Source: Azospirillum sp. TSH100
Lineage (GTDB): Bacteria > Pseudomonadota > Alphaproteobacteria > Azospirillales > Azospirillaceae
Direction: 5' to 3'
Assembly (NCBI RefSeq): GCF_004923295.1
Contig: NZ_CP039639.1
Coordinates: 420,501 to 484,500, forward strand
DNA length: 64,000 nt
Below the pieces are notes generated by a model. The model ran no database searches, was not told where the DNA came from, and saw nothing but the letters and a program-made list of their open reading frames with translations. Below, piece after piece: positions 1 through 64,000 of the stretch. Position numbers and translations under genes: made by a program. The first letter of the stretch is position 1. Every line of letters begins with the position of its first letter.

Positions 1-314
1 TTTTCGACTCCATCGACGCTGGCCTGACCACCACTCGCGGCGCCATCGCCGAGACCGGCAGCCTGATCCTGTGGCCAACTGCCGAGGAGCCGCGCACCCT
101 CTCGCTGGTCCCACACATCCACATCGCGCTGCTGCGTGCGGATGCCCTCTACGACACTTTCCTACAAGTCATGCGTGAGCAGGAATGGGCGCAGGCGATG
201 CCGACCAACGTGCTGCTGGTGTCCGGTCCCAGCAAGACCGCCGACATCGAGCAGACGCTGGCCTACGGAGTCCACGGCCCGAAGCGGCTGATCGTGCTGG
301 TGGTCCAGCCATGA
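1..314 (+). CDS. lutC: LutC/YkgG (LUD-domain) lactate utilisation protein, C-terminal part
   Basis: The reading frame is open from base 3 to the TGA at 312-314, so the 5' part lies outside the window. The visible 103 residues match the end of the LUD domain of LutC/YkgG: a G-A-I-A-E-T-G stretch, then a strand ending L-V-P-H-I-H-I, a V-S-G-P-S-K-T-A-D-I-E motif and a G-V-H-G-P motif near the C-terminus. In this family LutC works with the iron-sulphur proteins LutA and LutB to oxidise L-lactate in the cytoplasm. The partners would be expected upstream, beyond the edge. The stop overlaps the ATG of the next small gene (ATGA), which suggests translational coupling. Confidence 0.85.
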   Translation, partial: FDSIDAGLTTTRGAIAETGSLILWPTAEEPRTLSLVPHIHIALLRADALYDTFLQVMREQEWAQAMPTNVLLVSGPSKTADIEQTLAYGVHGPKRLIVLVVQP

Positions 315-583
315 CGGCCCGCCCGCCCAGCGCCCGTCCGACGGCCGAGCCACCGACCCGGCTCTACGAGGCGATCCTGCATCTCAGGCGCCTCGGCCAC
401 CGGGTGGAGAAATGCGAAGGGCGGCGTGGGCGACACCGGCTGGATGGGGCCGAGATCACCGACGCCGCCCTTCTTGAGCTGGCGATGACCCGCATCCGCC
501 GTGCGGCTCGGGTCATGTATTCAGATCAGGCGGGACGCACCGCCGCCGGGCGCGACACCGCCACCGCCGGCTTGCGGCCGTAA
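311..583 (+). CDS. Small hypothetical protein, translationally coupled to lutC
   Basis: This 90-residue reading frame starts at an ATG that overlaps the lutC stop codon as ATGA. The same arrangement occurs at other co-translated junctions in this window. The protein is basic, with an Arg-rich central helix region (R-L-G-H-R-V-E and G-R-R-G-R-H-R) and a short segment reading [11 protein letters not shown] recognise no family. Its last 58 bases run into the 3' end of dadA on the opposite strand, so its C-terminal tail is in antisense-constrained sequence and may be poorly conserved. A conserved small partner of lutC is possible, but a spurious frame cannot be excluded. Confidence 0.5.
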
Positions 584-1827
584 CGCTCGACGCTGAGGCC
601 TTCCATCTCGATGTCGGTCTGACGGCCGCTGACCACGTCGGCGAGAACGCGGGCGGAGCCGGCTGACATTGTCCAGCCCAGTGTGCCGTGGCCGGTGTTG
701 AGATACAGGTTGCGGACATGGGTCGGCCCCAGGATCGGCGTACCGTCCGGCGTGTTGGGGCGCAGGCCGGTCCAGAACTCCGCCTTCGACAGGTCGCCGC
801 CCTTCGGGAACAGGTCGCTGACCACATGGTCCAGCGGGCCACGGCGGCTCTGGCGCAGGGTCAGGTCGAAGCCGGTCAGTTCCGCCGTGCCGCCGACGCG
901 GATGCGGTCGCCCAGCCGGGTGACAGCGATCTTGTGCGTCTCGTCCATCACCGTCGATTCCGGCGCATGGGCGGCGTCGGTGATCGGCAGGGTCAGCGAA
1001 TAGCCCTTCACCGGATAAACCGGCAGGTCGATACCCAGCGGCTTCACCAGCTTGGGCGAATAGCTGCCCATGGCGACGATGTAACTGTCGGCGGTCAGCG
1101 TGCCCTGGTCGGTCAGCACGCCGGTGATCTTGCGCCCGTCGCTCTCCAGCCCGCGGATGGAGACGCCGTAGCGGAACTCCACCCCGCGCTTGGCGGCATA
1201 GGCGGCCAGCTTGTTGGTGAACTGGAAGCAGTCACCGGTCTCGTCGCCCGGCAGATGCAGCGCGCCGACCAGCTTGTCCTTCACATGGGCCAGCGCCGGC
1301 TCGACCGAGGTCAGGCCGTCGCGGTCGAACAGGCTGTAGGGAACGCCGTAGCGCTCCAGCACCGCCATGTCGTAGCCGGCGGCGTCCATCTGCTTCTGCG
1401 TGCGGAAGACCTGGAGCGTGCCCTGGGTGCGCTCGTCATAGGTGATGCCGGTCTCGGCGCGCAGGGCCTTCAGGCAGTCGCGGCTGTATTCGGCGACGCG
1501 GACCATGCGGCTCTTGTTCAGCTGGTAGCTCGCCTCGTTGGCGTTGGCCAGCAGCTTCAGGCACCAGGACCACATCGCCGGATCCAGCTTCGGCCGGATC
1601 ACCAGCGGCGAATGCTTCATCATCATCCACTTGGCGGCCTTCAGCATCAGCCCCGGCGCCGCCCAGGGAGCGGAATAGCCCGGCGACACCTCGCCCGCGT
1701 TGGCGTAGCTGGTCTCCAGCGCCGGGCCGGCCTGACGGTCGATCACGGTCACCTCATGCCCGGCGCGCGCCAGATAATAGGCGGTGGTGACACCGATGAC
1801 GCCGCTGCCCAGAACGATCACGCGCAT
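526..1827 (-). CDS. dadA: D-amino-acid dehydrogenase small subunit
   Basis: This 433-residue flavoprotein oxidatively deaminates D-alanine and other D-amino acids to 2-oxo acids. It passes electrons to the respiratory chain at the inner face of the cytoplasmic membrane. The N-terminus is the classic FAD Rossmann motif ([16 protein letters not shown]). DadA hallmarks follow, including [20 protein letters not shown], and near the C-terminus [15 protein letters not shown] and [10 protein letters not shown]. Length is normal for the family. It is divergent from a TyrR-like regulator and has a sigma-54 promoter ending about 48 bases upstream of its ATG. An alanine racemase gene lies at about 50.5 kb in the same window and could supply its substrate. 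Confidence 0.95.
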
Positions 1828-1874
1828 GAGACTGGCTCCCCGAGGGATGAATGACTTTGCTTGGGGTAGGGTTT

Positions 1875-1891
1875 CGCAAGGTGCGTGCCAG
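1875..1891 (-). promoter_or_regulatory. Sigma-54 promoter of dadA
   Basis: Read on the minus strand the site is CTGGCACGCACCTTGCG. It has the invariant GG and GC doublets separated by exactly ten bases and matches the TGGCAC-N5-TTGC consensus completely. The expected start of transcription is near 1864, leaving a leader of about 37 bases before the dadA ATG at 1827. The divergent gene encodes an AAA+ protein of the sigma-54 activator class, which supports use of this promoter. Confidence 0.85.
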
Positions 1892-1943
1892 AAGAAAAAA
1901 TGGCGGAATTGCTAGGATAAGGGAGGCTTGGCAGGATTCGGAG

Positions 1944-1961
1944 TGTACACAAATCTTTACA
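1944..1961. promoter_or_regulatory. TyrR/PhhR-type operator upstream of the dadA promoter
   Basis: The sequence TGTACA-CAAATC-TTTACA matches the TyrR box consensus TGTAAA-N6-TTTACA at 11 of 12 defined positions. Its centre is about 88 bases upstream of the predicted dadA transcription start. That is a normal distance for an enhancer site used by a sigma-54 activator. The natural ligand is the TyrR-like protein encoded at 2079-3608; this is an inference from family knowledge. Confidence 0.7.
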
Positions 1962-2012
1962 GGCAGAAGGGATTTCGACAGTAGTGTGTTTAAGATCAAT
2001 GCATTCACGCAG

Positions 2013-2049
2013 TGTAAAGATTTTGATACGGTGTACCGTTATGTGTACA
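2013..2049. promoter_or_regulatory. Two weaker TyrR-like boxes next to the regulator gene
   Basis: TGTAAA-N6-GATACG (2013-2030) has a perfect left half and a poor right half. TGTACC-N6-TGTACA (2032-2049) matches the consensus less well but has the same 18-base architecture and helical phase. They lie 30-66 bases upstream of the regulator ATG, where binding would be expected to repress or autoregulate that gene, or to assist loading for dadA. Confidence 0.45.
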
Positions 2050-2078
2050 GTTAGCGTCTAACTCCGACCTCCATCGTC

Positions 2079-3608
<1,530 letters not shown>

Positions 3609-3617
3609 CGGAGTCGG

Positions 3618-4415
3618 TCAGTGGCCCGACGGTTTGGCCGGGGCAGCGTGCTTGTCGGAGGCCGGCTTGGCGGCAGCCGGCTTTTCCGAAGCCTTCTCGG
3701 CCGGTTTCTCGGCAGGCTTCTCGGGGGCTGGCGGCTCCAGGCCGGGAGGAGGACCGCCAAAGGTGATCGTCACCTCGGTCACCGGGCCGGGATCGGGCTG
3801 GCTGTGGCGGAACCCCGCCGCGGCACCGGGACCGAGCGTTTCGGCGGACTGCTCGATGGTCCAGCTTTGCAGCAGCTTGTGTTCCGGGCCGAAGGTGTTG
3901 ATGCGCAGCGGCGGCAGCATGCGTTCGGCATCGGTCGTATTGGCGACCTCTCCCTCCAGCAGCAGAACCGTCTTCCCGCCTTCCAGCTTCTGTTCGGAGT
4001 GGATGTTGCGCAGTTCCAGGCCGAAGCCCGGCGGTTCGGCCGGCATGCCGATCATGTCATAGAGCAGGGCCGCGGGAGGCCAGCTGCGGACGATGGGATC
4101 GCGGGCGAAATAGGCACCGGCAGCGGTGCCAGCGACCAGCACCCCCAGCACAGCGAAGCCGATCACCGTGCTGCGGGCCGGCTTGGCACGCGGGGTCTTC
4201 GGCGGTTTGACCTTGCTCTTCCCGGCAGGCTTCGCCGGTTTGGAAGGGCGCAGTTCGGTCAGTGCGTCGGGAATGACCGGTTCCAGCTCCGCCCGGTCGG
4301 GCATCTGCCACCAAGTGTGGCCACAGCGGGCGCAGCGAACCTTCCTGCCATCCTGTCCGAGCGTTTCGTCGGACAGGGTATAGCGCGTTGAACAGGTCGG
4401 ACAGGAAACGATCAT
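3618..4415 (-). CDS. Zinc-ribbon (MJ0042/DUF3426) single-pass membrane protein
   Basis: The N-terminus carries a zinc ribbon of the MJ0042 type, with C-P-T-C at residues 5-8 and C-A-R-C-G-H about 20 residues later. A Lys/Pro-rich linker and one transmembrane helix near residues 93-113 follow. The C-terminal domain of about 110 residues resembles DUF3426 (L-E-L-R-N-I-H-S and L-L-L-E-G-E-V-A-N-T-T). The last 40 residues are an Ala/Lys/Pro/Glu repeat of the form E-K-P-A. Proteins of this build are common next to housekeeping genes in alphaproteobacteria, but their role is not established. The gene is downstream of ETF-QO on the same strand, separated by a hairpin, so it is probably transcribed separately. 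Confidence 0.8.
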   Translation of the reverse strand: MIVSCPTCSTRYTLSDETLGQDGRKVRCARCGHTWWQMPDRAELEPVIPDALTELRPSKPAKPAGKSKVKPPKTPRAKPARSTVIGFAVLGVLVAGTAAGAYFARDPIVRSWPPAALLYDMIGMPAEPPGFGLELRNIHSEQKLEGGKTVLLLEGEVANTTDAERMLPPLRINTFGPEHKLLQSWTIEQSAETLGPGAAAGFRHSQPDPGPVTEVTITFGGPPPGLEPPAPEKPAEKPAEKASEKPAAAKPASDKHAAPAKPSGH

Positions 4416-4488
4416 CGCGCCGTCGCAGAGAAGTTGCCACTTGCCTTATAGATAGGAGTGGTCCGCGGCGCAACCGGCACCCGACGGC

Positions 4489-4531
4489 CCCAACCCTCCC
4501 TCCCGCTCCTGCGAGCGACGGAAGGGTTGGG
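4489..4531. terminator. Hairpin between ETF-QO and the zinc-ribbon gene
   Basis: Nine-base perfect arms CCCAACCCT and AGGGTTGGG enclose a second small stem (GCTC/GAGC). It lies just downstream of the ETF-QO stop on the minus strand and could end that transcript. There is no T-run. Its composition also resembles the short intergenic repeats at 16.35 kb and 35.4 kb, so it may be a repeat-derived terminator. Confidence 0.5.
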
Positions 4532-4548
4532 ACAGGGCGAACAGCCCC

Positions 4549-6204
4549 TTACATCCCGCCCGGATAGTTCGGACCCCCGCCGCCTTCCGGCACGACCCAA
4601 TTGATGTTCTGGGTGGGGTCCTTGATGTCGCAGGTCTTGCAGTGGACGCAGTTCTGCGCGTTGATCTGCAGGCGCGGATCGCTGCCATCGTCGTTGCGGA
4701 CGATCTCGTACACGCCGGCCGGGCAATAGCGCTGCTCCGGCGCGTCGTAGAGCGCCAGATTGACGCTGATCGGGACCGACTTGTCCTTCAGCGTCAGGTG
4801 CGGCGGCTGGTCTTCCTCATGGTTGGTATTGGAGAGATAGACCGAGGACAGGCGGTCGAAGCTGACCTTGCCGTCCGGCTTGGGGTAGGCGATCTTCGGC
4901 GCTTCGCTGGCCTTCACCAGGGTGGTATGGTCGGCGTGGTGCTTCAGCGTCCAGGGCGACTTGCCCTTCAGCGCCGTCTCGTAGGCGGCGTTCGCCAGAC
5001 CGGCCCACAAGCCCTTCTGGAATCCGGGGCGGATATTGCGGACGGCGTGGAGTTCCGGCCAGATCCAGGACTGCTTCAGGCGCTCCGGATAGGCGATGAC
5101 CTCGGGACCGTTGTCGCTGCCGCCGGTCAGGTGGTCGAACACCGCCTCGGCCGCGACCATGCCAGACTTCATGGCGGTGTGGTTGCCCTTGATCTTCGGA
5201 ACGTTCAGGAAGCCGGCACCGTCGCCGATGAGCAGGCCGCCGGGGAAGGTCAGCTTCGGAATCGACTGGAACCCGCCTTCGGACAGGGCGCGGGCGCCGT
5301 AGGACAGACGGCGGCCGCCTTCGAAGGTCGGGCGGATCGCCGGGTGGGTCTTGTAGCGCTGGAACTCCTCGAACGGGCTCATGTGCGGGTTCCAGTAGTC
5401 GAGGCCGACGACGAAGCCGACCGACACCAGATTGCCTTCCATGTGATACAGCCACGACCCGCCATAGGTCTTGGGGTCCATCGGCCAGCCGATGGTGTGA
5501 ACGATCAGCCCCGGCTTCGACTGCGACGGGTCGACCTCCCACAGCTCCTTGATACCGATGCCATAGGTCTGCGGCTGGCAGTCGCGGCGCAGGTCGAACC
5601 GCTCGAATAAGATCTTGGTCAACGAACCGCGGCAGCCCTCGGCGAAGATGGTCTGCTTGGCGTGCAGTTCCATACCGGGCGTGTAGTTGCCGGTCTTCTC
5701 ACCGTCCTTGCCGATGCCCATGTCGCCGGTGGCGACACCCTTCACCGCGCCATTGTCGTCATACAGCACCTCGGCGGCAGCGAAGCCGGGGTAGATCTCC
5801 ACCCCCAGCTCCTCGGCCTGGGTCGCCAGCCAGCGGGCCAGATTGCCCAGGCTGATGATGTAGTTGCCGTGGTTGTTCATCTGCGGCGGGGCGAAGGGCG
5901 ATTTGTAGGCCTTGGTTTCCGTCAGGAAGAGGAAATGGTCCTCGCGCGCCTTGGTGGTGAGGGGCGCGCCCTTTTCCTTCCAGTCCGGGATCAGCTCGTC
6001 CAGCGCATGCGGTTCGAAGACGGCGCCGGACAGCAGGTGGGCGCCCACCTCCGACCCCTTCTCGATCACGCAGACGCTGAGCTCCTGGCCGGTCTCGACC
6101 GCGCGCTGCCGCAGACGGATCGCCGCACTCAGGCCCGACGGGCCGGCGCCGACGATCAGAACATCATACTCCATGACCTCGCGCGGTTCGCGTTCCATCA
6201 CCAC
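4549..6204 (-). CDS. Electron transfer flavoprotein-ubiquinone oxidoreductase (ETF-QO)
   Basis: This 551-residue membrane-associated iron-sulphur flavoprotein takes electrons from reduced ETF and reduces ubiquinone. The N-terminal FAD motif is [14 protein letters not shown]. Characteristic ETF-QO segments follow (G-A-H-L-L-S-G-A-V and [22 protein letters not shown]). The C-terminus binds the 4Fe-4S cluster through a Y-C-P-A-G-V-Y-E segment and [12 protein letters not shown]. Length is as expected for the family. The start is ambiguous by a few codons (M1, M3 or M11). The ETF subunits it serves are encoded 55 kb away at 60.0-61.7 kb, together with a hydroxyacyl-CoA dehydrogenase. Confidence 0.96.
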
Positions 6205-6321
6205 ACTCCCCCACCGTCTTGTTTTGGTACTGTTTCCCTCGGGACGCCCTATGGTGTTTTGCGGGCGCGTGCTTGTAGCACGGTTTGCGCCGCACCCAAA
6301 TTGGGTATCTGGACATGTAAG

Positions 6322-6338
6322 ACCACACGATCTGTGGT
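6322..6338. promoter_or_regulatory. Operator-like inverted repeat between ETF-QO and UDG
   Basis: ACCACA and TGTGGT form six-base inverted arms around a five-base CGATC spacer. The element lies in the divergent 145-base intergenic region, 12 bases before the UDG start. The position suggests a protein-binding site or 5' hairpin acting on one or both genes; the factor is unknown. Confidence 0.35.
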
Positions 6339-6349
6339 AAGGTCAAACG

Positions 6350-7252
6350 ATGATTGACGTATGCGACATCCTCGACGCGCTGCGCTGGCATGCCGACATC
6401 GGCTGTGACGAGGCCATCGGCGACGAACCGACCGACTGGTCCGCCCTGACCGCCCGGCCGGCTGCGCGTCCGCCGTCCGCCGGCGCGCCGATGCCAGGTG
6501 GCGCGCCCGGTGGCGCTCATGGGGCTTCGGGTCCGAATGCGGCGCGTGGTCCCGCTCCGACTCGGGTACCACCCCCCTCGGCGCCCACAGCCGCGCGTCC
6601 GGCCACCGCCCTCTTCGCTCCCGATCAGCCACTGGGCGCCAGCGAGGCCGGAATCCAGGCCCGTGCACGCGCCGGAGAGGCACAGACGCTGGAGGCGCTG
6701 GAATCGGCCTTGCGCAGTTTCGACGGCTGCCGGCTGAAGGCCACTGCAATGAACACCGTCTTCGCCGACGGCAATCCGCAAGCGCAGGTGATGCTGATCG
6801 GCGAGGCGCCGGGCGAGGACGAGGACCGACAAGGCAAGCCGTTCGTCGGGGTCAGCGGCAAGCTGCTGGACCGCATGCTGGCCCAGATCGGGCTGGACCG
6901 GAGCAAGGTCTATATCTCCAATATTCTGCCATGGCGGCCACCCGGCAACCGCAGCCCGACCCAGGCGGAAATCGCCGCATGCCTGCCCTTCCTGGAACGG
7001 CATGTGGAGTTGGTGCGACCGAAGCTGCTTGTTGCGCTGGGCGGGGTGTCCGCCAAGACCCTGCTGAACCGGGCAGAGGGAATCACCCGCCTGCGCGGAC
7101 AATGGCGGAGTTACGACGTTGCAGGCACCCCCGTCCCGCTGATGCCGATGCTCCATCCGGCGTACCTCTTGCGCAACCCTATCGCAAAGCGGGAAGCGTG
7201 GCGGGACATGCTTTCGTTGCAGCAAAGGATCGCCGAAGAAGGGGGCAAATAA
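6350..7252 (+). CDS. Uracil-DNA glycosylase of the family-4/COG1573 type
   Basis: The enzyme is predicted to remove uracil from DNA at the start of base excision repair. Residues 1-110 are a poorly conserved region with a long Ala/Pro-rich linker. The glycosylase fold begins around 120 with V-F-A-D-G-N-P and has motif 1 G-E-A-P-G-E-D-E-D (active-site loop) and [18 protein letters not shown] follows, and the C-terminal loop motif is H-P-A-Y-L-L-R-N-P. Classical family-4 enzymes ligate a 4Fe-4S cluster with four Cys. Here only two candidate positions keep Cys (G-C-R-L-K and A-A-C-L-P-F) and the third is Trp, so the cluster is probably absent. The ATG-ATT start follows a weak AAGG. Confidence 0.85.
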
Positions 7253-7342
7253 TCGCAAGAATAAATGGAATGCCACAGGACCGCCCAAATCGCTCGTATG
7301 ACTGCGATCGCCGGACAGCAAAAATGTCGTTGACCCATGCCG

Positions 7343-7376
7343 AAAGGCACCTTCCCAACGGGCTAGGGCCTTTTTT
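7343..7376 (+). terminator. Rho-independent terminator downstream of UDG
   Basis: A stem with ends AAAGGC and GCCTTT is followed directly by a run of six T residues (7371-7376). It lies 90 bases after the UDG stop and about 105 bases before the next start. The rest of 7253-7480 shows no gene; it presumably contains the promoter of the transglycosylase. Confidence 0.55.
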
Positions 7377-7480
7377 CCAGCTCCGTTAAAGCGTTGTAAC
7401 ATCTCGCGAATACCGGCACTGACACATTCCGTGCAAATCCGTTGCTTGCGGTTCCCGCCGACGTGGAGTATCTCGGAGCA

Positions 7481-9733
7481 ATGCTCCGGATATTTTGCAG
7501 TGCAGCATACCGGGTCGCGAGCGCGGCCCCGCTGCGGCGGAACCTTCTGGGGGTGCTGGGTCTCACGGTGGCTTACACCCTGGGACCCGACGGTGCGGTG
7601 GGGCTCCGGCCCGCTTGCGCCGCCCTCATTATCCACGCGCCGGACGGTCACGCCGTCGTCCAGCCCGGCGGGGATTCCGTGCCTGACCCCACCAGCCCCG
7701 TTTTCGGTGATGCGCCAAGCGATCCGGCGCCAAGCCATGCAACGCCGGGGCTTCCCGAAACCGCCACCCCCGATTCCACCTTTTCCGGCAACCCGATCGC
7801 CGAGACCACACCCGACCCGGCCCTGGTGGCTGATGAGGCCCCCGGCCCGACCGGCGCTCCCCTACTGCTGGCATCCGACGAGGAGGCCCGCGCCGTCCAG
7901 TTGGACGAGGAGGATGCCGCCCGCTACCGCCGCATCTTCGCGGCACAGGAACGGGCGGAATGGGACGCCGCTGATGCCGAGATTGCGAAGCTGAAAGACC
8001 GCCGGCTTATCGGCTATGTCCTGCGCCAGCGTTATCTGCACCCAGACCGCCGCGCCAGCTACGAAGAACTCGCCCGCTGGATGCAGGATTACGGCGACCT
8101 CGCCGGAGCGGAACGGATTCACAACCTCGCCCAGAAACGCCAGCCGGCTGGCCAGAAGGCGCCGAAGCCGCCACGGGGGGAAGAGCGCGTCCGCCTCGTC
8201 GGGTCGCTGGAACGCCTTGGCGGCCTGCGCACCATCGCCAGCAACGATGATGACGACGATGACGGCCTCACCGTCGCTCCGCGCAGCCGCACCGTGTCCC
8301 GTGACCGCGCCGCGGTAGCGCGGGTGGAGGAGTTGCTGCGCTCCGGCCGCACCAACGGCGCCCTGAGCCTGCTGGGCCAGGATGAGTTCGGCGGCAAGCT
8401 GGACACCGTTCAATATGACGCCGCCCGCGCCCGCATCGCCGCGGCTCTCTATTATTCCGGTGAGACGTCCCAGGCACTGACCCTGGCCTCGGCCAGTGCC
8501 GCACGGTCCGGCGACATGCTGCCGGAGGCGCACTGGATTGCCGGTCTGGCCGCCTGGCGGTTGAAGCAGACCGACCGCGCCGCCCGCCATTTCGAGGGCA
8601 TGGCCGCTGCCGGCCCGCGTTCCCCCTGGAAGGCCGCCGCGGCCGATTACTGGGCGGCCCGCGCGCTTGCCCGCAAGCCCGGCAAGGAGAAGGAGGCGGC
8701 GGAGCATCTGGCCGCCGCCGCCCGCTATCCCCATACCTTTTACGGCCTGATCGCCTTACAGACGCTGGGCAGCCTTGATCAGGTGCGCTGGCAGGCGCCG
8801 GCCCTGACCGGGCGGCAACTGGCGGCGGTCGCGGCCAAGCCGGCTGGCTCCCGCGCCATAGCCCTGCTTCAGGCCGGCCAGCGCGAGTTGGCTGGGCTGG
8901 AGTTGCAGCGCATAAACCCGCAGGGCGACCAACTGGTCGAACAGGCGATGGTAACGCTGACCGACCGTGCCGGGGTGGCTTCACTGGCACTGAAGCTCGG
9001 CAATGCGGTGGCCGGGCCGGACGGAGCACCCTATGCAGCGGCCCTCTATCCGTTGCCCCACTGGACGCCGCGTGACGGCTTCGCAGTTGACCGTGCGCTG
9101 GTGTTCGCGGTGATGCGACAGGAATCACGCTTTGACCCACGGCTGGTCAGCTCAGCCGGGGCGACCGGGCTGATGCAGATCCTGCCCAGCACGGCCCAGC
9201 ATGTGCGCGAGCGCAACGCCGACATCGGCAGCGACGACGCCAACCGCGACGCCCTGTTCGATCCGTCGCGCAACATGGAGCTTGGCCAGCGCTACCTGTC
9301 TGAACTGCTTGGGATGCCGGAGATCGACGGCAACCTGTTCCTGGCGACGGCCGCCTACAATGCCGGGCCGGGCACGCTGGCGCGCTGGCGGCGTGATCTG
9401 AGCGACATCACCGACCCGCTGCTGTTCATCGAAAGCCTTTCCTTCGGCGAGACGCGCGACTATGTGGAGAAGGTGATGGCGAACTTCTGGATCTATCAGC
9501 TTCGGCTGGGCCAGGAGACCGCCTCGCTCACCGCCGTCGCCAAAGGGAAATGGCCGGGCTACAGTCCGATGGACAGCCGTCCGGCCCAGGTCGCGGCCCG
9601 CCCCGATCCGCAGCCTGCGGCGAAGACGGCACCCACGGCTGTGAACGTGCCTGTCGCGACAGCACCGGATGTGGTTGAAACGGAGCCGGTTGAAACGGTG
9701 GCAGAGCGGGGAGAGGCCAGCCCGATACCCTGA
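7481..9733 (+). CDS. Soluble-type lytic transglycosylase (Slt70-like)
   Basis: The predicted protein has 750 residues. An N-terminal secretion signal is followed by a low-complexity Pro/Thr region to about residue 125, then a long alpha-helical superhelix (U/L domain) rich in Ala-Leu pairs. The C-terminal SLT domain carries V-F-A-V-M-R-Q-E-S-R-F-D with catalytic Glu at residue 548, then G-A-T-G-L-M-Q-I-L-P-S-T-A and A-A-Y-N-A-G-P-G. Enzymes of this family cleave the MurNAc-GlcNAc bond in periplasmic peptidoglycan with formation of the 1,6-anhydro product. The ATG at 7481 is preferred over an in-frame TTG at 7442 because GGAG precedes it and a signal-like sequence follows, though the Shine-Dalgarno spacing is short. 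Confidence 0.9.
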   Translation: MLRIFCSAAYRVASAAPLRRNLLGVLGLTVAYTLGPDGAVGLRPACAALIIHAPDGHAVVQPGGDSVPDPTSPVFGDAPSDPAPSHATPGLPETATPDSTFSGNPIAETTPDPALVADEAPGPTGAPLLLASDEEARAVQLDEEDAARYRRIFAAQERAEWDAADAEIAKLKDRRLIGYVLRQRYLHPDRRASYEELARWMQDYGDLAGAERIHNLAQKRQPAGQKAPKPPRGEERVRLVGSLERLGGLRTIASNDDDDDDGLTVAPRSRTVSRDRAAVARVEELLRSGRTNGALSLLGQDEFGGKLDTVQYDAARARIAAALYYSGETSQALTLASASAARSGDMLPEAHWIAGLAAWRLKQTDRAARHFEGMAAAGPRSPWKAAAADYWAARALARKPGKEKEAAEHLAAAARYPHTFYGLIALQTLGSLDQVRWQAPALTGRQLAAVAAKPAGSRAIALLQAGQRELAGLELQRINPQGDQLVEQAMVTLTDRAGVASLALKLGNAVAGPDGAPYAAALYPLPHWTPRDGFAVDRALVFAVMRQESRFDPRLVSSAGATGLMQILPSTAQHVRERNADIGSDDANRDALFDPSRNMELGQRYLSELLGMPEIDGNLFLATAAYNAGPGTLARWRRDLSDITDPLLFIESLSFGETRDYVEKVMANFWIYQLRLGQETASLTAVAKGKWPGYSPMDSRPAQVAARPDPQPAAKTAPTAVNVPVATAPDVVETEPVETVAERGEASPIP

Positions 9734-9786
9734 CCGCCGGCGCCCCTTGTCGGGCTCCGGCCCGACATGAGGACACACCTGCCGCC

Positions 9787-10323
9787 ATGCCGAAGATCGA
9801 CGAGAACCGCCCCTTCCTTCCCGTGAACATCGCCGTGGTGACGGTGTCCGACACCCGCAGCGCTGCCGACGACCGGTCCGGCGATGCGCTGGCAGAACGG
9901 ATTGACGGGGCAGGCCATATACTCGCCGCCCGGACCATCGTGCGCGATGACATCGCGGCGATCCGCGCCCAGGTCCAGGCCTACATCGCCGATCCGCAGA
10001 TCGACGTGGTGCTGACCACCGGCGGCACCGGTGTCACGGGCCGTGATGTGACGCCGGAAGCGGTCGAGGCGCTCTATGAAAAGGCTATCCCCGGCTTTGG
10101 CGAGCTGTTCCGCTATCTCAGCTATGCCAAGGTCGGCACTTCGACCATCCAGAGCCGGGCGAGCGGCGGGGTCGCCAACGGTACCTACATCTTCGCCCTG
10201 CCAGGCTCGCCCAGCGCCTGTCGCGATGCCTGGGACGATATCCTGGTCTGGCAACTCGACAACCGCCACCGCCCCTGCAATCTGGTCGAGTTGATGCCCC
10301 GCCTGCGCGAGCATATGGCGTGA
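9787..10323 (+). CDS. moaB: Molybdenum cofactor biosynthesis protein B
   Basis: This 178-residue protein belongs to the MoaB/MogA family, which adenylylates molybdopterin before molybdate insertion. The characteristic core is present: V-T-V-S-D-T-R near the N-terminus, the nucleotide-binding T-T-G-G-T-G-V-T-G-R-D-V-T-P-E at about residues 78-92, and A-L-P-G-S-P-S-A-C in the C-terminal half. Length is normal. It overlaps the next gene by GTGA, so the two are probably translated together. It lies 53 bases after the transglycosylase and may be co-transcribed with it. Confidence 0.93.
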   Translation: MPKIDENRPFLPVNIAVVTVSDTRSAADDRSGDALAERIDGAGHILAARTIVRDDIAAIRAQVQAYIADPQIDVVLTTGGTGVTGRDVTPEAVEALYEKAIPGFGELFRYLSYAKVGTSTIQSRASGGVANGTYIFALPGSPSACRDAWDDILVWQLDNRHRPCNLVELMPRLREHMA

Positions 10324-11336
10324 GCGAACCCGCGGGCTTTTCGACGGAGGCTCTGCACGCCGTCCTGATCCGGCTGCCGCGCCTTGCCGACCTCTCCCCC
10401 GACGCATTGGAGCCAATGCCGCTGAAGGGCGTCGCCCACGACCATGTCCGCCTGCGCGGCAGGCGGCTGGTCGCCCGTATCCCACGCTGGAGCCAGCTTG
10501 GCCTTGATGCCTGGACGGCGCTGGACCGACAGGCTGCCGCCTTCCGGCGCGCGGAGATATCCGGCCACACCCCGCGTTTTGCAGGCCTGCTGCCGCCAAA
10601 CGAGGGGCTGCCGCTGGGCGCCCTGGTGGTGGGCGAAGTAGAGGGGCGCACACCGGTGCTGCCCGACGACATGCCCGCAATTGCCCGCGCGCTGGCGGCA
10701 CTGCACCGCATGGCGCCGCCCGATTTCTACGAACCGCTGCCCGCCCCGCCCGATCCGGTCGCGGCCCTGCTGGCCCAGGTCGAACGGCAGGCAGCATGGT
10801 TCGACCGGGCCGCCCTGTCGACCGAAACCCGCGTCCTGATCGCGGAGGAGCTTGCCGCCGCACGTGTCGGCGACCTCGCCCCGCCGCCCGAGACACCAAT
10901 GCCGCTGACCGCAGTGGGCGTGGACGTGCATCCCGGCAATTTCCTGATCGATGCCCACGGCAAGGCATGGTTCACCGACTTGGAAAAGCTGCAATACGGC
11001 CACCCGGCCAGCGACCTCGCCCATGCCAGCCTCTACACCTCAACCAAGTGGGACCCGGAGGTGAATGCGGAATTGTCCCCGGCCGATATCGACGCCTTCA
11101 TTGCGGCCTGGGCGATAGCGGTGCCGGGCGATTTGGCCGACGAAGTGCGGCCCTGGCTGAAGCAACTGCGTCGGCTGACCTGGCTGCGCACCTTGTCATG
11201 GATGGCCCGCTGGTCGGTGGAGGGCGCCTCCCTGTCGCCCGGGATGCCGGAGGGCCTGCGCACCCACATGGCCGCCCACGCCACCGATATCCTGCGTCCG
11301 GAGCGGATTGAGCAGGTACGGCGGGAGTGGCGTTAG
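10320..11336 (+). CDS. Phosphotransferase of the aminoglycoside/choline kinase fold
   Basis: This 338-residue protein has the APH kinase core: A-L-A-A-L-H-R-M before the catalytic loop, V-D-V-H-P-G-N-F-L-I (catalytic Asp and the metal-binding Asn) and W-F-T-D-L-E-K-L-Q-Y-G (the DFG-like Asp). S-D-L-A-H-A-S-L-Y follows. The substrate cannot be read from sequence. Members act on small molecules such as sugars, choline or homoserine, and the resistance annotation sometimes given to them should not be assumed. The GTG start overlaps the moaB stop (GTGA). Confidence 0.75.
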   Translation: MSEPAGFSTEALHAVLIRLPRLADLSPDALEPMPLKGVAHDHVRLRGRRLVARIPRWSQLGLDAWTALDRQAAAFRRAEISGHTPRFAGLLPPNEGLPLGALVVGEVEGRTPVLPDDMPAIARALAALHRMAPPDFYEPLPAPPDPVAALLAQVERQAAWFDRAALSTETRVLIAEELAAARVGDLAPPPETPMPLTAVGVDVHPGNFLIDAHGKAWFTDLEKLQYGHPASDLAHASLYTSTKWDPEVNAELSPADIDAFIAAWAIAVPGDLADEVRPWLKQLRRLTWLRTLSWMARWSVEGASLSPGMPEGLRTHMAAHATDILRPERIEQVRREWR

Positions 11337-11428
11337 CGGATGCGGGAATGGGACACTTACGAAAGTCTCTTGCCGACGCCCTGCCGAAAATGATGGGATA
11401 CCGACTCGGAAAACGAGGTGACGAGAGC

Positions 11429-13129
11429 ATGACGAGTTTCCGACGCCGGTTGCTGCCGATCTCCCTGGCCGTCCTGATCGCCGGCACCGCCCTGGCGCCC
11501 GCCGATGCCGCCGGCCCTGCGGATGGCGCCGGCTCGGCCACAGGCAGCTATCTGGCCGGCCGCTATGCCCAGCATCAGGACGATTGGACGGCAGCGGCCC
11601 GCTTCACCGCACAGGCGCTGGCGGCCGATCCGGACGATCCCGCCCTGCTGCGCCGCACCTTCCTGTTGCGGCTGGGCGAGGGACGGATGGAGCCGGCGAT
11701 CGACCATGCAAGGCGCCTGCTCGACGACCAGGGCGAACCGCAAATGGCGCTGACCCTGCTGGCCGCTGACGCGCTGGCCACGGGCAAACTTGACGAGGCC
11801 GACGGCTTCGCCTCCCGCTTGCCAGCCGACGGACTCGGCCGCTTCCTGGCACCACTAACCCGCGCTTGGCTGGCGACTGCCCGCGGCAAGACGGACGAGG
11901 CGCTGGCCGCCTTGCAGCCGCTGTCCGGCGTCCAGGGTTTCGAGGCGCTCTACAACCTCCATGCGGCCTTGATCCTCGACCTTGCCGGGCGATACGACGA
12001 GGCGGCGGCACGCTATGCCAAGGTGACGGAAACCGACGCGCCGCTGCGGGTGGTGCAGATCGTTGGCAACTTCATGACGCGCACCGGCCGCAAGGACGAG
12101 GCGCGCAAACTCTACCAGACTTTCCAGGGCAACAACCCCGACGGCCTGCTGGTGGAGCCGGCACTGGCCGCCATGGCGAACGCGCCGTCCGAAACCCGTC
12201 CGGTTCCAGACGCGCGCTCCGGTCTTGCCGAGGCGCTGTTCGACCTGGGCAGCGCCCTGCACCACGAGAATGCCGACGAGCCGGCGCTGCTGTTCGGCCG
12301 AATCGCCCTTCATTTGCGCGGCGATCTGGCGCTGGCCCATCTGCTGATCGGCGACATCACCGCCTCGCGCGACCATCACGAGGAGGCGCTGGCTGCATAC
12401 AAGCGGCTGGAGATGGACCCGCTGCTGGGCTGGACCGCCCGCATGCGCGAGGCCGACAGCTTGGCCCGAATGGACCGCAATGATGAGGCCATCGCGATCC
12501 TGAAGGCTCTCGCCGCCGAGCGGCCGGAGCGAACCGACGCCATCACGAGGCTGGGCGACCTCTACCGCTATTCCAAGCGCTATGCCGAGGCTATCCCCGC
12601 ATATAGTACGGCGCTGGAGCGGATCGGCACACCGCAGGAGAGGCATTGGCCGCTGCTCTACGCCCGCGCCATGAGCTACGAGAAGACCAAGCAATGGCCG
12701 CAAGCCGAGGCCGATCTGCAAACCGCACTGAAGCTGCGGCCGGACGAGCCGTCGCTGCTGAATTTCCTCGGCTACAGCTGGATCGACCGCGGGGAGCATC
12801 TGGCAAAGGCCAGGGCGATGGTGGAGCGCGCGGTGGAACTGCGCCCACGCGACGGCTACATCGTCGACAGCCTTGGCTGGGCGCTCTACATGCTGGGCGA
12901 CTACGAGGCGGCGGTCGCCAAGCTGGAACGCGCGGTGGAATTGAAGCCGGGCGACCCGACCATCAACGATCACCTCGGCGACGCCTACTGGCGGGCAGGC
13001 CGTCGCAACGAGGCCCGCTTTCAATGGATGCGCGCGCTGCGCAATGCCGACGAGGATACCGATAAGGGTGCGATCCAGGCCAAGCTGGAGAAGGGCTTGC
13101 CAGACCAGAAAGCCGCCGCGAAGCAGTGA
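11429..13129 (+). CDS. Exported tetratricopeptide-repeat protein
   Basis: The protein has about 566 residues and begins with a signal peptide (M-T-S-F-R-R-R, hydrophobic core, A-L-A-P-A-D-A). The rest is almost entirely TPR helices. The clearest repeats are near the C-terminus, for example A-R-A-M-V-E-R-A-V-E-L-R-P-R-D and A-V-A-K-L-E-R-A-V-E-L-K-P-G-D-P-T. An ATG at 11429 is chosen over an in-frame start overlapping the kinase gene, because it gives a clean signal peptide and has GAGG upstream. Such proteins usually scaffold envelope complexes; the partner here is unknown. Confidence 0.85.
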   Translation: MTSFRRRLLPISLAVLIAGTALAPADAAGPADGAGSATGSYLAGRYAQHQDDWTAAARFTAQALAADPDDPALLRRTFLLRLGEGRMEPAIDHARRLLDDQGEPQMALTLLAADALATGKLDEADGFASRLPADGLGRFLAPLTRAWLATARGKTDEALAALQPLSGVQGFEALYNLHAALILDLAGRYDEAAARYAKVTETDAPLRVVQIVGNFMTRTGRKDEARKLYQTFQGNNPDGLLVEPALAAMANAPSETRPVPDARSGLAEALFDLGSALHHENADEPALLFGRIALHLRGDLALAHLLIGDITASRDHHEEALAAYKRLEMDPLLGWTARMREADSLARMDRNDEAIAILKALAAERPERTDAITRLGDLYRYSKRYAEAIPAYSTALERIGTPQERHWPLLYARAMSYEKTKQWPQAEADLQTALKLRPDEPSLLNFLGYSWIDRGEHLAKARAMVERAVELRPRDGYIVDSLGWALYMLGDYEAAVAKLERAVELKPGDPTINDHLGDAYWRAGRRNEARFQWMRALRNADEDTDKGAIQAKLEKGLPDQKAAAKQ

Positions 13130-13155
13130 AAGAAGTGGCTCTCTGACTTCGATAA

Positions 13156-13176
13156 CCCTCTTCAGCCGGGAGAGGG
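13156..13176. terminator. Short hairpin between converging genes
   Basis: CCCTCT and AGAGGG arms flank a nine-base loop in the 76-base gap between the TPR gene and the oppositely oriented bacteriohemerythrin gene. A bidirectional terminator role is plausible, but there is no T-run. Confidence 0.35.
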
Positions 13177-13205
13177 GACTTCTTCCGTAGTCGGGAGGGG
13201 GACAG

Positions 13206-13607
13206 TTACTGCGCCCCTACATAGGGCTTGTATAGGCTGTCGGTCTGCTGGATGTGCTCCACGAACCAGTCCTTCAGCAGCAGGATCAGGTCGACGCGGA
13301 GCATGGTGGGGTTGTCGCCATCGAAGTCGCGGGCGAGCTTTTCCACCTCGTCGGCGAAATAGCGGTGGGCGGCGAGGTGGCCATCCAGGTCGGGATAGCC
13401 GCAGCGCTCCATAATCGCCTCTTCGCGCGCGAAATGGACGGCGACGTAGTCGCGGAGGCTGGCAAGAAGGCTGGACAGTTCGTCCCGGTTCGCGGAGGTG
13501 ATGCCGCTTTCCAGCAGGCCGTTGAACAGGTCGAGCAGTCGCCGATGCTCGTCGTCGAGCACGGGCACGCCGACGCTCATGGATTCGTCCCAGACGACGT
13601 AGCTCAT
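13206..13607 (-). CDS. Bacteriohemerythrin
   Basis: The 133-residue protein has every ligand of the hemerythrin di-iron site in order: H21, H58, E62 (HxxxE), H77 and H81 (HxxxH), H118 and D123 (HxxxxD). It therefore should bind O2 reversibly or sense it in the cytoplasm. The start at 13607 (M-S-Y-V-V-W) follows a good GGGGGAGAT Shine-Dalgarno. A longer in-frame start at 13679 lacks one and would add 24 unrelated residues. As a single-domain protein it may store or deliver oxygen or act with a chemoreceptor. Confidence 0.93.
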   Translation of the reverse strand: MSYVVWDESMSVGVPVLDDEHRRLLDLFNGLLESGITSANRDELSSLLASLRDYVAVHFAREEAIMERCGYPDLDGHLAAHRYFADEVEKLARDFDGDNPTMLRVDLILLLKDWFVEHIQQTDSLYKPYVGAQ

Positions 13608-13813
13608 CGCAGCGATCTCCCCCTCGCGTCCCGCGATGGCAGGAGCATCCCGCGGAATCAAGCGGTTGCAACCGGCCATGGCTGGGTTGTGGACATCTTG
13701 ACATGGATCCTAAAACCGGCAACCGTGCCAGTCCAAGCGGCAAATCCCCGCAGGGGGCGGCAAGAAGCGCAGTGCTCCAAGCCCTTCCCTGCCACAAAGC
13801 GACAGAGTGACCG

Positions 13814-14575
13814 ATGGCCCTGCTCGACGAGATCGCGGAGAAGAAACGGGCGCTTGACGCCGCACGTCCCCTACCGCAGGAGGTCGTCCATGGCATCGCC
13901 GACCGGTTTGAACTGGATCTGACCATCGCGGCGGCGGCGCTGGAGGATTATCCACCAAAGCCCGCCGATGTGAAGACGATCCTGGAGCGCGGCAGCATAC
14001 TGCGCCATCGCGCGGTGGAGGAGCAGCGATTTGTCCTTAACCACCGTGCCACTCTGGAACTGATGGCGCGGCTGTCCTTCGATCCGTCAGGCGCGGTCAC
14101 GGAACGCACCGTCACGGCGTTCCACAGCGTGCTCTATCGCGGCATCGTCGACGATGCCGGTAAATACCGCAACGCACCTCCAAAGGACGATCCGGCGGAA
14201 ACCGCACCAGATCCGGCCAAGCTGCGCGTGTCGATGTCGGCGCTGTCAACTTGGATGCGCAAGTCGGATGCCAGCCCCGACACCGCCTTCGAGGCGCATC
14301 ACCGGCTGAGCGCCATCCGCCCCTTCGACATCGGCAACCGGGCGACAGCGCTGCTGCTGTGCAACCTGATCCTCAATCGCGCCGGCTATCCGCCGGTGGT
14401 GATCACCGCCGAAGACCGTGGCCTGTATCTGGATCTTGTCGAACGGGCATGGTCGGTCGGCGACAAGACGCCGTTCCGCGACCTGATGCTGCGCTTCCTG
14501 TCGCAGAGCCTCGATTTCTGCCTGGAGGCCGCCGGACAGGGCGGAGACGGCGCGGAACTGGATGGAATGCCTTAA
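13814..14575 (+). CDS. Fic-fold protein with a degenerate active-site motif
   Basis: The 253-residue protein aligns with the Fic domain across its C-terminal two thirds: L-H-S-V-L-Y-R-G-I type helix, D-A-G-K-Y-R-N, and N-L-I-L-N-R-A-G-Y-P-P-V after the active loop. Active Fic enzymes transfer AMP or other nucleotides with the motif HPFxxGNxRTA. Here the corresponding residues read R-P-F-D-I-G-N-R-A-T-A. The catalytic His is Arg, the acidic residue is Ile and the phosphate-binding Arg is Ala, so AMPylation is unlikely. The reading frame is intact and the codon use is normal, so this does not look like recent decay. It converges on and overlaps the next gene by four bases. Confidence 0.7.
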   Translation: MALLDEIAEKKRALDAARPLPQEVVHGIADRFELDLTIAAAALEDYPPKPADVKTILERGSILRHRAVEEQRFVLNHRATLELMARLSFDPSGAVTERTVTAFHSVLYRGIVDDAGKYRNAPPKDDPAETAPDPAKLRVSMSALSTWMRKSDASPDTAFEAHHRLSAIRPFDIGNRATALLLCNLILNRAGYPPVVITAEDRGLYLDLVERAWSVGDKTPFRDLMLRFLSQSLDFCLEAAGQGGDGAELDGMP

Positions 14576-16227
14576 GTGGGCAGGCCGGCGGGCAGGCGCA
14601 GGCGCGACGGCCGGTCGGGGCCGCTGTGGATCAACAGCGTGATCGGAAGCGCATCGACCCGGCGGGTCTCACCCGGTTCCGCCCCGGTGCCGGGATTGAC
14701 CGGATAGGCGGGAAAGCAGGACCCGGCGAGGCTGAGGCGCAGCGCCGATCCCGGCGCCAGTGTGGCACAGGTGGCTCGCATCGCGATGGTCAATGGCCGG
14801 GTCGGGTCGCCGGGCTCCAGACGCGCGTGGCCCTGGGTCAGCGGCAGCACCTGACCGTCGGGGCGCACCACCGACAGCACGGCGCTGACGTCGAAAGACG
14901 GAGCATCGGCCTCGACCCACAGTTCCAGCGCCACCCGCCCGGCCAGCATCAGCGGCTCGTCCAGCGGCAGGCTGGTATAGGTGGCGACATCCGCCCGACG
15001 GTCGACCGCGGCACGGTCGGGGCGCCCGGCGGCATCCGGCACCGCATGGCCGCCTACCGTCGGCACCGGCGTGCGCGGATCATGGACGACCACGTCGAGC
15101 GCCTCCATTTCAGGCATCTCCAGCTCCAAACGGCCGCCCTGCCGGTTGGCAAGTCCGTCGCTGGAGAGATACAGCACCGCATCGGCCGCGGGAAGATCGG
15201 GCAGATCGTGCCAGCGCCCGGTCTCCACATCATGCAGGCGGACCGGACCGCCGCGGTCGGCCCCCTCCCCCTTCAGCACTCGGTCGAACCACGCCAGCTG
15301 CAGCGAGTCGAGCGTCGGCGCCTGACCCGGCGCCGCTGACGGTCCGTCAGCCCCCCAAGGGCCGACCACCAGCCGGACCGGAGCACGCCCCCGTACCCTG
15401 GCGTGGTCATGGGCGTCCAGCATGCCGGCCAGCCGCGGGTCGTACCAGCCGCCGACCTGCATGACGGCCACGTCGGCCGGCATGGCATCGCACATCGCCT
15501 TTGGCGACAGGGCAGCCCAGGCCGGGCCAGGCACCGGATTGGTCAGCCAATCGTCGTAATGGGTATAGCGGGCATAGTCGCGCAGGGCCTGTGGTCGTGA
15601 CGGAATCTCGTCATCGATCGGAAGGTTGCGCGCGGCATCCGACAGCACCCGGTGCCCGGTGCCGTCCTCAACCCGCCGCGCCGCATCGGCCGCCGTGCGC
15701 AGGGCCCAGCCCATAGCGTCGGCAAGCCGGAACGCCCCCCCTTCGTAAGCCCAGTCGGAAAACACATCCCAGCCAGCAAAGGCCGGCGCCACCGCGCGCA
15801 GGGCCGTCGGCGCCTCGGCCAGAGCCAGCCATTGCGCCATGCCGGCATAGCCGCAGCCATACATCGCCACCGCCCCCGACGACCCGGGCAGGGAAGCCGC
15901 CCAGGCCACAGCATCGGCGCCATCCTCCCGTTCCGCCTCAAAGGGGCGGAAGCGGCCATCGGAGGTGCCGCAGCCCCGCACATCCTGTACCACCACGACG
16001 TAACCGCGCGCAGCATACCAGCGCGGGTGGGCATAATGGCTGGTCAGGGCGGTGCGTCGGCCGCAGGGAACGCGCAGAAGCAGCACCGGCCAAGTGCCGG
16101 CCGCGTCGGGCCGATACAGGTCGGCATCCAGCCGCACGCCATCCCGTGTCCGCATCGATACGGTTTCCGGCGGCCGTACCGGCAGCAGGCTGTGTGACTG
16201 GCGAATCATCGGGGCCAGATGGGTCAT
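14572..16227 (-). CDS. CocE/NonD-family alpha/beta-hydrolase, probable pseudoenzyme
   Basis: The 551-residue protein has the CocE/NonD build. An N-terminal alpha/beta-hydrolase domain contains D-L-Y-R-P, V-V-V-Q-D-V-R-G-C-G-T-S-D-G and G-G-W-Y-D-P. A C-terminal jelly-roll X-Pro dipeptidase-like domain contains E-L-W-V-E-A-D-A-P-S-F-D-V-S. The nucleophile elbow, normally M-Y-G-x-S-Y-x-G, reads M-Y-G-C-G-Y-A-G with Gly at residue 126 in place of Ser. The G-P-W-x-H segment that usually supplies the His reads G-P-W-G-A-D-G. The acid seems kept. Catalysis by the usual mechanism is therefore doubtful. The start is uncertain; M at 16227 is used. Confidence 0.75.
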   Translation of the reverse strand: MTHLAPMIRQSHSLLPVRPPETVSMRTRDGVRLDADLYRPDAAGTWPVLLLRVPCGRRTALTSHYAHPRWYAARGYVVVVQDVRGCGTSDGRFRPFEAEREDGADAVAWAASLPGSSGAVAMYGCGYAGMAQWLALAEAPTALRAVAPAFAGWDVFSDWAYEGGAFRLADAMGWALRTAADAARRVEDGTGHRVLSDAARNLPIDDEIPSRPQALRDYARYTHYDDWLTNPVPGPAWAALSPKAMCDAMPADVAVMQVGGWYDPRLAGMLDAHDHARVRGRAPVRLVVGPWGADGPSAAPGQAPTLDSLQLAWFDRVLKGEGADRGGPVRLHDVETGRWHDLPDLPAADAVLYLSSDGLANRQGGRLELEMPEMEALDVVVHDPRTPVPTVGGHAVPDAAGRPDRAAVDRRADVATYTSLPLDEPLMLAGRVALELWVEADAPSFDVSAVLSVVRPDGQVLPLTQGHARLEPGDPTRPLTIAMRATCATLAPGSALRLSLAGSCFPAYPVNPGTGAEPGETRRVDALPITLLIHSGPDRPSRLRLPAGLPT

Positions 16228-16348
16228 GGCGGGGCAGGCTCGCTCGATGACAAACAACAGATAATGTGTCGTCGTGGCAAAGCCCGTGCCAGAGGGGTCG
16301 CGACAAATTACATAACTCTTTCAGCCGAGCCGTGCCTCCATCAAAGCT

Positions 16349-16455
16349 CTCTCCCTTGCGGGAAGGAGGTTGGGGTGAAGGGTACGGTAGCCGGAATGGT
16401 GAAGGAAACCCTGTATTTGCGATCCCTCACCCTATCCCTCTCCCGCAAGAAAGAG
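16349..16455. repeat. Imperfect palindromic intergenic repeat
   Basis: The 319-base gap between the hydrolase and adenine deaminase genes holds a mosaic palindrome. The left arm begins CTCTCCCTTGCGGGA and the right arm is TCCCGCAAGAAAGAG (13 of 15 complementary positions). Inner G-rich and C-rich tracts (TTGGGGTGAAGGG and CCCTCACCC) can also pair. The same CTCTCCC/GGGAGAG vocabulary recurs at 35.4-35.6 kb. I see no gene in 16228-16546. Confidence 0.6.
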
Positions 16456-16546
16456 GGGAGTATTGAGAGAGTACGGCTCCAATCCCCCAGAACGCTCACC
16501 CGCACAATCTCCAGCCTCCTGCCGTTTTTACAGGCAGTCCGCCCGA

Positions 16547-18256
16547 TCAGGCGGCAATCAGCTCGAAGCGGTCGACATCGACCATGCCGCGATCGGTGAT
16601 CTTCAGGTGCGGGATAACCGGCAGGGGCAGAAAAGCCAATTGAAGAAAGGGCTCGGACAGCGGACAGCCCATGGCACGGACGGCGGCACGCAGGGAGCGC
16701 AGCTTCACCTCCACCGTCTCGAAGGGCTCAAGGCTCATCAGTCCGGCCAGCGGCAGGGCCAGTTCGCCGACCACCTGCCCATTGCGCACGGCGACGAAAC
16801 CGCCCTGAATCTCGATCAGCCGGTTGACCGCGACGCGCATGTCGGCATCGCCGGCTCCCACCACACAGATGTTGTGGCTATCATGACCGACCGACGAGGC
16901 CAGCGCCCCCTCCGTCAGACCAAAGCCCTGGACGAAGCCGCGGCCAATGTTGCGGTTGCTGCCGTGACGGGCGAAAACGCAGATCTTCAGCAGGTCGCGC
17001 GACGGATCGGCAACCATGCGGCCGCCCACCACCGGCACCTCGATCCGCCGGTGTTCGGTCAGGATCTTGCCAGGCTCCAGCCCAATCACCGACTGGACCG
17101 ACCCGCCGGCCGGCACGGCGAAATCCTCCCCCGCCACCGGCTCCAGCTTCACCGAATCGAGCCCCACCGGCATAACCGGCGTCCGGCCGTCGAAGCTGTG
17201 CGGGCCGACGATCTTGCCATTGCGGATGACCCGGTTGACCGCGCAATCCTCCAGATCGTCCAGCAGGACGAGGTCAGCACGATGCCCCGGCGCCACCAGC
17301 CCTCGGTCATACAGACGGAAGCCGCGGGCAGCTGACCAAGTCGCGGCGCGGTAGACATGGGCGACCGGCGCACCCAAGCGGATGGCGCTGCGGATCAGGT
17401 GATCCATGTGCCCCTCCTCCGCGATGTCCAGCGGGTTGCGGTCGTCGGTGCAGAATCCGAGGAAAGGCGATGTTTCCGGCCGGATCACCTCCGCAAGGGC
17501 ATGGACGTCCTTCGACACCGACCCGTCGCGGATCAGCACCTTCATGCCCTTGCGCAGCTTCTCCATCGCCTCCGCTGCACTGGTCGTCTCATGGCAGTTG
17601 CGGATGCCGCAGGAGAGATAGGCGTTCAGTTCCTTCCCCGTCACAAGCGGGGCGTGGCCGTCGATGTGACGCCCGTCGAAGGCGGCCAGCTTGTCCAGCA
17701 CCCCGTCCACCTTGTGGAAGACGCCGGGAAAGTTCATGAACTCCGCCAGCCCCAGCACGCGCGGATGGTCCATGTAACGGATCAGGTCCGGCGCCTCCAG
17801 CCGGGCGCCGGAGGTTTCCAGCTCGGTTGCCGGCACGCAGGAGGACAACTGCACGAACAGGTCGAGCGCCGTCCCCCCGGCGCTGTCGAGGAAATAGCGC
17901 AGCCCTTGTTCGCCCAGCACGTTGCAGATTTCGTGCGGGTCGCAGATGGCGGTGGTGGTGCCGCGCGGCAGGACGCAACGGTCGAACTCCTGCGGGGTGA
18001 CACAGGTGGATTCGCAATGGACATGGGTGTCGATGAAGCCGGGAACCACGGTCAGGTCGCGCCCGTCGATCTCCTCCACCCCGTCATAGGACTCGTAGGT
18101 GCCGACGATGACTTCGCCGCAGACGGCGATATCGCCCTGCGCGATCTCACCGGTGACGACATTGAGAAAGCGCGTGTTCTTGATGACCAGATCGGCCTTC
18201 GCCTCACCCAACGCCTGGCCGATGCGCCTCTTAAGATCGTCGCGGCTTGCCATCAT
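16547..18256 (-). CDS. ade: Adenine deaminase
   Basis: This 569-residue amidohydrolase converts adenine to hypoxanthine in purine salvage. The N-terminal metal site is in P-G-F-I-D-T-H-V-H-C-E-S, followed by the family-specific L-P-R-G-T-T-T-A-I-C-D-P-H-E-I-C-N-V and G-H-A-P-L-V-T-G. The C-terminal adenine-deaminase domain contains R-H-G-S-N-R-N-I-G-R-G-F-V and S-V-G-H-D-S-H-N-I. Length is normal. M1 and M2 are equally possible starts. It may connect with apt at 26.9 kb, which recycles the same base to AMP. Confidence 0.94.
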   Translation of the reverse strand: MMASRDDLKRRIGQALGEAKADLVIKNTRFLNVVTGEIAQGDIAVCGEVIVGTYESYDGVEEIDGRDLTVVPGFIDTHVHCESTCVTPQEFDRCVLPRGTTTAICDPHEICNVLGEQGLRYFLDSAGGTALDLFVQLSSCVPATELETSGARLEAPDLIRYMDHPRVLGLAEFMNFPGVFHKVDGVLDKLAAFDGRHIDGHAPLVTGKELNAYLSCGIRNCHETTSAAEAMEKLRKGMKVLIRDGSVSKDVHALAEVIRPETSPFLGFCTDDRNPLDIAEEGHMDHLIRSAIRLGAPVAHVYRAATWSAARGFRLYDRGLVAPGHRADLVLLDDLEDCAVNRVIRNGKIVGPHSFDGRTPVMPVGLDSVKLEPVAGEDFAVPAGGSVQSVIGLEPGKILTEHRRIEVPVVGGRMVADPSRDLLKICVFARHGSNRNIGRGFVQGFGLTEGALASSVGHDSHNICVVGAGDADMRVAVNRLIEIQGGFVAVRNGQVVGELALPLAGLMSLEPFETVEVKLRSLRAAVRAMGCPLSEPFLQLAFLPLPVIPHLKITDRGMVDVDRFELIAA

Positions 18257-18322
18257 ATTCCACCTTGCCCGTCATCCATGCAAAGAGGCAAAGTGGCGTG
18301 CCGCGTCCTGACACGCAAGCGA

Positions 18323-19519
18323 CTATCGGCTGGCCTGCCGACGGAACGGAGATCGTGCCTGTTCCCGCGCAAGGGCGGCGAGAGCCTTTGCATTGTACAA
18401 CTCCAGTCCTTCCGCTACCGCCCCACGCATGTTGGTGTGCAGGAACCAGTGGCAGGCATGGCAGAGCTTCGGCAGAAAGCCGCGGGCCAGTTTATGCGGT
18501 CCGCCTCGCCCGCCATCCACCCGGCCCAGCCCCCGGGCAATCGCCCGTTCGACCGTACGGTGATAGCAGACCTCGAAATGAACCAGCCGCGCGTCCTGCT
18601 TCGCCCCCCAATTGCGGACATACAGGCAGCCGTCCCCCTCCATCGTCAGCAGGGTGGCGATGGCGACACCGCCCACCTCGGCAAAGGTCAGCGTGAGGCT
18701 GTCACCGAAGGCGGCACAGAGCCGCAGGACGAAATCCGCGGTCAGCGGCTGGCGCTTCCCCTTTCGGGCATAGAGATCGGCCAGCAACTCCAGGAAGGTT
18801 ACGACCTCGGCCTCCCCCACCCGGCTGCCCGGCACGTCGTGGATCCGCACCCCGCTTTCCCTGACCTTGCGCCGCTCCCAAAGCAGCGTGCCGCGCCGAT
18901 GGCCCGTCAGGGTGGCGGTGAAATCGGCAAAGTCGCGATAACCCAGATTCCGCCATTCGTAGCAGAGACTGTGACGGGTCAACCAACCTGCCGCTTCGAA
19001 ACAGGCACGGTCTTCTTCGTCGGGAAAGCCGACATGGATCGATGACAAACCGTGCTGGTGGGCCAGGGACCGCAAAGCACCCGTCAGCACATCGGCCGCA
19101 CCTGACGGTGCCCACTCGCGCAGCAGGATGCGCGGCCCGGTCACTGGCGCATAGGGAACCTCCACCACCAGCTTCGGGAAATAGCGACCGCCCGCGGCCT
19201 GGAAGCCGTCAACCCAGGGCTGATCAGGCCAGAACTCGTCCGTCGACCGGTCGCGCAGGTAGAGGGGAACCGCCCCGGCCAGCTGGCCCGAAGCCTCCCG
19301 CAGGATCAGATGGGCGGGTCGCCAGCCGGTAGCCGGTCCGGCAAGCCCGCTCTCCTCCACCGCCATCAGATAGGCATGGCTCAGGAACGGCCCCTTGCCG
19401 GCGGCACAGGCATCCCACTCCAACGGATCAATGCCGGAAATCCCGAACACCATCGCAACCGACCAGCGCGATTCCGGCCGGCCGCCGCTTCGAAATGCCG
19501 GTTCCTGCATCAAAGGCAT
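18323..19519 (-). CDS. DUF482/COG3146 acyltransferase-like protein
   Basis: The 398-residue protein belongs to the GNAT-related family often annotated as peptidoglycan biosynthesis/recognition (COG3146). Family landmarks visible are W-D-A-C near the N-terminus, H-V-G-F-P-D-E-E-D, G-H-R-R-G-T-L-L-W-E-R-R-K-V, H-F-E-V-C-Y-H-R and the C-terminal H-K-L-A-R-G-F-L-P with H-A-C-H-W-F. These resemble FemAB/GNAT acyltransferases that add amino-acyl groups. The actual substrate is not known. It follows ade by 66 bases in the direction opposite to transcription, so the two may share a transcript. Confidence 0.8.
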   Translation of the reverse strand: MPLMQEPAFRSGGRPESRWSVAMVFGISGIDPLEWDACAAGKGPFLSHAYLMAVEESGLAGPATGWRPAHLILREASGQLAGAVPLYLRDRSTDEFWPDQPWVDGFQAAGGRYFPKLVVEVPYAPVTGPRILLREWAPSGAADVLTGALRSLAHQHGLSSIHVGFPDEEDRACFEAAGWLTRHSLCYEWRNLGYRDFADFTATLTGHRRGTLLWERRKVRESGVRIHDVPGSRVGEAEVVTFLELLADLYARKGKRQPLTADFVLRLCAAFGDSLTLTFAEVGGVAIATLLTMEGDGCLYVRNWGAKQDARLVHFEVCYHRTVERAIARGLGRVDGGRGGPHKLARGFLPKLCHACHWFLHTNMRGAVAEGLELYNAKALAALAREQARSPFRRQASR

Positions 19520-19543
19520 GAGATATCCAGAGTGCTCCCCGCC

Positions 19544-20893
19544 TTATTCCCTGTCATAGGGCAGCGCCATCGGCAGGCGCACGCTGACCGTCGTCCCCTC
19601 CCCCTCGCGGCTGCGGATGTCCAGAGTGCCATCCAGCAGATCAACGAAGGAACGCACCAGCGGCAGGCCCAGCCCAGTGCCGCCGGAGCGGCGGGACAGC
19701 TGGCTGTCGACCTGGCCGAAGGGTTGCAGGGCGATGGCGATGCCTTCGGCGCTCATGCCGATCCCGGTGTCGGCGACCTCGATCAGGATACGACCGCATT
19801 CCGGGCGAACATGCAGGGCGACGGTGCCGCCAGCCGGGGTGAACTTCACCGCATTGGCCAGCAGGTTCAGCAGGATCTGCTTCACCCGCACCGGATCACC
19901 CAACAGGTGGGGCGTTTCGGGGGCGATGTCCTGGGTCAGTGTCAACCCGCCCTCCTCCGCCCGCTCGGCGATCAGCAGAAGCGAGCTTTCCACCGCATCG
20001 CGCACGTCCATTGGCTGCGGATGCAGCTCCAGCTTGCCTGCCTCGATCTTGGCAACATCCAGGATATCGCTGATGACTGCCAGCAGATGCTGGCCCGACT
20101 TGCCGATCACCTTGGCATAGTCGAGGTATTTGGGATGGCCAAGCGGCCCGACGATCTCGCTTTCCATCATCGATGAGAAGCCGATGATGGCGTTCAAGGG
20201 GGTGCGCAGCTCATGGCTCATGTTTGCCAGGAACTCGCTCTTGGCGCGGTTGGCGAGTTCGGCCTGCTCCTTCGCCTGGATCAGAGCCTGTTCGGCGCGG
20301 CGGCGTTCCTGGATTTCCTGCATCAGCGCGCGGGTGCGCTCGGCCACCCGCATTTCAAGCTCGTCACGGGCCTGACGCAGAGCCAGCTCCGCGCGCTTGC
20401 GCCGGGTGATGTCCTGGCCGACGCACAGAATGCCCGCTGGCGCGCCATCGGCCTGCGGCAGACGATTCAGGTTCCACAGCAGGACCCGCTCGCTCATGTC
20501 GTCCTGCTCGCGCAGCGCCTGCTCGAAGTTGCGGACCTCCGTACCCGCCGCAGCATTCGCCAGTTGGGCGGCGAAGGGGCCGCTCGGCCGCTCCTTCATC
20601 ACTTCGGTCCAGGGGCGGCCAGCGGCACTGCCGGGTTCCAGCCCGAAGGCGCGCTCGGCGTCGCGGTTGGCCTCCAGGATGCAGCCATCATCGCCCAGCA
20701 CCAGGATGATGCTGGCCGCCGTCCGGAGCAGTGAACGGAAACGCGCCTCGCCAGCCCGCGCCTCGCTCTGGCGCAGCGCGGCCTCCAGCTCGACGATGCG
20801 GCGCTCCAGCCGGCGGATGGTATCGGCCGGACCGATACCCGACGTGGGCGCCAGGGACGACACCGTCCCGGAGAAGACGGTCGGGTCGGTCAC
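19544..20893 (-). CDS. Cytosolic PAS-domain sensor histidine kinase
   Basis: The 449-residue protein starts with a short coiled coil, then a PAS domain (about 50-165: [18 protein letters not shown]) and a PAC-like segment. A long coiled coil rich in Arg/Ala/Glu leads to HisKA with the phospho-acceptor in [11 protein letters not shown]. The HATPase domain has [16 protein letters not shown] and G-T-G-L-G-L-P-L. No transmembrane segment is visible, so it senses a cytoplasmic signal. No response regulator is adjacent. The GTG start overlaps the DUF2336 stop (GTGA), pointing to coupled function. Confidence 0.9.
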
Positions 20894-22026
20894 GCCGCGG
20901 CGTTTTCCGGCTGCATCATGTCACCCAGCTTGGCCAGCAGGAACTCCAAATCCTCCGGCGCCAGATCCTCGTACTGGGTCAGGATGCGCTCGATGACGCG
21001 CCGGCGGTGGCGTTCGCGGTCGCCCGGCTCGCCATCATAGGGGGTCTCCTTCAGCACGTCGATGGCGATGCGGCAGGCCGGCAGCAGAGCCGGCGGCAGC
21101 TTCGCTTTGTCGTACAGCGACTTCAGCCCCAGCCGCCCGGCATCATGGATCAGCAGCCGGGCGTTGGTCATCGGCACATTCGCCATCCGCGACATCGCCG
21201 TCTCGAAGAAGGCGATGTCGCCAGTGCACAGTGATCGAACCAGCAGCGACGGCGTCAGGCGGCCGGTGCGGGCAAGCTGTGTCACCAGACGGTCCAGCGC
21301 CCCTTCGTCGCTTTCTCCGGTGAGCAGGGCGACAGTCGCCCGTTCGCGGCTTTGCAGGATCAGCTCCGACGCGACCTTCGACGGCAGTTCATGGTGCGAG
21401 ACCAGATGCTGGCGAAGCCGTTCCGACACCACGGCGACCAGCCGTTCGGCGATGGTGATCGGCAGCTTGGAACGGTGAACCAGCGGATCCTGCACCGCTT
21501 CGCTGGCGCCGAAGCGGTCAATGACACGGCCAAGGCTCTGCTCGCCGAGTTCTGCTCCCTCATTGGCGACGAGCGCCGCGACGGCGCGCTCGGATCCGCT
21601 CTCGATCAACGCTTCGGCGACTGCGGCCGGAACCGTCGGGCGCTGGGCGATGGCGGTGCTCTTGGCCTCGGCACCCGACCGTACGATCTCGACCAGATCG
21701 GCCGGCGTCAACACCGTGGAGACGCTCAGCACCGGAATCGCGACGGCCTCCACATCGCGGGCCAGGGTCAGGGCAACGTCGCGCGGCAAGGAGGGGCTGG
21801 ATTTCAGATTTTCCGCCAAGGTCTGGCGGACACGCAGGACCGTGTCCTTGACCATGACGCGGATGATGTCTTCCGCCAGTTGACGCTCCGACTGCGACAG
21901 CTCGGGGCTGTCAAACTGCTGGGCCAGCTTGGCGGCCAGATCGTTCCGGCTGTTCGGCGACGGGTCGGCCAGAAGCCGCGCCACGTCCTGCTGGGTCAAA
22001 TGACCCGACTTGAAACCGTCACTCAT
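20890..22026 (-). CDS. DUF2336 domain protein
   Basis: The 378-residue, almost wholly helical protein has repeated motifs of the kind R-x-x-L-A-x-x-L/A-x-x-x-P-x-L-P-x-D-V-A. This is typical of the DUF2336 family, which has a HEAT-like look and is common in Rhodospirillales. The start at 22026 (M-S-D-G-F-K-S-G) is preferred to one 87 bases upstream, because the added residues look non-coding and a GGAAGGG lies ahead of it. The gene sits immediately upstream of, and overlaps by four bases, a PAS histidine kinase. It may be part of that signalling pathway. Confidence 0.75.
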
Positions 22027-22230
22027 GGGTCCCGGACCCTTCCTGCCCTGGTCCGTCTCCATAGGGATCGCGGAACGCAAAACCCGCGCGGCTGTGGGCG
22101 GAGACTTGTCCACAACGTCAAGGATCTTCCGAAACGATTGAACCTTCCTTAACGCCCCGCGGCCATGGGTCCATGACCTTAGGCGGCATACCCATGCCTT
22201 CGGTCATAAATCCATGGGACAGGACATCAC

Positions 22231-22995
22231 TCACGGCATTTCGAAAAAGCTCGGCGGTTCCGGCAGGATGGGGCGGCGGCGGCGCGTGCCGCGCAGTTGC
22301 AGCCCCACCTCGCCGATCTGCTGCTCCACCGAGATGTGACGCTGCGAGGCGACCTCCAGCCCGCGATCCTCGTAGACATAGGCATCGGGATGGCTGTCGG
22401 CCCAGCGCCGGATTGCAGTGTCACGCTCGCGCAGCAAGGCGATGATGGTCGGGCGAAACAGCCGCATCATCGCTGTTATCCAACGGTTGGCTGGCCAGGA
22501 CGGCCGGGCATGGTCGACCTCGAAGGCGTCGAGCATGGCGATCACGTCGTCGGCCTTGTACCAGGTCTCCCCCGTCACCCAGCGGTTGGTGGTGAACAGC
22601 CGGACCGGCTGGCCTGCCACGTCCATGGCGATGCCGATCAGGTGGGACAGTGCGTCATTGTCGTTGTCCGGTGGCATGAAATCGGCAAGCGGTGCCGGCC
22701 GCAGGCCCGGCGGCATGCCGTGCGGCCGTAGGAAGGTATGGAAATGCCCATGCTCCCCTTGCGGCCGTTCGCCTTCGGGGTGGCAGTGGTAATAATACTG
22801 GGCGTGGAATTCGGCATCATAGACGTCGCCCGGCGGATAGTGCTTCCACTCGTAAAGCGTGCCGTGACCGCGCAGAAGCTCGCCCACTACCGTGTCGCCG
22901 GTCTTGGCCAGGACACGCTGGCACAGGCGCACCTCGCGTCCCGCCTCGGCCATCGCCTCCAACTCTTCCCGGGACACGTCCGACAAATCCGTCAT
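22231..22995 (-). CDS. Conserved-looking hypothetical protein, His/Tyr-rich
   Basis: The 254-residue protein is unfamiliar to me by function. A region around residues 55-100 reads like a metal or cofactor site: Y-E-W-K-H-Y-P-P-G-D-V-Y-D, then Q-Y-Y-Y-H-C-H-P and E-H-G-H-F-H-T-F. Other notable segments are L-I-G-I-A-M-D, N-R-W-V-T-G-E-T-W-Y and E-D-R-G-L-E. There is no signal peptide or membrane segment. The start at 22995 (M-T-D-L-S-D) is chosen because upstream in-frame sequence is low-quality and would add 26 residues. It stands alone between the DUF2336 operon and the Mla-type operon. Confidence 0.65.
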   Translation of the reverse strand: MTDLSDVSREELEAMAEAGREVRLCQRVLAKTGDTVVGELLRGHGTLYEWKHYPPGDVYDAEFHAQYYYHCHPEGERPQGEHGHFHTFLRPHGMPPGLRPAPLADFMPPDNDNDALSHLIGIAMDVAGQPVRLFTTNRWVTGETWYKADDVIAMLDAFEVDHARPSWPANRWITAMMRLFRPTIIALLRERDTAIRRWADSHPDAYVYEDRGLEVASQRHISVEQQIGEVGLQLRGTRRRRPILPEPPSFFEMP

Positions 22996-23122
22996 CGCCC
23001 GATCCTGCGCTGCGCGAACATCCCTATTACGTACGCGGCTATGCGGGCGTGGCAAGGTCTTTTCGGTTCCCACACCTGCGGTTGCAGCCCCGCCTGCGCC
23101 TCCCCGATCAAGCTGCCGGCCA

Positions 23123-23758
23123 TCAGCTTCCAGACGCGCGGAAGCGCTGCGACAGCGACCAGTTGACCAATTCGCCGGTGACCCGGCCCAGCGCGTCGTC
23201 GAAAGCGGCGATCACATCAGTGAAAGATCGACCGTGCACCGGTACCGATGCCTCGAAGGTCTCACCGGCTTCAATGGTCCGGCGCGGCATGGCCACCAGC
23301 TTGGCCGACAAGCGCACATGCACCCGGTCGGGGATGGCGGCACCGGGCGTCCCGTATTCAGCCTGGAAGTCACGCAGTTCCGATTTCAACACATAGTCGG
23401 AGCGCAGCCCCACCGTGTCGCGCCCGACCGACACGATGCGGCCGCTGTCCTCGAAGCTCTGGACGATCAACCCCTGCACCATGTTCGGTGCCCGATCGGC
23501 CCAGGACACGTCGGCAAAATAGTCGAGCGAGGTCGGCGTGCGGGCAAGCGCGATGCGCGGCGTGTCGATCCCCGCTGCTGCCGCCGGCGTCTCCACCAGC
23601 AATTGCCAGTCGACCCTGGGACCGGAGGCGACGCTGGCCCGCGGGGTCAGGGTGTACAGATGCGGCGCCGTTGGATTCAGGGTCGAGCAGGCGGCCACCC
23701 CCAGCATCAGGGCCGCCCCGAGAATCCCGCGCACGGCATACCCTGCAAATCGCCTCAT
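23123..23758 (-). CDS. ABC-type transport auxiliary lipoprotein (PqiC/MlaD-partner family)
   Basis: This 211-residue protein has a signal peptide ending in the lipobox L-G-V-A-A-C, so it is a lipoprotein with acylated Cys 24. The mature part has the DUF330/ABC_trans_aux pattern: Y-T-L-T-P-R, I-A-L-A-R-T-P-T-S-L-D-Y-F-A-D-V-S-W-A-D-R-A-P as dispersed blocks, and a C-terminal region with F-D-D-A-L-G-R-V. It overlaps the MCE gene by four bases and is the last gene of the operon. Proteins of this type are thought to form the outer-membrane end of MCE lipid transport systems. Confidence 0.88.
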   Translation of the reverse strand: MRRFAGYAVRGILGAALMLGVAACSTLNPTAPHLYTLTPRASVASGPRVDWQLLVETPAAAAGIDTPRIALARTPTSLDYFADVSWADRAPNMVQGLIVQSFEDSGRIVSVGRDTVGLRSDYVLKSELRDFQAEYGTPGAAIPDRVHVRLSAKLVAMPRRTIEAGETFEASVPVHGRSFTDVIAAFDDALGRVTGELVNWSLSQRFRASGS

Positions 23759-24714
23759 TTCCCACGCACCTCCACGCCCTGCCGGGTCCCGCCGAAGAGG
23801 AAGTTCGACGGGTCGTTCTCAATCCGCGTGACCACCCGCGACAGCTGCCCGGACAGATCGCGCAACTGTGTGATCAGCAGCGTCAATTCATACAGCCCCG
23901 TGGCGGTAAAGTCCCGCACCGGCTCGCGATTTTCAGCGACCAGGCTGTTCAGCGTATCAGACGTGCGCTTTAACGAACGCATCAGTTCGCGCGTTTCACC
24001 GCCCAACTGCTTGGCCGTGCCATCCACCGTCGCCAGAGTGTCGTGCGCCTGGGCCAGGGTGCGGTCCAGCTGCGGGCCCATCGTCTCGAAGCCATGCAGG
24101 GTCCGGCGCGCCTGGGCCATGGTGTCCTCAAGGCCGGCGCTGGCGCGGGCAAGCTCGGCACTGATGGCGCGGGCGTTGGCCAGGATGTCGGCGATGGCCT
24201 TCTGGTTGTCGCCGTTCAGCATCTCGCCCAGCTTGGTGATGACCTCCAGCGCACGGTTGACCAGTTGCGGCGCGCTGTCCACCACCGCGGTCAGCGAACT
24301 GGGCCGCGATGGGATGGTCAGCACCCCATCGGCATCGGTGACGGTCAGACGCTTGCCCCCTACGTTGCCGCCGGAGATCTGGACATAGGCGCCGCCGGTG
24401 ATGCCCTGCAATTCCAGTGAGGCGATGGAATCGGACATGATCGGCGTGCCATTCTGTACCATGATCGTCACCCGCACCCGCGTCACGTTGTCGGGGTCGA
24501 GCCGGATGTCCGACACGGTTCCGACCGGCACGCCGCGGTAGCGCACCGGGCTGCCCTGCTGCAAGCCGGTGACCGAGCCGGTGAAATAGATGCGGTAGGT
24601 CTCGCGCGTTTCGTCCAGCTGGACCTTGGCGATCCAGGCGGTGAAGACCAGCAGGCCGGCGACCAGAGCCAGCACGAAGCTGCCGACCAGGACATAGCTG
24701 GCGCGGGTTTCCAT
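23755..24714 (-). CDS. MlaD-family MCE-domain protein
   Basis: The 319-residue protein has one N-terminal transmembrane helix (residues 7-28) followed by an MCE domain (about 40-120: Y-F-T-G-S-V-T-G-L-Q-Q-G-S-P-V, Y-R-G-V-P-V-G-T-V). A long helical region of about 150 residues with repeated Ala/Leu heptads follows. This matches single-MCE proteins that form a hexameric lipid channel on the periplasmic face of the inner membrane. It is encoded between the ATPase and the lipoprotein of the same operon. Confidence 0.9.
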   Translation of the reverse strand: METRASYVLVGSFVLALVAGLLVFTAWIAKVQLDETRETYRIYFTGSVTGLQQGSPVRYRGVPVGTVSDIRLDPDNVTRVRVTIMVQNGTPIMSDSIASLELQGITGGAYVQISGGNVGGKRLTVTDADGVLTIPSRPSSLTAVVDSAPQLVNRALEVITKLGEMLNGDNQKAIADILANARAISAELARASAGLEDTMAQARRTLHGFETMGPQLDRTLAQAHDTLATVDGTAKQLGGETRELMRSLKRTSDTLNSLVAENREPVRDFTATGLYELTLLITQLRDLSGQLSRVVTRIENDPSNFLFGGTRQGVEVRGK

Positions 24715-24723
24715 GGCGTCCCT

Positions 24724-25521
24724 CTACCCTTTCGCAAACTGCCGAGCGTCGTTGCGCTCTTTGGCGTCGAGGGCCGCGCGGCCGCGCGGTCCGTGGAAAT
24801 ACTCGTGAATCCAGGGGTGCGGGTCTGCCAGATGCTGGGCCAGGGTGCCCACCCGGATCTTCCTGTCGACCAGTACGGCGATGCGGTCGCAGATGGAGGT
24901 CAGGCTGTCCAGGTCGTGAGTGACCATGAAGACGGTCAGCCCCAGGCTGCGCTGCAGGCCCTGGATCAGCGTGTCGAAGGCGGCGGCACCGATGGGGTCG
25001 AGACCGGCGGTCGGTTCGTCCAGGAACAGGATGTCGGGGTCGAGCGCCAGGGCGCGGGCCAAACCGGCGCGCTTGATCATGCCGCCCGACAGCTGGGCCG
25101 GATGCTTGGTGCCGGCATCGGGCGGCAGCCCAGCCATGGCGATCTTCACCCGCGCCACCTCGGCGATCAACGGCAGGGGCAGGTCGGTGTGCTCCTTCAG
25201 CGGCAGCATTACATTTTCAGCCACCGTCATCGAGCTGAACAGCGCGCCGTTCTGGAACAGCACGCCGGTGCGGGCCTGGAGTGCCGTACGCTCTGCCGGG
25301 TCCAGCTTGGCGGTGTCGTGGCCCAACAGCTCGATCCGGCCGGCGGCGGGATCGATCAGGCCGAGAATTTCCTTCAGCAACACCGATTTGCCGGTACCGG
25401 AACCGCCGACGACGCCCAGAACCTCGCCCCGCCCGACGTCGAGATCGAGGCCGTCATGGACCGTCTGCGGGCCGAAGCGGGTGACCAGTCCGCGCACGCG
25501 GATGACGGGAGCGCCAGCCAT
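24724..25521 (-). CDS. MlaF-type ABC transporter ATPase
   Basis: The 265-residue ATPase has Walker A G-G-S-G-T-G-K-S, signature L-S-G-G-M-I-K-R-A-G-L-A-R-A, Walker B I-L-F-L-D-E-P-T-A-G-L-D-P-I and switch H-D-L-D-S-L. The L-S-G-G-M-x-K-R form is typical of MlaF. It energises lipid movement together with the permease upstream and the MCE protein downstream. Start and upstream stop share one base (TGATG), so translation is coupled to the permease. A C-terminal extension of about 30 residues ends in charged sequence, a position used in MlaF for regulation. Confidence 0.93.
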   Translation of the reverse strand: MAGAPVIRVRGLVTRFGPQTVHDGLDLDVGRGEVLGVVGGSGTGKSVLLKEILGLIDPAAGRIELLGHDTAKLDPAERTALQARTGVLFQNGALFSSMTVAENVMLPLKEHTDLPLPLIAEVARVKIAMAGLPPDAGTKHPAQLSGGMIKRAGLARALALDPDILFLDEPTAGLDPIGAAAFDTLIQGLQRSLGLTVFMVTHDLDSLTSICDRIAVLVDRKIRVGTLAQHLADPHPWIHEYFHGPRGRAALDAKERNDARQFAKG

Positions 25522-26792
25522 CACACCCCCAGCATGGAGAAGAGGACGGAGAACACCGCATCGATGACGATCACCAGGAAGATGCCCTCCACCACCGCCT
25601 TGGTGGTCATGATGCCGACGCTCTCGGCGCTGCCGGAGACCTTCAGCCCCTCGTAGCAGCCGACCATGGCGATCACCAGCGCAAAGACCGGCGCCTTGAT
25701 CAGGCCGGCGATCACCGTGTTGATGCCGACGGCGCTGTGAAGCTGGCGGATGAACTGCCCGAAGGTGATGTCCAGCGTGGCATAGGCCATCACCGCGCCG
25801 CCGAACAGCCCCATCACGTCGGCATAGAAGGCCAGCAGCGGCAGGGTGATCATCAGCGCCAGCGCCCGCGGCACCACCAGCAGCTCCACCGGGTCGAGGC
25901 CCATGGTGCCGATGGCGTCGACCTCCTGGTTCACCTTCATGGTGCCGATCTGCGCAGTGAAAGCGGAGCCGGAACGGCCGGCAACGATGATCGCGGTCAT
26001 CAGGATGCCGATCTCGCGCAGAACGGAGATGCCGAGCAGGTTCACCACATACAGCTCGGCGCCGAAGCGCTTCAACTGGTCGGCGCCCTGGAATGCCAGC
26101 ACCACGCCGATCAGGAAGGAGAGCAGCCCCAGGATCGGCAGTGCGTTCAGACCGGTCTGCTCGATGTGGAACAGGACGGAGGTCAGGCGCAAGCGCGACG
26201 GGCGCAGGATCAGCCGGACGAAGGTGACGGTGACGAGGCCGAGGAAACCGACGAGGTCGAGGATCTCCTTGACCGCATGCACCGTCGTCTCGCCGGTGCG
26301 GACGACCATGTCGAGAATCGGGTGATGCTCGCGTTCGATCGGATGGGGCGGCGCCTTGCCCGCCTCGCACACCGCCTCGTACAGGGAGGCATGCTCCGGC
26401 CGCAGCCCGACCACCGTCACGGCATGCCCGTCTGCGCCAAGCCGCTCGGCCAGCCGGTTCAGCAGATAGGCTCCGACGGTGTCGAGCGCCTCCACCCGCG
26501 CAAGGTCGAGCCGGACCGCGGCACCGGCGGCCGGCGGCGGCATGTGGTCGATCGCGTCGGACGCGGTGGAAGCGGCATGCAGCGTCCAGTGTCCGGCGGC
26601 GGCGATCCGCCATCCGCCCTCGTCCGGACCGGCATCGATCCGGGCCCTGTCCGATGCCTCGTCCTTGGTCAAAGTCGCTGCCACAGGTTCCGCCGCACGC
26701 ATCCGCACATCCACCGGTACATCCGGCCGGTGCGTCTGGAACGTGGCGGAGCATCGCCGGATGGTCAACCCCATCTGGCTTATCCGGCTCAT
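25521..26792 (-). CDS. MlaE-family permease with N-terminal STAS domain
   Basis: The protein of up to 423 residues has two parts. Residues about 55-145 form a STAS-like domain (W-R-I-A-A-A-G-H-W-T-L and V-R-L-D-L-A-R-V-E-A-L-D-T-V-G-A-Y-L as separate blocks). Residues about 165-423 are an MlaE permease (L-S-F-L-I-G-V-V-L-A-F-Q-G, V-A-G-R-S-G-S-A-F-T-A-Q-I-G-T-M-K, E-V-D-A-I-G-T-M-G). In enterobacteria the STAS partner MlaB is a separate protein, whereas here it is fused. The true start could be internal (for instance 26705), as the first 29 residues lack domain similarity. Confidence 0.9.
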   Translation of the reverse strand: MSRISQMGLTIRRCSATFQTHRPDVPVDVRMRAAEPVAATLTKDEASDRARIDAGPDEGGWRIAAAGHWTLHAASTASDAIDHMPPPAAGAAVRLDLARVEALDTVGAYLLNRLAERLGADGHAVTVVGLRPEHASLYEAVCEAGKAPPHPIEREHHPILDMVVRTGETTVHAVKEILDLVGFLGLVTVTFVRLILRPSRLRLTSVLFHIEQTGLNALPILGLLSFLIGVVLAFQGADQLKRFGAELYVVNLLGISVLREIGILMTAIIVAGRSGSAFTAQIGTMKVNQEVDAIGTMGLDPVELLVVPRALALMITLPLLAFYADVMGLFGGAVMAYATLDITFGQFIRQLHSAVGINTVIAGLIKAPVFALVIAMVGCYEGLKVSGSAESVGIMTTKAVVEGIFLVIVIDAVFSVLFSMLGV

Positions 26793-26920
26793 CCGGGGCT
26801 TGGCGGCATCGCCCCGGCGTCCAATCCTGGCTTTGCGGCGGGGTGGTCAGCCGTTAGAGTGCCGAAGGGCGGACCGGGCCATTCACGCCGGCATGCCATT
26901 CTTTACGGACAAGACCTCCG

Positions 26921-27436
26921 ATGAACTTCAAAGACCATATCCGCGACATCCCGGATTTCCCGAAGCCCGGCATCCTGTTCTACGATGTCTCGCCATTGCT
27001 GGCGAATGGTGCTGCCTGGAAGGCCGCGATCGACGCGCTGGCCGAAGCGGTGCGCCCCCACAAACCGGACCTGCTGGTCGGAATCGAATCGCGCGGCTTC
27101 CTGGTCGCCGCCCCGCTGGCGCTGACGCTGGGCATCGGGTTCATCATGGTACGCAAGCACGGCAAGCTGCCGGGCGACAAGATCGCCCATTCCTATGATC
27201 TGGAATACGGCACCGACACCATCGAGGTGCAGGCCGATGCGGTGAAGCCCGGCCAGCGCGTGGTGGTGCTGGACGACCTGCTGGCGACCGGCGGCACCAT
27301 GGCCGCCGCGATCAACCTGCTCCGCCAGGTCGGCGCCGACGTCCGCGCCGCCGCCTTCCTGGTGGAACTGACCTTCCTGAACGGCCGCGACCGGATCGAC
27401 GTGCCCAGCGTCTCGCTGATGGCGTACGATTCGTAA
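26921..27436 (+). CDS. apt: Adenine phosphoribosyltransferase
   Basis: This 171-residue enzyme makes AMP from adenine and PRPP in the cytoplasm. It shows the family N-terminus ([14 protein letters not shown]), the substrate loop G-I-E-S-R-G-F, the K-H-G-K-L-P-G segment and the PRPP-binding motif [13 protein letters not shown]. Length is typical. It is divergent from the Mla operon and converges on the DoxX gene with only six bases between stops. Confidence 0.96.
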
Positions 27437-27442
27437 CCCGGT

Positions 27443-27895
27443 TCAGCGCCGGGCGCGCCAGCCGTCGATGCTGAAGCGCCCGCCACCCGACGCGACCAGC
27501 GAGAGGAAGCCGCCGATGATGGCGAGGTTCTTCATGAACTGGATCTGCTGCATCTTCATGGCGTCGGGCGCCGCTTCCCAATAGCGGTGGGCGATCAGTG
27601 TCGCGGCGACGGTGAAGGCGGCCACCAACAACGCCGCCAGCCGGGTCCAGGCGCCCAGCACGATGGCGAGCCCGCCGAACGCCTCGACCAGCGCGCCGAG
27701 GGGGGCGACGATGGCGGCCATCGGCACGCCCTGGCTCTCCATCCCGGCGATGAAGCCGCCGAGCGCCATCAGCTTGCCGAAACCGCTCTGCACGAAGATG
27801 GCGCCCAGCAGGACGCGGGCCGCCAGCAGCAGCGCATCCTGCCCGGCGGTGGCGGCACCGGCGCCGGTGTCGTAGGTGGTGGTGTGATTCATCAT
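27443..27895 (-). CDS. DoxX-family membrane protein
   Basis: The 150-residue protein has four hydrophobic segments and the DoxX signature around residues 25-45 (L-L-A-A-R-V-L-L-G-A-I-F-V-Q-S-G-F-G-K as consecutive short blocks), followed by G-A-L-V-E-A-F-G-G-L-A-I-V-L-G. DoxX-type proteins are inner-membrane proteins linked to redox or thiosulphate metabolism, but most have no proven function. The start at 27895 follows AAAAGGGA; the second Met is an equal alternative. Confidence 0.88.
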   Translation of the reverse strand: MMNHTTTYDTGAGAATAGQDALLLAARVLLGAIFVQSGFGKLMALGGFIAGMESQGVPMAAIVAPLGALVEAFGGLAIVLGAWTRLAALLVAAFTVAATLIAHRYWEAAPDAMKMQQIQFMKNLAIIGGFLSLVASGGGRFSIDGWRARR

Positions 27896-27984
27896 TGCTT
27901 GTCCCTTTTCCCGGTGTTTGGACAGGGACGGCGGTGGGGGGCCGATTATTCCCCGAGATATCCCATCAAGACGGGAAATCCGCC

Positions 27985-28977
27985 TCAGGCCGTCCTCCAC
28001 AGCGAGATGACCATCACGCCGGCCACGGTCAGGGCGGCGCCGGCCAGTTGCAGCCAGCCCATCGGCTCCGCCAGCACCAGATAGCCGAAGACGGCGGCGG
28101 CGACCGGGCCGATGGCGCCGCACAGCGCCACCAGATTGGGGCCGACCCGGCGCAAGGCCTCCGCCGTCATCAGCACCGGCAGTACGGTGCAGACCACCGC
28201 CATCACCGCCGACAGCCCATAGACCGGCAGCGGCAGATCGAGCGCCGACAGGGGACGCAGCAGCAGGAATTGAAGGATGCAGCACAGGCAGGCCGCCGTC
28301 ATCGCATAGGCGGTGAAGCGCATGGAGCCGATCCGCTGCACCACCCGGCTGCTGCCGACCAGATAGACCGAATAGAGGAAGGCGCCCATGAAGACCAGCG
28401 CCGCCCCGGTCATGAAGTCGGGATGGCCGGTCCCGATCTCCGACCAAACCACCAGGGCGACGCCGGCGTAGGAGACCACCAGCGCCACCACCTCGCGCAG
28501 GCCGATCCGCTTGCCCAGGAACAGGGCCGACAACACCACGACGATGGTCGGGTAGAGGAACAGCAGCAACCGCCCCATCCCGGCCGAGACATACCGCAGC
28601 CCGAGGAAATCGCAGAAGCTGGCAGCGTAATAGCCGGTGACGCCCAGCGCGACCGTCAGGACGAGGTCGCGTCCGGCGATCGGCGCGCGCGCTCCCGTCC
28701 CGGCTCCCTTCTTGATGCCCGGCCACAGCGCCATGCCCAGGAAGAAGGGCAGCGCGAAGACCATGCGGAGCATGATCAGGGTGACCGGATCGACATTGTA
28801 GCGGTAGGCCAGCTTGATGATGACCGGCCGGAACGAGAAGGCGACCACCCCCGCCACCGCAAGGCCGAGCCCGACCAGCATCTGGACCGGCGGCAGAAGG
28901 CGCTGTGCCGTGACGTCGGGGGCTTCGGAAGACAGGCGGGACTGGGACAAAGCGACACCCTGGGTTGCGCCAGCCAT
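27985..28977 (-). CDS. EamA/DMT-family transporter
   Basis: The 330-residue protein has about ten hydrophobic helices arranged as two EamA repeats. Landmarks are R-P-V-I-I-K-L-A-Y, G-L-R-Y-V-S-A-G-M-G-R-L-L-L-F-L-Y-P-T and, in the second half, A-E-P-M-G-W-L-Q-L-A-G-A-A-L at the usual position near the end. Members export amino acids or other small metabolites; the substrate is not readable. Its ATG lies two bases after the stop of the hydratase gene, so the two form an operon, which hints at a shared metabolite. Confidence 0.88.
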   Translation of the reverse strand: MAGATQGVALSQSRLSSEAPDVTAQRLLPPVQMLVGLGLAVAGVVAFSFRPVIIKLAYRYNVDPVTLIMLRMVFALPFFLGMALWPGIKKGAGTGARAPIAGRDLVLTVALGVTGYYAASFCDFLGLRYVSAGMGRLLLFLYPTIVVVLSALFLGKRIGLREVVALVVSYAGVALVVWSEIGTGHPDFMTGAALVFMGAFLYSVYLVGSSRVVQRIGSMRFTAYAMTAACLCCILQFLLLRPLSALDLPLPVYGLSAVMAVVCTVLPVLMTAEALRRVGPNLVALCGAIGPVAAAVFGYLVLAEPMGWLQLAGAALTVAGVMVISLWRTA

Positions 28978-28979
28978 CG

Positions 28980-29819
28980 TCAGGCAACTGCTCCGGCCGC
29001 CACGGCGGTGCCGGACATCGGCTCCAGGCCGGTGAAGGCGATCCGCGCCTGCTGGCCGATGGCGATGGCGTGCACGCCGGTCAGGGCGCCGGTGGAGACC
29101 CACTGCCCGGCCTTCAGCGGCCGGCCCAGCCGGGCCGCCATGCCCAGAGCCACGGCGACCGCGGCGGCAATGCCGCCCGGCAGCTTGGCGCTGCTGCCGA
29201 CGCCGACGCTCTGCCCGTCGATCAGCACTTCCGCCCTGAGTGCGTCGGCGCCCTCGACGCCGCCCGCGATCTCCTCGCCGAGGATCAGGCCGGTGTTGTT
29301 GCCGAAGACCGCGGTGGAGGCGGTCGGCCCAAGGGTATTGACCGGGGCGAGCGGGCCGCCGGCCACCTCGATGACGGCATGGACGGCGGCGATGAAGGCG
29401 GCGGCCTCCGCCGGGCTGTAGTCCAGCTTGTCGGCGGGGGCGTCGGCGGCGATGCGCACGGCGAACTCCGCCTCCACCGCGCCGAAGCCGCCGGGAATGA
29501 CCGGAAAGCTCAAGGGGCCGCCGTCGGCGGTCTTCACCGTGCCGGCGAAGATCGGACCGATGTAGCGCATGGCGCCCAGCGTCTCCTCCAGCGCCGGCGG
29601 CACCCGCGCCACCTTCCAGCCGGCGACCGCGTCGGGCCATGCGGCGGTCGCCGTCGCCTGGATGGCGTAGGCGGTGGCGAGGTCGGCCGGCAGCGGGCCG
29701 GGGAAATCGGCAAGGCCGGTCGCGCTGCGGCGGGCGGCGACGAAGCGGGCCGCAGCCTCGGCGATCACCGGGTCGGCCAGGGTCGGGGCGCTCAGTCCGA
29801 TGGGATGCGTGACGGTCAT
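28980..29819 (-). CDS. 2-keto-4-pentenoate hydratase / FAH-superfamily protein
   Basis: The 279-residue protein resembles MhpD/HpcG hydratases, which hydrate 2-oxopent-4-enoate-type acids from aromatic meta-cleavage. Visible landmarks are A-Y-A-I-Q near residue 50, G-W-K-V, the metal-ligand type segment V-E-A-E-F-A-V-R, the I-E-V motif followed by G-G-P, and G-S-S-A-K-L-P-G-G. The start at 29819 follows GGAGAAG and gives the normal length. No other aromatic-degradation gene is near, so the natural substrate is uncertain. It is cotranscribed with the EamA exporter. Confidence 0.82.
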   Translation of the reverse strand: MTVTHPIGLSAPTLADPVIAEAAARFVAARRSATGLADFPGPLPADLATAYAIQATATAAWPDAVAGWKVARVPPALEETLGAMRYIGPIFAGTVKTADGGPLSFPVIPGGFGAVEAEFAVRIAADAPADKLDYSPAEAAAFIAAVHAVIEVAGGPLAPVNTLGPTASTAVFGNNTGLILGEEIAGGVEGADALRAEVLIDGQSVGVGSSAKLPGGIAAAVAVALGMAARLGRPLKAGQWVSTGALTGVHAIAIGQQARIAFTGLEPMSGTAVAAGAVA

Positions 29820-29992
29820 GGGAAACTTCTCCGCTGAAGGACGCCGCGACTGTAACGGTCCCGGCCGGTCCGGGAAAGTGCGCTGCAACAGACCAACAAC
29901 AGACATGCCAACAGGGCCGCTTCCCGAAAGGCGGGGTGGACGGACCATCCGCTTGCGGCAACACTGGCGGGGTCCTTGCCGCGGGAGAGGCC

Positions 29993-31297
29993 ATGCGTTC
30001 CGACATCGATGCCGCAACCACACAGCTTTTCCGCCGGATCGAGGCGCGGCGCGACGATCTGGTCGCGCTGACGCAGGATCTGATCCGCATCCCCACCGTC
30101 AACCCGCCCGGCGACGTCTACACCGACTGCGCCGAGCTGATCGGCCGGCGGCTGGCGGCGCGCGGCTTCGCCGTGGAGTATGTGCGGGCGGAGGGGGCGG
30201 CCGGCGACAGCGACCGCTATCCGCGCACCAACGTCGTCGCCCGCATCGAGGCGCCCCGGCCGGGCGCTTGCGTCCATTTCAACGGCCATATCGACGTGGT
30301 GCCCGCCGGCCAGGGCTGGACCGTCGATCCCTTCGGCGGGGAGGTGAAGGACGGCCGGGTCTATGGCCGCGGCGCCTGTGACATGAAGGGCGGCATCGCC
30401 GCCTCGATCATCGCCGTGGAATCGCTGCTGGAGGAAGGGCTGCTGACGGCCGGCGCCCTGGAGATCTCCGGCACGGTGGACGAGGAGTCCGGCGGCTATG
30501 GCGGGGTCGGGCATCTGGCAAAGCTCGGCTATTTCTCCCGGCCCAGGGTCGATCACGTCATCATCCCGGAGCCGCTGAACGTCGACCGCGTCTGCATCGG
30601 CCACCGCGGCGTCTGGTGGGCGGAGATCGAGACCAGGGGCCGCGTCGCCCACGGCTCGATGCCCTTCCTCGGCAATTGCGCGGTGCGCCATATGGGCGCC
30701 GTGCTGCACCGGATCGAGACCGAGCTGATCCCCCGCCTCGCCGCCAAGCGCACCGACATGCCGGTGGTGCCGGAGGGCGCGCGGCAATCCACCATCAACA
30801 TCAACGCCATCCATGGCGGCCAGCGCGAGGACCATGACGGGCTGCCCAGCCCGATGGTGCCCGACCGCTGCCGCATGGTGATCGACCGCCGCTATCTGAT
30901 CGAGGAGGACCCCGAGGCGGTCCGCGGCGAGATCGTCGCCATCCTGGAGGATCTGCGCCGCAGCCGCCCCGGCTTCGATTACGAGCTGCGCGAGGTGCTG
31001 GCCTTTCTGCCGACGATGACCGACGCCGACGCCCCGGTGGTGCGGGCGGTGGCCGCCGCCATCGAGACGGTGCTGGGCCGCCCGGCGCAGCATGTGGTGT
31101 CCCCCGGCACCTATGACCAGAAGCATGTGGTGCGCGTCGGCCAGTTGAAGGACTGCATCGCCTACGGCCCCGGCATCCTCGACCTCGCCCACCAGCCCGA
31201 CGAATGGGTCGGCATCGACGACATGGTCCAGTCGGCGCAGGTGATGGCGCTGGCGACGATGGGGCTGCTGGGGGGTGATGACGGGGTGCGGTTCTGA
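29993..31297 (+). CDS. M20-family metallohydrolase (ArgE/DapE-like deacylase)
   Basis: The 434-residue protein carries the M20 di-zinc ligands: H in F-N-G-H-I-D-V-V-P, D in G-R-G-A-C-D-M-K-G-G, the E-E pair in T-V-D-E-E-S-G-G, and the C-terminal H in D-L-A-H-Q-P-D-E-W. The dimerisation domain lies between about 190 and 310. It is closest in style to the ArgE/DapE family that removes acyl groups from amino acids. Real argE or dapE function is not implied, since the genes around it are not arginine or lysine genes. The start at 29993 follows GGGAGAGG. Confidence 0.85.
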   Translation: MRSDIDAATTQLFRRIEARRDDLVALTQDLIRIPTVNPPGDVYTDCAELIGRRLAARGFAVEYVRAEGAAGDSDRYPRTNVVARIEAPRPGACVHFNGHIDVVPAGQGWTVDPFGGEVKDGRVYGRGACDMKGGIAASIIAVESLLEEGLLTAGALEISGTVDEESGGYGGVGHLAKLGYFSRPRVDHVIIPEPLNVDRVCIGHRGVWWAEIETRGRVAHGSMPFLGNCAVRHMGAVLHRIETELIPRLAAKRTDMPVVPEGARQSTININAIHGGQREDHDGLPSPMVPDRCRMVIDRRYLIEEDPEAVRGEIVAILEDLRRSRPGFDYELREVLAFLPTMTDADAPVVRAVAAAIETVLGRPAQHVVSPGTYDQKHVVRVGQLKDCIAYGPGILDLAHQPDEWVGIDDMVQSAQVMALATMGLLGGDDGVRF

Positions 31298-31395
31298 CGG
31301 CGCCCGCCCCGCGGTCAGGGTGGCGGCATCGGGGCTCGACCGTGTGGCGGAGCGGCGGATGGAACGGCGTGGAACAGTTTTCGGCGCATGTTCCT

Positions 31396-32139
31396 CTACC
31401 GCCGGCCGGTGAAGGCACCGGCGGCGCGGCGGGGAACCGGGCCGGGGAGGAGGTTGGGGTATTCCTCATACTGGTTGAGGGTATAGGGGAAGACGCCCTT
31501 CGGTCCCTCCGCCTCCGGTTGGGCCAGGACGGCGGCGACCATCGCCGGGCTGGGCGGGTGGCGTTCGCGCAGGGCGCCGGGGATGGCGTCGTCATCCAGT
31601 TCGGGGACGGTGACGGCGGGCGGGTCTTCCGGTTTCGGGGCCGGCTTCGGAGCCGGTTTCGGGGTCGGCTTCGGGGCGGGTCTGGTGGTCGGCTGATCGT
31701 CGGGCTGTGGATCGGGTTGGGAGGTCCGCTTGGCGGTGGGCAGGTCGAGGGCGGCGAACAGGCCGAGCCGTTCGGCCAGCCAGCGCACGGTGGCGGGATC
31801 GCCGGCGGACACCAGCCGCTCGATCTGCTCGGCCACCAGGATGCGCAGCGAGGAGAGGCGCAGTTCGGCCTCGCGGTTCAACGCCTGTCGCTCCCACCAC
31901 ACCCTGTGACGGAAATCCTTGGAGCCGTAATAGGCCCGCCACAGCGTGGTACGGCTGCACCCCATGGCGCGCGAGACCTGAAGGAAGCTGTTGCCGCGCG
32001 CCAGCATGCCGGCGGCCATGATCCACTGCTCCTCATGGAACTGTGAACCGGGGACCAGCGAGCCTTCGGAGGGAGTCGGCGGCTCTTCGGCCCAGCGGGG
32101 GAACTGGTCGTTGGTGAAGCTGCGGGGATCGAGGGGCAT
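31396..32139 (-). CDS. HTH-containing protein with Pro/Lys-rich linker
   Basis: The 247-residue protein has a predicted homeodomain-like helix-turn-helix in residues about 35-75 (G-N-S-F-L-Q-V-S-R-A-M-G-C-S-R-T-T-L-W-R as neighbouring blocks). A helical region about 75-125 follows (E-L-R-L-S-S-L-R-I-L-V-A-E-Q-I). Next comes a linker made of tandem P-A-P-K-P/T-P-K-P units around 145-165 and a C-terminal tail. The N-terminal half recalls small terminase subunits and other phage-derived HTH proteins, but I cannot assign a function. The start at 32139 is preferred to 32154. It borders the AT-rich segment and may regulate it. Confidence 0.6.
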   Translation of the reverse strand: MPLDPRSFTNDQFPRWAEEPPTPSEGSLVPGSQFHEEQWIMAAGMLARGNSFLQVSRAMGCSRTTLWRAYYGSKDFRHRVWWERQALNREAELRLSSLRILVAEQIERLVSAGDPATVRWLAERLGLFAALDLPTAKRTSQPDPQPDDQPTTRPAPKPTPKPAPKPAPKPEDPPAVTVPELDDDAIPGALRERHPPSPAMVAAVLAQPEAEGPKGVFPYTLNQYEEYPNLLPGPVPRRAAGAFTGRR

Positions 32140-32180
32140 GGCGGAACTCCACAAGTGCGGGGGCTTGTGGGGGAGGTTAC

Positions 32181-32194
32181 AGGAAAATTTTCCT
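32181..32194. promoter_or_regulatory. Perfect 14-bp palindrome in divergent promoter region
   Basis: AGGAAAATTTTCCT is a perfect palindrome 42 bases upstream of the HTH gene and 89 bases upstream of the small gene that precedes the TIR gene. It lies at the point where composition shifts from GC-rich to AT-rich. It is a plausible operator for the divergent HTH protein; this is inferred from position only. Confidence 0.45.
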
Positions 32195-32282
32195 TATAGG
32201 CGAGGTTTTGCCAAATCGCGGATGGGGTCGTCTGTTGGGGGGCGGTCCGATTGTAAAGTCACTACGATGCCAAAGGAACACT

Positions 32283-32639
32283 TTGACAGATACTCAACGT
32301 CTAACTTACGCCATGAGCAGAAATTTAACTGTATGCGACAAGGTGGCGCTGGAATACCGACAAGAATTTCATGGTTCGCTCTTAGAACACACCTGCTTGA
32401 GGTTCTTAAATCAGATCTATTCTATGCATCGACACGCTATGGGAATGCAACCTCCTTTCCTGCTTCATAAACTCCATGGCCATTCCCCCACGATAGATAC
32501 AACCAAACGCATTTTAAGCTGGACTAATGCTCCACTCAAAGATCAAATGCTCAAGCTATTTCTAACTCAAAGAGGTTTAGGTGGCACGGCGCACAAACGA
32601 TCAGATCTTTTTGGATCGACTGACCTATATGGCGGGTGA
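32283..32639 (+). CDS. Small protein of unknown family, overlapping the TIR gene
   Basis: The 118-residue frame begins at TTG 32283, five bases after an AAAGGA Shine-Dalgarno (32272-32277). An internal ATG at 32313 has no such site. The protein reads as a soluble, partly helical domain (V-A-L-E-Y-R-Q-E-F-H, L-R-F-L-N-Q-I-Y, T-K-R-I-L-S-W, K-D-Q-M-L-K-L-F-L) with no family I recognise. Codon use is AT-rich like the TIR gene. Its last 59 bases overlap the TIR gene in another frame, and the TIR ribosome-binding site lies inside it. A coupled two-gene unit is the simplest reading. Confidence 0.55.
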   Translation: MTDTQRLTYAMSRNLTVCDKVALEYRQEFHGSLLEHTCLRFLNQIYSMHRHAMGMQPPFLLHKLHGHSPTIDTTKRILSWTNAPLKDQMLKLFLTQRGLGGTAHKRSDLFGSTDLYGG

Positions 32640-33279
32640 TCCGCCGGTCAAGGTTTCGAGTAAGGCGTTGAAAGACGCATTGGCTTGGGCTGACGATCGT
32701 TACGATAAAACTCGTCGTCAACTAATTGATGCAGGCGTTATCAAAGGGGTTGTAGGCGGCGTAGGAGGATCGCTTGAGCTTATGGGCGGCACTAAAGAAC
32801 TAGTGGATGAATCACCTGAGACATCCCTGACTAAACCGGTCAACGCATTTATCTCGTACAGTCACGCCGACTCCAAGATAAAGACCGAATTGCTCAATCA
32901 CATGGCACCACTCAAGCGCCTTGGTCTTATCAATGATTGGCATGATCAGGAAATAAAACCCGGCAACGAATGGGAGAGCACAATAATTTCTAAGCTTGCG
33001 AGGTCTGAGCTTGTTATTCTACTAATTTCATCTGATTTCATTGCCTCCGATTATTGCTATACCAATGAACTTAAAAGGGCACTCGAACGACATGCCGCTA
33101 AGAAGGCAACAGTCATCCCCGTAATTCTACGCCATTGTCTCTGGACTGAATTGCCATTCGGCAAGCTGCAGGCATTACCCACTGATGCCAAGCCAGTCAC
33201 GTCCTGGGAAAATCAGGACGAGGCTCTAATGAAGGTGGCGCAAGGAGTCCGCGAGGCGGCACAGGCTATGCGACGATGA
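32581..33279 (+). CDS. Winged-helix/TIR-domain protein, candidate defence effector
   Basis: The 232-residue protein has an N-terminal winged-helix-like domain (about 20-70: K-V-S-S-K-A-L-K-D-A-L-A-W, R-Y-D-K-T-R-R-Q-L-I-D-A-G-V-I, and a G-G-V-G-G-S wing). A TIR domain occupies about 86-215. The TIR landmarks are N-A-F-I-S-Y-S-H-A-D at the first strand, a BB-loop with G-N-E-W-E, and Y-T-N-E-L-K-R-A-L-E, where E163 sits at the position of the catalytic Glu of NAD-cleaving TIRs. GTG 32581 is the start because an in-frame TAG directly precedes it and AAAGAGG lies seven bases upstream. Base composition differs sharply from the flanks (24 G/C of 60 in 32281-32340), a sign of horizontal transfer. 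Confidence 0.8.
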   Translation: MARRTNDQIFLDRLTYMAGDPPVKVSSKALKDALAWADDRYDKTRRQLIDAGVIKGVVGGVGGSLELMGGTKELVDESPETSLTKPVNAFISYSHADSKIKTELLNHMAPLKRLGLINDWHDQEIKPGNEWESTIISKLARSELVILLISSDFIASDYCYTNELKRALERHAAKKATVIPVILRHCLWTELPFGKLQALPTDAKPVTSWENQDEALMKVAQGVREAAQAMRR

Positions 33280-33322
33280 TCTGCCTCGCCAGGGTTCATA
33301 TGGGCAACAGCCGGCACTTGAG

Positions 33323-33652
33323 GTGACGCGCACGGTCGCCAGGAAGTTGGGAGGGTACAGCCCGGCGCTCCGCCGGCCGCAAGTCGATACGCTCAACGGC
33401 TCCAAGCAGGCCAACATGACGGAGCTGCGGTTCAGATCGAATGGCGGTGTGTGGCGGGTTGCCTTTGCCTTCGACCCGAAGCGCAACGCCGTCATGCTGG
33501 TTGCCGGCGACAAGAGCGGTGTGTCGGAGAAGCGCTTCCATGCCTCGCTGATCGCCTCCGCCGATGTCCGCTATGACGTACGCGGAGGTCGGGGAGCAAC
33601 GGAATATGAAACCGACATAAGAAATGGTCGGCTGCACGGAAAACCCCGCTGA
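33323..33652 (+). pseudogene. Truncated RelE/HigB-type (Gp49-like) toxin gene
   Basis: The core matches the RelE/ParE-superfamily toxins of the phage-Gp49 type: V-A-R-K-L-G-G-Y-S-P-A-L-R-R-P, V-D-T-L-N-G-S-K, A-N-M-T-E-L-R-F, V-W-R-V-A-F-A-F-D-P, L-V-A-G-D-K-S-G-V-S-E-K-R-F. The usual first 25-30 residues are missing. The frame runs back instead into sequence at the end of the TIR gene. After R-Y-D the C-terminus is replaced by unrelated Gly/Arg-rich residues. Composition is GC-rich, like the chromosome. A matching XRE antitoxin lies 1.3 kb downstream, so this looks like a toxin gene broken at both ends by insertion. Residual activity is unlikely but not excluded. Confidence 0.65.
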
Positions 33653-33740
33653 AGCCGATTTCGTACAGACAACCATTCCGACAAGATTTACTGCTTATGA
33701 ACCCAGGGTGTTGAAACGGGACGTGAGGCGGCTCGCAACG

Positions 33741-33768
33741 CCTGTCGGAAAACACATGTTTTCCAATG
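33741..33768. repeat. 28-bp flanking repeat, copy 1 (with internal palindrome)
   Basis: This copy and the one at 34844-34871 agree at 26 of 28 positions. Both start CCTGTCGG and end GTTTTCCAATG. The core of this copy is an inverted repeat, GGAAAACA and TGTTTTCC around a CA spacer. Together the copies bracket the DUF2971-like gene in direct orientation, like boundaries of an inserted cassette or paired protein-binding sites. Confidence 0.75.
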
Positions 33769-33827
33769 TTTGCGCCAGCAAGTCTGGCACTGAATCGAAT
33801 TTACTGTTCTGTTGCTGCACGGCCCGC

Positions 33828-34655
33828 TTACTCGCCTTCGTCGATCTTCATGCGCACCCCGATTCTCTCAAGCGCTTCGCCAATATAAGCTCGGTTGGCG
33901 TCCGACGAGACGATGATGCGGACGATTATTCCGGCATCGATCGCTTTCTTGAACTCCAATTGAAGGGGCAAGCCGGCCGGGAACACAAGAGGAACTCCAG
34001 GGTTGCATTCAAACTTACCAACACCTATCGCAGAAAGGGATATCCTCAATTCCTTCTCGTCTTTGTACCTCTTATCCTTCAGAAACAAATAGGATTCTGG
34101 ATTAGGGAGGACAGTTTCGTTATTCCGGTGCGATTCCCTGTCCACGTACTCCACGATCCCATAGTTTATCGAGAAAATCTGCTTGCACCGGATTTCCCCA
34201 AGCATGAGCGTCCCGCTATTGATTGAGCTTTCAACCACTCCATTGAGGTATTTTCTCAACTTGCCGAAATTGAATTCGATGCATATCTTCCCGTTCGCGT
34301 CGCCGTTTCCGTAATTCTGCCAAATATATGGGGTATACTCGAGCGAGAAGCAACACGCGTAGGATCGGCTTCGGGATTCATCATAGTATCTCGCTGCCGA
34401 ATATTCAGGTGATTTCTCGAAACGCGGCCCTTCGTTAAACGGCCTATCAAGCGGCAATTGTTCTCCGTCGCTCTTGTCATCTCCGTACGTGTCCGCTCGT
34501 TGGAAGTGGAGATAATTCCCGCTTATCGAGCGAACGAAATTTTGAGCGCTCATGATTTTATAGAGCAACTGGCTTTCGGGAGGCTGCCGCAGGGCATGAG
34601 CGTGGGGCTCGACGGCTCCCATGGGGAAAGGGTACTCCGTCCCGACGATCTCCAT
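33828..34655 (-). CDS. DUF2971-like protein
   Basis: The 275-residue protein resembles DUF2971 proteins: L-Y-K-I-M-S near the N-terminus, Y-L-H-F-Q-R-A-D-T-Y-G-D-D, then C-F-S-L-E-Y, the I-W-Q-N-Y-G position where the family usually has M-W-x-x-Y, and C-I-E-F-N-F. DUF2971 proteins occur in some phage-defence loci, but their biochemistry is unclear. Codon use is AT-rich like the TIR gene, unlike the surrounding chromosome. The start at 34655 is preceded by AGGGGA with good spacing. It lies antisense between a broken toxin and its presumed antitoxin, inside two 28-bp repeats. Confidence 0.6.
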   Translation of the reverse strand: MEIVGTEYPFPMGAVEPHAHALRQPPESQLLYKIMSAQNFVRSISGNYLHFQRADTYGDDKSDGEQLPLDRPFNEGPRFEKSPEYSAARYYDESRSRSYACCFSLEYTPYIWQNYGNGDANGKICIEFNFGKLRKYLNGVVESSINSGTLMLGEIRCKQIFSINYGIVEYVDRESHRNNETVLPNPESYLFLKDKRYKDEKELRISLSAIGVGKFECNPGVPLVFPAGLPLQLEFKKAIDAGIIVRIIVSSDANRAYIGEALERIGVRMKIDEGE

Positions 34656-34947
34656 GGCCGTCCCCTGCGTTAATCGTGCCGTCGCATATCCTCTCGCACG
34701 GCCTCGATCCGGGCAAGAGCGCGCTTATGGCCTCCCGTTCAGCTTCGGGCATCCCCGCACGAAAGAGGAGCGTCTGCACGTCCCACCATGCCTCGCCGAG
34801 CTCGCGATGCTATTCTTGGGCCATCCTTTGATGGCTCCCGGCCCCTGTCGGGAAACACAGGTTTTCCAATGCCCAAGGCCCTTATGTCAGTTTTCTGCAC
34901 CGTTGCTCCCTACCCCTACATCTCTCCGATCTGAAAGGAGCCGAACC
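34656..34947. other. Gene-free spacer with the second repeat copy
   Basis: This 292-base gap holds the second 28-bp repeat and the ribosome-binding site of the antitoxin. On the minus strand a short frame (reads such as E-A-W-W-D-V-Q-T-L-L-F-R-A-G) has protein-like composition. It has a stop just upstream, no good start and no Shine-Dalgarno, so it may be a remnant of a former gene. I see no intact gene. Confidence 0.5.
34844..34871. repeat. 28-bp flanking repeat, copy 2
   Basis: This is the second copy of the element at 33741-33768, in the same orientation, with two differences (a G for A and a G for T) that weaken the internal palindrome. It lies 77 bases before the antitoxin ATG. The interval between the two copies is 1,075 bases. 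Confidence 0.75.
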
Positions 34948-35283
34948 ATGACGGCGACGATTCCGTTCGACCAAATCCTCTCCGGGATGACCGACAGCGA
35001 ACGCGCCGCAGTGGAGGCGCGGGCTTCCGAGATGCTGGCCGAGATCGACGGGCTTGCGGAGTTGCGCCGGCTTGCGGAACTGACCCAGGGGCAGGTGGCC
35101 GAAGCCCTGAATGTGAAGCAGCCGACCATCCACCAGATCGAGAAGCGGACCGACCTGTATCTGTCCACCCTGCGCCGCTTCGTCGAGGCGGCGGGAGGGG
35201 AGTTGGAACTGCGGATCTCCCTTCCGGGGAAGGGAGCGTTCAAGCTGACGGGGGTTGGGGAACTGACCTCCGGTTCCCGATGA
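34948..35283 (+). CDS. XRE-family antitoxin
   Basis: The 111-residue protein has an N-terminal helical region (S-G-M-T-D-S-E-R-A-A-V-E-A-R) and a Cro/C1-type HTH (about 45-75: L-T-Q-G-Q-V-A-E-A-L-N-V-K-Q-P-T-I-H-Q-I-E). A C-terminal part follows (Y-L-S-T-L-R-R-F-V-E-A-A-G-G-E-L-E-L). This is the usual build of antitoxins paired with Gp49/RelE-type toxins, normally encoded directly after the toxin. Here the nearest toxin-like sequence is the truncated one at 33323-33652. AAAGGAG (34934-34940) precedes the ATG. Its composition is chromosome-like and GC-rich. Confidence 0.8.
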   Translation: MTATIPFDQILSGMTDSERAAVEARASEMLAEIDGLAELRRLAELTQGQVAEALNVKQPTIHQIEKRTDLYLSTLRRFVEAAGGELELRISLPGKGAFKLTGVGELTSGSR

Positions 35284-35437
35284 CGGCCATGGCTCCGCCC
35301 ATCCCTCCACCGACAGCGGCTGCGGCTGCGGAGCCGTCATCCTCTCCGGCAGCGATATCGATTCCGGGACGGGCCAACGGCACAGCCTCAGCGGTAAGCC
35401 GGGGCAACGAAATCAGGTTAACGGTCTCGGCGATAGG

Positions 35438-35610
35438 CCCTCTCTTCCTTGGGGAGAGGGAGGGGACCCATGCCGGAGGCGTAGAGAGGGTGAGGGGGCC
35501 GGCGCGCTTTGCGCGCCGCCAAGGGGCATACTGCCCCTTGGCAATCCCCTGGCGCGGTCATTCTGCCCGCGCTGCCCCCTCACCCAACCCTCTCCCCAGG
35601 GGGGAGAGGG
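35438..35610. repeat. Mosaic palindromic intergenic repeat
   Basis: The 421-base gap 35284-35704 contains a nested palindrome. Small hairpins at both ends (CCCTCTC..GAGAGGG at 35438-35460 and CCCTCTCCCC..GGGGAGAGGG at 35588-35610) enclose complementary arms GAGAGGGTGAGGGGGC and GCCCCCTCACCC. In the middle are two tight hairpins, GGCGCGC/GCGCGCC and CCAAGGGGCA/TGCCCCTTGG. The end sequences share vocabulary with the repeat at 16.35 kb, suggesting a dispersed repeat family. I see no gene in the gap. Confidence 0.65.
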
Positions 35611-35667
35611 CTTATAAGCGCCTGTCTTAACCTGACGTCGTTGCCCTGCGACCGCCAAGCCTGCGCC

Positions 35668-35697
35668 TTGACAGGTGACCATTCAGTCACCTATTAT
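35668..35697 (+). promoter_or_regulatory. Sigma-70 promoter with embedded operator, leaderless start
   Basis: TTGACA (35668-35673) and TATTAT (35692-35697) are separated by 18 bases. The spacer is an inverted repeat: AGGTGAC, six bases, GTCACCT (35673-35692). Bound repressor would cover both promoter elements. The ATG at 35705 is only seven bases after the -10 box and there is no Shine-Dalgarno, so the mRNA probably starts at or next to the ATG (leaderless). Confidence 0.75.
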
Positions 35698-35704
35698 CAC
35701 CGCC

Positions 35705-36517
35705 ATGGACGACATCTTCGCTGCGCTGGCCCACCCGGCCCGCCGCCGGCTGCTCGACCTGCTGTTCGAGCGGGACGGGCGGACGCTGGGCGACCTGGAG
35801 CGGCAGCTGCCGCAGGACATGCGGATGACGCGCTTCGGCGTGATGAAGCATCTGCGCGTGCTGGAGGACGCCCATCTCGTCACCACCCGCAAGGTGGGGC
35901 GGGAGAAGCACCATTACCTGAATCCGGCCCCGCTCCAGCTGGTGGCCGACCGCTGGATTTCGCGCTACGCCGCGCCGTTCGTCCGGGCGATGAGCGATCT
36001 GAAGACGCAGCTTGAGGAAAGGACCATGCCGATGACGCCATCCGCCTCACACCCATCCGCCCCGCGCCATGTCTATGAGCTGTATATCCGCGCCACAGCG
36101 CAGGCGGTGTGGGACATCATCACCGACGACGCCAAGACGCCGCTCTACCAGCATTTCAACATGACCTCCCGCACCGACTGGCGGGTCGGCGGCAGCATCG
36201 AGTTCCTGATGGGCGACCGCGCGGTGATCGCCGGGGAGATCCTGGCGCTGGAACCGCCGCAGCGCCTGACCATGAGCTTCCACGCCCGCTGGTCGCCCGA
36301 GGTGGCGGCGGATCAGCCGTCGCGCGTCACCTGGGAGATCACCCCGGTCGGCACCGATGCCTGCAAGCTAACCCTGGTCCATGACGGGTTCGACGGCGAA
36401 ACCGCCACGTCCAAGGCTGTCGTCTCCGGCTGGCCGGAAACCCTGTCGCGCCTGAAGACGCTGGCGGAGACCGGCATTCCGTTCGCCATGGAACCGGCCT
36501 ACGCCCCGGCCGGCTGA
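35705..36517 (+). CDS. ArsR-type winged-helix regulator fused to an SRPBCC (AHSA1) domain
   Basis: The 270-residue protein joins an ArsR-like winged helix (residues 1 to about 90: I-F-A-A-L-A-H-P-A-R-R-R-L-L-D-L-L, M-T-R-F-G-V-M-K-H-L-R-V-L-E, V-G-R-E-K-H-H-Y-L-N) to an AHSA1/SRPBCC ligand-binding domain (about 115-260: A-V-W-D-I-I-T-D, D-W-R-V-G-G-S-I-E-F, V-T-W-E-I-T-P, L-V-H-D-G-F-D). The ArsR part lacks the metal-binding Cys motif of arsenic sensors, so the SRPBCC cavity may bind the inducer, probably a hydrophobic small molecule. The operator-like palindrome in its own promoter suggests negative autoregulation. Confidence 0.85.
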   Translation: MDDIFAALAHPARRRLLDLLFERDGRTLGDLERQLPQDMRMTRFGVMKHLRVLEDAHLVTTRKVGREKHHYLNPAPLQLVADRWISRYAAPFVRAMSDLKTQLEERTMPMTPSASHPSAPRHVYELYIRATAQAVWDIITDDAKTPLYQHFNMTSRTDWRVGGSIEFLMGDRAVIAGEILALEPPQRLTMSFHARWSPEVAADQPSRVTWEITPVGTDACKLTLVHDGFDGETATSKAVVSGWPETLSRLKTLAETGIPFAMEPAYAPAG

Positions 36518-36539
36518 ATGGGCGGGCTGAGGCGGACCG

Positions 36540-39428
36540 CTACTCCGCCGACACCGGCTGAACAGGGGGCTGAACAGGGGGCTGCACGGGGAACTGCACA
36601 ACCGTCAGCTTCTCCAGCAGCCGCTCGACCTCCTCGGCGGGGATGGGGCGGCTGAACAGGAAGCCCTGGTAGCTTTCGCAGGAGAGATCGCGCAGCAGCT
36701 GCAACTGCTCCTGCGTCTCCACCCCCTCGGCGATCACCGACAGGCCCAGGCTGCGGCCCAGCCCGACGATGGCGCGCGGGACGGAGGCGTCGCTGGCGCC
36801 GGTCGACAGATCGTGGATGAAGGAGCGGTCGATCTTCAGCTTGTCGATCGGCAGCCGATGCAGGTAGCTGAGGCTGGAATAGCCGGTGCCGAAATCGTCC
36901 AGCGCGATCAGCACGCCGCGCTCCTTCAGGGCCGTCAGGGTCGCCGCCGCGGACTCGATATCGTCGATCAGGGTGCTTTCCGTCACCTCGATCTCCAGCT
37001 CCGGCCCGCTCAGGCCGTTGGCGTCGAGTGCGCGGGCGACCTTGGCCGGCAGCTGCCCGTCGCGGAACTGGGCGCCGGAGACGTTGACCGCCACCGGGAT
37101 CGACAGGTCGAAACGGGCGCGCCAGCGCCGGATCTGGGCGCAGGCCTCGAACAGCACCCAGTCGCCCATCGCCAGCACCAGCCCGGTCTCCTCCGCCACC
37201 GGCAGGAAACGGCCGGGCAGGATGAGACCCTCGTCGGGATGGCGCCAGCGGACCAGCGCCTCCAGCCCGACGATGCGGCCGGTCAGGGTGTCGACCTGCG
37301 GCTGATAGACCAGGAACAGCTCGCCCTCGCGGATCGCCTGGCGCAGGCTGCCCTCCAGATCCATGCGCTCGCGCGACTTGGCGCCCATCTCCTTGGTGAC
37401 GAAGCGGAAGCCGTTCCGCCCCTGCTCCTTGGCATGGTACATGGCGATGTCGGCGCAGCGGATCAGCCCTTCGGGATCCTCCGCGTCGTCGGGGTACAGG
37501 CTGATGCCGATGCTGGGCGTCACCACGAAATTCTGGCCGCCGACGGCGAAGGGGCTGGCCAGATGCGCCACCACCTTTTCCGCCACGCGGGCGGCGTCGA
37601 GCGGCTCCGCCACCCGGCGGACGACGATCAGGAACTCGTCGCCGCCCAGCCGGCCGACCGTGTCGCATTCCCGCAGGCCCGCCTGGAGCCGGCGCGCCAC
37701 CGACCGCAGCACCTCGTCGCCGAAGCTGTGGCCCAGGCTGTCGTTGATGACCTTGAAGCGGTCGAGGTCGATGAACAGCACCGCCACCCTGGTGCCGTCG
37801 CGCCGCCCCTCGCGCAGCGCCTGGGCGATGCGGTCGTACAGCAGGACGCGGTTGGGCAGGCCGGTCAGCGCGTCGAAATGGGCGAGATACTGGATGTGCT
37901 GCTCGGCCCGGCGCTTCTCGCCGATGTCCTCGGCGAAGGTCAGGATGAACTTCAGCACCCCCTCGGCGGTGACCGGCTGGAAATGCAGGCTGAAATGGCT
38001 GCGCCGGCCGCCCAGCAGCAGGGGCTGGTCGGATTCGAGCTTGCCGCTCTCGCCATGCAGCGCCGCCTCCAGCGCGAAGACGGAGGACTGGTCGCCGAAG
38101 CGCAGCCGCAGGTCGGCGCCCAGCAGATCCTGCCGCGGCAGGCCGGCGGCGGCGGCGAAGGCCGGGTTGCAGTCCATCACCAGCCCGTCGGTGCCGACCA
38201 GCGCGATGCCCAGCGGCGCCTGGGTGAACAGCTGCCGCCGTTCCGCCTCCTGCAGGCGGAGCGAGGCGGTCATCTCGCCAGCCAGCTCCACCGCGCGGGA
38301 ATGGGTCGCCAGCACCATGCGCAGGACCAGCGACAGCGCGATGCTGAGCGCGAGGCCGCCGGCCAGCAGGGCGCCGGGCACCCAGTCCTGCGCGGTGACC
38401 AGCCCGTCGGGCAGGCTGTCGTAGCGGACGGTCCAGATGCGCCCGCCGACCGGCAGTTCACGGATCAGGCTGAGGGCGGGCGCGGCGTCCAGCGGGCGGG
38501 GACTGCGGTACAGCGGAAATCCGGCCTCCGCCGGCGGCACATCGTAGAGCTCGATGCCGATGTCGGCCCGGGCATCGGGGCGGGCATCGGGGCGGGCGTC
38601 GATTTGGGTGGCGGTCCGGGTGGCGGCCCGCTGGCCGTCGATCAGCCCGTCCACCAGCGGGCCGATCCTGACCGGGGTCAGCACCACGCCGGTGAAGGAC
38701 GCCCGCCGCGCCTCCAGCGACGGCGGCAGGGGATCGCCGCGGTAGGTCGCCTGAAAGAGGATGAAGGCGGGCCTGGCCCCCGCCGCCTCGTCGATCTTCA
38801 GGGTGATGGCGCGGGTGGCGGCCGGCTCGCCGCTGTCGCGCGCGCGCTCGACGGTCGACCGCCGGGCCGCCTCCGACATCAGGTCGAAACCGATGGCCCG
38901 CACATTCGCCTCGTTGACCGGGGCGTTGAAGATGTTGACCACACGCTCCGCCCCGGCCGTCTCCGGCCAGATGCGAAAGGTCGACAGGCCGGCCGCCCGC
39001 ATCGACGACACCAGATCGCCGGCCCGGTCGGCCGCGACGGCGCGGGCATAGGCGATGGAGATGATGCCGGGATAGCGCTGCGGCATGTCCAGCGCCTCGA
39101 CGAAGCGGTTCCACGCCGTCCAGTGCAGGTCGGGAAAGGTCATCACCAGCGAGGCGGCGCTGCGCGCCACCTGCTCGTACACGCGGATGCGGTCGGCCAG
39201 CTGGCCGTGGATTTCCTCGACCCGCGTGGAAAACCGGTGCGCCTCCTCGCGATTCAGCAGGCGCTCCGACTGGAGCATGGCCAGCGCTGACAGGCCGGCA
39301 CCGACGATCAGGGCCAGGAGGGGAACGGACACCGGCGGATTGAGAAGGCGGAAGAGGCGGCGAATTGCTGAGTCCGGGCCCGCGGCCGGCGGTCTGTCCG
39401 CTTTGGAATCGGCGGCCGGCTCCGGCAT
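36540..39428 (-). CDS. CHASE-PAS-GGDEF-EAL membrane protein (c-di-GMP turnover)
   Basis: The 962-residue protein has a transmembrane helix (about 32-52), a periplasmic CHASE domain, a second helix near 330-350, a PAS domain, GGDEF and EAL. The GGDEF loop is intact (G-R-L-G-G-D-E-F) with an R-E-C-D inhibitory I-site five residues before it. The EAL domain has L-E-A-L-V-R-W-R-H-P, E-V-T-E-S and D-D-F-G-T-G-Y-S-S-L. Both cyclase and phosphodiesterase activities are therefore possible, set by an extracellular ligand. The C-terminus ends in P-V-Q-P repeats. It overlaps the preceding gene's stop by one base (TGATG), so the two are translated together. Confidence 0.93.
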   Translation of the reverse strand: MPEPAADSKADRPPAAGPDSAIRRLFRLLNPPVSVPLLALIVGAGLSALAMLQSERLLNREEAHRFSTRVEEIHGQLADRIRVYEQVARSAASLVMTFPDLHWTAWNRFVEALDMPQRYPGIISIAYARAVAADRAGDLVSSMRAAGLSTFRIWPETAGAERVVNIFNAPVNEANVRAIGFDLMSEAARRSTVERARDSGEPAATRAITLKIDEAAGARPAFILFQATYRGDPLPPSLEARRASFTGVVLTPVRIGPLVDGLIDGQRAATRTATQIDARPDARPDARADIGIELYDVPPAEAGFPLYRSPRPLDAAPALSLIRELPVGGRIWTVRYDSLPDGLVTAQDWVPGALLAGGLALSIALSLVLRMVLATHSRAVELAGEMTASLRLQEAERRQLFTQAPLGIALVGTDGLVMDCNPAFAAAAGLPRQDLLGADLRLRFGDQSSVFALEAALHGESGKLESDQPLLLGGRRSHFSLHFQPVTAEGVLKFILTFAEDIGEKRRAEQHIQYLAHFDALTGLPNRVLLYDRIAQALREGRRDGTRVAVLFIDLDRFKVINDSLGHSFGDEVLRSVARRLQAGLRECDTVGRLGGDEFLIVVRRVAEPLDAARVAEKVVAHLASPFAVGGQNFVVTPSIGISLYPDDAEDPEGLIRCADIAMYHAKEQGRNGFRFVTKEMGAKSRERMDLEGSLRQAIREGELFLVYQPQVDTLTGRIVGLEALVRWRHPDEGLILPGRFLPVAEETGLVLAMGDWVLFEACAQIRRWRARFDLSIPVAVNVSGAQFRDGQLPAKVARALDANGLSGPELEIEVTESTLIDDIESAAATLTALKERGVLIALDDFGTGYSSLSYLHRLPIDKLKIDRSFIHDLSTGASDASVPRAIVGLGRSLGLSVIAEGVETQEQLQLLRDLSCESYQGFLFSRPIPAEEVERLLEKLTVVQFPVQPPVQPPVQPVSAE

Positions 39429-39934
39429 CAGAACTCCTCTAGGATCTTCGGGCTGGTCAGCAGCAGCTGTTCGATCATGCCGAGGATCTGCTCGATCTTG
39501 CTGCGGGTGGCATCCAGCTCGTCGGCCATCCTGTCGTCGATGCCGGCTTCCATCAGCATTGTGTCGAAGGTGTGCAGCGTCTCGTTGAAGGCCTTCTGCT
39601 CGGCCACCAGCACGTCGAAGGCCCCGAGCGAGGCGGTCAGCGCCAGCGGCGGATCGCTGACGAAGGAATGGCTGATGTCGGTGAAGATGGCGATGGCGCT
39701 CAGCTTCTGCCGGAGCACCCATTGCGGAAAATTGGACGGCAGCTCCTTGCCGGCGACATCCAGCCTTTCCTGGATCGAGAAGATCAGGCCCTGGATGTCG
39801 AGATAGGCCGCCCGGATCTCGCGGAATCGCGGAAAGGTCTTCGGCTTGCCGGCGGCGCGCAGGCGGGCCAGAGCGGCGATGTCCTCGGTCAGCTTGCGGG
39901 CCATCCGAAGCACGACGTCCGTCACCTTCGACAT
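39428..39934 (-). CDS. Helical hypothetical protein upstream of the GGDEF-EAL gene
   Basis: The 168-residue protein is predicted to be mostly helical with no signal peptide (V-L-R-M-A-R-K-L-T-E-D, A-Y-L-D-I-Q-G-L-I-F-S-I-Q-E-R, D-E-L-D-A-T-R-S-K-I-E-Q-I-L). I do not recognise a family. The ATG at 39934 has GGAGG six bases upstream. Its stop shares a base with the start of the GGDEF-EAL gene, so a role in sensing or regulating that enzyme is a reasonable inference. Confidence 0.7.
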   Translation of the reverse strand: MSKVTDVVLRMARKLTEDIAALARLRAAGKPKTFPRFREIRAAYLDIQGLIFSIQERLDVAGKELPSNFPQWVLRQKLSAIAIFTDISHSFVSDPPLALTASLGAFDVLVAEQKAFNETLHTFDTMLMEAGIDDRMADELDATRSKIEQILGMIEQLLLTSPKILEEF

Positions 39935-40105
39935 CACACGCCTCCGCTCAACGGACCGCTCCCACGCGCCAGGAACACGGCATCCGCCGCGTCATGATGA
40001 TCGGCACGCCAACAACGGCGCCCTCGGTCCAGCCTACACCAGATCCTGCCCCGATCGTTAGTGTTACCAGCGGGTCCGGGCCTCCGGATCGGCCCGGATG
40101 CCGGA

Positions 40106-41845
40106 TCAGAACCCCACGGCGGAGACCGGTGTCGCACCGCCCGACAGTCCGGCCTTGTCGAGTTCGTCGAGCAGGGCGATGACCTCCCGGGAAGACCGTT
40201 CGACCTCCGCCACCTCGGCGAGCGCACGGCCCATGTCACCGTCGGCGAAGGCGCGGGCGGCGGCCTTGCCGTGATCGTGGACGCTGCGATGCGGCGTCTC
40301 CAGCCGGACGAAGGCCGAATGGGCGCGGTAGGCCATCGACGACGGTCCGTAATACCATTTGCCCAGCCGGCAGGCCTCGTGGCTCGCCAACTCGTCCGGA
40401 CGCAGGGTCTCCAGCCCGACCAGCATGTCGGCCAGCCGCTTCTTCCAGATGACGTGGTCGACCTTGGCGATCTTGATGATCTTGCCCGGCACGTCCTGCT
40501 CCATCAGCAGCGACAGCTGGCTGCCCAGCATGCTTTCGACACTGCGCGTCGCCTGGACGCTGCGCAGGATCGCCGCACTGTTGGCGGCGCTGCTTTCGGC
40601 AATCCGCGCGGTGCCGGACGCGACCTCGTTGGCGGCGGCGGACTGCTGGGTCAGGATGCCGGCGATGTCGGCCATGCGCTGCCGGTTGAGGCCGATCTGG
40701 CCGCCGATGTCGGCCATGCTTTCGCTGACGGCGCGGATCGCGCGCTGTCCGGCATCGACGGCGCGCGTCCCGTCCTCCATCGACGTGACGATGGCGCTCA
40801 TCTCCGCCTTCAGCGCGTCGATGCGCAGGCGGATGTCCTCCGTGGCGCGGGCGGTCTGGTTGGAGAGGTTCTTGACCTCGCTGGCCACGACCGCGAAGCC
40901 CTTGCCGGCCTCGCCCGCCCGTGCCGCCTCGATGGTGGCGTTCAGCGCCAGCAGATTGGTCTGCTTGGCGATGGCTTCGATGGTGGAGACGATCTCCGCG
41001 ATGCGTTCGGAGGCGGTGGCCAGCTCGCCGACGCGTCTGGCGGCTCCATCCACCGCCCCGGCGATCTCCTGCATGCGCCTGACCGCATCGTCGACGGTGC
41101 GGCCGCCCTCCGCCGTCACCGCCTGGACGTCGGCGGCCTGATCGGCGATGCCGCGGGTGCGCTGGCCGATCTCCTGGATGCCGGTGACCGTCTCCTCGGT
41201 CGCCGCGGCGATGCCCTGGGCCTCCTGGTCCACCGCCCGCAGCTGACCGACCATCTGGGCGGTCGCGACCGCGGAATCGTTGATGGCGATGGCGGCATCG
41301 ACGGTCCGGTCCATCAGCTGTCCGGCGAGCTGCCCGAACTCCGCGCCCTGGAACGCGGCGCCGGCCGGCGGGCCGAAACCGGCAAGCGTGCGGCCGAGGT
41401 CGCAGGCCACCGCATGCGCCACGGCGGCGGCGGAACGGCGCGCCGTCGCCCGACGCCAGAACAGGGCGTCATGAACCAAGGCCAGCAGATCGCCGAGCAT
41501 GAGGCCGTAGGCGGCGGTGCAGCCGGCCGGCGTCAGACCGCTGCGGCCGAAGCCATCGCCCAGGGCGCGGCAGCGTTCGGCATGCTGCGGACCTCCGGCA
41601 TCCTGGAACATCCGGCGCCAGTGGTCGGCCAGATCCCGTTGCAGATCCCGTTGCAGGCGGGCGAGGTCGGGCTGCGGCTCGACGTCCAGGGCCGCATGGG
41701 CGAGAAAACGGCCGGCCAGCGCAGGCAGGCGGTCTTCCGCAAACCGGCCGACGCCGGCCAGCAATCCCAGCTCTTCCCGCCCCAGTCCGAAAGCATCCGC
41801 ATCCATCCGCCGGCCAGCGCCACCAATCATTCTTTCATCCATCAT
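40106..41845 (-). CDS. Cytosolic chemoreceptor: globin-like sensor, MCP signalling domain, CZB domain
   Basis: The 579-residue protein has no transmembrane segment. Residues about 20-170 align with protoglobin sensor domains ([12 protein letters not shown] and the segment [12 protein letters not shown]). At the proximal His position of H-x-x-x-G-L-x-P it has Phe99, so ordinary haem ligation seems lost. The middle is a methyl-accepting signalling domain with the hairpin tip [19 protein letters not shown] as adjoining blocks. A C-terminal zinc-binding CZB domain follows (V-D-H-V-I-W-K, C-R-L-G-K-W-Y, P-H-R-S-V-H). No chemotaxis genes are adjacent. Confidence 0.88.
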
Positions 41846-42056
41846 GCCATTCGTGGCGCAAGATCATTCCCGCACCACCCGTCAAGATTGAAAGAACTGT
41901 ACGGCAAATTGCCGCCTCTGACAACCTGGGGCCGATACTGACAAAATAAATGCGGGATTTGGAACAATCCACACACAACCAATACTCTGTCGCGGATACT
42001 TTCTGTTTGCTGCGCCGGAGGGCCTTCTCCCTATGCCAATGCTTCCCTTGAGCCGA

Positions 42057-42968
42057 TCAGGGCGCACAAAGTGCCCTGATCGCGTCGGCCAGAAGGTCGC
42101 CCAAGGACAGGGCATTGGACGGATGCGGCACGCCGTCGCAGGACAGCGGCGCGCCCAACCCTTCCGCCAGGAAACGTTCGGCGACGATGTCGCTGAACAG
42201 GGCATGGACGCCGTAGACCTGCACCCGGCTGGCCCCCAGCGTCCGCGCCGCGCGGGCGCAGGAGAAGATCGTCTCGCCGGAGCTGATGACGTCGTCGACG
42301 ATCACCACCGGCCGGCCGTGGATCGGCGCATCGGGCGGCAGCGCCACCGTCACGTCGCGGTCGCCGCGCCGCTCCTTGCGGCCGACGATGCCGGTCAGGC
42401 CGAGCGGACCGGCCACCGCCTCGACCAGCGGGGCGGATTCCTCGTCCGGACCGACGATGACGGTGCCGGACGCCACGCCGTTCGCCCGCAGATGGTCGGC
42501 GATCGGCGCCGCCCCGCTCAGCGCGATGGAGGGTCGGCCGACGAACACCTCGTCCAGCGTGTGGGTGCGGTGCAGATGCGGCTCGACACAGACGAAGGAA
42601 TCGAAGCAGCGGCCGAGCCAGTCGCCGACCACCGTCTGGCTGACCGGCTCGCCCGGCCTGAAGATGGCGTCCTGGCGCATGTAGGCCATGTAGGGCGCGA
42701 CGAGGCAGAGGTCGGTCGCCCCCTGGCGCCGCAGGACCGAGGCGGCGAGCGTCAGTTCGACCAGCTTGTCGTTCGGCCGGTCGAGCGAGCGGTAGACGAT
42801 GGCGCGCTCCACCGGCTCCGGCAGGCGGACCAGGCTTTCGCCGTCGGGGAAGCGGTGCAGCTCGGCGATGTGGCAGGGAATGTCCAGCACCTGGGCCAGA
42901 CGGCGCGCGGCGTCCGCCGATTCGGGAAAGCCGTAGACGGCCGTGTAGTTGCCCGTATTGCGGGCCAT
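42057..42968 (-). CDS. Ribose-phosphate pyrophosphokinase-family protein
   Basis: The 303-residue protein has the PRPP synthetase layout: F-P-D-G-E-S near residue 41, a flexible-loop region R-Q-D-A-I-F-R-P-G-E-P-V-S, the H-L-H-R-T-H segment, V-G-P-D-E-E-S, and the PRPP/ribose-5-phosphate motif V-I-V-D-D-V-I-S-S-G-E-T. The D-D-V-I-S-S-G form and short length resemble the PRPP-synthetase-like paralogues of some proteobacteria and archaea rather than canonical PrsA, so the exact reaction is not certain. It stands alone on its strand, 102 bases after the membrane-protein gene. Confidence 0.8.
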   Translation of the reverse strand: MARNTGNYTAVYGFPESADAARRLAQVLDIPCHIAELHRFPDGESLVRLPEPVERAIVYRSLDRPNDKLVELTLAASVLRRQGATDLCLVAPYMAYMRQDAIFRPGEPVSQTVVGDWLGRCFDSFVCVEPHLHRTHTLDEVFVGRPSIALSGAAPIADHLRANGVASGTVIVGPDEESAPLVEAVAGPLGLTGIVGRKERRGDRDVTVALPPDAPIHGRPVVIVDDVISSGETIFSCARAARTLGASRVQVYGVHALFSDIVAERFLAEGLGAPLSCDGVPHPSNALSLGDLLADAIRALCAP

Positions 42969-43070
42969 GCCCCATCTCCCTCTACCACCTTGAACAGCGG
43001 CAAGCTTGGCGCAGGCGGCACGGCCGGGTCAATCATGGCAAAGGGCGGCATGGCAAAAGGCAGACCGCGG

Positions 43071-43580
43071 TTAAAGCTCCGGCCGCTTGTCCTCCTCCCC
43101 CTCGTCCGCTTCCGAAACCCGGGGGTCGACAGGAATGCTTTCGGCCCGGCGGGCCAGCCATTGGAAGGCGCCCAGCCCGACCACCAGCAGCGTGACCACG
43201 CCCAGCAGCATCACCGGATAGATGATGGCGGAGATCTCGCTGGTGCGCGCCTCGAACACCAGGACCAGCCCCTCCAGGCTGGCGGCGATGATGATGGTGG
43301 TCAGGAACTTGGTCAGGGTGCGGCGGGCCTCGTCGGCGCGGCGCAGCTCGCGTTCGCGGACGATCTCCTCCTCGTAGAGGTATTTGGCGATCTCGAACAC
43401 GGCGATGGCCAGCACGATCATCCCCACCCCGTCCAGCATGGTGGAGGTCAGGACGGCGCTGTCCAGCGCCACCACCCCTTCCACCACCGTCAGGGCGGAC
43501 AGGCCGATGAACAGCAGGGCGAACAGGCTGAGCGTCACCGCCGCCAGAAGATACATCCCGCGCGTCGCCGCTTCGAACAT
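43071..43580 (-). CDS. Four-helix membrane protein of unknown function
   Basis: The 169-residue protein has four hydrophobic segments (about 10-32, 48-68, 92-110 and 118-140). A charged cytoplasmic loop E-E-E-I-V-R-E-R-E-L-R-R-A-D-E-A-R-R lies between the second and third. The acidic C-terminal tail is D-E-G-E-E-D-K-R-P. I recognise no named family. The F-E-I-A-K-Y-L-Y segment just before the loop looks conserved-type. A good start with GGAAAGG upstream supports a real gene. It is divergent from corA, with about 150 bases between, and could be related to ion homeostasis only by position. Confidence 0.65.
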   Translation of the reverse strand: MFEAATRGMYLLAAVTLSLFALLFIGLSALTVVEGVVALDSAVLTSTMLDGVGMIVLAIAVFEIAKYLYEEEIVRERELRRADEARRTLTKFLTTIIIAASLEGLVLVFEARTSEISAIIYPVMLLGVVTLLVVGLGAFQWLARRAESIPVDPRVSEADEGEEDKRPEL

Positions 43581-43733
43581 CGCCTTTCCCTCCGCATCGC
43601 AAGCTGATCCTTGACGGTGACAACGCGCCAGACCGCCAGTCCGCCCGAGCGGTCGCGGCGGATCGGTCGACGCTGCCGGGGAACCTCTTTAGAGTGGCGC
43701 CGACCTGCCGCCCCCTGCCCGGTTCTCCCTTCC

Positions 43734-44759
43734 ATGACGCTGCCGCCCGAACCCGTCCCCGCCTCCAGCTCCGCCCCCGATAACGCCCATGCCGCCGTGG
43801 TGGCGAGCGCCGCCTATTGCGACGGCCGCCGCGTCGCCGACCTGCCGATCGCCGAGGCCGGCGCCTGGGCCGCCAAGGCCGGGCATTTCGTCTGGATCGG
43901 CCTGTGGGAGCCGGACGAGGCGCTGCTGATGGAGGTCAAGCGCCAGTTCGGCCTGCATGAGCTGGCGGTGGAGGACGCCCTGCACGCCCACCAGCGGCCG
44001 AAGCTCGACGTCTACGGCGACAGCCTGTTCATGGTGCTGCGCACCGCCCGGCTGGAAAACGGCGAGCTGGTGTTGGGCGAGACCCATGTCTTCGCCGGGC
44101 GCGGCTATGTCGTCACCGTGCGGCACGGCGCATCCACCAGCTATTCGCCGGTGCGGGCACGGGCGGAAAGCGCGCCGCATCTGCTGAAGCATGGCGAGGA
44201 CTTCATCGTCTACACCATCATGGACTATGTGGTGGACTGCTACTTCCCGGTGCTCGACCAGATGGCCGCCACGGTGGACGAGCTGGACGCCCTGCTGATC
44301 GCCCGCCCACCCAGCACGGCGGAGATCGAACGCATCCACCAGCTTCGCCGCGATCTGGAGCGGCTGCGCCGCAACGCCTCGCCCCTGCTGGAGGTCTGCT
44401 CGCGGCTGGAGCGTTTCGACCTGCCGATGATCGACCCGGCGATCCGCCCTTATTACCGCGACGTGCAGGACCATGTGATCCGCGTCAACGAACAGATCGG
44501 CTCGCTGCGCGAGGTGCTGTCCTTCGCCTTTGAAACCAGTATGATCCTGGCCTCCGCGCGGCAGAACGACGTGACGCGCAAGCTGGCCGCCTGGGCCGCC
44601 ATCCTCGCCGTGCCGACGGCCGTCGCCGGCCTGTACGGCATGAACTTCGAGCATATGCCGGAGCTTCATTGGCGATACGGCTACCCGGCGGTGCTGACGC
44701 TGATCGCCGTGGTCTGCGCCGCGCTGTATGTCCGCTTCCGGCGGATGGGATGGCTGTGA
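43734..44759 (+). CDS. corA: CorA-family magnesium/divalent cation transporter
   Basis: This 341-residue inner-membrane protein ends in the CorA signature: two transmembrane helices, with the selectivity motif Y-G-M-N-F-E-H-M-P-E-L after the first. The preceding cytoplasmic domain carries W-I-G-L-W-E-P, V-E-D-A-L-H-A-H-Q-R-P-K and a long helix with L-R-R-D-L-E-R-L-R-R. Length is normal for CorA. Transport of Mg2+ is the family function; Co2+, Ni2+ or Zn2+ transport is possible. It is followed on the same strand by a small hypothetical gene 49 bases later. Confidence 0.92.
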   Translation: MTLPPEPVPASSSAPDNAHAAVVASAAYCDGRRVADLPIAEAGAWAAKAGHFVWIGLWEPDEALLMEVKRQFGLHELAVEDALHAHQRPKLDVYGDSLFMVLRTARLENGELVLGETHVFAGRGYVVTVRHGASTSYSPVRARAESAPHLLKHGEDFIVYTIMDYVVDCYFPVLDQMAATVDELDALLIARPPSTAEIERIHQLRRDLERLRRNASPLLEVCSRLERFDLPMIDPAIRPYYRDVQDHVIRVNEQIGSLREVLSFAFETSMILASARQNDVTRKLAAWAAILAVPTAVAGLYGMNFEHMPELHWRYGYPAVLTLIAVVCAALYVRFRRMGWL

Positions 44760-44808
44760 TGGCGCAGCGGCCGGACGCCGGGGCCTTGACGTTTATGGCT
44801 GGAGTTTG

Positions 44809-45225
44809 GTGACCGACATGACCGACGCGACGAAGACGCTGCACGCGTTGCTGGACGCCTATCTGCGCTGCCCGGTGGAGACGGCGCGCACGGAGCTGGA
44901 GCAGGGGCTGCGCAGCTATCAGACCGACTGGATCCGCGCCCGCGCCGGGACCGACGCCCCGCCGTTGCCGGCCGCCGCCGCCGCGACGCCCGCGGCGAAA
45001 CCGGTGGTGGCGAAGCCGCGCTTCCCCATCGCGTCGGCCGACCTCGACGTTCTGAAGCGGCTGGCCGACGGCTGGCCCGGCACCACCGCCGACGTGGCGC
45101 GCTGGGCCTGGTTCGAGAACCGCGAACTGGTGACGCTGGATCCGAACCCGGCCGGCGAGGGGCCGGAGGTGCTGCGCCTCACCCCGCTCGGCTGGGCCGC
45201 CATCGGCCGGATGCCCGCGGACTGA
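44809..45225 (+). CDS. Small hypothetical protein downstream of corA
   Basis: The 138-residue protein has an N-terminal helical part (L-H-A-L-L-D-A-Y-L-R-C-P-V-E-T-A-R-T) and an Ala/Pro linker. The C-terminal domain resembles a winged helix (D-V-L-K-R-L-A-D-G-W-P-G-T-T-A-D-V-A, then L-R-L-T-P-L-G-W-A-A-I-G). The C-terminal pattern is like a small regulatory wHTH, but I cannot name the family. GTG 44809 has GGAG four bases upstream; ATG 44818 would be thirteen bases from it, so GTG is preferred. It may be co-transcribed with corA. Confidence 0.6.
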   Translation: MTDMTDATKTLHALLDAYLRCPVETARTELEQGLRSYQTDWIRARAGTDAPPLPAAAAATPAAKPVVAKPRFPIASADLDVLKRLADGWPGTTADVARWAWFENRELVTLDPNPAGEGPEVLRLTPLGWAAIGRMPAD

Positions 45226-45252
45226 TCGTACCCGGCGGGGGGACGCGCCCCC

Positions 45253-46452
45253 TCAATTCACCTGCGGCAGGGTGAAGATCTGGCCGGGATAGATCATGTC
45301 CGGGTCGCGGATCTGCTCGCGGTTGGCGGTGTAGATGGTGGTGTAGAGCATGCCGTCGCCATAGGTGCGGCGGGCCAGCCGCCACAGGCTGTTGCCGGGC
45401 TGGACGACGACGTTGCGCCCGTCGGTGGCGGATGCCGGCATGGCGGAGACCTGGACCGGCAGTTCGGCCCGCGCCGTCACCTTGCCCGACAGCGTGACCT
45501 GATCGGCGCGCAGGGTGTAGAGGCCGGGGTCGATCAGCTTTTCCGGGGTCAGGCGCCAGTTGCCCTTGGGGTCGCTGTGGGCGCTGCCGACGAGGATGTT
45601 GTCGAGATAGAGCTGCACCGCGCTGTTGGGCGCCGCCCGTCCGCCGAGCGCCACCCGGCCGGCGGGATCATAGTCCATCGTCTCCACCGACACGCCCCCC
45701 GGCGGCGCGGGCGCCCCGTTGTCGGGCACCGGCGGCGCCTGGAGAATCGAACTGCCGCCCATGGCCGGCGCCGCGCCGGCCAGCCCGTCGCGCGGCACCG
45801 CCACGGCGACCGGAGCGGTCAATGCCGGCGCAGCCGGTGCCGAAACGGGCGGCGCCGAAGCGGGTACGGCGGGCGACTCGGGTGCGGGCTTCACCGCCGG
45901 TTCGGGCACCATCACCACGACCACCTTGTCGGCGGGCAGCGGCGCATCGGCACCGGGGCGGGTTTCGGTCAGGTTCAGTTCGCGGGTGCCGGGCGCCAGC
46001 GGCCTGTCGGGCAGCATCACCCATTCGCCGCGCTGGTCGGCCTTGGCCGAGGCGACCGTGCTGCCGCCGTCGGTGACCGTCACCTCGGCCCCCGGCGCGG
46101 CGCGGCCGGCCATCACCGTCGCCCCGTCCGGCGCCACCCGCACCACGTCGAAGCTGGGAGCGGCCGGCTTGGCCGGTTCCTTCGCCGGTTCCGGCTTGGC
46201 GGCGGGCTGCGCCGGTGCGGCGGCAGACTGGGAAGCCGCAGACTGGGAAGCCGCAGATTGGGAAGCGGCAGACTGGGGCGCAATCGGGGCCGCGGCCGGA
46301 ACAGCAGCAGGAGCGGAGGCCAGGGTCACCGGCCCACTCGCCGGCTTATCGGCCGGTTTGCCGGCAGGCCACAGGGCGATCGCCGCCGCTCCGCCCATCA
46401 GAGCCACGCCCAAAGCTGCGAACAACGCGTTTCGTTTCACCTGAGCACCCAT
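45253..46452 (-). CDS. Membrane-anchored LysM-domain protein with Ig-like domains
   Basis: The 399-residue protein has an N-terminal hydrophobic anchor or signal (residues 8-25) and a long Ala/Pro/Ser-rich stretch. Two Ig-like modules follow (V-R-V-A-P-D-G-A-T-V-M-A-G-R-A-A-P-G-A-E-V, and a second around Y-D-P-A-G-R-V-A-L-G-G-R-A-A-P-N). A C-terminal LysM domain ends it (V-V-V-Q-P-G-N-S-L-W-R-L-A-R-R-T-Y-G, I-Y-P-G-Q-I-F). LysM would bind peptidoglycan in the periplasm. The low-complexity part contains four Q-S-A-A-S-type units encoded by a 15-bp DNA repeat. The start at 46452 is likely; the preceding in-frame sequence is not protein-like. Confidence 0.85.
   Translation of the reverse strand: MGAQVKRNALFAALGVALMGGAAAIALWPAGKPADKPASGPVTLASAPAAVPAAAPIAPQSAASQSAASQSAASQSAAAPAQPAAKPEPAKEPAKPAAPSFDVVRVAPDGATVMAGRAAPGAEVTVTDGGSTVASAKADQRGEWVMLPDRPLAPGTRELNLTETRPGADAPLPADKVVVVMVPEPAVKPAPESPAVPASAPPVSAPAAPALTAPVAVAVPRDGLAGAAPAMGGSSILQAPPVPDNGAPAPPGGVSVETMDYDPAGRVALGGRAAPNSAVQLYLDNILVGSAHSDPKGNWRLTPEKLIDPGLYTLRADQVTLSGKVTARAELPVQVSAMPASATDGRNVVVQPGNSLWRLARRTYGDGMLYTTIYTANREQIRDPDMIYPGQIFTLPQVN
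46223..46277. repeat. 15-bp tandem repeat inside the LysM gene
   Basis: About four near-identical copies of a 15-base unit (GCAGACTGGGAAGCC on the plus strand) encode Q-S-A-A-S repeats. As the unit is a multiple of three, copy-number change alters the length of the flexible linker without shifting frame. Confidence 0.8.
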
Positions 46453-46613
46453 CCGGCGGCCCGCCACACTGGCGGGATGACTGACTATAGCAGAAGGACA
46501 GGTCGCAAAAGAATGGCGCCGTTGGCGCGAAACCATCCGCCAAACGGGCTCGATTGCCCCAACGGATCAGAATTCCGCACCAAATCGGCGCCTGTTGCCG
46601 GCAGACCTCATAC

Positions 46614-46636
46614 GCGGTCAGAAAAATTCTGACCGC
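46614..46636. repeat. Perfect 10-bp-arm hairpin
   Basis: GCGGTCAGAA, AAA, TTCTGACCGC. It lies in the 281-base gap between the LysM gene and the diheme cytochrome, about 58 bases from the larger inverted repeat. No T-run follows on either strand. Its function is unknown; it may be a terminator or a repeat. Confidence 0.6.
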
Positions 46637-46693
46637 TGCGTTCATACGCCACGCAGGCTTCGCACCCATCGGCGCGCGCCCGCGGTCGCGGCC

Positions 46694-46735
46694 GATACCG
46701 GGTCCGGAAAGTCAGGACTTTCCGGACCCGGTATC
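46694..46735. terminator. Perfect 20-bp-arm inverted repeat at the end of the cytochrome gene
   Basis: The arms start GATACCGGGTCCGG and are complementary over all 20 bases with a 2-base spacer. The right arm includes two bases of the cytochrome gene's stop codon (46734-46736). Such a long perfect stem would end minus-strand transcripts from the cytochrome operon, but lacks a T-run, so factor-dependent termination or mRNA 3'-end protection is likely. Confidence 0.6.
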
Positions 46736-47630
46736 ACTCCTTGGCCGGAACCGTCCTCAGATAGGCGATGATGGCGGCGCGGTCGTCGGCGGTCAGCTTC
46801 GACGTGGTGTTGCGCACCACCTCGCCCATGGCTCCGCCGGCGACATCGCCGTCCGGGGTCAGGCCGGCCTCCAGGAACAGCGCAAGATCGCCGTCCGACC
46901 AGCCGCCGATCCCCTTGCCCTTGGTCTTGGAGCCGGTGATGCCCGGCACCTTGTCGTTGTCGGGGCCCTGCGGATTGCCGGCGAGATAGCGATCGGAATC
47001 GAGCCCGCCGAGCTGGGTGCGCGGGCTGTGGCATTCGGCGCAATGGCCCAGCGCATCGACCAGATAACGCCCGCGGTTCCAGGCTGGCGGTTTGGCGGGG
47101 TCATCGGGCACCGGACCGGGGGTCAGGTACATCCACTGCCAGACCGGCACCATGAAGCGCCAGGAGAAGGGCGGCGACAGGTCGTGCGGCCTGTTGGCGG
47201 TCGGAGCCGCCGGCAGGCTGAGCAGATATGCCTTCAGATCCAGCAGGTCGCGGTCGGTCATCCGCGTGTAGCTGGCATAGGGAAAGGCCGGGAACAGCGC
47301 GGCACCGTCCGGCCGCACGCCCTCGCGGACGGCGCGGATGAAGTCGGCATCGCTCCAGCGGCCGATGCCGTTCACCGGATCCGCGGTGATGTTGGGGGTG
47401 TAGAAGGTGCCGAAGGGAGTCACCAGCGCCCGGCCGCCGGCCAGCGGCTTGCCGCCGCCCTTCTCGTCGGTGTGGCAGCCGAGGCAGCCGGCGGCGTTGA
47501 AGATGTAGGCGCCCCGGCCGACCGCATCGTTCGCCGCGCCGTTCGGAGGAGCCTCGCCGGCGGCACGCGCGCTGCCGCCCGCGAAGGCGAGCGGCAGCAG
47601 CAGGGCGGCGGCGGTCAGGACGCGCCGCAC
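46734..47630 (-). CDS. Diheme c-type cytochrome
   Basis: This 298-residue exported protein has a signal peptide (residues 1-23, ending A-R-A) and two haem-binding motifs, C-L-G-C-H and C-A-E-C-H. It is built of two cytochrome c domains, with F-G-T-F-Y-T-P-N-I-T and S-D-A-D-F-I-R-A-V-R-E-G-V-R-P as landmarks of the alcohol/gluconate dehydrogenase-type cytochrome family. It probably carries electrons in the periplasm from a dehydrogenase to the respiratory chain. It follows a cytochrome c' homologue by three bases, in one operon. Confidence 0.88.
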   Translation of the reverse strand: MRRVLTAAALLLPLAFAGGSARAAGEAPPNGAANDAVGRGAYIFNAAGCLGCHTDEKGGGKPLAGGRALVTPFGTFYTPNITADPVNGIGRWSDADFIRAVREGVRPDGAALFPAFPYASYTRMTDRDLLDLKAYLLSLPAAPTANRPHDLSPPFSWRFMVPVWQWMYLTPGPVPDDPAKPPAWNRGRYLVDALGHCAECHSPRTQLGGLDSDRYLAGNPQGPDNDKVPGITGSKTKGKGIGGWSDGDLALFLEAGLTPDGDVAGGAMGEVVRNTTSKLTADDRAAIIAYLRTVPAKE

Positions 47631-47633
47631 CGG

Positions 47634-48119
47634 TCAGTTCTTCTTGACGCGGAAGTCCTCGTGGCAGCTCCCGCAGGTCTTGGAGGTGGCGCCGAGCGCC
47701 TGGGCGATCTGCGCGCGGTCGCCGGTCTTGATGGCGGCGTCGAGCTTCTCGGCCGCCGGCTGGACGGCGCTCCAGTATTTCTGCGTCTCGGCCCAGTTCT
47801 TCCACAGCTCCGGCTTGGCGGCGCTGTCGCCCACGCCGACGGCGGTGCCCTCGGGGAAGACCTTCTTCGGGTCCATCTTGGACACCGCCAGCACGGCTTC
47901 CGCGCCCTTGGCCGCGTCCTCGGCGGTGCCGCCCTCGTTCTTCACGAACTTGGCGACGGCGCCCATGCCGCCGCCCAGCTTCTTCATGGTCTGTTGCCGC
48001 TCCTTGACCTGCTCGGCCGGATCGGCGGCGCCGGCGGCGCCCGCCGACATGCCGAACAGCGTGAACATCAGACCGGCGACGGATGCCGCCGCAAGAACAT
48101 TGACGACCCGGTTGCTCAT
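47634..48119 (-). CDS. Class II c-type cytochrome (c'/c-556 type)
   Basis: The 161-residue exported protein has a signal peptide, four-helix-bundle-like sequence (R-Q-Q-T-M-K-K-L-G-G-G near residue 41 of the precursor) and one C-terminal haem motif C-G-S-C-H-E-D-F-R. The C-terminal position of CxxCH is diagnostic for class II cytochromes. These carry electrons or bind NO in the periplasm. It is the first gene of a pair with the diheme cytochrome. Confidence 0.9.
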   Translation of the reverse strand: MSNRVVNVLAAASVAGLMFTLFGMSAGAAGAADPAEQVKERQQTMKKLGGGMGAVAKFVKNEGGTAEDAAKGAEAVLAVSKMDPKKVFPEGTAVGVGDSAAKPELWKNWAETQKYWSAVQPAAEKLDAAIKTGDRAQIAQALGATSKTCGSCHEDFRVKKN

Positions 48120-48265
48120 GTGGTCCCTCCCGATGATGCCGTGGCTTAACGGTGCTTGTGCCGCTGTTGACGCGCCGGCCCCACCCGATATTCCATGGCA
48201 TTCGCCAGATTTTTACAAGGCCCCGCCTCCCTTGGATGGCGGTGGTGAGAAAGGGGTGACCCGCG

Positions 48266-48850
48266 ATGAAGAGCCTGTCGTCCGTCTGCGTCTATTGCGG
48301 CGCCTCCGCCCGTGTCGCCGATGTCCACAAGGACGCCGCCCACGCGCTGGGCGACGGGCTGGCGCGGCGCGGCATCCGCATGGTCTATGGCGGCGGCCGG
48401 GTCGGGCTGATGGGGATCGCCGCCGACGCCGCCATCGCCGCCGGCGGCGAGGTGGTCGGCATCATCCCGGAACACATCCAGTCGGCCGAGGTCGAGCACA
48501 CCGGCCTGACCGAGCTGCATGTCGTCGACAGCATGCACACCCGCAAGCGCATGATGGTGGAGCGGTCGGACGCCTTCGTCATCCTGCCGGGCGGGCTGGG
48601 CACGCTGGACGAGGCCTTCGAGATCCTGACCTGGAAGCAGCTGCAACTGCACGACAAGCCGATCGTCATCGCCGACGTCGACGGCTACTGGCGCCCGCTG
48701 CTCGGGCTGATCGACCACATGGTGGCCCAGGGCTTCGCCCGCATCGACCGCTCCGCCCTCTACCGCGTCGCCGACCACATCGACGGCGTGTTCCAGGCGC
48801 TGGAGGCGTTGCCGGACGCCGCCCAGCCGGTCCAGCCCCGCAAGCTCTGA
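48266..48850 (+). CDS. LOG-family protein (cytokinin riboside 5'-monophosphate phosphoribohydrolase type)
   Basis: The 194-residue protein has the LOG signature: V-Y-C-G-A-S-A near the N-terminus, V-Y-G-G-G-R-V-G-L-M-G, K-R-M-M at about 95, and the nucleotide-binding P-G-G-L-G-T-L-D-E. Family members release a base from nucleoside 5'-monophosphates, and some activate cytokinins. In many bacteria the role may be general nucleotide metabolism, so a plant-hormone function is only a possibility here. AAGGGG precedes the ATG. Confidence 0.9.
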   Translation: MKSLSSVCVYCGASARVADVHKDAAHALGDGLARRGIRMVYGGGRVGLMGIAADAAIAAGGEVVGIIPEHIQSAEVEHTGLTELHVVDSMHTRKRMMVERSDAFVILPGGLGTLDEAFEILTWKQLQLHDKPIVIADVDGYWRPLLGLIDHMVAQGFARIDRSALYRVADHIDGVFQALEALPDAAQPVQPRKL

Positions 48851-48875
48851 GGCATCTTCAAAGCCCTTCCCACGG

Positions 48876-48905
48876 TTATCCCCAGACTTCCCAGCTTGTG
48901 GATAA
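48876..48905. promoter_or_regulatory. DnaA-box-like sites upstream of dnaB
   Basis: TGTGGATAA (48897-48905) is an exact reverse complement of the DnaA box TTATCCACA. TTATCCCCA (48876-48884) differs from it at one position. They sit 79-108 bases upstream of dnaB, and a further TTGTGGAG lies at 48921. DnaA could regulate dnaB, or this may be a secondary loading site. Confidence 0.6.
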
Positions 48906-48983
48906 CTTCTGTGCACAGCTTTTGTGGAGAGCCTTCCGCCCTTCACCAAGCGTTCGCGTTCTGTTTCTGATACTGTGTCCGTC

Positions 48984-50489
48984 ATGAGCAACCAGACCTC
49001 ATCGCTGTTCGATCCCCGCCCCTCCGCCGCGGTCAAGCCGACGGCCGAGTACCGCACGCCCCCCAACAACGAGGAGGCGGAGCAGGCGCTGCTGGGCGCG
49101 ATCCTGGTCAACAACAAGGCCTATGAGAAGGTCGGCGAGTTCCTGCGGCCGGAGCATTTCTACGACCCGGCCCACCAGCGCATCTTCGCCGCCATCACCA
49201 AGATGATCGACCGCGGCCAGATCGCGAATCCGGTCACCCTGAAGTCGCTGTTCGACAACGATCCCGAACTGGCGGTGGAGGGCGGCAGCGCCTATCTGGC
49301 CGAACTGGCGGCCAACGTGGTGACGGTGGTCAATGCCGGCGATTACGGCAAGACCATCCACGACCTGTTCATCCGCCGGCAGCTGATCGAGGTCGGCACC
49401 GACATGGTGAACGAGGCGTACCGCCACGACCTCGACATCACCGCGCTGGACCAGATCGGCGAGGCGGAGAAGCAGCTGTTCGACCTCGCCTCCACCGGCG
49501 ACGTGCAGGGCGGCTTCGTGGCCTTCGGCGAGTCGGTCAAGCACGCCATCGCCACGGCGGAGGTGGCCTTCCGCCGCTCCAGCCACGTCACCGGCGTCAC
49601 CACCGGCCTGATCGACATCGACCGCAAGCTGGGCGGCCTGCACCCGTCGGACCTCATCATCCTCGCCGGCCGCCCCTCGATGGGCAAGACGGCGCTGGCC
49701 ACCAACATCGCCTTCAACGCCGCCAAGGCGCACATGCGCTCCAGCGGGCAGGAAGGCGGCGTGGTCGGTTTCTTCTCGCTGGAAATGTCGGCGGAACAGC
49801 TGGCAACCCGTATCCTCGCCGACGAGGTGCAGGTGCCCGGCGACAAGATCCGCCGCGGCGAGATCCGCGACACCGACTTCCCCAAATTCGTCCAGGCCAG
49901 CCAGGATCTGGCGCGCTGCCCCTTCTATGTCGACGACACGCCGGCCCTGTCGGTCGCCGCCGTGCGCACCCGCTGCCGCCGGCTGAAGCGGACCTCGGGA
50001 CTCAGCATGGTGGTGGTCGACTATCTCCAGCTGCTGCGCGGTTCGTCCTCGCGCGGGTCGGAGAACCGGGTGCAGGAAATCTCGGAGATCACCCGCGGCC
50101 TGAAGGCCATCGCCAAGGAGCTGGACGTGCCGGTGGTGGCGCTGTCGCAGCTGAGCCGCGCCGTGGAACTGCGCGAGGACAAGCGTCCGCAGCTGGCCGA
50201 TCTTCGCGAATCGGGCTCGATCGAGCAGGACGCCGACGTCGTGATGTTCGTTTTCCGTGAACAGTATTATCTTGAGCGCGCCGAGCCCTCGCGCCGGCCC
50301 GACGAGAGCGACGACAAGTTCAACGACCGCTATCAGCGCTGGCAGCAGCGCCTGGGCGAGGTGCACAACACCGCCGAGGTGATCATCGCCAAGCAGCGTC
50401 ACGGTCCGATCGGCACCGTCCGTCTCTACTTCGACGGCCAGTTCACCAAGTTCGGCGATCTCGACCAGCACCACCAGACCGACGAGTGA
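48984..50489 (+). CDS. dnaB: Replicative DNA helicase
   Basis: The 501-residue hexameric helicase unwinds DNA at the replication fork. The N-terminal domain (P-P-N-N-E-E-A-E-Q-A-L-L-G-A-I-L) is followed by a linker and the RecA-like domain: Walker A A-G-R-P-S-M-G-K-T-A-L-A, F-F-S-L-E-M-S-A-E-Q-L, Walker B V-V-V-D-Y-L-Q-L, and L-A-D-L-R-E-S-G-S-I-E-Q-D-A-D. The start (M-S-N-Q-T-S-S) is chosen because an upstream in-frame Met would add 20 non-conserved residues. The stop overlaps the alr GTG start (GTGA). Confidence 0.96.
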   Translation: MSNQTSSLFDPRPSAAVKPTAEYRTPPNNEEAEQALLGAILVNNKAYEKVGEFLRPEHFYDPAHQRIFAAITKMIDRGQIANPVTLKSLFDNDPELAVEGGSAYLAELAANVVTVVNAGDYGKTIHDLFIRRQLIEVGTDMVNEAYRHDLDITALDQIGEAEKQLFDLASTGDVQGGFVAFGESVKHAIATAEVAFRRSSHVTGVTTGLIDIDRKLGGLHPSDLIILAGRPSMGKTALATNIAFNAAKAHMRSSGQEGGVVGFFSLEMSAEQLATRILADEVQVPGDKIRRGEIRDTDFPKFVQASQDLARCPFYVDDTPALSVAAVRTRCRRLKRTSGLSMVVVDYLQLLRGSSSRGSENRVQEISEITRGLKAIAKELDVPVVALSQLSRAVELREDKRPQLADLRESGSIEQDADVVMFVFREQYYLERAEPSRRPDESDDKFNDRYQRWQQRLGEVHNTAEVIIAKQRHGPIGTVRLYFDGQFTKFGDLDQHHQTDE

Positions 50490-51619
50490 CCAGAGTGACG
50501 AGCGACCAGACCCCGCGCGCCGGCGCCATCCTTACCGTGGATCTCGGCGCCGTCGTCGCCAATTGGACTCAGCTGCGCGACCGCGTGGCTCCGGCGGACT
50601 GTTCCGCCGTGGTCAAGGCCGACGCCTATGGGCTGGGGGTGGCGCGGGTGGTGCCGGCCCTGGCCGCCGCCGGCTGCCGGACCTTCGTCGTCGCCCAGTT
50701 GGAGGAGGCTCTCGCCGTCCGCCGCGCGCTGGAGCCGGTGGCGCCCGAGGCGCAGGTGTTCTCGCTGGGCGGCCTGCCGCCCGGGTATGAGGGGGAGTTC
50801 ATCGCCGAGCGCATCCTGCCGGTGCTGAACCATCTGGGCGAGATCGCGGCGTGGCGGGCCTTCGCGGCGGCGCGCGGCGAGGTGCTGCCGGCGGTGATCC
50901 ACATCGACACCGGCATGAACCGGCTGGGCCTCGGCCCCGACGAGCTGGACGAGCTGGCCGGCCATCCGGAGTGGCTGGAGGGGATCGACGTCCGCTATTG
51001 GATGACGCACCTCGCCTGCGCCGACGAGTTCGACAACCCGATGACCGGGGAGCAGCGGGAGCGCTTCCGCGCGGCACTTGCCCGGCTGCCGAAGGCGAAG
51101 GCGAGCTTCACCAACTCGTCCGGCATCTTCCACGGCAAGGACCATCATTTCGACCTCGCCCGGCCGGGCTGCGCGCTCTATGGCGTCAACCCGACGCCGC
51201 ATCTGCCCAACCCGATGCAGGGCACGGTGCGGCTGGACGCGCGGCTGCTTCAGGTGCGCAACTGCGCGGCGCCGATGACCGTCGGCTATGGCGCCGCCCA
51301 CAAGGTGACGGGACCGGCGCGGATCGCCACCATCGGCGTCGGCTATGCCGACGGCTATCTGCGTTCGCTGAGCGGCAAGGGGCATGTCTTCGTGGATGGC
51401 GTCGCCGCGCCGATCGTCGGGCGGATCTCCATGGACCTCATCACCATCGACATCACCGGCCTGCCGGAGTCGGTGGCGCATGCCGGCCGCATGGTCGAGC
51501 TGATCGGCCCCAACCGCCCGGTCGACACGGTGGCGGATGAGGCCGGGACCATCGGCTACGAAGTGCTGACCTCGCTCGGCCGGCGCTATCACCGGGATTA
51601 TGTGGGCGGAGAGGAGTAG
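50486..51619 (+). CDS. alr: Alanine racemase
   Basis: This 377-residue PLP enzyme interconverts L- and D-alanine for peptidoglycan. It has the lysine motif V-V-K-A-D-A-Y-G-L-G near residue 46, H-I-D-T-G-M-N-R-L-G, P-G-C-A-L-Y-G-V-N-P and, in the C-terminal barrel-capping domain, G-V-G-Y-A-D-G-Y-L-R with G-R-I-S-M-D-L. The GTG at 50486 overlaps dnaB's stop; a second GTG nine bases on is an alternative. Close coupling to dnaB is common in proteobacteria. Confidence 0.95.
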   Translation: MTRVTSDQTPRAGAILTVDLGAVVANWTQLRDRVAPADCSAVVKADAYGLGVARVVPALAAAGCRTFVVAQLEEALAVRRALEPVAPEAQVFSLGGLPPGYEGEFIAERILPVLNHLGEIAAWRAFAAARGEVLPAVIHIDTGMNRLGLGPDELDELAGHPEWLEGIDVRYWMTHLACADEFDNPMTGEQRERFRAALARLPKAKASFTNSSGIFHGKDHHFDLARPGCALYGVNPTPHLPNPMQGTVRLDARLLQVRNCAAPMTVGYGAAHKVTGPARIATIGVGYADGYLRSLSGKGHVFVDGVAAPIVGRISMDLITIDITGLPESVAHAGRMVELIGPNRPVDTVADEAGTIGYEVLTSLGRRYHRDYVGGEE

Positions 51620-51699
51620 AGGCAGGGAGACTAGCCATCACGGCGCCGTGAGCGGCTGACTCCATATGCTGACGCGCATCGTCGGCGGAAGCAAAAACA

Positions 51700-51734
51700 A
51701 AAGCGCCCCTTGAGCATGTCAAAAGGGGCGCTTT
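51700..51734. terminator. Strong bidirectional terminator after alr
   Basis: AAAGCGCCCCTT and AAGGGGCGCTTT form a 12-base perfect stem with an 11-base loop. A-rich and T-rich ends on both sides make it usable in both directions. It ends the dnaB-alr unit and also the two-gene unit that runs toward it on the minus strand. Confidence 0.85.
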
Positions 51735-51771
51735 ATATGTCGAAAAGCGGAAGGAATACCGCCACGAGTCT

Positions 51772-51981
51772 CTAGACTCCAAAAATGATCTTCTCGAAGC
51801 TCGGGAGCAGTTTCTCAGCGTGTTCCTTGCGAAATCCCTTGTACTGCGTAAGATAGTCAAGCATGGACATCTTGCCAGCACGGATTTGATCGCGCAGGCT
51901 CCGCTCATGTTCTTCGCGGCTGATGGTGATATGCTCCATCAGATCACTCTTGGCGTCGCTAAAGCGTATGTTGATGCCCAT
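51772..51981 (-). CDS. Small protein of unknown function
   Basis: The 69-residue protein is charged and probably helical (H-I-T-I-S-R-E-E-H-E-R-S-L-R, M-L-D-Y-L-T-Q-Y-K-G-F, K-L-L-P-S-F-E-K-I-I-F). I recognise no family. Its ATG lies just after the stop of the upstream gene and an AGGAGATAG region supplies the ribosome-binding site, so the pair is probably an operon. Composition is less GC-rich than the flanks. Confidence 0.6.
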   Translation of the reverse strand: MGINIRFSDAKSDLMEHITISREEHERSLRDQIRAGKMSMLDYLTQYKGFRKEHAEKLLPSFEKIIFGV

Positions 51982-51983
51982 TT

Positions 51984-52517
51984 CTATCTCCTACGAACAA
52001 GAGCCACCCTGCGAGGGTGAAAACCAGTCCGACGCATCTCAACACAAAAATCAGGTTGGTTGACACGCGTTGCAAGGTGACTGTACCAGCGTTCCAGCTT
52101 TGAGTCATTAGGAACGCCAACGATCATCGGAGGACCGTTATCCTCCATGTAGCGCAAAACACCACCCACCAGGAAACGTTCCAGTTCAAGGAATTCCTTC
52201 ATGGACAGCCTCTTATCGCGAGACAGCCGCCGGTAGGCGGCGCCCTCCTCAAGCTCGTTCTCCGAGTTGTCGAACTTGAATAACAGACCAGCGCCATCGC
52301 TGGGCCGAGGCAGCCCCAACTCATCATAGAAGTACTCCAGCCCGTACTCCTCCAGTTCGACCGCCTCGACCCTCATGGTGTAAATAAGCTTTCCGATCGG
52401 AAAGGATGTACCCCATACGGCGCGCACGCCATTCGCCGTCGCCGCCAGCGAAGGAAGAGGGCCTGGGTCAATCGGTGCGACAGGTGTGTGTTTAAGGCTC
52501 ATGAGGCCGAAAAACAT
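51984..52517 (-). CDS. Unknown protein, partner of the small downstream gene
   Basis: The 177-residue protein has an apparently folded middle (V-E-A-V-E-L-E-E-Y-G-L-E-Y-F-Y-D-E-L-G-L-P-R in neighbouring blocks) and a helical region (S-M-K-E-F-L-E-L-E-R-F). The basic C-terminal end contains R-R-T-G-F-H-P-R-R-V-A-L-V-R-R-R. No family is recognised. The start at 52517 is chosen for GGAG with seven-base spacing; longer starts add Arg-rich non-conserved residues. The two-gene cassette is somewhat less GC-rich and stands between alr and the Mla genes. Confidence 0.55.
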   Translation of the reverse strand: MFFGLMSLKHTPVAPIDPGPLPSLAATANGVRAVWGTSFPIGKLIYTMRVEAVELEEYGLEYFYDELGLPRPSDGAGLLFKFDNSENELEEGAAYRRLSRDKRLSMKEFLELERFLVGGVLRYMEDNGPPMIVGVPNDSKLERWYSHLATRVNQPDFCVEMRRTGFHPRRVALVRRR

Positions 52518-52718
52518 ATGAATTCTCCGAAGAAATGCAACAAATTCGCGAATGCCTCCGCGCCCTGCACGCCGCTCCCGAAACCGCGAATGGGACTCCG
52601 CCGGAACGCGACACCCAACTCGCTCCTCCATTGCAAAGTCCAAGGATGACCGCGGCGCTCATCGGTGCTATGACCGCAGCGCCCAAATGAGTCTCAAACC
52701 AAGGATGCGGGCCGACTG

Positions 52719-53495
52719 ATGGGTTTCCTCGCCGCCACCGGCCGGGCCTTCCTGATCTTCCTGGAAGCGACCGGACGCCTTGCCCTGTTCACCGGGTCCG
52801 CCCTGTCGCACTGCGTGCGGCCGCCGCTCTATCCGCGCCAGATCCTGCGGCAGATGATCGACATCGGCTATTACTCGCTGCCGGTGGTCGGGCTGACCGC
52901 GCTGTTCACCGGCATGGTGCTGGCGTTGCAGAGCTACAGCGGCTTCTCCCGCTTCCAGGCCGAGGGCGCCATCGCCACCGTCGTCGTGCTGTCGATCACC
53001 CGCGAGCTGGGTCCGGTGCTGGCCGGCCTGATGGTCGCCGGCCGCATCGGCGCCGCCATGGCGGCGGAGATCGGCACCATGCGGGTGACCGAGCAGATCG
53101 ACGCGCTGTCCACCCTGTCGACCAACCCGCACAAGTATCTGGTGGCGCCGCGGCTGATCGCCGGTCTGACCATGGTGCCGCTGCTGGTGGTGGTGGCCGA
53201 CATCATCGGCGTGTTCGGCGGCTTCCTGGTCGGCGTCTACCGGCTGGACTTCAACGCCGCCAGCTACATCAACCGCACCTGGGAATTCCTCCAGCCGGTC
53301 GACGTGATTTCCGGTCTGGTGAAGGCGGCGATCTTCGGGTTCCTGATCGCGCTGATGGGCTGCTACCACGGCTACCACTCCAAGGGCGGCGCCCAGGGCG
53401 TGGGTGCTGCGACCACCAACGCGGTGGTGTCGGCCTCCATCATGATCCTGGTGTGGAACTACCTCATCACCGGCCTCTTCTTCTCGACCAAGTGA
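52719..53495 (+). CDS. MlaE-type ABC permease
   Basis: This 258-residue inner-membrane permease of the MlaE family has landmarks A-L-F-T-G-M-V-L-A-L-Q-S-Y, V-A-G-R-I-G-A-A-M-A-A-E-I-G-T-M-R-V-T-E-Q-I-D-A-L as adjoining blocks, and L-V-A-P-R-L-I-A-G. There is no STAS fusion, unlike the second MlaE-type protein at 25.5-26.8 kb. The ATPase gene starts 10 bases later. No MCE protein is adjacent, so the partner must be elsewhere. Confidence 0.93.
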   Translation: MGFLAATGRAFLIFLEATGRLALFTGSALSHCVRPPLYPRQILRQMIDIGYYSLPVVGLTALFTGMVLALQSYSGFSRFQAEGAIATVVVLSITRELGPVLAGLMVAGRIGAAMAAEIGTMRVTEQIDALSTLSTNPHKYLVAPRLIAGLTMVPLLVVVADIIGVFGGFLVGVYRLDFNAASYINRTWEFLQPVDVISGLVKAAIFGFLIALMGCYHGYHSKGGAQGVGAATTNAVVSASIMILVWNYLITGLFFSTK

Positions 53496-53505
53496 GCGCC
53501 ATCAA

Positions 53506-54279
53506 ATGACCGTTCCCAAGATCGCGCTCAAGAACGTCTACAAGCATTTCGGCCCGAAGAAGGTGCTGAACGGCATCGATCTTGAGGTGGCGAAGGGCGA
53601 GTCGCTGGTCGTCATCGGCGGGTCGGGCACCGGCAAGTCGGTGATGCTGAAGAGCATCCTCGGCCTGCTGACCCCGGATTCCGGCTCGATCCAGGTCGAC
53701 GGCGTCGAGACCACCCGGCTGCGCTCGCGCGAGCGCGAGAAGATGCTGCACAAGTTCGGCATGCTGTTCCAGGGTGCTGCCCTGTTCGACAGCCTGACGG
53801 TCTGGGAGAATGTCGCCTTCGGCCTGATCCAGGGCGAGCATATGCCGCGTGCCCAGGCCAAGGAGATCGCCATCGCCAAGCTGGGCGCCGTCGGCCTCAC
53901 CCCCGACGTGGCGGAACTGTCGCCGGCGGAGCTGTCGGGCGGCATGCAGAAGCGCGTCGGCCTTGCCCGCGCCATCGCCGACGAACCGGAGATCATCTTC
54001 TTCGACGAGCCGACGACCGGCCTCGACCCGATCATGGCCGACGTGATCAACGAGCTGATCGTGCAGTGCGTGAAGGATCTCGGCGCCACCGCGGTCACCA
54101 TCACCCACGACATGGCCTCGGCCCGCAAGATCGCCGACCGCATCGCCATGATCTACCAGGGCCGGATCATCTGGACCGGCCACGCCCGCGACATCGACAA
54201 TTCGGGCAACGCCTATGTCGACCAGTTCGTCCATGGCCGGGCGGACGGGCCGATCAAGATGCAGATCAAGGCGCTGTAG
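53506..54279 (+). CDS. MlaF-type ABC ATPase
   Basis: The 257-residue ATPase has Walker A G-G-S-G-T-G-K-S, signature L-S-G-G-M-Q-K-R-V-G-L-A-R-A, Walker B I-I-F-F-D-E-P-T-T-G-L-D-P-I and H-D-M-A-S-A. It pairs with the permease immediately upstream for phospholipid transport between membranes. The second copy of this pair in the window is a separate paralogous system. Confidence 0.94.
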   Translation: MTVPKIALKNVYKHFGPKKVLNGIDLEVAKGESLVVIGGSGTGKSVMLKSILGLLTPDSGSIQVDGVETTRLRSREREKMLHKFGMLFQGAALFDSLTVWENVAFGLIQGEHMPRAQAKEIAIAKLGAVGLTPDVAELSPAELSGGMQKRVGLARAIADEPEIIFFDEPTTGLDPIMADVINELIVQCVKDLGATAVTITHDMASARKIADRIAMIYQGRIIWTGHARDIDNSGNAYVDQFVHGRADGPIKMQIKAL

Positions 54280-54354
54280 ACGGAACAATCGCGGGGACTG
54301 GCCGGTTTCCGAACCGGGCTCATCAGCAGCCCGTTCGCCGGAGGTCGATCGCTC

Positions 54355-55035
54355 GTGAGTGTACAACCCGCGACGTCCCAGGATTTCGACATCGACGAGG
54401 TCTTCCGCCGCCTGCGGGTTGCGGTCGCCCCCTACCCGAAAGCGGCGATGTTCGAGCTGCGCGACCGCGGCTATGCCACCCCGTTCCAGCAGCTGGTCGC
54501 CAGCCTGATTTCCGCCCGCACGCGGGACGAGACGAGCCTGATGGTTGCCGAACGGCTGTTCGCCGTCGCCCCCACCCCCGCCGCGATGGCCGCGCTGCCG
54601 GAGGAACGGCTGGTCGAGCTGCTGCACGGCGCCACCTTCCCGGAGCCGAAGGCGCGCGACATCCGCGACCTCTCCCGCCGCATCGTCGAGGAGCAGGAGG
54701 GCGAGGTGCCCGACACGCCGGACGGTCTGATGCGCTTCCACGGGGTGGGGCCGAAGATCGCGGCGCTGACGCTGGCGGTCGGCTTCGGCATCCCGGCGCT
54801 GGCGGTCGACATCCATGTCCACCGCATCACCAACCGCTGGGGCTATGTGCGGGCGCGCACCCCGGAAAAGACGATGGCGGCGCTGCTGGCGGTGCTGCCC
54901 AAACGCTATTGGGTGGAGATCAACGAGCGGCTGGTGCCCTTCGGCAAATGGATCTGCACCGGCGAACGGCCGCGCTGCTCCAGCTGCCCGCTGCTGCCGA
55001 TGTGCGCGCGGGTTGGGGTCACCACGTCGCGCTGA
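54355..55035 (+). CDS. nth: Endonuclease III family DNA glycosylase/AP lyase
   Basis: The 226-residue base-excision repair enzyme has the helix-hairpin-helix G-V-G-P-K-I-A with catalytic Lys and the Asp of A-V-D-I-H-V-H-R. The C-terminal 4Fe-4S site C-x6-C-x2-C-x5-C is intact. It removes oxidised pyrimidines and cleaves the AP site. Start GTG at 54355. The hairpin reads G-V-G-P-K rather than the usual G-V-G-R-K, a small difference that could mark a divergent subgroup. Confidence 0.92.
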   Translation: MSVQPATSQDFDIDEVFRRLRVAVAPYPKAAMFELRDRGYATPFQQLVASLISARTRDETSLMVAERLFAVAPTPAAMAALPEERLVELLHGATFPEPKARDIRDLSRRIVEEQEGEVPDTPDGLMRFHGVGPKIAALTLAVGFGIPALAVDIHVHRITNRWGYVRARTPEKTMAALLAVLPKRYWVEINERLVPFGKWICTGERPRCSSCPLLPMCARVGVTTSR

Positions 55036-55120
55036 CGGGTGCGATTGATGCAGATCCTGGCGGGTCATCGGACGCCTGGCTAGAAGAGCGGCCGGAATTC
55101 CGCTTTTCGAGGCTCCTGCG

Positions 55121-55363
55121 ATGATCGTCTACGCCCTGCACTGCGCCTGCGGCCATGATTTCGACCAGTGGTTCGACAACATGGCAGACTATGACGCCAA
55201 GAAGGCCGCCGGCATCCCCTGCCCGTCCTGCGGCGGCACCGAGGTCGCCAAGGCCATCATGGCGCCGCGCGTGGCAAAGTCCCAACCGGCACCCGCGCCG
55301 GCCTGTGCCCCCGCCTGCGCGCCCATGGGCTGTGGCGGCGGCGGCTGTCCGATGATGATGTGA
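55121..55363 (+). CDS. Short DUF1178-type zinc-ribbon protein
   Basis: The 80-residue protein begins like DUF1178 proteins (M-I-V-Y-A-L-H-C-A-C-G-H-D-F-D-Q-W-F) with a second Cys pair in C-P-S-C-G-G-T and A-I-M-A-P-R. Typical members are near 140-160 residues; this one ends in a short tail rich in Cys, Pro and Gly (A-C-A-P-A-C-A-P-M-G-C). The four Cys of the first part probably bind zinc, and the tail could bind further metal. Function is unknown. Confidence 0.8.
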   Translation: MIVYALHCACGHDFDQWFDNMADYDAKKAAGIPCPSCGGTEVAKAIMAPRVAKSQPAPAPACAPACAPMGCGGGGCPMMM

Positions 55364-55375
55364 GGAAGGCGGCGC

Positions 55376-56344
55376 TCAGCGCCGCCGCGCCTCCGCCGTA
55401 AGACGCGGGCCGGTGGTCAGTTCCTCCCGGCGGCGGGGAGAACCGAAGCTCGGCTCGACACGATTTTCACGCGGACGGTCGTCGCCGGCCGGCGGCCGGC
55501 TGAGCGGATCGACGCCGCGGCCGCTGCGCCACCAGGCGAAACCGATGCCGCCCAGCGTCGCGGCGATCAGCCCGGCAACGCCGGCCCGTGCCGCGTTGGA
55601 CTGCCAGATCGACGGAGCGGCGCCGATCGCCGCCGGTTCCTCGACCGGCGCCGGCTTGCCGTCGGGCGTCGTCGCGGCCACCGCGCCGCGCGGTGCGGCC
55701 TGCGGCGCCGGCCCTTCGGAAGTGTTGGTGGACGAGCGTGACGCGCCCGGGGCCGCGGTGGCTGGGGCGGCAGCCGGGGCCGATGGGCGGGCCGATGGCA
55801 CCGCAGCCGGGGCGGCGGCGGGCGCGCTGTGGCTGGCCGAAGAGGACGCTGAGGAGGAGGAGGAAGACGAGGAGGACGACACCGGGGCGCCGCCGAACTG
55901 GGCCATGCCGCCGACGCTCTCGTTGCCGGATTCGACCCGGCCGGTCGGGGCGGCGCGCGGCGCCACCTCCTTCTCATGGCGGGTCTGGCCGATCTGGCTC
56001 TTGGACAGGCTGCCCATGGTCGGTGCGGCCTTGCTCTCGCGCTCGCCCATCATCTTGTTGATGGTGGCCTGATCCAGGTTGCCGGTGGCGGGCAGACCGA
56101 CCGACTTCTGGTAGGCGCTGAGGGCGGACCGGGTTTCCGGCGTCATCTGGCCCTTGGCCCGGCCGCCGATGTTGTAGCCCTTGTCCTTCAGGATGGTCTG
56201 CGCCCACTGGATGTCGGCGACCGATGCCTCCGCCCATGCCGGACGGGGCGCCGCCACCGTCAGGGCCGCCACCACCACCGCGACAGCCGCCGCACCGGCC
56301 GACTTCGCGGCGCCATCATGCGCCCGCCGCGCAAACCCAGACAT
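55376..56344 (-). CDS. Exported peptidoglycan-binding-domain protein with Ser-rich linker
   Basis: The 322-residue protein has a signal sequence (to about residue 38, ending W-A-E-A) and a PG_binding_1 domain (about 40-95: I-Q-W-A-Q-T-I-L-K-D-K-G-Y-N-I-G-G, A-L-S-A-Y-Q-K-S-V-G-L-P-A-T-G). A disordered Ser/Ala/Pro region with a run of ten Ser follows, and one hydrophobic helix lies near 255-275. The start at 56344 follows AAAGGGAGAGG. It may tether the inner membrane to peptidoglycan; this is inferred. Confidence 0.8.
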   Translation of the reverse strand: MSGFARRAHDGAAKSAGAAAVAVVVAALTVAAPRPAWAEASVADIQWAQTILKDKGYNIGGRAKGQMTPETRSALSAYQKSVGLPATGNLDQATINKMMGERESKAAPTMGSLSKSQIGQTRHEKEVAPRAAPTGRVESGNESVGGMAQFGGAPVSSSSSSSSSSASSSASHSAPAAAPAAVPSARPSAPAAAPATAAPGASRSSTNTSEGPAPQAAPRGAVAATTPDGKPAPVEEPAAIGAAPSIWQSNAARAGVAGLIAATLGGIGFAWWRSGRGVDPLSRPPAGDDRPRENRVEPSFGSPRRREELTTGPRLTAEARRR

Positions 56345-56604
56345 TGCCTCTCCCTTTCGTCCGTGACGCCAGACCGACTTCAGAGCCACGACACTCCCCC
56401 GAATCGGGGACCAGGGTCCCCCGCGACTCGCGGGAAACCAGGATCGTGTTACCAGATTGCGTCGCATTTCCGGCGGCGATTTTTGGGCGTCTGCCTTGTC
56501 AGCGACGCAGCGTTGCCGAAAAGGCGCGTTACCGGAAATGGTGCGCGAAAATGGAACGGAAAGGGCCGGTCGTGGTAGCGTCAAATCGGAGGCGAAAAAG
56601 GAGC

Positions 56605-56919
56605 ATGAAGACAGCCATGACCGGGACCGACACCGCAAGCCCGCGACTCCTGCCCGCCTTGCCGGGGCTGGCCGGCCTGTTCGCGGCCCTGTCCGCCATG
56701 GCCCTGCTGTCCGGATGCGGCAGCCCGCCCGCCTACCGCGAGTGGACCGCCAGCCCGGACGTGCCGACCGTCGCCTATGACGAATGCACCGAGCAGGTGG
56801 ACAACACCATGCGCCTGCGCGGCTATCCCCTACGCCCGCTGCCGGAAACGCCGCAGTTCGGCTATCGCAAGGAAATCTTCGCGCAGTGCATGCGCCGCAA
56901 GGGCTATACGACGGAGTGA
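56605..56919 (+). CDS. Small lipoprotein
   Basis: The 104-residue protein has a signal peptide with lipobox L-L-S-G-C near residue 38, so it is likely an outer- or inner-membrane lipoprotein. The mature part contains two more Cys in an E-C-T-E-Q and Q-C-M-R-R-K-G-Y context. A second Met at 56617 is an alternative start, because AAGGAG is only one base from the first. No family is recognised. Confidence 0.65.
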   Translation: MKTAMTGTDTASPRLLPALPGLAGLFAALSAMALLSGCGSPPAYREWTASPDVPTVAYDECTEQVDNTMRLRGYPLRPLPETPQFGYRKEIFAQCMRRKGYTTE

Positions 56920-56943
56920 CGCTCCGGCTCCGTCGCCGTCCGT

Positions 56944-57013
56944 CCCCTCACCGCCCGCCCCTCACCGCCCGCCCCTCACCGCCCGCCCCTCACCGCCCGC
57001 CCCTCACCGCCCA
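56944..57013. repeat. 14-bp tandem repeat, five copies
   Basis: The unit CCCCTCACCGCCCG is repeated about five times in the gap after the lipoprotein gene. The last unit overlaps the stop end of the gene on the minus strand (57004-57441), so copy changes could alter the end of that gene. Confidence 0.85.
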
Positions 57014-57441
57014 CCGACGAAGTGCAGGTAGGCCAGCGCCCCCGCAAGCGTGCCGATCAGGATCACCGCCAGATAGACGCGCAGCGGCAGGGCGACGGCT
57101 TCGTCCGCCTTGCGCTTGACATCGGTCTTGCGCCGAGCCGCCGCGGCCGGCTTCGGCGCCGGACGGGCACGTCCGTCCCTGGCCGGTCCTTTGGAAAGCC
57201 CTTTGGTCGGGTCGTAAAGCTCGATCAGCGTCCAGTTGAACTCCATGCCCTCATAACCGGAGTCGGCGTTGTAATCGAGCTGGATCAGCCGGAAATAGGC
57301 CCGCGGGTTGATGCCGACCATCTGGTCGAACCGCGCCTTGGCATGGGACAGCTCCTCCCCAACCTCCAACGTCTTCCAGCCCGTGCCACGCGCCTTCTGG
57401 ATGGCGAACCGGGTCGGCTGCGGCGGGCGGGGGGTGGGCAT
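57004..57441 (-). CDS. Small membrane protein of unknown function
   Basis: The 145-residue protein has a soluble N-terminal part (T-G-W-K-T-L-E-V-G-E-E-L-S-H-A-K-A-R-F, I-Q-L-D-Y-N-A-D-S-G-Y-E-G). A basic Ala/Lys/Arg-rich linker and one C-terminal transmembrane helix (about 120-140) follow. It follows the beta-glucosidase by 22 bases and may be co-transcribed with it. No family is recognised. Confidence 0.6.
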   Translation of the reverse strand: MPTPRPPQPTRFAIQKARGTGWKTLEVGEELSHAKARFDQMVGINPRAYFRLIQLDYNADSGYEGMEFNWTLIELYDPTKGLSKGPARDGRARPAPKPAAAARRKTDVKRKADEAVALPLRVYLAVILIGTLAGALAYLHFVGGR

Positions 57442-57463
57442 GGCCTGGGTCCGTCGCCTTCGC

Positions 57464-58933
57464 TCAGGCCAGCGGAACGGCGTTGTTGCGGATGACCGAG
57501 GCATACCAGTCGTAGCTGGCCTTCGGCTTGCGGGCCATCGTCTTGCGGTCGACCTGGACGAGGCCGAAATGGCGGCGGTAGCCTTCCGACCATTCGAAAT
57601 TGTCCAGCAGCGTCCAGGCCATGTAGCCCTTGAGGTTGCAGCCCTCGTCGATCGACTTGGCGGCGGCCAGCAGATGGTCGCGCAGATAGGCGATGCGGTC
57701 ACGGTCCTCGACCCGGCCGCTGGGGCCGACGCTGTCGGGATAATCGGCGCCGTTCTCCGTCACATAGACCGGCGGATTGCCGTATTTCTCCTGCAATTCG
57801 GCCAGGATCTCGCTGAGGCCGTCGGGCTCCACCGGCCATTCCATGCCGGTCTTGCGCGTGCCCTCGGGTGCGGAGCCGTAGCCGGTGCCGAACAGCCCCT
57901 GGGCATCCGGCTGCTGATGCATGCGGCTGTAATAGTTCACGCCGAGGAAATCGACCGGCTGCCTGATGCGGGCCAGATCGTCGGGCTTGGCGATGCGGGT
58001 GAACTCCGCCTCCAACAGGTCCGGGAAGCGGCCCTTGAACAGCGGATCCAGGCAGGAGCGGTTCCACAGCGCGTCCCACATCAGCGAGGCGGGATAGTTC
58101 GAGTCGAGCCCGCCGACCGGCCAGGAGGGCTGAAGCGACAGCACGGTGCCGAGCCGCCAGTTCTTGCCGCCGACATTGCGCAGCGCCGCCATCGCCGTGC
58201 CCTGGGCGAGGTTCTGATGGTGAATGGCCTTCAGGCAGTTCTGGCGGCCGACCAGACCCGGCGCATGGCCGCCGGTGCCGTGGCCGAAGATGGCGACCAC
58301 CGACGGCTCGTTCAGCATCACCCAGTTGCGGGCGCGGTCGCCGAGCCGGGCGGTCACCGCCAGCGCATAATCGGTGAACCAGCCGGCGATGTCGCGGTTG
58401 GTCCAGCCGCCGCGGTCCTGCAACGCCTGCGGCAGGTCCCAATGGAACAGGCAGGGCCAGGGCTGGATGCCCTTCGCCAGCAGCGTGTCGGTCAGCCGGT
58501 CATAGAAGTCCAGCCCCTTGACGTTCACCGCCCCGGTGCCCTGCGGCATCACCCGCGGCCAGGCGATGGAGAAGCGGTAGGCCTTCATCCCGGCCTTCGC
58601 CATCAGATCCACATCCTCGGCATAGCGGTGGTAATGGTCGCAGGCGACGTCGCCGGTGTCGCCGTTGGCGATGCGCCCGAAGGAGTGGCTGTAGGTGTCC
58701 CAGACGCTGGGGCCGCGCCCATCCTCGGCGACGGCGCCCTCGATCTGGTAGCTGGAGGTGGACACGCCCCACAGGAAGTCGGCGGGGAACGACACCGACG
58801 GCACCCCCGCTCCGCTGGTGGCGCCGGGAGCGGCCTGAACGGCATGACGGCCGAGCGCCGCCAGGGCTCCGGTGCCGGCCGCGGTCACCGCGGTCGCCTT
58901 CAGGGCCGTCGTCAGGAAAGTCCGCCGCTGCAT
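57464..58933 (-). CDS. GH1-family beta-glucosidase, Tat-exported
   Basis: The 489-residue glycoside hydrolase family 1 enzyme has the acid/base Glu in W-V-M-L-N-E-P and the nucleophile Glu in V-T-E-N-G-A-D. Other GH1 marks are F-L-W-G-V-S-T-S-S-Y-Q-I-E-G and W-T-L-L-D-N-F-E-W. The N-terminus M-Q-R-R-T-F-L-T-T is a twin-arginine signal, so the enzyme is likely folded before export. The ATG at 58933 is preferred to a TTG at 58948. It probably cleaves beta-glucosides from plants. Confidence 0.92.
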   Translation of the reverse strand: MQRRTFLTTALKATAVTAAGTGALAALGRHAVQAAPGATSGAGVPSVSFPADFLWGVSTSSYQIEGAVAEDGRGPSVWDTYSHSFGRIANGDTGDVACDHYHRYAEDVDLMAKAGMKAYRFSIAWPRVMPQGTGAVNVKGLDFYDRLTDTLLAKGIQPWPCLFHWDLPQALQDRGGWTNRDIAGWFTDYALAVTARLGDRARNWVMLNEPSVVAIFGHGTGGHAPGLVGRQNCLKAIHHQNLAQGTAMAALRNVGGKNWRLGTVLSLQPSWPVGGLDSNYPASLMWDALWNRSCLDPLFKGRFPDLLEAEFTRIAKPDDLARIRQPVDFLGVNYYSRMHQQPDAQGLFGTGYGSAPEGTRKTGMEWPVEPDGLSEILAELQEKYGNPPVYVTENGADYPDSVGPSGRVEDRDRIAYLRDHLLAAAKSIDEGCNLKGYMAWTLLDNFEWSEGYRRHFGLVQVDRKTMARKPKASYDWYASVIRNNAVPLA

Positions 58934-59086
58934 CGCCTGCTTCTCCAAATGTCACCGGTCCCGCCGGTTTCCGCCGGTCCCGCCGCGCACTCTATGCGGT
59001 CCAACGGCGTTGGCAACCGGGTGATTACCCCGACTCCCGATTCCGTCGCCATAGGCGCGGGCCGGATGCTGGGATATAGTAAGGCC

Positions 59087-59281
59087 ATGCAGACTCTCTT
59101 CCCCATCCTGATGGTCATGGCGATGCTGGCGGTGGTCGGCTCGCTGTTCGTCGGCCTCTTCTTCATGGCCCGTGGCGGGCGGGGCGACCCGCGCCGTTCC
59201 AACAAGGCGATGCGGCTGCGCGTCATGCTGCAGGGTGCGGCGCTGCTGCTGTTCGTCCTCGCCATCCTGACCCAAGGCTGA
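59087..59281 (+). CDS. HIG1-like twin-transmembrane protein
   Basis: The 64-residue protein has two hydrophobic helices separated by a basic loop (G-G-R-G-D-P-R-R-S-N-K-A-M-R-L-R-V). This matches the twin-transmembrane/HIG1 type. The next gene is 11 bases downstream, so they are probably cotranscribed. HIG1 proteins are linked to respiratory complexes, but bacterial function is unproven. Confidence 0.75.
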   Translation: MQTLFPILMVMAMLAVVGSLFVGLFFMARGGRGDPRRSNKAMRLRVMLQGAALLLFVLAILTQG

Positions 59282-59292
59282 CGGTTCCCCCC

Positions 59293-59862
59293 ATGGTAAA
59301 GCTGACCAAGATCTACACGCGCGGCGGCGACGCCGGCGAAACCTCGCTCGGCGACGGCAGCCGGGTGCCCAAGCATGACCGCCGCGTCGCCGCCTACGGC
59401 ACGGTGGACGAGGCGAACGCCGTCATCGGCATGGCACGCCTCCATCTGGCCGGCCTGACCGAGGCCGACGCCATGCTCGGCCGCATCCAGAACGACCTGT
59501 TCGATCTGGGCGCCGACCTCTGCACGCCGGAGGAGGAGAACCCGAAATACCCGCCGCTGCGCATCGTGCAGGCCCAGGTCGACCGGCTGGAGACGGAGAT
59601 CGACGCGATGAACGCCGATCTGGCGCCGCTGACCTCCTTCATCCTGCCCGGCGGCTCCCCGGCCGCCGCGCATCTGCATCTGGCCCGCACCGTGGTGCGC
59701 CGGGCGGAGCGGCTGATGACCGATCTGGCGCGGCACGAGCCGGTCACCCCTGCGGCGCTGAAATACGTCAACCGGCTGTCGGACCATCTGTTCGTGCTGA
59801 GCCGGGTGGTCAACCGCAACGGGGCGGACGACGTGCTGTGGGTGCCCGGCGCAAACCGTTGA
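59293..59862 (+). CDS. Cob(I)alamin adenosyltransferase, PduO type
   Basis: The 189-residue enzyme transfers the adenosyl group from ATP to cob(I)alamin to make coenzyme B12. It has T-R-G-G-D-A-G-E-T-S-L, V-D-E-A-N-A-V-I-G, F-I-L-P-G-G-S and the C-terminal R-A-E-R-L-M and N-R-L-S-D-H-L-F. This is the PduO rather than the CobA fold. It comes directly after the HIG1-like gene. Confidence 0.93.
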   Translation: MVKLTKIYTRGGDAGETSLGDGSRVPKHDRRVAAYGTVDEANAVIGMARLHLAGLTEADAMLGRIQNDLFDLGADLCTPEEENPKYPPLRIVQAQVDRLETEIDAMNADLAPLTSFILPGGSPAAAHLHLARTVVRRAERLMTDLARHEPVTPAALKYVNRLSDHLFVLSRVVNRNGADDVLWVPGANR

Positions 59863-59929
59863 GCCCTGGCCCCTATGGCAGGCCGCCGGACGAAGCCGGT
59901 GCGCGTGCATGCGCGCATTGGGCGCGTCA

Positions 59930-59958
59930 TTGACAGTGGTAATGCCAGATCCTATGGT
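59930..59958 (+). promoter_or_regulatory. Sigma-70 promoter of the etf genes
   Basis: TTGACA (59930-59935), 17 bases, TATGGT (59953-59958). The expected start is near 59965 and leaves about 64 bases of leader before etfB at 60029. A GGGTGAG ribosome-binding site precedes the ATG. Confidence 0.7.
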
Positions 59959-60028
59959 CCGTTCGCAACCACAGCAATTTTCGCGGTGTTCGCCGTAACA
60001 GGCGCGCGCTCAGCAGCCAGGGTGAGTT

Positions 60029-60778
60029 ATGAAAGTCCTCGTCCCCGTTAAGCGAGTGGTCGACTACAACGTGAAGATCCGCGTCAAGGCGGATGGCAGC
60101 GGCGTCGAGACCGCCAACGTGAAGATGAGCATGAACCCCTTCGACGAGATCGCCGTCGAAGAGGCGGTGCGCCTGAAGGAAGCCGGCAAGGCGACCGAGA
60201 TCGTGGTCGTGTCCGTCGGGCCGACCCAGGCCCAGGAGACCCTACGCACCGCTCTCGCCATGGGTGCCGACCGCGCCATCCTGGTGCAGACCGACGTGCA
60301 GACCGAGCCGCTGGCCGTCGCCAAGGTGCTGAAGGCCCTGGTCGAGAAGGAGGCCCCCGGCCTCGTCATCCTCGGCAAGCAGGCGATCGACGACGACTGC
60401 AACCAGACCGGCCAGATGCTCGCCGCGCTGCTGGGCTGGGGCCAGGGCACCTTCGCCTCGAAGATCGCCGCCGGCGACGGCACGGTCGCCGTCACCCGCG
60501 AGATCGACGGCGGCCTGGAGACCGTTGAGCTGAAGCTGCCGGCGGTGGTCACCGCCGACCTGCGCCTGAACGAGCCGCGCTATGCCTCGCTGCCGAACAT
60601 CATGAAGGCGAAGAAGAAGCCGCTGGAGACGGTGGCCCCCGACAGCCTCGGCGTCGACGTCGCCCCGCGCCTGAAGACGCTGAAGGTGGCCGAGCCGCCG
60701 AAGCGCCAGGCCGGCATCAAGGTGCCGGACGTCGCCACCCTGGTCGACAAGCTGAAGACCGAAGCGCGCGTGATCTGA
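60029..60778 (+). CDS. etfB: Electron transfer flavoprotein beta subunit
   Basis: The 249-residue subunit binds AMP and, with EtfA, carries electrons from acyl-CoA and amino-acid dehydrogenases to ETF-QO. Landmarks are [40 protein letters not shown], and a C-terminal [10 protein letters not shown]. Its partner EtfA begins 16 bases later. Confidence 0.97.
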
Positions 60779-60794
60779 GGGGGATGAACTGACC

Positions 60795-61733
60795 ATGGCC
60801 AACATTCTCGTCATCGCGGAACACGACGGCGCCTCGCTGAAGCCCGCCACGCTGAACGCCGTCACCGCCGCCTCCAAGATTGGCGGCGACATCCATGTCC
60901 TGGTCGCCGGCAAGGGCGCGCAGGCTGCCGCCGATGCCGCCGCCAAGGTGGCCGGTGTCGCCAAGGTGCTACTGGCCGACGATGCCGCCTACGAGCACCA
61001 GCTGCCGGAAGACGTCGCCCCGCTGGTGGTGTCGATTGCAAAAGGCGGCTACGGCCATGTCCTGGCCGGCGCCACCTCGGTCGGCAAGAACCTCCTGCCG
61101 CGCGTCGCCGCCCTGCTGGACGTCGCCGCCATCTCCGACATCACCGCCGTGGTCTCCGCCGACACGTTCGAGCGGCCGATCTATGCCGGCAACGCCATCG
61201 CCACCGTGCAATCGGCCGACCCGGTGAAGGTCGTCACCGTCCGCACCACCGCCTTCGAGACCGCAGCCGCCGAAGGCGGTTCGGCCGCCGTCGAGGCGGT
61301 ATCGGGTACCGGTGCCGCCGGCCTGTCGAGCTTCGTCTCGGCCGAGCTGACCAAGTCGGAGCGTCCGGAGCTGACCGCCGCCCGCGTGGTGGTGTCGGGC
61401 GGGCGCGGCATGCAGTCGGGCGAGAATTTCCCGCTGCTGGAGGCGCTGGCCGACAAGCTGGGCGCCGCGGTGGGTGCGTCGCGCGCCGCCGTGGACGCGG
61501 GTTTCGTGCCGAACGACTATCAGGTCGGGCAAACCGGCAAGATCGTGGCGCCGGAGCTGTACATCGCCGTCGGCATCTCGGGTGCGATCCAGCATCTGGC
61601 CGGCATGAAGGACAGCAAGGTCATCGTCGCGATCAACAAGGATGAGGAAGCGCCCATCTTCCAGGTCGCCGATTACGGCCTCGTCGCGGACCTGTTCAAG
61701 GCCGTGCCGGAGCTGACGGAAAAGCTTGGATAA
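60795..61733 (+). CDS. etfA: Electron transfer flavoprotein alpha subunit
   Basis: The 312-residue subunit carries the FAD of ETF. The C-terminal FAD domain is clear: [36 protein letters not shown] and [10 protein letters not shown]. The N-terminal domain has [10 protein letters not shown]. The paired quinone reductase is at 4.5-6.2 kb. Confidence 0.97.
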
Positions 61734-61830
61734 GGCGCGCTGATCCGGACCGCCACGGCGGTCGCCGGATGGAACCGGTGACCGTCGTGGCGGACCAAAA
61801 ACTACCCACATCCTTCGCGGGACAGCCTCC

Positions 61831-62709
61831 ATGACCACGATCAAGAAGATTGGCATCATCGGCGCCGGCCAGATGGGCAGCGGTATTGCCCAGGTCTGCG
61901 CCCAGGCCGGCTATGATGTCGTCCTGTCCGACATCAGCGAGGCGGTCCTGGAAAAGGCGCTCGCCAACATCGGCCGCAATTTCGACCGGCAGATCCAGAA
62001 GGGCAAGCTGGAGGAGACGGCGAAGGCCGCCGCCCTCGCCCGCATCGCCACCGGCACCGACCTGTCGGTGTTCGGCGATTCCGATCTGGTGATCGAAGCC
62101 GCGACCGAGAACGAGGCGCTGAAGCGCGACCTGCTGAAGAAGCTGGTCCCGCACCTGAAGCCGGAAGCGCTGATCGCGACGAACACCTCGTCGATCTCGA
62201 TCACCCGTCTGGCGGCGGCGACCGACCGTCCGGCCAAGTTCATGGGCATGCATTTCATGAACCCGGTGCCGGTGATGCAGCTGGTCGAGCTGATCCGCGG
62301 CATCGCGACCGACGAGCCGACCTTCGAGGCCATCAAGGAACTGACTCTCGCCATCGGCAAGACCGCCGCGGTGGCCGAGGATTTCCCCGCCTTCATCGTC
62401 AACCGCATCCTGCTGCCGATGATCAACGAAGCCGTCTACACGCTCTATGAGGGCGTCGGCGGCGTCGAGGCCATCGACACCGCGCTGAAGCTGGGCGCCA
62501 ACCACCCGATGGGCCCGCTGGAACTGGCCGACTTCATCGGTCTGGACACCTGTCTGGCGGTGATGCAGGTGCTGTACGAGGGCCTGGCCGACAGCAAGTA
62601 CCGCCCCTGCCCGCTGCTGGTGAAGTATGTCGAGGCCGGCTGGATCGGCAAGAAGTACGGCCGTGGCTTCTACGACTACTCGCAGACGCCGCCGGTGCCG
62701 ACGCGCTGA
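61831..62709 (+). CDS. 3-hydroxybutyryl-CoA dehydrogenase
   Basis: This 292-residue NAD(P)-dependent dehydrogenase has the Rossmann motif G-I-I-G-A-G-Q-M-G-S-G-I-A, E-A-A-T-E-N, N-T-S-S-I-S-I-T and the catalytic His region G-M-H-F-M-N-P-V-P-V-M, and ends in G-R-G-F-Y-D-Y. It oxidises 3-hydroxybutyryl-CoA (or reduces acetoacetyl-CoA) in fatty acid or polyhydroxybutyrate metabolism. It lies 97 bases after etfA and may share the etf promoter. Confidence 0.95.
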   Translation: MTTIKKIGIIGAGQMGSGIAQVCAQAGYDVVLSDISEAVLEKALANIGRNFDRQIQKGKLEETAKAAALARIATGTDLSVFGDSDLVIEAATENEALKRDLLKKLVPHLKPEALIATNTSSISITRLAAATDRPAKFMGMHFMNPVPVMQLVELIRGIATDEPTFEAIKELTLAIGKTAAVAEDFPAFIVNRILLPMINEAVYTLYEGVGGVEAIDTALKLGANHPMGPLELADFIGLDTCLAVMQVLYEGLADSKYRPCPLLVKYVEAGWIGKKYGRGFYDYSQTPPVPTR

Positions 62710-62727
62710 GGACTGTGAAGTGCAGCT

Positions 62728-62765
62728 GGAAAGGCCCGCCCCGGTTCCCCGGGGCGGGCCTTTCC
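62728..62765. terminator. Bidirectional terminator after the dehydrogenase gene
   Basis: GGAAAGGCCCGCCCC and GGGGCGGGCCTTTCC are perfectly complementary over 15 bases with an eight-base loop. The element serves the dehydrogenase gene on the plus strand and the GST gene on the minus strand. Confidence 0.85.
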
Positions 62766-62773
62766 GCTGATGG

Positions 62774-63391
62774 TCACTGGAAATAGGCGCCGCCCTTGGC
62801 CAGCGCGCGCTGCCAGGCCGGACGGGCGTGCATGGCGTCGACGAAGGCGGCCAGCTTCGGCCAGCGGTCGCGGTTGCCCTTCATCATCGCAATCTCGATC
62901 GGGAAGCTGAGCATGATGTCGGCACCGGTCAGGCTGTCGCCGACGAAATGGCCGGACGGGCGAAGCTCCGACTCCAGATACTGGAAATGGCTGGCCAGCT
63001 GCTCCTGGATGCGGGGATGCAGCGGCGCCCCCGCTTCACCGAGCCGGCCGACATAGAGGTCGAGCAGCACCGGGGTCATCACCGACCCTTCGGCGAAATG
63101 CATCAGCTGGAGATGGCGCAGCGCATCGTCGGAGCCGGCCGCCGGCAGGAAGCGGCCGGCACGCTCGCACAGATGCTGGACGATGGCGCCGGACTCCATG
63201 ACGATCCGTCCGTCGATCTCCAGCAGCGGGGATTTCCCCAGCGGATGCACCGCCTTCAGCTCCGGCGGCGCCAGATTGGTCACCTTGTCGCGCTGGTAGA
63301 AGCGGAGTTCATAGGGAAGCTCCAGCTCCTCCAGGAGCCAGAGGATCCGCTGCGACCGGCTGTTGTTGAGATGATGGACGATGATGGTCAT
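62774..63391 (-). CDS. Glutathione S-transferase
   Basis: This 205-residue GST has N-terminal thioredoxin-like marks (N-S-R-S-Q-R-I-L-W-L-L-E-E-L, with the S-R-S-x-R position typical of beta/theta-like classes), P-L-G-K-S-P-L-L and E-S-G-A-I-V-Q-H-L. The C-terminal helical domain contains S-L-T-G-A-D-I-M-L-S-F-P. It probably detoxifies electrophiles; the substrate is unknown. Confidence 0.9.
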   Translation of the reverse strand: MTIIVHHLNNSRSQRILWLLEELELPYELRFYQRDKVTNLAPPELKAVHPLGKSPLLEIDGRIVMESGAIVQHLCERAGRFLPAAGSDDALRHLQLMHFAEGSVMTPVLLDLYVGRLGEAGAPLHPRIQEQLASHFQYLESELRPSGHFVGDSLTGADIMLSFPIEIAMMKGNRDRWPKLAAFVDAMHARPAWQRALAKGGAYFQ

Positions 63392-63460
63392 GAACTACCT
63401 TCTCGGGATCGGTTGAATCGCGGAGAGTGGCGATCCTACACCAGCTTGTACGGACGGACG

Positions 63461-64000
63461 TCACTTCGGCAGCGCATAGGCGATCACCGAATCGCCGCCC
63501 TTGGTCCCCAGCGAGCCATGGCCGCCGGCGACCACCAGAACATATTGGCGGCCATCCTCGCCCTGGTAGGTCATCGGCGTCGCCTGACCGCCGGCCGGCA
63601 GGCGGCTTTCCCACAGCTGCCTGCCGGTGGAGACGTCGTAGGCCCGCACATAATAGTCGATGGTGCCGGACAGGAAGGCGACGCCGCCCGCGGTCATCAT
63701 CGGGCCGCCCAGGTTGGGCACACCCATATGGAAGGGCAGCGGAACCGGCGAGGCGTCGCGGGTGGTGCCGTTCTTGTGCTTCCAGACAACCTTGCCGGTC
63801 GTCAGGTCGGCGGCGGCGACATAGCCCCAGGGCGGCGCCTGACAGGGCAGCCCAAGCGCCGAGACGAAGGGGCCGAGCTTTATCGCGTAAGGGGCGCCGA
63901 AATTCTCGTTCAGTGCCGGCAGGCTGAATTTGGGCCGCTCCCCGCCCTGGACATACAGATCCTTGTCGTTCCGGCGCGGCACCAGCTGCGAGACGAAGGC
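63461..64000 (-). CDS. gcd: Membrane-bound PQQ-dependent glucose dehydrogenase, C-terminal part
   Basis: The frame is open to the window edge, so the N-terminal part is missing. The visible 179 residues are the end of the beta-propeller of quinoprotein glucose dehydrogenase: C-Q-A-P-P-W-G-Y-V-A-A-A-D-L, W-K-H-K-N-G-T-T-R-D, L-G-G-P-M-M-T-A-G-G-V, D-Y-Y-V-R-A-Y-D and Q-Y-V-L-V-V-A-G-G-H-G. The enzyme oxidises glucose to gluconolactone in the periplasm. Confidence 0.93.
   Translation of the reverse strand, partial: AFVSQLVPRRNDKDLYVQGGERPKFSLPALNENFGAPYAIKLGPFVSALGLPCQAPPWGYVAAADLTTGKVVWKHKNGTTRDASPVPLPFHMGVPNLGGPMMTAGGVAFLSGTIDYYVRAYDVSTGRQLWESRLPAGGQATPMTYQGEDGRQYVLVVAGGHGSLGTKGGDSVIAYALPK

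What the first reader, a model, noticed from the sequence alone, without database searches (positions are those of the whole stretch)
33323..35283. Toxin-antitoxin pair apparently split by a DUF2971-like cassette
The toxin-like frame lacks its usual N-terminus and its C-terminus changes after R-Y-D, while an antitoxin of the type normally encoded right after such toxins sits 1.3 kb downstream. Both pieces are GC-rich. The DUF2971-like gene between them is AT-rich and on the other strand. The simplest account is insertion into a resident TA locus, with the TIR unit landing at the toxin's 5' end.
Basis: inference. Interest (0 to 1): 0.55.

Follow-up and report, generated by a model that had tools for sequence, protein, structure and literature searches.

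The report
Toxin gene split by mobile cassette
A small transposon-like cassette that carries a passenger gene, but no enzyme to move itself, appears to have jumped into the end of a bacterial toxin-antitoxin toxin gene, leaving a broken toxin and an intact antitoxin; the passenger may be an unrecognised enzyme of the ADP-ribosyltransferase kind.

Summary
The Gp49-type toxin at 33323-33652 is a fragment (residues 29-108 of 119). Its last ten codons (HLSDLKGAEP, stop overlapping the antitoxin's ATG) lie 1.34 kb downstream at 34919-34951. Six of 44 other genomes of the genus carry the full-length toxin directly next to this antitoxin (one copy has an internal TAG). The intruder is 33584-34916: imperfect terminal inverted repeats of about 38 bp resembling those of a Tn3-family transposon in a sister genome, a left end laid out like a Tn3 res site, and one AT-rich DUF2971 gene; no Tn3 transposase was found in the genome. 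It is best read as a non-autonomous Tn3-derived cassette (TIME/MIC type). Three sister species have cassettes with the same res end and other cargo. The toxin's 5' end is also gone (homology stops at 33338 against an AT-rich TIR-gene unit), by an unknown mechanism. The site is a variable hotspot, so the TA pair was probably cargo there. Two unusual points: a second, 85% identical copy of the res crossover-like site flanks the passenger, and the passenger's AlphaFold model ranks DarT and other ADP-ribosyltransferases first (Z 7.2, a lead only). The target duplication is imperfect (3 of 5).

The parts
32581..33279 (+). TIR-domain gene (232 aa) in an AT-rich unit (about 32203-33337) that abuts the toxin remnant; ThsB-like TIR
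   Evidence: Pfam TIR_2 1.9e-14; PADLOC PDLC00420 ThsB 2.3e-57 over residues 88-230; GC 0.485 for 32203-33330
33323..33652 (+). open frame of the truncated Gp49-type (HigB-like) toxin; toxin homology is 33338-33577, the tail after RYD is coded nearly wholly by the element
   Evidence: PF05973 3.9e-13; residues 29-108 of 119, 81% identity to L021; no toxin 5' homology above shuffles in 31201-33330
33579..33583 (.). candidate left copy of the target duplication, TACGC (3 of 5 identical to the right copy)
   Evidence: read; compared with 34917-34921
33584..33621 (+). left 38-bp terminal inverted repeat of the cassette
   Evidence: core 33592-33621 against 34881-34910, 30 nt, 80% complementary; only these 2 matches in the own genome, none expected in the window; 26/38 to the right repeat and 27/38 to the end of a Tn3 transposon beside its tnpA
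33632..33768 (+). Tn3-type res site: accessory-like block 33632-33692, crossover-like palindrome (site I) at 33743-33768
   Evidence: layout and spacing as in the recombinase-transposase intergenic region of a Niveispirillum Tn3 (reached through sister cassette L008) and in Tn3 loci L098 and L100 of sister genomes; the window's own left end gave no plasmid match
33828..34655 (-). passenger gene, DUF2971 family, 275 aa; predicted ADP-ribosyltransferase-like fold
   Evidence: PF11185 22.1 bits, cut-off 22; absent from the 44 other genomes of the genus searched; 37 relatives in GTDB genomes; AlphaFold model pLDDT 89.6; fold searches
34833..34871 (+). second copy of the res site I segment (39 nt, 85% identical to 33730-33768), direct orientation, so the passenger gene lies between two crossover-like sites
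   Evidence: score 48 against a maximum of 29 in 1000 shuffles; accessory block not repeated here above shuffles
34881..34916 (-). right terminal inverted repeat (36-38 bp)
   Evidence: local alignment to an IR consensus scores 54, maximum of 200 shuffles 28
34917..34921 (.). candidate right copy of the target duplication, TACAT
   Evidence: read; partial match only
34919..34951 (+). lost end of the toxin gene: HLSDLKGAEP and stop codon
   Evidence: tblastn of intact toxin residues 110-119, 80% identity, E 0.35 on its own but in the expected place and order; DNA alignment to relatives resumes at 34919
34948..35283 (+). intact HTH_37 (HigA-type) antitoxin, 111 aa
   Evidence: PF13744 6.8e-9, PF01381 1.3e-5; 83-92% identical to the antitoxins of the six adjacent pairs

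Best explanation
A non-autonomous, Tn3-derived mobile cassette (33584-34916, about 1.33 kb) inserted into the last codons of a Gp49/HTH_37 (HigBA-type) toxin gene. It has Tn3-type terminal inverted repeats and a res-like site and carries one DUF2971 gene. Shown here: the interruption, the adjacent counterparts in relatives, the inverted repeats, the res layout, the absence of a Tn3 transposase domain from the own genome. Inferred: that a Tn3-family TnpA acting in trans (from a transposon since lost, or on a visiting plasmid) pasted it in and a TnpR resolved the cointegrate at res; that the toxin, lacking 28 N-terminal and 11 C-terminal residues, is dead; that the antitoxin persists as an orphan regulator or passive antidote. 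A separate event removed the toxin's 5' end and put a TIR-gene unit against it. Best guess for the passenger: an NAD-dependent ADP-ribosyltransferase-like effector spread as solitary cargo.
For: Full-length toxin next to antitoxin in 6 of 44 other genomes of the genus, one of the six with an internal TAG (five of them first seen). DNA alignment to the relatives stops at 33578 and resumes at 34919, and the missing C-terminal codons lie there. Inverted repeats 26/38, maximum 22 in 20,000 random window pairs, and the 2 ends are the only 2 pattern matches in the own genome. The end repeat of a Tn3 transposon, just after its tnpA domain in sister genome G014, is 27/38 identical to the left repeat and 24/38 to the right one. 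The res part of sister cassette L008 matches the region between recombinase and Tn3 transposase genes of Niveispirillum plasmids, and the window has the same layout. A sister cassette in G026 is 917 bp long, with a 6-bp duplication and other cargo. Cargo and element are AT-rich.
Against: The window element's target duplication matches at only 3 of 5 bases and the two repeats differ by 1-2 bases in length at the tips, so the exact ends are not fixed. The window's own left end found no plasmid match at 1e-5 and no direct match to the Niveispirillum res. No autonomous partner with near-identical repeats was found, and the own genome has no PF01526 hit. The second ends of two sister cassettes (L061, L062) score 38 and 36 against shuffle maxima of 32, which is marginal. 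No strain of the same species without the insert was available.
Confidence: 0.87

Rival explanations
1. The whole 32203-35650 stretch is a mosaic built by illegitimate recombination in a hotspot; the DUF2971 segment came with flanking Tn3 remnants and was never transposed as a unit into this toxin gene.
For: The place is variable among sister species; the target duplication is imperfect; 34656-34832 is GC-richer (0.633) than the passenger gene, so the element is itself mosaic.
Against: The insert begins and ends, to within a few bases, at inverted repeats, and the toxin frame resumes on the far side at the next codons. A sister cassette has the same architecture with a clean 6-bp duplication.
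Confidence: 0.08
2. It is a composite element (TIME-COMP): two miniature Tn3 elements flank the passenger gene, and the right one has been partly lost.
For: A second site I copy sits 9 bases before the right repeat core.
Against: The right side has no accessory block above shuffles, and no inner repeat was found with the end pattern at up to 3 mismatches.
Confidence: 0.2
3. The split frame is a new functional arrangement: the truncated toxin with its new tail is still a working protein.
For: The frame is open for 109 codons from a GTG; substitutions against L021 fall mostly at third positions (8, 4, 22).
Against: 28 N-terminal and 11 C-terminal residues present in the intact relatives are missing or replaced. 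The codon pattern may mostly reflect time before the break. There is no evidence of translation.
Confidence: 0.05

Closest known systems
[quoted passage not shown] PMC13367494: abstract, introduction and resolution-site section read)
   Same: Tn3-type repeats of about 38 bp, no transposase, a res-like site inside (reported there for IS101 and TIME244), cargo in the larger forms.
   Different: One single element with cargo inside it rather than two miniature elements; an extra copy of site I beside the right repeat; a DUF2971 gene as cargo; target duplication not clean in the window copy.
Mobile (minimal) insertion cassettes, MICs (named in PMC4133298 and, for Tn3 derivatives of Xanthomonas, in PMC7157771; passages read)
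   Same: Terminal repeats enclosing a passenger gene and no transposition gene.
   Different: Here a whole res-like site is kept; the cargo is a different one. Whether described MICs keep res was not checked.
Gp49/HTH_37 toxin-antitoxin pairs carried by Tn3 transposons (PMC7157771, passages read)
   Same: Same toxin and antitoxin Pfam families.
   Different: There the pair is a passenger of the transposon; here the pair is the target of a Tn3-derived cassette. In the six genomes with an adjacent pair no PF01526 match lies on the contig of the pair.
DarT ADP-ribosyltransferases (structures 7omv, 7omy, 7yk3)
   Same: The predicted fold of the DUF2971 passenger resembles DarT best; a late E-x-E segment is conserved (E199 33/35, E201 35/35).
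   Different: No sequence-profile support (hhalign probability 0.9 per cent, E 0.061), no PF14487 match in the own genome, no Macro-domain match among the six window products scanned with Pfam.

Membership tests
Tn3-derived non-autonomous cassette (TIME/MIC type) | Terminal inverted repeats of about 38 bp related to a Tn3-family transposon | tested here: met
   26/38 between the two ends; 27/38 and 24/38 to the end of a tnpA-bearing transposon in L102; 20,000 random window pairs reach at most 22
Tn3-derived non-autonomous cassette (TIME/MIC type) | 5- or 6-bp duplication of the target | tested here: inconclusive
   3 of 5 in the window (read); clean 6-bp duplication in the sister cassette of G026 (read from the sequence printed)
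Tn3-derived non-autonomous cassette (TIME/MIC type) | No transposase gene inside | tested here: met
   no PF01526 match in six frames anywhere in the own genome, the element included; inside the element only the DUF2971 frame was scanned against all Pfam
Tn3-derived non-autonomous cassette (TIME/MIC type) | Mobilised in trans by a Tn3-family TnpA | not testable with these tools
   needs a transposition assay
TIME-COMP | Two miniature elements, one at each end | tested here: not met
   right end holds only site I and one repeat; the accessory block there scores 16 against a shuffle mean of 14 and maximum of 24
Tn3-type res site | Crossover site plus accessory block with the spacing of a known res | tested here: met
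   similarity to L098 and L100 by blastn (78% over 51, E 5.8e-4, and 81% over 37) and common layout with L066; no direct blastn match to L066; resolvase action not tested
Gp49/HTH_37 type II toxin-antitoxin pair | PF05973 toxin directly followed by HTH_37 antitoxin | tested here: not met
   split in the window by 1.33 kb; homologous pair adjacent in 6 of 44 sister genomes
Gp49/HTH_37 type II toxin-antitoxin pair | Toxin is toxic and neutralised by the antitoxin | not testable with these tools
   needs expression in a laboratory strain
DUF2971 (PF11185) | Score above the curated Pfam cut-off | tested here: met
   22.1 bits, cut-off 22, so only just; 15 of 35 aligned proteins match the family at E up to 0.01
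ADP-ribosyltransferase fold (DarT-like) | Fold match clearly above background | tested here: inconclusive
   Foldseek best E 2.3e-4 to DarT, TM 0.34/0.40; VIA Z 7.2, 141 residues, 3.5 A; most but not all of the 44 rows are ADP-ribosyltransferase-type proteins by title and recalled fold; Z under 8 is common by the tool's own note
ADP-ribosyltransferase fold (DarT-like) | Sequence-profile relation to DarT | tested here: not met
   hhalign of 35 against only 3 sequences: probability 0.9 per cent, E 0.061
Thoeris (ThsA + ThsB) | TIR protein ThsB with a ThsA partner | tested here: inconclusive
   TIR protein matches a ThsB model at 2.3e-57; no ThsA among the four window products scanned with PADLOC; the wider region was not scanned

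The most novel reading that the evidence does not exclude
The passenger gene sits between two directly repeated crossover-like sites (site I) of a Tn3-type res, inside a transposable shell. A resolvase supplied in trans could therefore excise or insert passenger genes at site I: the shell would be a docking cassette, a res-based analogue of gene-cassette exchange, carrying solitary effectors such as a DarT-like ADP-ribosyltransferase. Three sister species hold shells with the same res end and different cargo, though only one site I was found in each.
Probability: 0.1. Interest if true: 0.75.

Novelty: new member of a known kind. Interest (0 to 1): 0.45.

Why it matters
It is a clear example of a transposon-derived cassette without its own enzymes breaking a toxin-antitoxin pair, with six adjacent counterparts to compare. 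It suggests that such cassettes, which have no transposase and are easily missed by annotation, exist in this genus as a group with differing single-gene cargo. If the passenger's predicted fold is right, DUF2971, a family named in one paper of the held library (listing only), becomes a candidate NAD-dependent effector family that can be tested directly.

Tried and rejected
Other transposon types were considered before Tn3. Three weak pattern hits in a distant genome of the class (G275; L028 and L030 read) were not pursued; L028 holds a frame that I read as a DDE-transposase fragment (no call names it). The res similarity and the repeat of L102 point to Tn3.

TIR unit as a second element of the same kind: best inverted match between 32181-32500 and 33231-33360 scores 14, below the shuffle mean of 15.6; no DNA match for the unit in the 60 other genomes. 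Missing toxin 5' part: three relatives' stretches of 118-119 bases (about 34 bases upstream and 85 of the gene) score 19 in 31201-33330 against shuffle means of 19-20; the rest of the window gives 28-31, for which I ran no control. A 10-bp direct repeat between the two ends of the TIR unit has no control either.

Passenger in PADLOC: no match; in PHROGs one weak match of unknown function (phrog_1762, 4.7e-6). Neighbour genes of 36 DUF2971 loci (flanks up to 4 kb): besides the family itself only two clusters recur, one that I read as a tyrosine integrase in 3 loci and one in 2 loci that is annotated DUF4238 in the Bradyrhizobium record. No solved structure by sequence. The BFVD matches are mostly unnamed and were not used. 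Partners of the single ends in L063 and L064 were not found. Repeats of the Niveispirillum transposon are unlike those of the window (14/38), so it is a relative by res, not the autonomous partner.

Dropped rows: of the 37 DUF2971 loci, 34 went into the alignment; L152 (a stop inside), L153 (51 residues matched) and L137 (shorter match, no further reason) did not. Of seven DarT-family matches in six genomes, three gave the comparison alignment (L154, L155, L158); my quick frame search did not recover the others. Protein 5 was a wrong-frame stretch of the antitoxin; the right frame was scanned.
Full report
What was checked. The window lies at C6:420501-484500 of an 8-contig, 7.17-Mb genome. The tool does not name it; GC content, replicon number and relatives suggest Azospirillum, which is my inference. 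The finding says that a Gp49-type toxin and its antitoxin have been parted by a DUF2971-like gene.

The toxin is a fragment. The frame 33323-33652 matches PF05973 over model positions 20-89 of 90. The relatives read have toxins of about 117-119 residues, of the form MHTVLF...RYDDHLSDLKGTKP in L021 (one, L023, with an internal TAG). The window keeps residues 29-108 at 81% identity, then runs on for 24 other residues. The ten codons HLSDLKGAEP and the stop lie at 34919-34951, overlapping the antitoxin's start. DNA alignment to four of the five relatives (L021-L023 shown) stops at 33578 and resumes at 34919; for L025 the alignment is shorter. The antitoxin, 34948-35283, is complete (HTH_37).

Adjacent counterparts. 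A protein search of 45 genomes of the genus found the full-length toxin in 6 of the 44 others (G013, G014, G424, G009, G031, G027; the G031 copy has an internal TAG) and the antitoxin beside it in the same 6, with hits touching or within 14 bases. Five of these had been seen by DNA. Among the five loci fetched, homology outside the pair L021/L022 covers only the TA module, about 690-730 bp, so the module itself seems to move between contexts.

The intruder. Between the two toxin pieces lie imperfect inverted repeats (33592-33621 and 34881-34910, 30 nt, 80% complementary), about 38 bp when extended outwards. The shared pattern occurs twice in the own genome, at these two places. The two 38-mers agree at 26 positions; 20,000 random pairs reach at most 22. 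Of 385 genomes of the class searched with the pattern at up to 3 mismatches, this one and one other (G275, three sites at 3 mismatches) match. The end of a Tn3 transposon in sister genome G014, directly after its tnpA domain, agrees with the left repeat at 27 and with the right repeat at 24 of 38 positions.

The res site. Searching plasmids with the left end of a sister cassette (L008) hit two copies of one Niveispirillum transposon, and the match lies at a recombinase gene beside a Tn3 transposase gene; both copies have 5-bp target duplications, read from the flanks printed. The same search with the window's own left end found nothing at 1e-5, and blastn gave no direct match between it and that transposon, though it did to Tn3 loci L098 and L100 of sister genomes. 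Laid side by side, the block (G)TACGGAAAACC...TTTCCGTACAGCC...ATTCCGACA, followed about 110 bases later by a palindrome of the type TGTCGGAAAACACATGTTTTCCGACA (perfect in L065), is seen with the same spacing in the window, in three sister cassettes and in L066, L098 and L100, with base changes in each. That the palindrome is the crossover site (site I) rests on its place next to tnpA in L066 and on general knowledge of Tn3 res sites, as also described in PMC13367494 (section read).

A second site I. A 39-nt direct repeat of the palindrome region (33730-33768 and 34833-34871, 85%) places the passenger gene between two copies; the score 48 exceeds all of 1000 shuffles (maximum 29). The accessory block is not repeated on the right. 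Only one site I was found in each of the three sister cassettes. This feature is unexplained; recombination between related elements at site I is the simplest account.

Sister cassettes. The window's left end matches three of 44 other genomes at E of 1.4e-17 or less (G026, G002, G422), with weaker, mostly repeat-only or palindrome-only matches elsewhere. In G026 both ends are clear (L060:3277-4193, 917 bp), with CTCATC on both sides and a frame of about 170 codons that begins with a signal-peptide-like stretch by my reading. In G002 and G422 the second ends are marginal (scores 38 and 36, shuffle maximum 32), and I saw no target duplication; their cargo is a 136-aa frame without a Pfam match and a 243-aa Cys/His-rich frame with a match below the cut-off only.

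Target duplication. In the window the candidate copies are TACGC and TACAT, 3 of 5. Papers on such elements report 5-6 bp duplications in AT-rich targets (PMC4133298). The window copy may be old, as its two repeats differ from each other at 12 of 38 positions. This is the weakest link.

The transposase. No PF01526 domain was found in the own genome, while 21 of 45 genomes of the genus have one over the cut-off. Mobility at present would need a visiting transposon.

The 5' side. Toxin homology stops at 33338. Stretches of relatives around the toxin start are not found in 31201-33330 beyond shuffles. The abutting unit is AT-rich (0.485) and carries a TIR protein that matches a ThsB model. I found no ends for this unit. 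So the toxin gene was damaged twice; the order is unknown.

The hotspot. The left flank up to about 32200 and a right flank from 35651 (G024) or 36542-36602 (G422, G014, G021) are found in order, with 2.6-4.6 kb of other, less GC-rich DNA between them (GC 0.53-0.62), such as a PIN-domain toxin and a Fic protein in G024. In three more loci fetched (G007, G015, G424) only the left flank was seen within 8-9 kb. G014 and G424 have the adjacent TA pair on other contigs. The TA pair was therefore probably brought to this place and was not resident there in the ancestor.

The passenger. It just passes the PF11185 cut-off. It has no relative in the 44 other genomes of the genus searched and one on a plasmid record. 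A scan of GTDB genomes found 37 relatives, mostly 40-51% identical and mostly from proteobacteria by record title, one of them titled Azospirillum sp. RU38E. The only recurring neighbours are an integrase-like gene (3 of 36 loci) and one other gene (2 loci). The model from 35 sequences is good (pLDDT 89.6, pTM 0.88). Its best matches in the PDB are six DarT chains (E 2.3e-4 to 0.039) and, by VIA-align, DarT at Z 7.2, then tRNA 2'-phosphotransferases (KptA/Tpt1) and other proteins that I know to share the ADP-ribosyltransferase fold, with a few that do not among the 44 rows. Invariant or nearly invariant residues include K32, H49, R52, D54, R94, R96, E199 and E201. Against this: TM-scores of the DarT rows are low (0.29-0.47), Z stays under 8, and profile comparison with three DarT relatives gives no support, although it aligns the first conserved strand of both families. 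I hold the ADP-ribosyltransferase fold at about one in two.

Literature. Searches of the held library found one paper with DUF2971 (listing only), none with DUF2971 and defense, and none with Azospirillum, Tn3 family and non-autonomous together. Tn3-derived miniature elements with res and cargo are known (PMC4133298, PMC13367494), as are Gp49/HTH_37 pairs as Tn3 passengers (PMC7157771, passages).

Verdict. The thing is a new member of a known kind, with two features worth a test: the doubled crossover-like site and the predicted fold of the passenger.

Noticed in passing
window 32203-35650 (flanks to 36542): Variable hotspot: four sister genomes carry other, less GC-rich cargo between the same flanking genes (PIN toxin and Fic protein in G024, hexapeptide transferase in G422, unassigned genes).
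   Followed up: partly
window 32581-33279: TIR protein with a strong match to a PADLOC ThsB model and an unassigned N-terminal 87 residues; no ThsA among the four window products scanned with PADLOC.
   Followed up: partly
window 35440-35640: Repeat found in many genomes of the genus (matches to query 4538-4755); separately, stretches of about 269 bp recur on both sides of the TA pair between L021 and L022.
   Followed up: no
window 31396-32154 (minus strand): Helix-turn-helix-like gene with several related copies in the own genome and many in sister genomes; its role at the hotspot edge is unknown.
   Followed up: no
L133:2816-4819: In an alphaproteobacterial MAG one open frame begins like carbamoyl-phosphate synthase small chain (my reading) and ends in the DUF2971 relative; insertion, fusion or assembly error.
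   Followed up: no
L060:3145-3182: A second Tn3-type repeat lies about 130 bp outside the left end of the G026 cassette, a small nest of Tn3 ends.
   Followed up: no
L065:6417-6556: G012 holds part of the res block and the perfect palindrome next to a transposase-like frame that does not look like Tn3; what it belongs to is open.
   Followed up: no
L100:8242-8753: Two facing Tn3-type repeats about 510 bp apart in G426, perhaps a separate miniature element.
   Followed up: no
G027:C55:7570-8129: A second, more distant toxin-antitoxin pair (42-44% identical) with one TAG in each hit.
   Followed up: no
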